DNA from: Chloroflexota bacterium
Lineage (GTDB): Bacteria > Chloroflexota > UBA11872 > VXNJ01
DNA length: 16,097 nt
NCBI GenBank assembly: GCA_026708165.1
Contig: JAPOVO010000198.1
Location: 2,961-19,057 of the forward strand
Direction of reading: 5' to 3'
The notes below the pieces were generated by a model that worked only from the letters and a program-made list of their open reading frames with translations, had not been told where the DNA came from and ran no database searches. This document shows positions 1 through 16,097 of this stretch, in pieces (the first letter of the stretch is position 1; each line of letters starts with the position of its first letter). A program made the translations under genes and the position numbers.

Positions 1-734
1 ATTGTCCCTCCACTCAATGAGACGGATCCAGCGTCCATCATTGCTTTGACTCTGTCGCCGATCGGGATTCCAAGCTCCCGCGCCTTGGCCGCAACTATCC
101 TGAGGGTTTCATCGAGCTGATCAGGGGCAAATTCGTCGAGTTCAGCCCGCGCCAATCGCGCGTACTTAGCCAACTCCGATGAAGCGTCTGCGCGTTCGCT
201 AGAAACACGGTTCAGCACAGATCCTTGGCGCCAACCGAGATGATATGCGGACGTCGCGTCAATACGCGTCGGGGCCAATCGAAACCGATCAGTCCAAGCG
301 AAATACCGTGGTTTGCCTTGATCACGAACACGCTCGGAATACAACGACCGAACCGGCTCCAAGTCGCTTCCAACCGTAAGTTGCACGGTTAGGATCGTAT
401 CGAGATCTCTTCCCGGCTCGTCGTGGAATTCCCTGGTTTGCCGATTGAAGCCGCGAAGACAATCCCCGTACGCCTCGAAGTTCATCAACCGATCCTCGAG
501 ATCCCCTACCGCCACCGTGATGTCGATGTCCTCACCCACATCAAGTTGGTAGAAGTCTGCATCGGAAAACGCAATATTCCTTCGCCCTCCCAAGCACAGA
601 TGAATCGCCTCAAGTACCGACGACTTGCCGCTATCTCCTGCTCCGATGAGACAGTTCATCCCTTCGGAGGGGTACCAACTCAAACTCTTGATTGCTCGGA
701 AGTTCCTGATCTCGATGTGCCGGATTCTCGCCAT
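1..734 (-). CDS. OLD/RecF-like AAA ATPase, 3' end outside window
   Basis: This is the N-terminal 244 residues of an ABC/SMC-type AAA ATPase (AAA_15 / OLD / RecF-like); the frame stays open to the window edge. It begins MARIRHIEIRNFRAIKSL, the usual first strand of these ATPases, followed by a Walker A loop GAGDSGKS at residues 31-38 and the segment FSDADFYQLDV, which resembles OLD-family nucleases. The signature motif, Walker B and any C-terminal TOPRIM nuclease would lie past the left edge. I chose ATG 734 because the conserved fold starts right after it; an in-frame ATG at 749 would add five residues. It follows the restriction-modification gene on the same strand after about 340 bp. It could be an orphan OLD nuclease or the GajA half of a Gabija system; this fragment cannot decide. 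Family assignment is firm, function is inferred. Confidence 0.85.
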   Translation of the reverse strand, partial: MARIRHIEIRNFRAIKSLSWYPSEGMNCLIGAGDSGKSSVLEAIHLCLGGRRNIAFSDADFYQLDVGEDIDITVAVGDLEDRLMNFEAYGDCLRGFNRQTREFHDEPGRDLDTILTVQLTVGSDLEPVRSLYSERVRDQGKPRYFAWTDRFRLAPTRIDATSAYHLGWRQGSVLNRVSSERADASSELAKYARLARAELDEFAPDQLDETLRIVAAKARELGIPIGDRVKAMMDAGSVSLSGGT

Positions 735-1073
735 CAGCTTCCCCCACATATCCTTACGACAAGGCGTGATGCCGGAGTGGTTAACGCGACTTGCTGAACT
801 ATCGATTCACGGTTGGTTCAGATTGGTCGAACTTGCTGGCACTCCGAGAGGACATCGACATTCTCTGATACTTCGCGAATAACCTGCCAGGCGGCGCGGC
901 AGGTGAATCGATCACGGTGCGCTCACTAGTCCAGCTTTCTAGCTGGTCGGCCAGAGCTACTAGCAGGATCGGGCTTTCGGTCAGCCGCGGATTCGTCCAC
1001 CGAACGCCGGTTACACGCAATTGGCACAGACTCCTCAATCAGTCCCGAACCGGTTCTAGAGCAGGGAGTGGGT
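735..1073. other. Non-coding gap with tRNA-like stretch and inverted repeats
   Basis: No gene is supported between the AAA ATPase start and the restriction-modification stop. The gap holds a tRNA-Ser-like D-arm (763-806) and three inverted repeats: CGGAGTG 773-779 with CACTCCG 840-846; ATCGATTCAC 801-810 with GTGAATCGAT 903-912; and a compact hairpin ACCTGCC 882-888 with GGCAGGT 898-904. A 10-bp palindrome GAACCGGTTC sits at 1047-1056, just downstream of the restriction gene. None is followed by a T-run, so I do not call a terminator. Confidence 0.5.
763..806 (+). pseudogene. Possible tRNA-Ser-like 5' fragment (remnant)
   Basis: The run GCCGGAGTGGTTAACGC (771-787) matches the D-arm of class II tRNAs such as tRNA-Ser. 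It is followed by a possible anticodon loop TTGCTGA, with GCT in the Ser position. The flanking five bases do not pair as an anticodon stem, and no proper variable arm, T-arm or acceptor closure follows, so it is not a functional tRNA. It may be a remnant from integration at a tRNA gene, or a chance match; low certainty. Confidence 0.3.
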
Positions 1074-4000
1074 CTATGACAACAAATCCGTGACAGCCGC
1101 TTCGACTGCCTTCCCTTCATCCGACTCCCGCAGCCATTTGCGGAGCTCGCGGCGGGCGATGGTTACGGTGACCTTGGAGCGGGTTTGGCGCAGCGACGCC
1201 AGCTCGCGTGCCGCGCCCTCGGCGGCGGCCCGACCAGTCTCGGATACCGCGACGTGCAGCGGATCGCCCGGATCGAACTCCGGGATGGGCAGCTTCCAAA
1301 GATGCTTCTGCAAATGGCGCGCGCCGAACTGCCCTTTGGGCATCAACGAGGCTACCGCCTCATATAGAACCTGACTGTTGATGATGGCAAGCAGGTAATG
1401 GGCTTCTTTAGTGTTCTTACAGGCAACCCAATACAGTGTGTAGTCGACGACTTGGTCATCCTCATGGAGGAGCGCCGCGGTTGGTGCGCCTGATTGGTTG
1501 TAAACCACCCTCACCGGCCGATCACCAAGTTTGCGCCGCCATTCCAGCTGAGCCGTGAGCTTGCCGTAGTAGTCCAACTGGCCGAGCAGGTTCAGCCTGT
1601 TGTTAGGCGACTTATTCTGTTCCCATAGGCCGCTCACAGTTCGCCAGCGCCCGCGCATCCGACGCTCCAGCCCGCCGAGATGAATGCCGCCGACGCCATC
1701 CGGATCCCCGGGTATTGCGGCATCATCCTGCCTGAGTGGCATAAGTGCCTTAAGCGGATTGAGCGTCGCATAAGGAACCAGCGTCTCGCCAAGGTGCACG
1801 TCGAAGAGGTGGCTATTCTCGACTGTCTGCTGCGTGATTGCGGTCAGGTCGACGTCGCGCCATGGCGCCTTGTCATATCTGCCTCGCCTCGGATTTACCG
1901 TCACCGTCTGACCAGCCCGAACGATGGCTGGACTCTCTGTCTCTTCCACAAACAGTAGACAGCGGGGAACTATCACTGCCCCCTGAGTCGAATAGCCCGC
2001 GTAGGGAGACCCGCCACCCACCGACGTGTCGGTTATGGCGGCTCGTTCGCGCCGGACGTCGGAAGCGCCCGCTTTGCCCAGCCACTGCTCCACTTCGCCC
2101 GCTAGCGCCGACTCCGCGCTCGGCTGGCCTACCCGCTCCGCGAACACCACCGAGGCCGGAATCGGGAAGAACGAGTTGGGTTGCAGCCGCTCCAGGTCCC
2201 AGGCGGTCTTCCACGCGAAGTCCACGGACAGCCTGCGCCCGGTTCGTTTGTCCGTCCATTCGCCAGAGCGCCACTTGGCGTACTGGCCGGTCTGTAGGGC
2301 GCTGTGCGGCATCACCATGCCGATCGTTCCACCGTCTTTCAAGTACAAGTCGACGCAGCGAGCGAAGAACAATCCAGCCACGTCCTGGTGGGTCGCGTAC
2401 CGTCCCCCGGCCCAGATCCCATAGATGTTCTTGCTCTGGTCTTCGAGCGCCTTGCGGAGTGTGCTGAGGGTCTTGTTGTAATTGAGCCAGGGCGGGTTGC
2501 CGATTATCACGTCCACCTTGCGGCGGGACAGCGCCACCGGACGCACGAGGTTACGGGTGTAGTAAGCCCAGATGTGGTCGCGCCCTTCGCCGTGCAACCT
2601 TTGTAGAGTCGCGATCGTCGCTTTGAGTGTATTGCGCTCTCCCGGAGCTGTGATGCCGTGATCGTCGAGTGCCAACTGGGGATCCTCACCGCTCTCGATC
2701 GCGTCGGCGATGTCGCCCATTAGCGCGTCGAACGTCTCGGCCCTGTCGACAAGGCCTATCGGAAACACCAACTCCGTGTTCGGATCGCCCTCGACCTGCA
2801 CCGTGACTTCATGCTCGGCGAACATGTCCCCGGTTCGTGATCGCAATTGGAGGGCGTCCCCTAAGTAGACGGGAACGGTGATGTTGGCGGCGAAGCCCGT
2901 CTGGATGGCTCCCTCGATGGCAGGTTGCGCGGCCAGTACCCATGCTGCACGAGCCAGGTGCACAGCCACGGGGTGTACGTCGATCCCAGTCACCGAGAAC
3001 CGCAGCCGTTCCAGTGTCTCTTGAGGAGCAACGGACTTGGCCTCGGCAGCTTCGATGAAGTGGGTGACCGCTTCCGCAATGAAGGTCCCGGAGCCACATG
3101 TCGGGTCGAGCACGTACTGGTCCAGCGGTTCGGTAACAACCTCGCGGACCATCGCCCGTGCCAGCCAATCCGGTGTGTAGTACTCGCCTAGCTGCCGCCT
3201 CTCGTCGGGCGGAATGACCGTCTCATAGAGAATGGCCGCAATGTCGTTGGGAGCTTGCGACCAGTCGAACTTTGCAACACGGCGCGCCAGAGTCCTGAGC
3301 ACGGACAGACCGTCAACCTCTGCAGGCCACGCGAAGAAGTCCGATTCGACAACTCCCTGCAACCCGGTTTTGCTCAGGAAGTCTCGGCCGTGCAGCAGGT
3401 CGCCAGGATCGGTCTCCGCGAGCCGGTATATGTCGGTGCCGAATGATGCCTGTACCACCATGCCGATGACCGCGCTCAGGTAGGTATGGCGGACAAACAG
3501 GCCGTCCATCTCAGAAGTTGAGCTGGCGACTTCTCCCAATGCCGCCGTCAAGAGGTTCTGCCACAGCTGACGTTTGACTTTGATGGTGCTGGAAGCCGCG
3601 TGCCTGTCGTAGAGCGCTTGTAGAACCGCTATGTCGCGTTGATAGGACGGGCTGCTGGGTCCGAATCGCTCCTCGACCGTTGGTCGAGACGGCAGTATGT
3701 TCTCTTCGGCCATAAGAGCATGATCGCGGAGCCATTCGTACAACGTGATCCAGCGATCGGGCTTTTCCAGTGTGAAAACATACGGTCTTACCGCTCTCAC
3801 TGCCCCGGCGCCAGGCCAGCGCAAGAGCCAATATTTGCCGTCGGTCAGGATGCCCATGCGTACCCGGCCTTGCTCCTGGGACTGCGCCAGGTAGTCGTCG
3901 AGTTGCCGAACGTTCCCGCGGTCGGGCGCGAAGCCTCCAGCGGTGCCGATCCTGCGCTTGAACTCGATGAAGGTGTCAAGCGCGGTCAGATCGACTGCGC

Positions 4001-4187
4001 GGCGCGACCCCTGGGCCGGTGGGTTTTCCTCGACGATTTCCTCGTCGCTAACCAAGCCGGTAACGGTGAGGAAGTTGCGGACCGCCGTGGTGATGTTGGC
4101 TTCGGGCTCGCCCTGATGATGCCTCCGCAGGATTTCAGCGGCCGCCTCCGCACAGTTCGGATCGTTGGGATCGATCTGCGTCATCAT
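1074..4187 (-). CDS. Type IIG-like restriction-modification fusion protein
   Basis: This 1037-residue protein joins DNA cleavage, adenine methylation and target recognition in one chain, as in type IIG (Eco57I-like) enzymes. An N-terminal PD-(D/E)xK nuclease site is visible as D66 followed by E75-F-K77 (VDL then TFIEFK). The helical linker leads to GEYYTP (334-339), the AdoMet-binding motif DPTCGSGTF (361-369), GIDVHPVAVHLAR (401-413), and the catalytic NPPW (564-567) of N6-adenine methylases. The last 170 or so residues resemble the target-recognition domain of TaqI/type IIG enzymes. All key residues are present, so it looks intact. No separate methylase or specificity gene adjoins it, as expected for a self-contained enzyme. 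The start is ATG 4187 (a second ATG follows directly); the ribosome site is weak. It sits between vapBC and an OLD-like ATPase, all on the minus strand. Recognition sequence cannot be read from the protein by eye. Confidence 0.92.
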   Translation of the reverse strand: MMTQIDPNDPNCAEAAAEILRRHHQGEPEANITTAVRNFLTVTGLVSDEEIVEENPPAQGSRRAVDLTALDTFIEFKRRIGTAGGFAPDRGNVRQLDDYLAQSQEQGRVRMGILTDGKYWLLRWPGAGAVRAVRPYVFTLEKPDRWITLYEWLRDHALMAEENILPSRPTVEERFGPSSPSYQRDIAVLQALYDRHAASSTIKVKRQLWQNLLTAALGEVASSTSEMDGLFVRHTYLSAVIGMVVQASFGTDIYRLAETDPGDLLHGRDFLSKTGLQGVVESDFFAWPAEVDGLSVLRTLARRVAKFDWSQAPNDIAAILYETVIPPDERRQLGEYYTPDWLARAMVREVVTEPLDQYVLDPTCGSGTFIAEAVTHFIEAAEAKSVAPQETLERLRFSVTGIDVHPVAVHLARAAWVLAAQPAIEGAIQTGFAANITVPVYLGDALQLRSRTGDMFAEHEVTVQVEGDPNTELVFPIGLVDRAETFDALMGDIADAIESGEDPQLALDDHGITAPGERNTLKATIATLQRLHGEGRDHIWAYYTRNLVRPVALSRRKVDVIIGNPPWLNYNKTLSTLRKALEDQSKNIYGIWAGGRYATHQDVAGLFFARCVDLYLKDGGTIGMVMPHSALQTGQYAKWRSGEWTDKRTGRRLSVDFAWKTAWDLERLQPNSFFPIPASVVFAERVGQPSAESALAGEVEQWLGKAGASDVRRERAAITDTSVGGGSPYAGYSTQGAVIVPRCLLFVEETESPAIVRAGQTVTVNPRRGRYDKAPWRDVDLTAITQQTVENSHLFDVHLGETLVPYATLNPLKALMPLRQDDAAIPGDPDGVGGIHLGGLERRMRGRWRTVSGLWEQNKSPNNRLNLLGQLDYYGKLTAQLEWRRKLGDRPVRVVYNQSGAPTAALLHEDDQVVDYTLYWVACKNTKEAHYLLAIINSQVLYEAVASLMPKGQFGARHLQKHLWKLPIPEFDPGDPLHVAVSETGRAAAEGAARELASLRQTRSKVTVTIARRELRKWLRESDEGKAVEAAVTDLLS

Positions 4188-4537
4188 CGCGGGGAACCGC
4201 CCTCAGCACATCTCAACTATCAGAAGAGCAGCTTCAGAATAGTCCAGTCTTATGTTGGAGACCTGTCAGACCGAGCGGCGGGAGCAACCGGAATACCTTA
4301 CGAAGCCTAGCGCCAGCGTGCGTCACTTGACCGTGACAGCTCTCAAAGTCTGAGCGCTCCGGGAGACGCCACCGCTGAGTGCGGGCCTCTTAGCTGCCCG
4401 TGCATCTCGGTAAGAAGCCCCAGCGTCCCTCGGTCACCACGCCAGCATCGGCGAGTCTTCACTCGGGTTTCCACTTCTCCATTCACTCGCTGAAGGGTGG
4501 CTTGCGACGTTGATTGGATCAAGCGATCTTCTAAGTC
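4188..4537. other. Non-coding gap upstream of the type IIG gene
   Basis: About 350 bp separate the toxin stop from the restriction gene start. I see no convincing ORF. A minus-strand TATTCT (4236-4241) could be a -10 box for the restriction gene, but no good -35 lies at the right distance. A small hairpin GTCAC/GTGAC is at 4322-4337. The restriction gene probably has its own promoter here. Confidence 0.4.
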
Positions 4538-4945
4538 TCAATACAACCCACTCAGCGCCTCGTGCGGGCTGACCGCGCGAATCGGAGACCGTTTGTAGTC
4601 CGCGACGTTTCTCGTCACGATGTGCCGCGCGCCGCACGAACGGGCCGCAGCGACCTGCATCGCGTCTTCAAAGTCCGTCATCGGAAGCTCGGCGGCGTAA
4701 CGGATGCCCTCCGTGTCGGTCGTCGCCACGGACACGAAACGGGTCAGGTCGAGGATGAAGTCTCGAGTGCTAACCCCGCCGCGCGACGGCGCGACGACGT
4801 AGTAGAGATTCGATATCGAGTGCCATGCGATATAGGCCCGCTCCGAACCGTGCTCGATCCGGTCCAGGAGCTCCGCGGCCGGACCTGAGTGTGGATGCCT
4901 GTCGAGGGCGAGGTCGATGAGAACGTCCGTGTCCAGAAGTATCAA
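4538..4945 (-). CDS. vapC: PIN-domain ribonuclease toxin (VapC-like)
   Basis: This is a 135-residue PIN-domain protein, the usual size of a VapC toxin, which cleaves RNA when not held by its antitoxin. It opens MILLDTDVLIDL with acidic residues D5 and D7, followed by the mid acidic cluster D91-F-E-D93 and the C-terminal TRNVADY (D116), typical of the PIN_3 group. The start codon is TTG at 4945; its last two bases overlap the antitoxin stop (TTGA), which indicates translational coupling. The gene lies directly downstream of its RHH antitoxin and shares its promoter. No residue expected in the active site appears missing. The family is clear; the RNA target is unknown. Confidence 0.9.
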   Translation of the reverse strand: MILLDTDVLIDLALDRHPHSGPAAELLDRIEHGSERAYIAWHSISNLYYVVAPSRGGVSTRDFILDLTRFVSVATTDTEGIRYAAELPMTDFEDAMQVAAARSCGARHIVTRNVADYKRSPIRAVSPHEALSGLY

Positions 4946-5166
4946 TCGAGATACTTCTCGGCCAGCGCTTCATAACGCGGGTCGTCGCGCTCCGCCGCTC
5001 GAAACTTGCCCCGCCATCGGGAGGCGAAGGAGGGACTACGCTCTCCCGTGACCTTCCTGAGCGACCGCTCTATGAGCGAGGAAAGTGAAACGCCGCGCGA
5101 GCGCGCGTAGCGCTTGGCTATCGGGAGTAGCTCGGCGTCCACGGTGATCGTGAGCTTTTGCTTCAT
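4942..5166 (-). CDS. vapB: Ribbon-helix-helix antitoxin (VapB-like)
   Basis: This is a 74-residue antitoxin. The N-terminus, MKQKLTITVDAELLPIAK, gives the beta strand and first helix of a ribbon-helix-helix DNA-binding domain, and SLSSLIERSLRKV the second helix. The basic, acidic tail (residues 45-74) would wrap the toxin. I chose ATG 5166; the longer frame up to 5232 would begin inside the promoter palindrome and is not plausible. It overlaps the toxin by four bases. Antitoxins of this type repress their own promoter, and a strong promoter with an 18-bp palindrome lies upstream. Confidence 0.87.
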   Translation of the reverse strand: MKQKLTITVDAELLPIAKRYARSRGVSLSSLIERSLRKVTGERSPSFASRWRGKFRAAERDDPRYEALAEKYLD

Positions 5167-5207
5167 CGGTGTGGCCGGTCCTTCGTATGTACACCACTCG
5201 CATTTCG

Positions 5208-5236
5208 AGTATACGTGTACCTCGAGGTACACTCAA
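5208..5236 (-). promoter_or_regulatory. vapBC promoter
   Basis: On the minus strand TTGAGT (5236-5231, four of six matches to TTGACA) and TATACT (5213-5208, five of six to TATAAT) are exactly 17 bp apart. Transcription would start near 5201, giving a leader of about 35 nt before the antitoxin ATG. AAGGA about 12 nt before the start is a distant ribosome site. Confidence 0.75.
5215..5232. promoter_or_regulatory. 18-bp perfect palindrome, likely antitoxin operator
   Basis: GTGTACCTCGAGGTACAC is a perfect palindrome filling the spacer between the vapBC -35 and -10 boxes. A further half-site GTACAC is at 5189-5194 within the likely leader. Binding of the RHH antitoxin here would block RNA polymerase. 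Position and symmetry are seen; the binding is inferred. Confidence 0.7.
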
Positions 5237-5266
5237 CGACTCGTATCTAGTTCGCGCCCGAGATCA

Positions 5267-6688
5267 TCACTCCGTTCCCGGGATTGCACTTGCTTCGGAA
5301 TTGGTAGACGCCCCGCAAGCGCCTGGCACTTCCGGGAACTCCACTAGCTGTCCCTTGGCAGCGAGAAACGCGGAGCGACATGCTTCTGCGTACTCGCTGT
5401 CATCACTTTCTTCGAGATAGGCCGCCGCTTCGAACATCTTGTGTGTGAGTACGAGTGCAAAACCGTTTCGCTTTGCGCTCGACATGCACTTCTCCGTAAA
5501 GGTTCGCGTCCTCTCTTCTGGATCGACGAGACGCTGTGGATTGCCGAAGAGGACGCCGTGAGCATGCTCGACGACGTCGCCCCTAGCGAAGTCCTCGGCA
5601 ATGTTTCGCTCAAGCTGAGTGATCTTGTCGATCGCGATCGCCGCGCTGTCACGTCCCTCGGCTTCTCCAAGCATCCGGCGCCCATCAATGGTGAAGACGG
5701 CATCAAACTCGGATTCGCCTTCTGCAATCCTTACGGCCTCTACGCCCATGAGCTTTAGTCCGCAGACCACTGCATCCTCCAGCAGCCGGCCCTGCGCAAA
5801 AAGCAGGCCCTGCAGAACGCTCCCGTCTTCAAGGGCTGCCAGCAGCTCTTCCCGTTGCCTGCGGGCTTGAGCCTCTGCTTCTTGCACTTTCAGCAATTCC
5901 TCTCGTAGTTTGTGCTGACCGGCTGTCTCGTACTTACCCGCCTGAGCCCAATCGGGCGGGGGCGAGGTGGGCCCTCCGCTCAACTGTGCGTTGACCTCCA
6001 AGAGTCGACGGACGAATTCGATGGAGTTCAGCCGGTAAGCCGACCCTCCTCTATTAACCCCCTTGCTGTCACGGAGGTTGATCGCCGGGAGCAGGACGAG
6101 GTGACCACCCCCTTGGTAGCTGACGACTCCGCTGACAACATGATTGGGGTTCTTGGTAGTTAGCAACGGTACTAGCCCCTTCTGAGGAGCAAAGCGCATC
6201 TCGTATTGTGAGAGTTGAGCGAACTTTTCCCAATACGGGTGCAGCACCTGGGAGCGACGCGCCACCCGGAATTCATCGCCAATGCCCGGTACGACGCCAT
6301 CCAGGTTGTACGGTAGTGCATCCATATTCGACTGCTCAGCGACCATCGTTGTGGACACCGCGCTGCGGCCCGTTCCCGACTGCTTGACCTCGCCTGTTCA
6401 ACGGTAAGCGACTCCAGGTGACGTGAGAACGACGAACGCCGTCTTCCCTCCCCCAACCACAGCGTGGAGTTCGTTTCGCCAGCGGCTGAGCAACTCCGTG
6501 TATTCGAAGGACTGGTGGTCGTCGAGAAGTGGCTTGCCGCGATAGGCCTCTAATACAAAAGGTGCAGTGGGCAGACCGAAGATGACCGCATCAGCATCAT
6601 CGAGAGACACTTCGGCTGAATGGTCGCATACCTCCGCCCTTGCATCACGATGGAGAGAGCCAATACCAACGGCGAAGAATCTAGTCAT
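5267..6688 (-). pseudogene. Nuclease-like protein gene interrupted by one in-frame TGA
   Basis: Two open stretches, 6688-6398 (96 aa) and 6358-5267 (363 aa), are in the same frame, separated only by TGA at 6400-6398 and 13 sense codons (TGEVKQSGTGRSA). Read through, the product is about 472 residues. The first part (IFGLP, DDHQSFEYTELLSRWRNEL, GGGKTAFVVL) looks like an alpha/beta domain. A coiled coil rich in Glu/Arg spans roughly residues 145-180 of the second part. Then SEFDAVF (D219) and GEAEG (E232, E234) with IDKITQLERN resemble a PD-(D/E)xK-like nuclease core. From memory, uncharacterised proteins of this design carry a TG...SGTGR segment at the very point where the stop falls, supporting one original gene. 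The function is not known. The alternatives are a sequencing error, a dead gene, or two separately translated proteins (a GTG at 6358 is the first possible restart). It lies directly upstream of vapBC. Confidence 0.7.
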
Positions 6689-7021
6689 GCAGACATCATT
6701 CCTGTATCGGATTGCTAGCCAATTATGGTACAGAGAGTCTGCGCGAAACTGCGGGTGGGCTTAGTGCCATTTACGCACATAGTCGGGGGCGTTCGATAAA
6801 CCTGCCCTTCCGAAGGTGTCGCGGCGTGCTTCCGAGGATTCAAGAACATGCTTCTCGGCACGGTCTGGCGATCGCGGGTCTGGCAGTTTACCGCGTCAAG
6901 CCGCCCCTATTCACACATGGTGGATGAAATGGTGCCAGTCCGTATCTGGTTGATTTCGGTCCGTTTTCGCCTTCGCTAGACAGTTGTCAGTTGCGCAAGG
7001 TGCATCCCAGGGACCGCATCG
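6689..7021. other. Non-coding gap between PepSY gene and interrupted nuclease gene
   Basis: About 330 bp with no ORF I can support. On the minus strand CATAAT (5/6 to a -10 box) sits about 40 nt upstream of the interrupted gene, without a clear -35. No strong hairpin with a T-run was seen. Confidence 0.4.
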
Positions 7022-7750
7022 TCAGGCAATCAGCACCAACAGCAAGAACACCACCAGCCCGCCAGCCGCTGTCGCCATTGTCGGCTTCCGTAGATGCGGC
7101 GCCGTCAATCCCATTACCAACCCGATCGCAACGATCACCAGCAACCCCACCGCCATCACTCTCTGGAAGTACTTGAAAAACCGAGGACCGTTGCCTCGGT
7201 GCAGCTCGACCATTCGCTTCTGTAGGTCGGGTTCGCGTCGCTTCAACTCCATCGTTCCGTCGGCCGCTATCGATATCTGGTAGTTGGTTCGCGATGTCGG
7301 CAGCGTCGTCACCGTCATGCCTCCCTCGACCGCCGTTTCCCGAATACCGTGTTCCTCCCCGTCGTGCGCTTCCCCTTCTTCGTGGTCTCCCTCTCCCTCT
7401 TCCGGCCTCGCGGCATCCTCGCCGTGGCCATGTCCGTCCTCACCCTCTTCCGCTCCACCGGCCTCCCCGTCGTGGACGTGCTCCTGCCCCGCCCTCGCTA
7501 CCACGATGTCCGAGAAGCTATGGTCTATTCCAGCCCTCCTCAGTATCCACTCCACATCTTCCTTCAGACTCGCCGACTTCACATCGAGCTTTCCTACTTC
7601 AGGCAGCTCGACCACCGTCGTCGTGTAGCTGCCTCTAGCGTCCGCTAGCTGCATCGCCCCAGAGATCGCCATCAGCAACACCACCGGCGCGAAGAACGCG
7701 GCCAAGTAGAGATGGACTCTGATCAATCGCTCCCGCGCGCGTGCCTTCAT
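7022..7750 (-). CDS. PepSY-type membrane protein with His/acid-rich loop
   Basis: This 242-residue inner-membrane protein has a first membrane segment at about residues 12-32 preceded by a basic end (MKARARERLIRVHLYL). A periplasmic PepSY-like region follows, with two more membrane segments at about 197-215 and 225-242. The ending LHRGNGPRFFKYFQRVMAVG followed by a hydrophobic stretch is typical of PepSY-associated membrane proteins. Residues 89-136 form a low-complexity loop of Glu, Asp, Gly and seven His, likely to bind metal ions. Short PepSY membrane proteins of this kind often accompany metal or heme/iron handling, but no such partner is visible here. ATG 7750 has an ideal ribosome site (AAGGAG, six bases away). 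The role is unknown; metal binding is an inference from composition. Confidence 0.75.
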   Translation of the reverse strand: MKARARERLIRVHLYLAAFFAPVVLLMAISGAMQLADARGSYTTTVVELPEVGKLDVKSASLKEDVEWILRRAGIDHSFSDIVVARAGQEHVHDGEAGGAEEGEDGHGHGEDAARPEEGEGDHEEGEAHDGEEHGIRETAVEGGMTVTTLPTSRTNYQISIAADGTMELKRREPDLQKRMVELHRGNGPRFFKYFQRVMAVGLLVIVAIGLVMGLTAPHLRKPTMATAAGGLVVFLLLVLIA

Positions 7751-8040
7751 CTCTGTCTCCTTCCCGACCGCTCGGTCTTGCCTAGTCCCAACTCTCGCAC
7801 CATCTTGTCCTGTGTGGGGCCTCTCTCCCCATCACCGGGTCATCCCTCCACGATGTGTTCTTCCAGTGCAGCAGCTCCCTCCTCGGCCTTGCAATTTTGC
7901 CCGCTTGCGGCTTCGCCCCCAAAGACGATCAGCCGATTCTGCGGGCGCCAATCAGCTTCGACTCGCATTCATAGTGCTTGCTATCAACGCAAACCAGAGC
8001 AATCGTCATGCGGACGTTCTTCCCCATCAAGGAGCCCGCA
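7751..8040. other. Intergenic region before the tyrosine recombinase
   Basis: About 290 bp between divergent genes. The plus strand is pyrimidine-rich. A possible hairpin pairs GCCCGC (7899-7904) with GCGGGC (7941-7946). It must hold the promoters of both neighbours, but I see no convincing -35/-10 pair. It is not a copy of repeats A and B. Confidence 0.35.
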
Positions 8041-8985
8041 ATGTCGACCGCTCAGACCACCTTGCCGACTGTCTTCTCCGGCGTTTCTTCAGGCTGGGAA
8101 TCCTCCCTTTATGCCTTCCTGGCCGAGAAACAGCGCAGGTCTGGCTCTGTCCGCACGCCCGACTCCTACTACCGCACTCTCCGCCATTTCTTCGGCTCCA
8201 TTCAGAAGTCGCCGGATCAGGTGTCTGCGCAGGACGTGTTTAGCTTTGCCCATGGCGTCGGCCTCTCGGGGCGTGAGCCTTCGCCGACTACCGTCAGCGC
8301 TCGTATCTGCTGTCTCTCTTCCTTCTACAAGTTCCTCATCAGGCTGGAACTCCTGACTTCCAATCCTTGCGATCCGGTGGATCGCCCGAGGATCCAACCC
8401 AGCGCTCCTCGCGGCTTGACTGCTTCCCAGGTGCAGCAGCTGCTTGGTGCCATACGCGATACGGTCAAGGGCAGAAGGGACCGCGCGATCGTCATCACTC
8501 TCATTCTTACGGCCAGGCGCAGGTCGGAGGTGATCAACCTGAAGGCCGGCGATGTCTCGTTCGACGACTCGGCTGTCTTCTATCGCTACCTCGGCAAGGG
8601 CGGTGTGCGGGGCAGGCGTGAGCTACCCACGCCTGCCCTGATCGCCATCCAGCGCTCGCTTGCCGATGTGGAGAAGGATCTCTCATCCATGCAACCTTCC
8701 GAGTCGCTCTGGCAGGCGGGGGCAGGCCCTTCGGGCGTCACGGCCTCTACCTTCTACAACCGCTTCCGGACTTACCTACGATTGGCCGGTCTGCCCCCCT
8801 CGGGCCTTCACGTCCTGCGCCACACCGCCGCCAAGCTCCGTCGTGACGTGGGCGAGTCGGTGGAGTCGGTGAGCCAGTTCCTCGATCACAGCTCGCTCGC
8901 GGTTACCACCACCTACCTCCGCAGGCTGGAGGGTCAGCGCGATGCCGCCTGGCAGGGTGTGGCCACCGTCCTCGGCTTGAGCTAG
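8041..8985 (+). CDS. Tyrosine recombinase / integrase (XerC/D-like)
   Basis: This 314-residue enzyme cuts and rejoins DNA through a tyrosine. The N-terminal SAM-like core-binding domain spans about residues 18-105 and the catalytic domain 125-310. The catalytic set is complete: R160 in TARRRSEV, K186 in YLGKGG, H257 and R260 in HVLRH, H283 in LDHSS, and the nucleophile Y292 in TTTYLRRL. ATG 8041 is chosen because AAGGAG lies six bases upstream; in-frame ATGs further up lack such a site. Repeat A starts nine bases after the stop. It is not recognisably an integron integrase. It may move its own small element or serve the island; its attachment site is unknown. Confidence 0.9.
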   Translation: MSTAQTTLPTVFSGVSSGWESSLYAFLAEKQRRSGSVRTPDSYYRTLRHFFGSIQKSPDQVSAQDVFSFAHGVGLSGREPSPTTVSARICCLSSFYKFLIRLELLTSNPCDPVDRPRIQPSAPRGLTASQVQQLLGAIRDTVKGRRDRAIVITLILTARRRSEVINLKAGDVSFDDSAVFYRYLGKGGVRGRRELPTPALIAIQRSLADVEKDLSSMQPSESLWQAGAGPSGVTASTFYNRFRTYLRLAGLPPSGLHVLRHTAAKLRRDVGESVESVSQFLDHSSLAVTTTYLRRLEGQRDAAWQGVATVLGLS

Positions 8986-8993
8986 CTCCTCCC

Positions 8994-9115
8994 GCCTCGG
9001 TCGTTCTCGGTTTTGCAGGGCTAGAATTCCTCCGGGTGGGGCGGCAGTTCCCGCTCCAACAAGCGTGTATTCTGCTGCCGCCCTGCCCTTCGGGCGAATC
9101 GGTGTATTCGCCATG
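8994..9115 (+). repeat. Structured direct repeat A
   Basis: About 120 bp, roughly three quarters identical by hand alignment to repeat B at 10002-10122. Arms 9034-9047 and 9075-9088 pair along 14 positions (two as G-U) around a 27-nt loop. A second hairpin, GGCGAAT 9093-9099 with ATTCGCC 9106-9112, is perfect. It sits between the convergent 3' ends of the tyrosine recombinase and the secreted-protein gene. Confidence 0.75.
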
Positions 9116-9165
9116 TCCTAGGTTGGATGTCAGGCGCGGCGACGGCACGGCATGTCCGCAACCGC

Positions 9166-9705
9166 CTACTCGCACTCTGCATACGTGATCCGCACCGGTA
9201 TCCGTCCGCGCGCCGGCCACTCCGTCCCGTCCAACTGCGCGAACAGCTCGGGAGTCAGATCGGCGATCACTCCCGCGTAGCTCACGCCCGCCTCTTTGCC
9301 TAGCGCCCCGGCGTCAGCCAGGTCGCCCGCCAGCGCGTCCAGCACCAACGCCGCCTCCTCCCTCCCGGTCTCCCGGTGCTGGATCGTAACCGTCCGCCCA
9401 AGCCAGCGCGGCTCCCACATCACCCGATGCAGTGCCGCCAGCCGGATCGGGTCTTCGATGCGAGTCTCCGCCGTGATCGACCCCCACTCTGCCCGGCGGG
9501 CCTGCCGCGCTTCCAACACCGCCTGCCACGGGTAGCTCCAGCGATCCTCGGTCGACCACGGCCCCACGTGCGATGCCCAGCCGACTTCCGTCTCTACCAT
9601 GCATTCGCCGTGCCCCGTCTCCGCGTCGCCGGCTCCCATCAGCATGACCGTCATGCCGCCTGCGATCCCCCACCGTAGCCACCTCGATAAAGCCGCGTTA
9701 CGCAC
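9166..9705 (-). CDS. Secreted double-psi beta-barrel-like protein (RlpA-like)
   Basis: This 179-residue protein starts with a basic end and hydrophobic stretch (residues 1-28, ending near GAGDAETG), a likely signal peptide. The C-terminal half (about 95-177) has the order of motifs of a double-psi beta-barrel as in RlpA: LGRTVTI, a TGREEAALVLDA strand, then IADLTPELFAQLDG and the closing IPVRITYAE. RlpA-type proteins act on the cell wall; whether this one does is unproven and sequence similarity is weak. The start is GTG 9705 with AAGGA seven bases upstream. The gene faces away from both recombinases and lies exactly between repeats A and B, which makes it the cargo of a possible repeat-flanked unit. 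An exported wall-active protein might help DNA transfer, but this is speculation. Confidence 0.6.
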   Translation of the reverse strand: MRNAALSRWLRWGIAGGMTVMLMGAGDAETGHGECMVETEVGWASHVGPWSTEDRWSYPWQAVLEARQARRAEWGSITAETRIEDPIRLAALHRVMWEPRWLGRTVTIQHRETGREEAALVLDALAGDLADAGALGKEAGVSYAGVIADLTPELFAQLDGTEWPARGRIPVRITYAECE

Positions 9706-10217
9706 TAGGCTGTCCTTCTTTTGGGGAAACGCCGCTCCCGGAAAGCCCGCGTGGGATCTGTCCAGCGCGTCTTTCGATCGATCGCTTCATGCATCGGTCT
9801 ACGTTTTGCAAAAGGGAACGGAGTCTCACTCTTCCTCCCGGGCCGGTTTGAGGCTGAGGTAGTTCTTTGCCATCGCAGACTGACGACTTGCTTGCTGCCA
9901 TGTTCCTTAACTGCCCTCAAGCTGCGCCGTAGCATTCTCCGAAGTCTCGCCAAAGCTTCGATTTTCAACTACCTGTCTGTAGCCTTCAACCAACTCGATC
10001 TGCCCCGGTCGTCTCTCGTCTCGCAGGTCTAGAATCTGTCCGGGGGGGGCGGCGGTCACCGCTCAACCGGCGTTTATTCCTCTGCCGCCCCGCCCTTCTG
10101 GCGGATCGGCGTCGTTGCTATGGCATCACTCCCGCGGGACGCCGCTCCGCCTTGATCTATTCGGCCTTCCGAGCGTTCATACAACCTGCTCCTATATCCC
10201 TTACCTAGGGAGGTCAT
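9706..10217. other. Gap before the serine recombinase, containing repeat B
   Basis: About 510 bp. Repeat B takes up 10002-10122. The remaining 300 bp (9706-10001) hold ORFs of up to 103 codons on both strands, but none has a ribosome site, known motif or plausible composition. The last 95 bp are the leader of the serine recombinase. Confidence 0.4.
10002..10122 (+). repeat. Structured direct repeat B
   Basis: This is the second copy of repeat A, offset by 1008 bp. Arms 10042-10055 and 10082-10095 pair at 13 of 14 positions around a 26-nt loop. The second hairpin keeps five of seven pairs, three as G-U. It ends about 95 bp upstream of the serine recombinase start. Confidence 0.75.
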
Positions 10218-11804
10218 ATGACCAGTCCAATGGTCCGCATCGCTACCTATGCCCGCGTCTCGTCTGACGAACAGCGCGACCGCCATACGGTCCTGAACCA
10301 GCGCGCGGCACTGTCTCGCAGGCTGGCTTCTGAGTCTGGTGTCGTCGTGTTCCGCAATTACGAGGACGATGGGGTGTCGGGGACGATCCCCCTTGAACAG
10401 CGGCCTATGGGTGCCGCTCTGGTCCGTGATGCCGGCGCGGGCCGCTTCTCCCAGCTCTGGGTGGTCCGCTCGGATCGCCTGGGTCGCGACGCCTTCGAGC
10501 TCCTCCGCATCTGGAGGGTGTTCGAGTCTATCGGTGTCTCTTTACGTGCCACGGACGAGAATATCGATGATCCCTTCTACTTCGATATCCATGCGGTCAT
10601 AGCCGCGAATGAGCGGCGTAAGTTCCTGGAACGCTCCGCGGAGGGTATGAACCGGGCTGCGCGTGAGGGACGCTATACGGGCGGGATCGTGCCTTTGGGC
10701 TATGTGGTCTCGGGCGATAGGGGCGCCAAGTATCTGATTCCGGACGACTCGCTGATGTGGTCTGACTTGTCTGCCGCTGACGTGATTAGACGCATCTATG
10801 ACCACCTCGCCTCAGACGGCTGGAGCTGCAGGCGTATCGCGGACGAGTTCAACTCCCTCGGTATCCCCACTTCGTATCGCCGCGCTGGCCGCGGCGTTCG
10901 CGGTAAACGCACCCAGGGCCTCTGGCGCTCGGGCCACATCCGCAACCTCGTCCACAACACCGTCTACAAGGGCGTCCTCCAGTTCGGGCGTCGATCAACC
11001 CGGCCGAACGGCCGTGAGGTGATCTCGGCCTCTGTGCCTGCTTTGGTCTCTGAGGAAACCTGGGACGCCGCGATCGCCGCTCTCAAGCGCAACCGCATAT
11101 CCGCCACCTCTTCCCGCCGCTTCTACCTCCTCCGCTCCCTCATCCGTTGTGCCGTATGCGGACTCTCCTTCTGCGGTACCTGGGCCAGGTCCAAACCGCG
11201 CTATCGCTGCAACGGCGCCATGGTCGAGCGCGGCCCCTTCCCGGGCAAATGCATCGGCGCTTCCATCAGGGGCGACAGGTTGGAGGCCGTCGTCTGGTCG
11301 GATGTCTGCCGTTTCCTCACCGACCCCCAGCCTCTCGTCGATGAGCTTGAGGTCGAGAACGGGAAGTTGGAGGACTGCTCTGTCGCTCGGCCTGAACGCG
11401 ACTCGCTCTTGGAGGCTCGCTCGGCAGTCCAGGACCGCCGCAAGCGCGCCATCGACCTCTACGTCCGCGCCTTGATCTCCCAGCCGGAGTTCGATGCCAT
11501 CGTCGGTGAAGTGGATGAGGAGCTGGAGTCGCTGGATGCGCGGCTGGCCGATCTCGAGACCAATGCCGACGCCCTGGATGACGTCCTCTCCGAGGAGGTG
11601 CTGGCGGAGCTCCGTGAACGCCTCGCTCAGGACCTCTCAAACGAGGAACGACACGAGATCGTTAAGCTGCTAGTGCGTCGCATCACGGTCCACACGACCA
11701 AGCCCGACGACGGCCGCAAGCAGGTCCAGGTCGTCATCGACTACAGGTTCCCTACAGCAGAGGCGACTGCCACCCGCACGGATTCATGGCTGCCACGAGC
11801 ATAA
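10218..11804 (+). CDS. Large serine recombinase (site-specific integrase)
   Basis: This 528-residue integrase recombines attachment sites through a serine. The resolvase-type catalytic domain is at about residues 6-150, with YARVSSDEQ (likely nucleophile S15) and RSDRLGR (R84, R87, R90). The recombinase domain follows to about 290, starting [11 protein letters not shown] zinc ribbon has C311, C314, C331 and C345, then a charged coiled coil at about 425-475 and a C-terminal strand VVIDYRFP. Length and order match family integrases. ATG 10218 has GGGAGG four to five bases upstream. The last nine residues (from R520) and the stop are encoded by antisense comM sequence, so the gene overlaps comM and marks the attachment junction. 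It almost certainly inserted the island here; no recombination directionality factor is seen. Confidence 0.95.
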
Positions 11805-12822
11805 ACCGTGCCGGCAGCACTGCGGTCGCCGCGGCCCGCGCTACCGTTATGTCGCCCTCCTCCAGCGGCTGCCGCAGCGACTCGAGCGAAACGCGATCGA
11901 ACTCCGGAAACTCGTCCAGAAAGAGCACCCCGCGGTGCGCCAGACTGATTTCTCCAGGGCGCGGCACGGTTCCGCCTCCCACCAGCCCGGCATGGGAAAT
12001 CGTGTGATGCGGAGACCGGAACGGTCGTTCGGCAACCAGCGACACGCTTCGCGACAGAACTCCCGCCACGCTGTGGATCTTGGTCACTTCCAGTGATTCA
12101 TCGAACGTCAGCGGCGGCAAAATCGACGGCATCGCCCGCGCTAACAGCGTCTTGCCCGTTCCCGGCGGACCGACCATCGCGACGTTGTGACCTCCCGCCG
12201 CCGCGACTTCCAGCGCGCGCTTTGCGTGCTCCTGCCCGCGAATGTCGCGCATGTCCGATCCGTACGTATCCTCGGCCCCTGGCACCGATTCCTCGACATG
12301 CGGCTCGATCTGTATCAAGCCGTTGAAATGAGCCACAAGCTGCTGCAACGAATCGACCGGATAGATCGTCATGCCGCGCACTGCTGCGGCCTCACGAGCG
12401 TCTTCGGCTGACACGTACGCCGTGTCGAATCCAGACTCCTGGCCAATCGCGACCATCGGCAGCACTCCATTGGAGTGACGCACGCCGCCATCCAGCGAAA
12501 GCTCACCGAGAAACAGCGGCCGCTCGTTGCGCAAAACAATCTGCCCCGAAGCAGTCAGAATACCGACGGCCATCGAGAGATCGTGAACGCCGCCCTCCTT
12601 GCGGACGTCCGCCGGCGCCATGTTGACTGTCACCCTTCTGTTCGGAAACAAGCACCCGGAATTCTTGATTGCCGCGCGCACTCGCTCGCGAGCCTCCTGC
12701 ACCGCCGCGTCGGGTAGCCCCACAACATTGAACGCCCCCAGACCCCGGGAGATATCAACTTCTACCTCGACCGGAACGCCTTCGAGGCCGATGAGAGCGC
12801 AACTATGCACTTTTGCGAGCAT
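11752..12822 (-). pseudogene. comM: comM (yifB), 5' part, truncated by island insertion
   Basis: The 356-residue product is the front of ComM, a Mg-chelatase-like AAA+ helicase that promotes branch migration in natural transformation and recombination. The N-terminal domain (1-170) and AAA+ core are normal: Walker A GPPGTGKT 218-225 and Walker B GVLFLDEF 298-305. Homology stops after MNPC (346-349), where ComM proteins continue with PCG and about 150 more residues. The remaining GWQSPLL and stop come from the island. ComM should be inactive because sensor residues and the C-terminal domain are lost. ATG 12822 matches the conserved [10 protein letters not shown] start. The 3' part is not in the window. 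Confidence 0.93.
11766..11785. other. Island/comM attachment junction (att half-sites)
   Basis: comM homology ends at the codon TGC (11778-11776) and recombinase-side DNA begins at about 11775. The crossover must fall within a few bases of this point. Intact comM usually has a CCGTGC-like repeat here (encoding PCPC), so the exact base is uncertain. Confidence 0.7.
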
Positions 12823-12886
12823 TCGCGGATTGTACTTCAGCGACGCAAGTTCGCCTTCGCCGCGTGATCGCCCGCGTCAAACCAGT

Positions 12887-13387
12887 GTGGAGCTGATAAT
12901 CTCAACACTCTACGCCGACGAGGTTCAGCAGCGCGCCTCGGATCGACGTCAGTTCCGACCGACGCTGCGAGATTGGGGCCGAGCCGAAATGGCCAGACGA
13001 GACGGACTGACGCAAACGGCCGGGCGCCTGAAGTTCGTTACCGCTTACAGAGTCGATCCGGGCGACCACGGACCGGCAGCCGAGCTTTACGCCGAACTGC
13101 ATTCCCGTGCATTGCGTGGAATATTCCGGTCAGACTGCTTCGCCAACCATCCGCATCGACACCACTGGAGCTTGGACGGTGTGGAAGACAGGGTGACCAT
13201 GCAAGGGGTAGCCAGCATCGACCAGGGCGTCGCCTTCACTAGAAACCACTTCTGCAACGAGTTGTTGGTGTCGTTGCGGTCCTTGGGCTACGACGAGCTA
13301 GTCGCCGACCTTGACGAAGCTCAGGTGGATGAAGCCGCTGAAGCGGCGATGACGAACCTCGAAGCGCTTGCCGCGACAGGTCCCTAG
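12887..13387 (+). CDS. Unrecognised protein, divergent from comM
   Basis: This 166-residue frame has high G/C at third codon positions and lies between comM and the AIM24-family gene with no competing gene. I do not recognise it. It has no signal peptide or membrane segment. Visible features are a His/Trp-rich centre (CFANHPHRHHWSLDG), a segment AFTRNHFCNELLVSLRSLGYDELV likely to be helical, and an acidic, Ala-rich helical C-terminus. The start is uncertain: GTG 12887 keeps the most protein; ATG 12989 would drop 34 residues. It ends 18 bp from the stop of the convergent AIM24-family gene. It belongs to the chromosome, not the island. Confidence 0.6.
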   Translation: MELIISTLYADEVQQRASDRRQFRPTLRDWGRAEMARRDGLTQTAGRLKFVTAYRVDPGDHGPAAELYAELHSRALRGIFRSDCFANHPHRHHWSLDGVEDRVTMQGVASIDQGVAFTRNHFCNELLVSLRSLGYDELVADLDEAQVDEAAEAAMTNLEALAATGP

Positions 13388-13405
13388 ACGCGCGCTTATT
13401 CCCTG

Positions 13406-14092
13406 TTAGCCGCCGCGCCGCTTCGGCATAAACCGCAGCACCGCCGCGGCAAGGTTCCGTATGGGCATCCGTTGCAGCCACACCTTCCCGGGACCGCTTA
13501 GCGTCGCCAGAAACAGCCCCTCGCCGCCGAACAGGATGTTGCTCACTCCTTTCACCATCGCGATGTCGTATTCAACACTGGGCTCGAACATGGCCACGTG
13601 TCCGGTGTCGACCTTCAGAGTCTGTCCGGCCGCCAGGTCATATTCCTGGGCTTCTCCTCCAACCGCCACGAAAACCAGTCCCGGGCCGGCAAATCGTTGC
13701 AGGATGAATCCTTCGCCTCCGAGTAACCCACCCCCGATTCGTTTGGTAAAAATCGCCGAGAACTCCACCGACTGTTCCGCAACGAGAAACGAGTCCTTTT
13801 GAGCGATTATCGACTCCCCCTCACGCAGCTCTATGGGAATGATCGCCCCAGGAACCTCGGAGACGAACGCCACCATGTCGCCGCCGGATTCACTGCGGAA
13901 ATTGGTTACAAAGACGGACTCGCTCGTAACCATGCGTTTCAACATACCGCCCAGGCCGCCGCGGCCGGTCGTACTCATTTCAATGCCCGCATCCATCCAT
14001 GCCATGGCCCCCGACTCCGTGTAGATCGATTCGCCCGGGCCAAGCTGGATTTCCAGGTGGGGCATCACCGTGCCCTTAATTTGGTACTGCAT
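13406..14092 (-). CDS. AIM24 / TIGR00266 family protein
   Basis: This 228-residue cytosolic protein belongs to the AIM24 family (formerly DUF124/TIGR00266), beta-rich proteins of unknown biochemical role. Characteristic features are the opening LEIQLGPGESIYTESGAMAWMD, GGLGGMLKRMVTSESVFVTNF, the repeated Gly-rich turns GGGLLGGEGF and FGGEGLFLATLSGPGKVWLQ. Length matches the family. ATG 14092 has AAGGA six bases upstream. It follows the lyase-family gene on the same strand after 110 bp and may be co-transcribed. Confidence 0.92.
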   Translation of the reverse strand: MQYQIKGTVMPHLEIQLGPGESIYTESGAMAWMDAGIEMSTTGRGGLGGMLKRMVTSESVFVTNFRSESGGDMVAFVSEVPGAIIPIELREGESIIAQKDSFLVAEQSVEFSAIFTKRIGGGLLGGEGFILQRFAGPGLVFVAVGGEAQEYDLAAGQTLKVDTGHVAMFEPSVEYDIAMVKGVSNILFGGEGLFLATLSGPGKVWLQRMPIRNLAAAVLRFMPKRRGG

Positions 14093-14201
14093 ATCTCATC
14101 CTTGCCAAAGCCTGTTCACTTGGACGATAACCTATCGAAAAACGATTTGCGCACACGCGGCAATGTCTCTATCTGGATTCTCGAATTAGTCTCCACTGGA
14201 G

Positions 14202-15068
14202 CTAACTCACCGCGTATTCAGACTCCATCGCGCGGTATTTCGGGGTATCCACTATTGCCTCGAACTCCTCAAACGAGACCTTGTAATCGAATCCAGCAGT
14301 TGTGCCCGTCTCTCGCAAGACCCCCAGCATTCGCGCAACGGCATTCGCGGTGGTGAAGAGCGACGATAGCGGGTAAACGACCATCTTGAACCCGATCTCC
14401 TGAAGCTCCTGGTAGCTCAGAAACGGCGTGACTCCGCCTTCGATCATGTTGGCGAAGAGTGGCGCGTCGGGGAACGCCTCCACTATCGTCTCCAGGTCCT
14501 CCAACGACCGCGGAGCCTCGATGAATACGACGTCCGCCCCGGCTTCTCGATATGCCCTCCCGCGCCTGACCGCTTCGTCCATTCCGAGCGGCGCCCTGGC
14601 GTCGGTCCGGGCTATAAGCACAAGGTCGTGTCCCGACCTCGCGTCGACCGCGGCCCGGATCTTTTGCACGTGATCCTCCAGCGGGATGACTCGCTTGCCC
14701 GCGAAGTGTCCGCATTTTTTAGGCCACTCCTGGTCTTCGAGGATTATTCCGCCCACGTCCGCGGCAATACACTGCTCGACCGTTCTAATGACGTTCAACG
14801 GATTCCCATATCCGGTGTCCATGTCCGCCACCAGGGGAATGCTTACCGCGTTCGTCACGCGGCGGGCGAGGTCGACTGCCTCCGGCATGGTCAAGAGACC
14901 GATGTCCGGCACTCCAAGCATGCTCGCCGAAGCGCCGAATCCTGTTGTGAATACCGTATCGAACCCGGCTCTCTCGATGAGCACCGCCGTTAGCACGTCG
15001 TAGGCGCCCGGCATCACGATGATTTCGGGTCCTTCTAGTCGTTCTCTTAGTGTGGCTGCCCTCGACAT
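14202..15068 (-). CDS. Isocitrate lyase / PEP mutase family enzyme
   Basis: This 288-residue TIM-barrel enzyme belongs to the isocitrate lyase/PEP mutase superfamily, which makes or breaks C-C or C-P bonds next to a carboxylate. Metal-binding DMDTGYG (82-88), ILEDQ (109-113) and the signature KKCGH (117-121), with the catalytic Cys, are present, as is ARTDA. Retention of KKCGH favours a lyase (2-methylisocitrate or dimethylmalate type) over PEP mutase or oxaloacetate decarboxylase; the substrate cannot be fixed. ATG 15068 has an AAGG ribosome site seven bases upstream. It is read away from secD. Confidence 0.92.
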   Translation of the reverse strand: MSRAATLRERLEGPEIIVMPGAYDVLTAVLIERAGFDTVFTTGFGASASMLGVPDIGLLTMPEAVDLARRVTNAVSIPLVADMDTGYGNPLNVIRTVEQCIAADVGGIILEDQEWPKKCGHFAGKRVIPLEDHVQKIRAAVDARSGHDLVLIARTDARAPLGMDEAVRRGRAYREAGADVVFIEAPRSLEDLETIVEAFPDAPLFANMIEGGVTPFLSYQELQEIGFKMVVYPLSSLFTTANAVARMLGVLRETGTTAGFDYKVSFEEFEAIVDTPKYRAMESEYAVS

Positions 15069-15289
15069 ATCACCGCCTTCGCAACCATGCGGTCGCTTTT
15101 CTATCGATTCCCTCTCCGAGTATCGACGATCCGACGATTACGTTAAATCGGATACCGTCCGACCGGTCTTCGAGCGTACGAAGCATAGCGAACGAACATG
15201 CATCGATTAGACGCTGGATCGCCTGCCGATAAGATAATCACAGTGCCCAAGGAAAATCCGCTCTCCACCGCATAATCTGGTTTGCTATC

Positions 15290-16097
15290 TTGCGTCGAAG
15301 ACTGATCATCGCGCTTGTTTCGATTCTGGCTCTGGCCGCATTCGCCGTCTATGTCGACTGGCCGGGAACTCCCGGTCTTCCGCTCACGCTGGGCGACCGC
15401 AATCTGCGTGACCTGGAAGTCCGGCAAGGGCTGGACCTCCAGGGCGGCCTCCACGTTGTATTCCAGGCCGATCCTGTCCCCGGTCAGGCGATACCGGAAG
15501 GTGCTATGGAAGCGGTGAAAGAGATCATCGAAAACCGCGTCAATGCCCTCGGCGTGGCGGAGCCGGTAATCCAAATCGAAGGTGACGATCGCATCATCGT
15601 CGAGCTTCCCGGCGTAAGCGATCCGGACGAAGCGATAAAGCTGTTCAAGGAGACCGGAAGCCTGGAGATCTTCGGGACCGGATTCGTTCCCTTCGAGGAA
15701 GGCTCATTTATTGACGAGACAACCGAAGGCGCCGACCGCATCCTCACCGGAGCCGAGGTCAAAGACGCCAGCGTGGGATTCGACGAAATCGGCAACCCGG
15801 AGATCCTCTTCGAGCTGACCGATGCAGGTGGCGCTAAGTTCCAGGAGCACACTTCGGCCAACATTGGTCAGTGGATGTCGATAACGCTCGACGGACGCGT
15901 GATTCAATCGGCGGTCATTCAGGCCGCGATATCCACCAGAGGACGCATCACTGGCAACTTCAACGCCCAGGAGGCGCGCCGCGTCGCAATCCAGCTCAGA
16001 TACGGTGCGTTGCCCGTCCCGCTGCGGGTTGTGCAAAACCTCACGGTCGGTCCGACGTTGGGCCAGGATTCACTCGAAAAGAGCGTCAGGGCGGGCA
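15290..16097 (+). CDS. secD: SecD, protein translocase subunit, 3' end outside window
   Basis: This is the N-terminal 269 residues of SecD, which with SecF uses the proton gradient to help the Sec channel export proteins. A membrane segment at residues 4-21 is followed by the conserved VRQGLDLQGGLHVVFQAD and by the P1 domain with IIENRVNALGVAEPVIQ and DRIIVELPGV. The later QLRYGALPVPL and the tail GPTLGQDSL are also typical, leading to membrane segment 2 beyond the edge. No ATG is in a good place: TTG 15290 (giving MRRRLIIALV) is the best match to the family, though it has no clear ribosome site; the frame is open back to 15233. secF would follow. Confidence 0.93.
   Translation, partial: MRRRLIIALVSILALAAFAVYVDWPGTPGLPLTLGDRNLRDLEVRQGLDLQGGLHVVFQADPVPGQAIPEGAMEAVKEIIENRVNALGVAEPVIQIEGDDRIIVELPGVSDPDEAIKLFKETGSLEIFGTGFVPFEEGSFIDETTEGADRILTGAEVKDASVGFDEIGNPEILFELTDAGGAKFQEHTSANIGQWMSITLDGRVIQSAVIQAAISTRGRITGNFNAQEARRVAIQLRYGALPVPLRVVQNLTVGPTLGQDSLEKSVRAG

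Follow-up and report, generated by a model that had tools for sequence, protein, structure and literature searches.

Two diverged copies of a non-coding segment beside the recombinase genes of a Chloroflexota island resemble a duplicated control region more than an RNA of known type or a recombination site

What are two related non-coding stretches of about 120 bp (A and B) doing on either side of a single gene that itself lies between two recombinase genes? This arrangement was found in the window, the whole stretch of 16,097 nucleotides analyzed here (G000:C484:2961-19057), which comes from a draft genome of 505 contigs with 84.5% completeness. The gene order is tyrosine recombinase (YR; +), A, a gene for a protein of 179 amino acids (-; cargo), B, large serine recombinase (LSR; +), and the N-terminal part of comM (-). 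An earlier note had offered three readings of the pair: a non-coding RNA family of such elements, recombination sites defining a cassette, and leftovers of a duplication. The coordinates, common orientation and similarity that it gave for A and B were confirmed (79.6% identity over 113 nt with an E value of 2.5e-20, using blastn against the database of fetched loci; starts 1008 nt apart), as were the two neighbors, which were assigned by Pfam to the tyrosine and serine recombinases. The features are summarized in Table 1.

Table 1. Features of the YR-cargo-LSR region, with positions in the window.
Feature	Positions	Strand	Description and basis
Tyrosine recombinase (YR)	7978..8985	+	335 aa; Pfam PF00589
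Repeat copy A	8994..9115	+	Directly after the YR stop codon; blastn/nhmmer, alignment, fold
CTAGAAT in A	9021..9027	+	-10-like block; putative promoter
Main hairpin of A	9034..9088	+	14 pairs; 27-nt loop with inner 4-pair hairpin
Second hairpin of A	9093..9112	+	7 pairs
Cargo gene	9166..9705	-	179 aa; no known family
Repeat copy B	10002..10122	+	95 nt upstream of the LSR start codon; blastn/nhmmer, alignment
CTAGAAT in B	10029..10035	+	-10-like block; putative promoter
Main hairpin of B	10042..10095	+	13/14 pairs; 26-nt loop with inner 4-pair hairpin
Second hairpin of B	10100..10119	+	5/7 pairs, 3 G-U
Large serine recombinase (LSR)	10218..11804	+	528 aa; PF00239, PF07508, PF13408
comM (YifB), N-terminal part	11752..12822	-	PF13541 and truncated PF01078

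A and B are copies of one another: the alignment score between the stretch after YR and that before LSR was 105, and none of 200 shuffles reached it (maximum of 33). A 59-nt ungapped core (9057/10064; 78%) was also the first direct repeat listed in the window. Overall, 29 of the 118 aligned columns differed; the main stem, with 28 columns, contributed just 3 of these differences. In the 5' part, 11 of 36 columns differed, yet the blocks CGGTCGT and CTAGAAT were identical; conservation peaked in the stem and in these two blocks, and the longest identical run was 9 nt. A is found on the sense strand of YR, between the convergent YR and cargo genes; B, on the sense strand of LSR, is not between convergent genes. 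CTAGAAT stands upstream of the hairpin at an equal distance in both copies. Its two occurrences in the window (mean of 0.83 by chance) were not rare, given 42 of 200 shuffles. A consensus promoter scan found no promoter, and neither A nor B was listed by a terminator scan.

A stem of 14 positions around a loop of 26-27 nt had been described as kept in both copies. It was complete in A (9034-9047/9075-9088; 12 Watson-Crick and 2 G-U pairs), but not in B (10042-10055/10082-10095), in which one G-G mismatch was found. On the minus strand, the corresponding stem retained 12/14 pairs in both copies. The claim that both also keep a second hairpin was generous because that of B is reduced relative to that of A (Table 1). 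The consensus fold furthermore contained an extra helix (8999-9005 with 9093-9100, at the same place in B), which uses the 5' arm of the second hairpin and competes with that hairpin as drawn in the earlier note. With regard to the changes between copies that had been said to preserve pairing, G-U to G-C and A-U to G-U were present, but a U-G to G-G change broke one pair, and three random changes in the stem left at least 13/14 pairs in 41% of simulations.

Support from folding energies for a plus-strand structure was moderate and, over all folds, mixed; the earlier note had argued from these changes for a plus-strand RNA. The plus-strand consensus fold had a z-score of -3.36, with none of 300 column shuffles as low, while the minus-strand fold had a z-score of -1.83, with 13/300 as low (i.e., it beat 287); these column shuffles apply to an alignment of only two sequences and do not keep dinucleotides. 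The SCI was matched by 5/300 shuffles for the plus strand and 19/300 for the minus strand. Among the single sequences, A folded better than its shuffles (z-score of -2.83, 0/200 as good), whereas B did not (z-score of -0.85, 43/200 as good). No double-sided change was found between A and B, either in the consensus structure or in that of the earlier note. A plus-strand structure for A and B is plausible because the consensus fold beat all 300 plus-strand shuffles, but covariation does not demonstrate it.

Further copies were sought in several collections. In the assembly itself, a DNA search and the covariance model built from the pair found two copies only, both in the slot between YR and LSR, and the other DNA matches to the repeat were of 18-22 nt (E values of 0.1-0.7). 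Among 300 relatives, the covariance model found no third copy under strict filters. Nine weaker matches besides A and B (E values of 0.0017-0.097 per genome) were obtained, whereas as many as 30 could be expected from chance alone in 301 genomes; all nine were aligned, and seven were set aside by score only. The two others, in G049, were rejected because their untranslated DNA resembles, by eye, coding regions of two genes, one transporter-like and the other of flagellar type. The repeat had no match in Rfam at the gathering level or at E values of up to 1, and no A/B member was found in the related YR-LSR loci by an nhmmer profile or the covariance model. No viral contig matched either of two exact repeat-specific patterns. 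A third pattern was found in four viral contigs, but matched only part of the loop, with flanks that were nearly identical among the four, and was discarded. Plasmids had no match to positions 8980-10240 of the window; phages gave two 33-nt matches to A (E value of 0.5) and no YR match at an E value of 1e-20. Viral contigs yielded nothing in scans with single YR and LSR proteins, while a scan with a YR alignment yielded six loci; three of them (L104-L106) enter the comparisons below. The outcome that the earlier note had named as refuting, namely, no further homologue with covarying stems, was thus obtained in the collections searched, and its interpretation is supported only in part. Because of this outcome, and because the pair was unique among 12 YR-LSR slots (see below), the proposal of a non-coding RNA family was not supported. 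Since no further copies appeared in these collections, the pair looks more like a control region that was duplicated locally.

The YR matched the XerA, XerC and XerD models of NCBIfam with scores under their cut-offs, and the integron-integrase model TIGR02249 only partially, with 35 bits against a cut-off of 265; proteins up to 93% identical to it exist. The cargo protein, with an N-terminus that appears signal-peptide-like by eye, had no match in Pfam or NCBIfam. It was represented in the protein database by seven clusters (that of the window and six with 60-84% local identity), was found in one of 400 genomes searched (its own), and had no match in viral contigs. The LSR has resolvase, recombinase and zinc-ribbon domains and adjoins a split comM; a scan of genome contigs with LSR gave one distant relative. 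The N-terminal part of comM is truncated beside the 3' end of LSR, and the C-terminal domain of comM (PF13335) had a single match in the genome, on another contig (G000:C146:2695-2985). Because the N-terminal part lies beside LSR and the sole PF13335 match is on that contig, the island was very probably integrated in comM, with the window containing its LSR end; the second contig may carry the other end.

Several other observations concern the gene content of the island. The comM C-terminal domain on the second contig adjoins a long frame that is primase/helicase-like by eye. Further genes on the island side of the window were found at two places (1074-4187 and 4538-5232). An N6-methylase/Eco57I-type protein on this side was recognized by domain match and may belong to a restriction-modification system, and a PIN-domain gene with a small ORF upstream is toxin-antitoxin-like, the putative antitoxin being assigned by position.

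The arrangement of YR, cargo and LSR recurred. A second unit in the same genome (L040, on G000:C137) has a YR and an LSR with 90% and 69% identity, respectively, to those of the window, and carries a different cargo with neither A/B repeats nor a leader like B. Among 26 YR loci, including partial ones and ones cut by contig ends, 12 had a co-oriented LSR 1.2-5.2 kb downstream (tblastn); the queries were four LSRs from these loci, and 4 of the 12 positives were therefore obtained by construction. The two sets of genomes drawn for the phylum appear to share most of their members. L089 also has a serine recombinase (by ORF and Pfam), which runs off the contig end. The 3' end of LSR overlaps an opposite-strand tRNA gene in L041 (tRNA-Arg) and L042 (tRNA-Pro). 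The genes in the slot differed among loci with listed ORFs, while L086 and L104 have approximately 2.4 kb upstream of LSR in common. The earlier note had suggested looking for further copies beside recombinases; when 12 YR-LSR slots were tested, a repeat joining the two ends was found in that of the window only and in none of the 11 others, the next lowest chance count being that of L096 (9/200).

Separately from A and B, a block of 70-124 nt is shared by three of these loci (L086:3596-3719, L087:3037-3159 and L104:6585-6654, oriented), with that of L086 being 84% alike to each of the other two. It lies approximately 145-680 nt past the YR stop codon, has no match in Rfam at the gathering level, and represents a further candidate for a non-coding element in islands of this type.

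The position of A directly behind YR coincides with a mostly sharp boundary in the relatives. Fifty-three YR pairs with an identity of at least 0.78 over the final 60 nt ahead of the stop codon (the only pairs listed; they share loci and are not independent, and L043, L044, L091, L102 and L103 were left out) showed an identity of 0.50-0.72 in the next 60 nt. The random identity for this post-stop segment had a mean of 0.56, a standard deviation of 0.05 and a maximum of 0.68, which was exceeded by only one of the 53 pairs (L087/L104, 0.72). The YRs of the window and L040 fell from 0.83 before the stop codon to 0.62 after it. In L089 (G393:C60), a full YR is followed by four extra YR 3' ends of 116-171 nt (spans for the full YR and the extra copies together, oriented: 1062-1274, 2402-2566, 4336-4458, 5915-6085 and 8564-8707); these are on the same strand, each closes at the stop codon, other sequence and genes lie between them, and the serine recombinase is located beyond them. 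L089 looks like a cassette array with the 3' end of the integrase gene as its junction. A search of L089 positions 4459-8707 (oriented) against 107 family genomes, in which two candidates per genome were scored, found non-self matches in the YR 3' ends, with the exception of a 53-nt match in G425 within a cassette gene.

Using the last 56 residues of YR, 30 matches were obtained in 13 genomes: 21 full or nearly full YR frames and nine solo 3' ends, of which seven were in G393, one in G309 and one in G321. Those outside L089 were G393:C123:19237-19404 and 20272-20364, G393:C84:9438-9599, G309:C20:4365-4532, and G321:C68:58843-58935, the last of which is weak and close to where its contig stops. 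The solo copies begin at varying points: 116-171 nt before the stop codon in L089 and L138, and about 330-345 nt before it in the first copy of L137, L139 and L106; in the second copy of L137, the match is split and the similarity persists for approximately 15 nt past the stop codon. Similarity was lost at or just after the stop position in all nine YR 3' ends read, and a stop codon was present there in eight, the exception being L106; L140 and L098, both from G321, stayed alike for approximately 55 nt past it. As a separate observation, L106 (733-1064) has a YR 3' end that, at the place of the stop codon, continues into the central part of a gene for a serine recombinase.

Judged from sequence comparison, this pattern is consistent with site-specific joining close to the YR 3' end; alternatively, elements may have accumulated there and later undergone deletion. 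Because identity drops after the stop codon across the pairs and L089 carries four extra YR 3' ends, the junction seems to be a property of this YR family. The 56-residue search found no solo YR 3' end in the genome of the window. By eye, the stretch upstream of B had suggested a degraded copy of this end, which scored 28 against a null mean of 31.8 and was rejected. As there is no solo copy and none is detectable before B, the junction is tied to A and B by position only.

We tentatively favor, with a probability of approximately 0.4, a leader or UTR element that was duplicated together with a cargo segment of approximately 1 kb, or by duplication of the leader, and that has partly kept its structure. 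A and B would be diverged copies of one non-coding segment of approximately 118 bp, folding on the plus strand and situated in the YR-cargo-LSR end of the island. B would form the leader at the 5' end of the LSR transcript, with the -10-like CTAGAAT just upstream of the hairpin, and A a second copy behind YR, brought with or left by the added cargo. The ~1-kb segment, consisting of one leader copy and the cargo gene, may have been added to the YR-LSR slot; alternatively, the leader itself may have been duplicated. Within the recombinase transcripts, the partly kept structure may act in cis as a leader or UTR element. The assignment of B as a leader is favored because it lies on the sense strand near the LSR start, because the spacing of CTAGAAT is the same in both copies, and because conservation is highest in the stem, CGGTCGT and CTAGAAT. 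Against it stand the second unit of the genome, which lacks such a leader, the null result of the promoter scan, and the fact that a pair of CTAGAAT blocks is not rare, together with the 11 slots without the pair, the shuffle-like fold of B and the zero double-sided changes.

A passive leftover, which is possible though somewhat doubtful, would be either a functionless trace of the duplication or a hairpin terminator (A, between the convergent YR and cargo genes) with B as its relic. The last of the readings in the earlier note, it fits the data at least as well as the other two: there are just two copies, with no homologues in the collections searched, the main stem retains no more pairs than random changes would leave (0.41), and the second hairpin has decayed in B. 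On the other hand, a functionless trace does not sit well with a plus-strand fold that no column shuffle equaled, and a terminator is at odds with the terminator scan, which listed neither copy, and with the location of B outside any convergent pair. A non-coding RNA family that is free-standing in these islands could draw on the preference for the plus strand and on the pairs retained through G-U changes; this is improbable given that neither the 300 relatives (under strict filters) nor Rfam nor the related YR-LSR loci supplied a third member.

Recombination sites bounding a cassette, inserted behind YR by YR itself or another recombinase in an integron-like manner, are rather unlikely, although more is to be said for them than for the RNA family. 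One gene is closely bracketed between YR and LSR, the genes of the slot vary among the loci read (L086 and L104 with their common stretch aside), 52 of the 53 YR pairs diverge past the stop codon, and L089 has its extra YR 3' ends. However, the 11 other slots tested have no A/B-like pair, and the recombination-site reading of the earlier note was thus not established. The junction that is repeated elsewhere is the YR 3' end, which is not A-like and is not detectable before B, the longest identical run between the copies spans 9 nt, YR does not qualify as an integron integrase under NCBIfam, and A and B each lack one of the two integron boxes. A related proposal takes the stretch after YR as the cassette-loading slot of a non-integron YR with its junction at the YR 3' end, in which cargo genes would pile up ahead of the serine recombinase, the junctions being YR 3' ends in L089 and A/B here; we consider this about as improbable as the RNA family.

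Overall, the A/B pair resembles a locally duplicated control region more than it does an established class of RNA or a recombination site. If A and B are leaders, the island may control its serine integrase through them; if they are sites, they would belong to a cassette system independent of integrons. The main value of the locus lies in its context, namely, a recurring island end with YR, cargo and LSR, and relatives with a junction at the YR 3' end that is sharp in most cases and repeated in some.

Among known systems, integrons with their attI and attC sites are similar in that the gene after a YR is enclosed by two related stretches containing imperfect inverted repeats. The R'' and R' boxes of the attC type have the consensus RYYYAAC and GTTRRRY; A and its flanks contain only GTTRRRY (9122), and B and its flanks only RYYYAAC (10061). 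The locus also differs from integron arrays in that YR is far below the IntI model, the single cargo gene is on the opposite strand, and the two copies are the only sites found. Structured 5' leaders, such as riboswitches and attenuators, resemble B in that a folded stretch lies downstream of a -10-like block and ahead of a start codon (here that of LSR), but differ in the absence of an Rfam match, in the second copy located after another gene, and in the lack of covariation. LSR-integrated islands are similar in that LSR occupies the island edge and its 3' end reaches or lies within the presumed target gene (comM here, tRNA-Arg in L041 and tRNA-Pro in L042); they differ in that, in 12 of the 26 YR loci, a YR is present 1.2-5.2 kb further inside.
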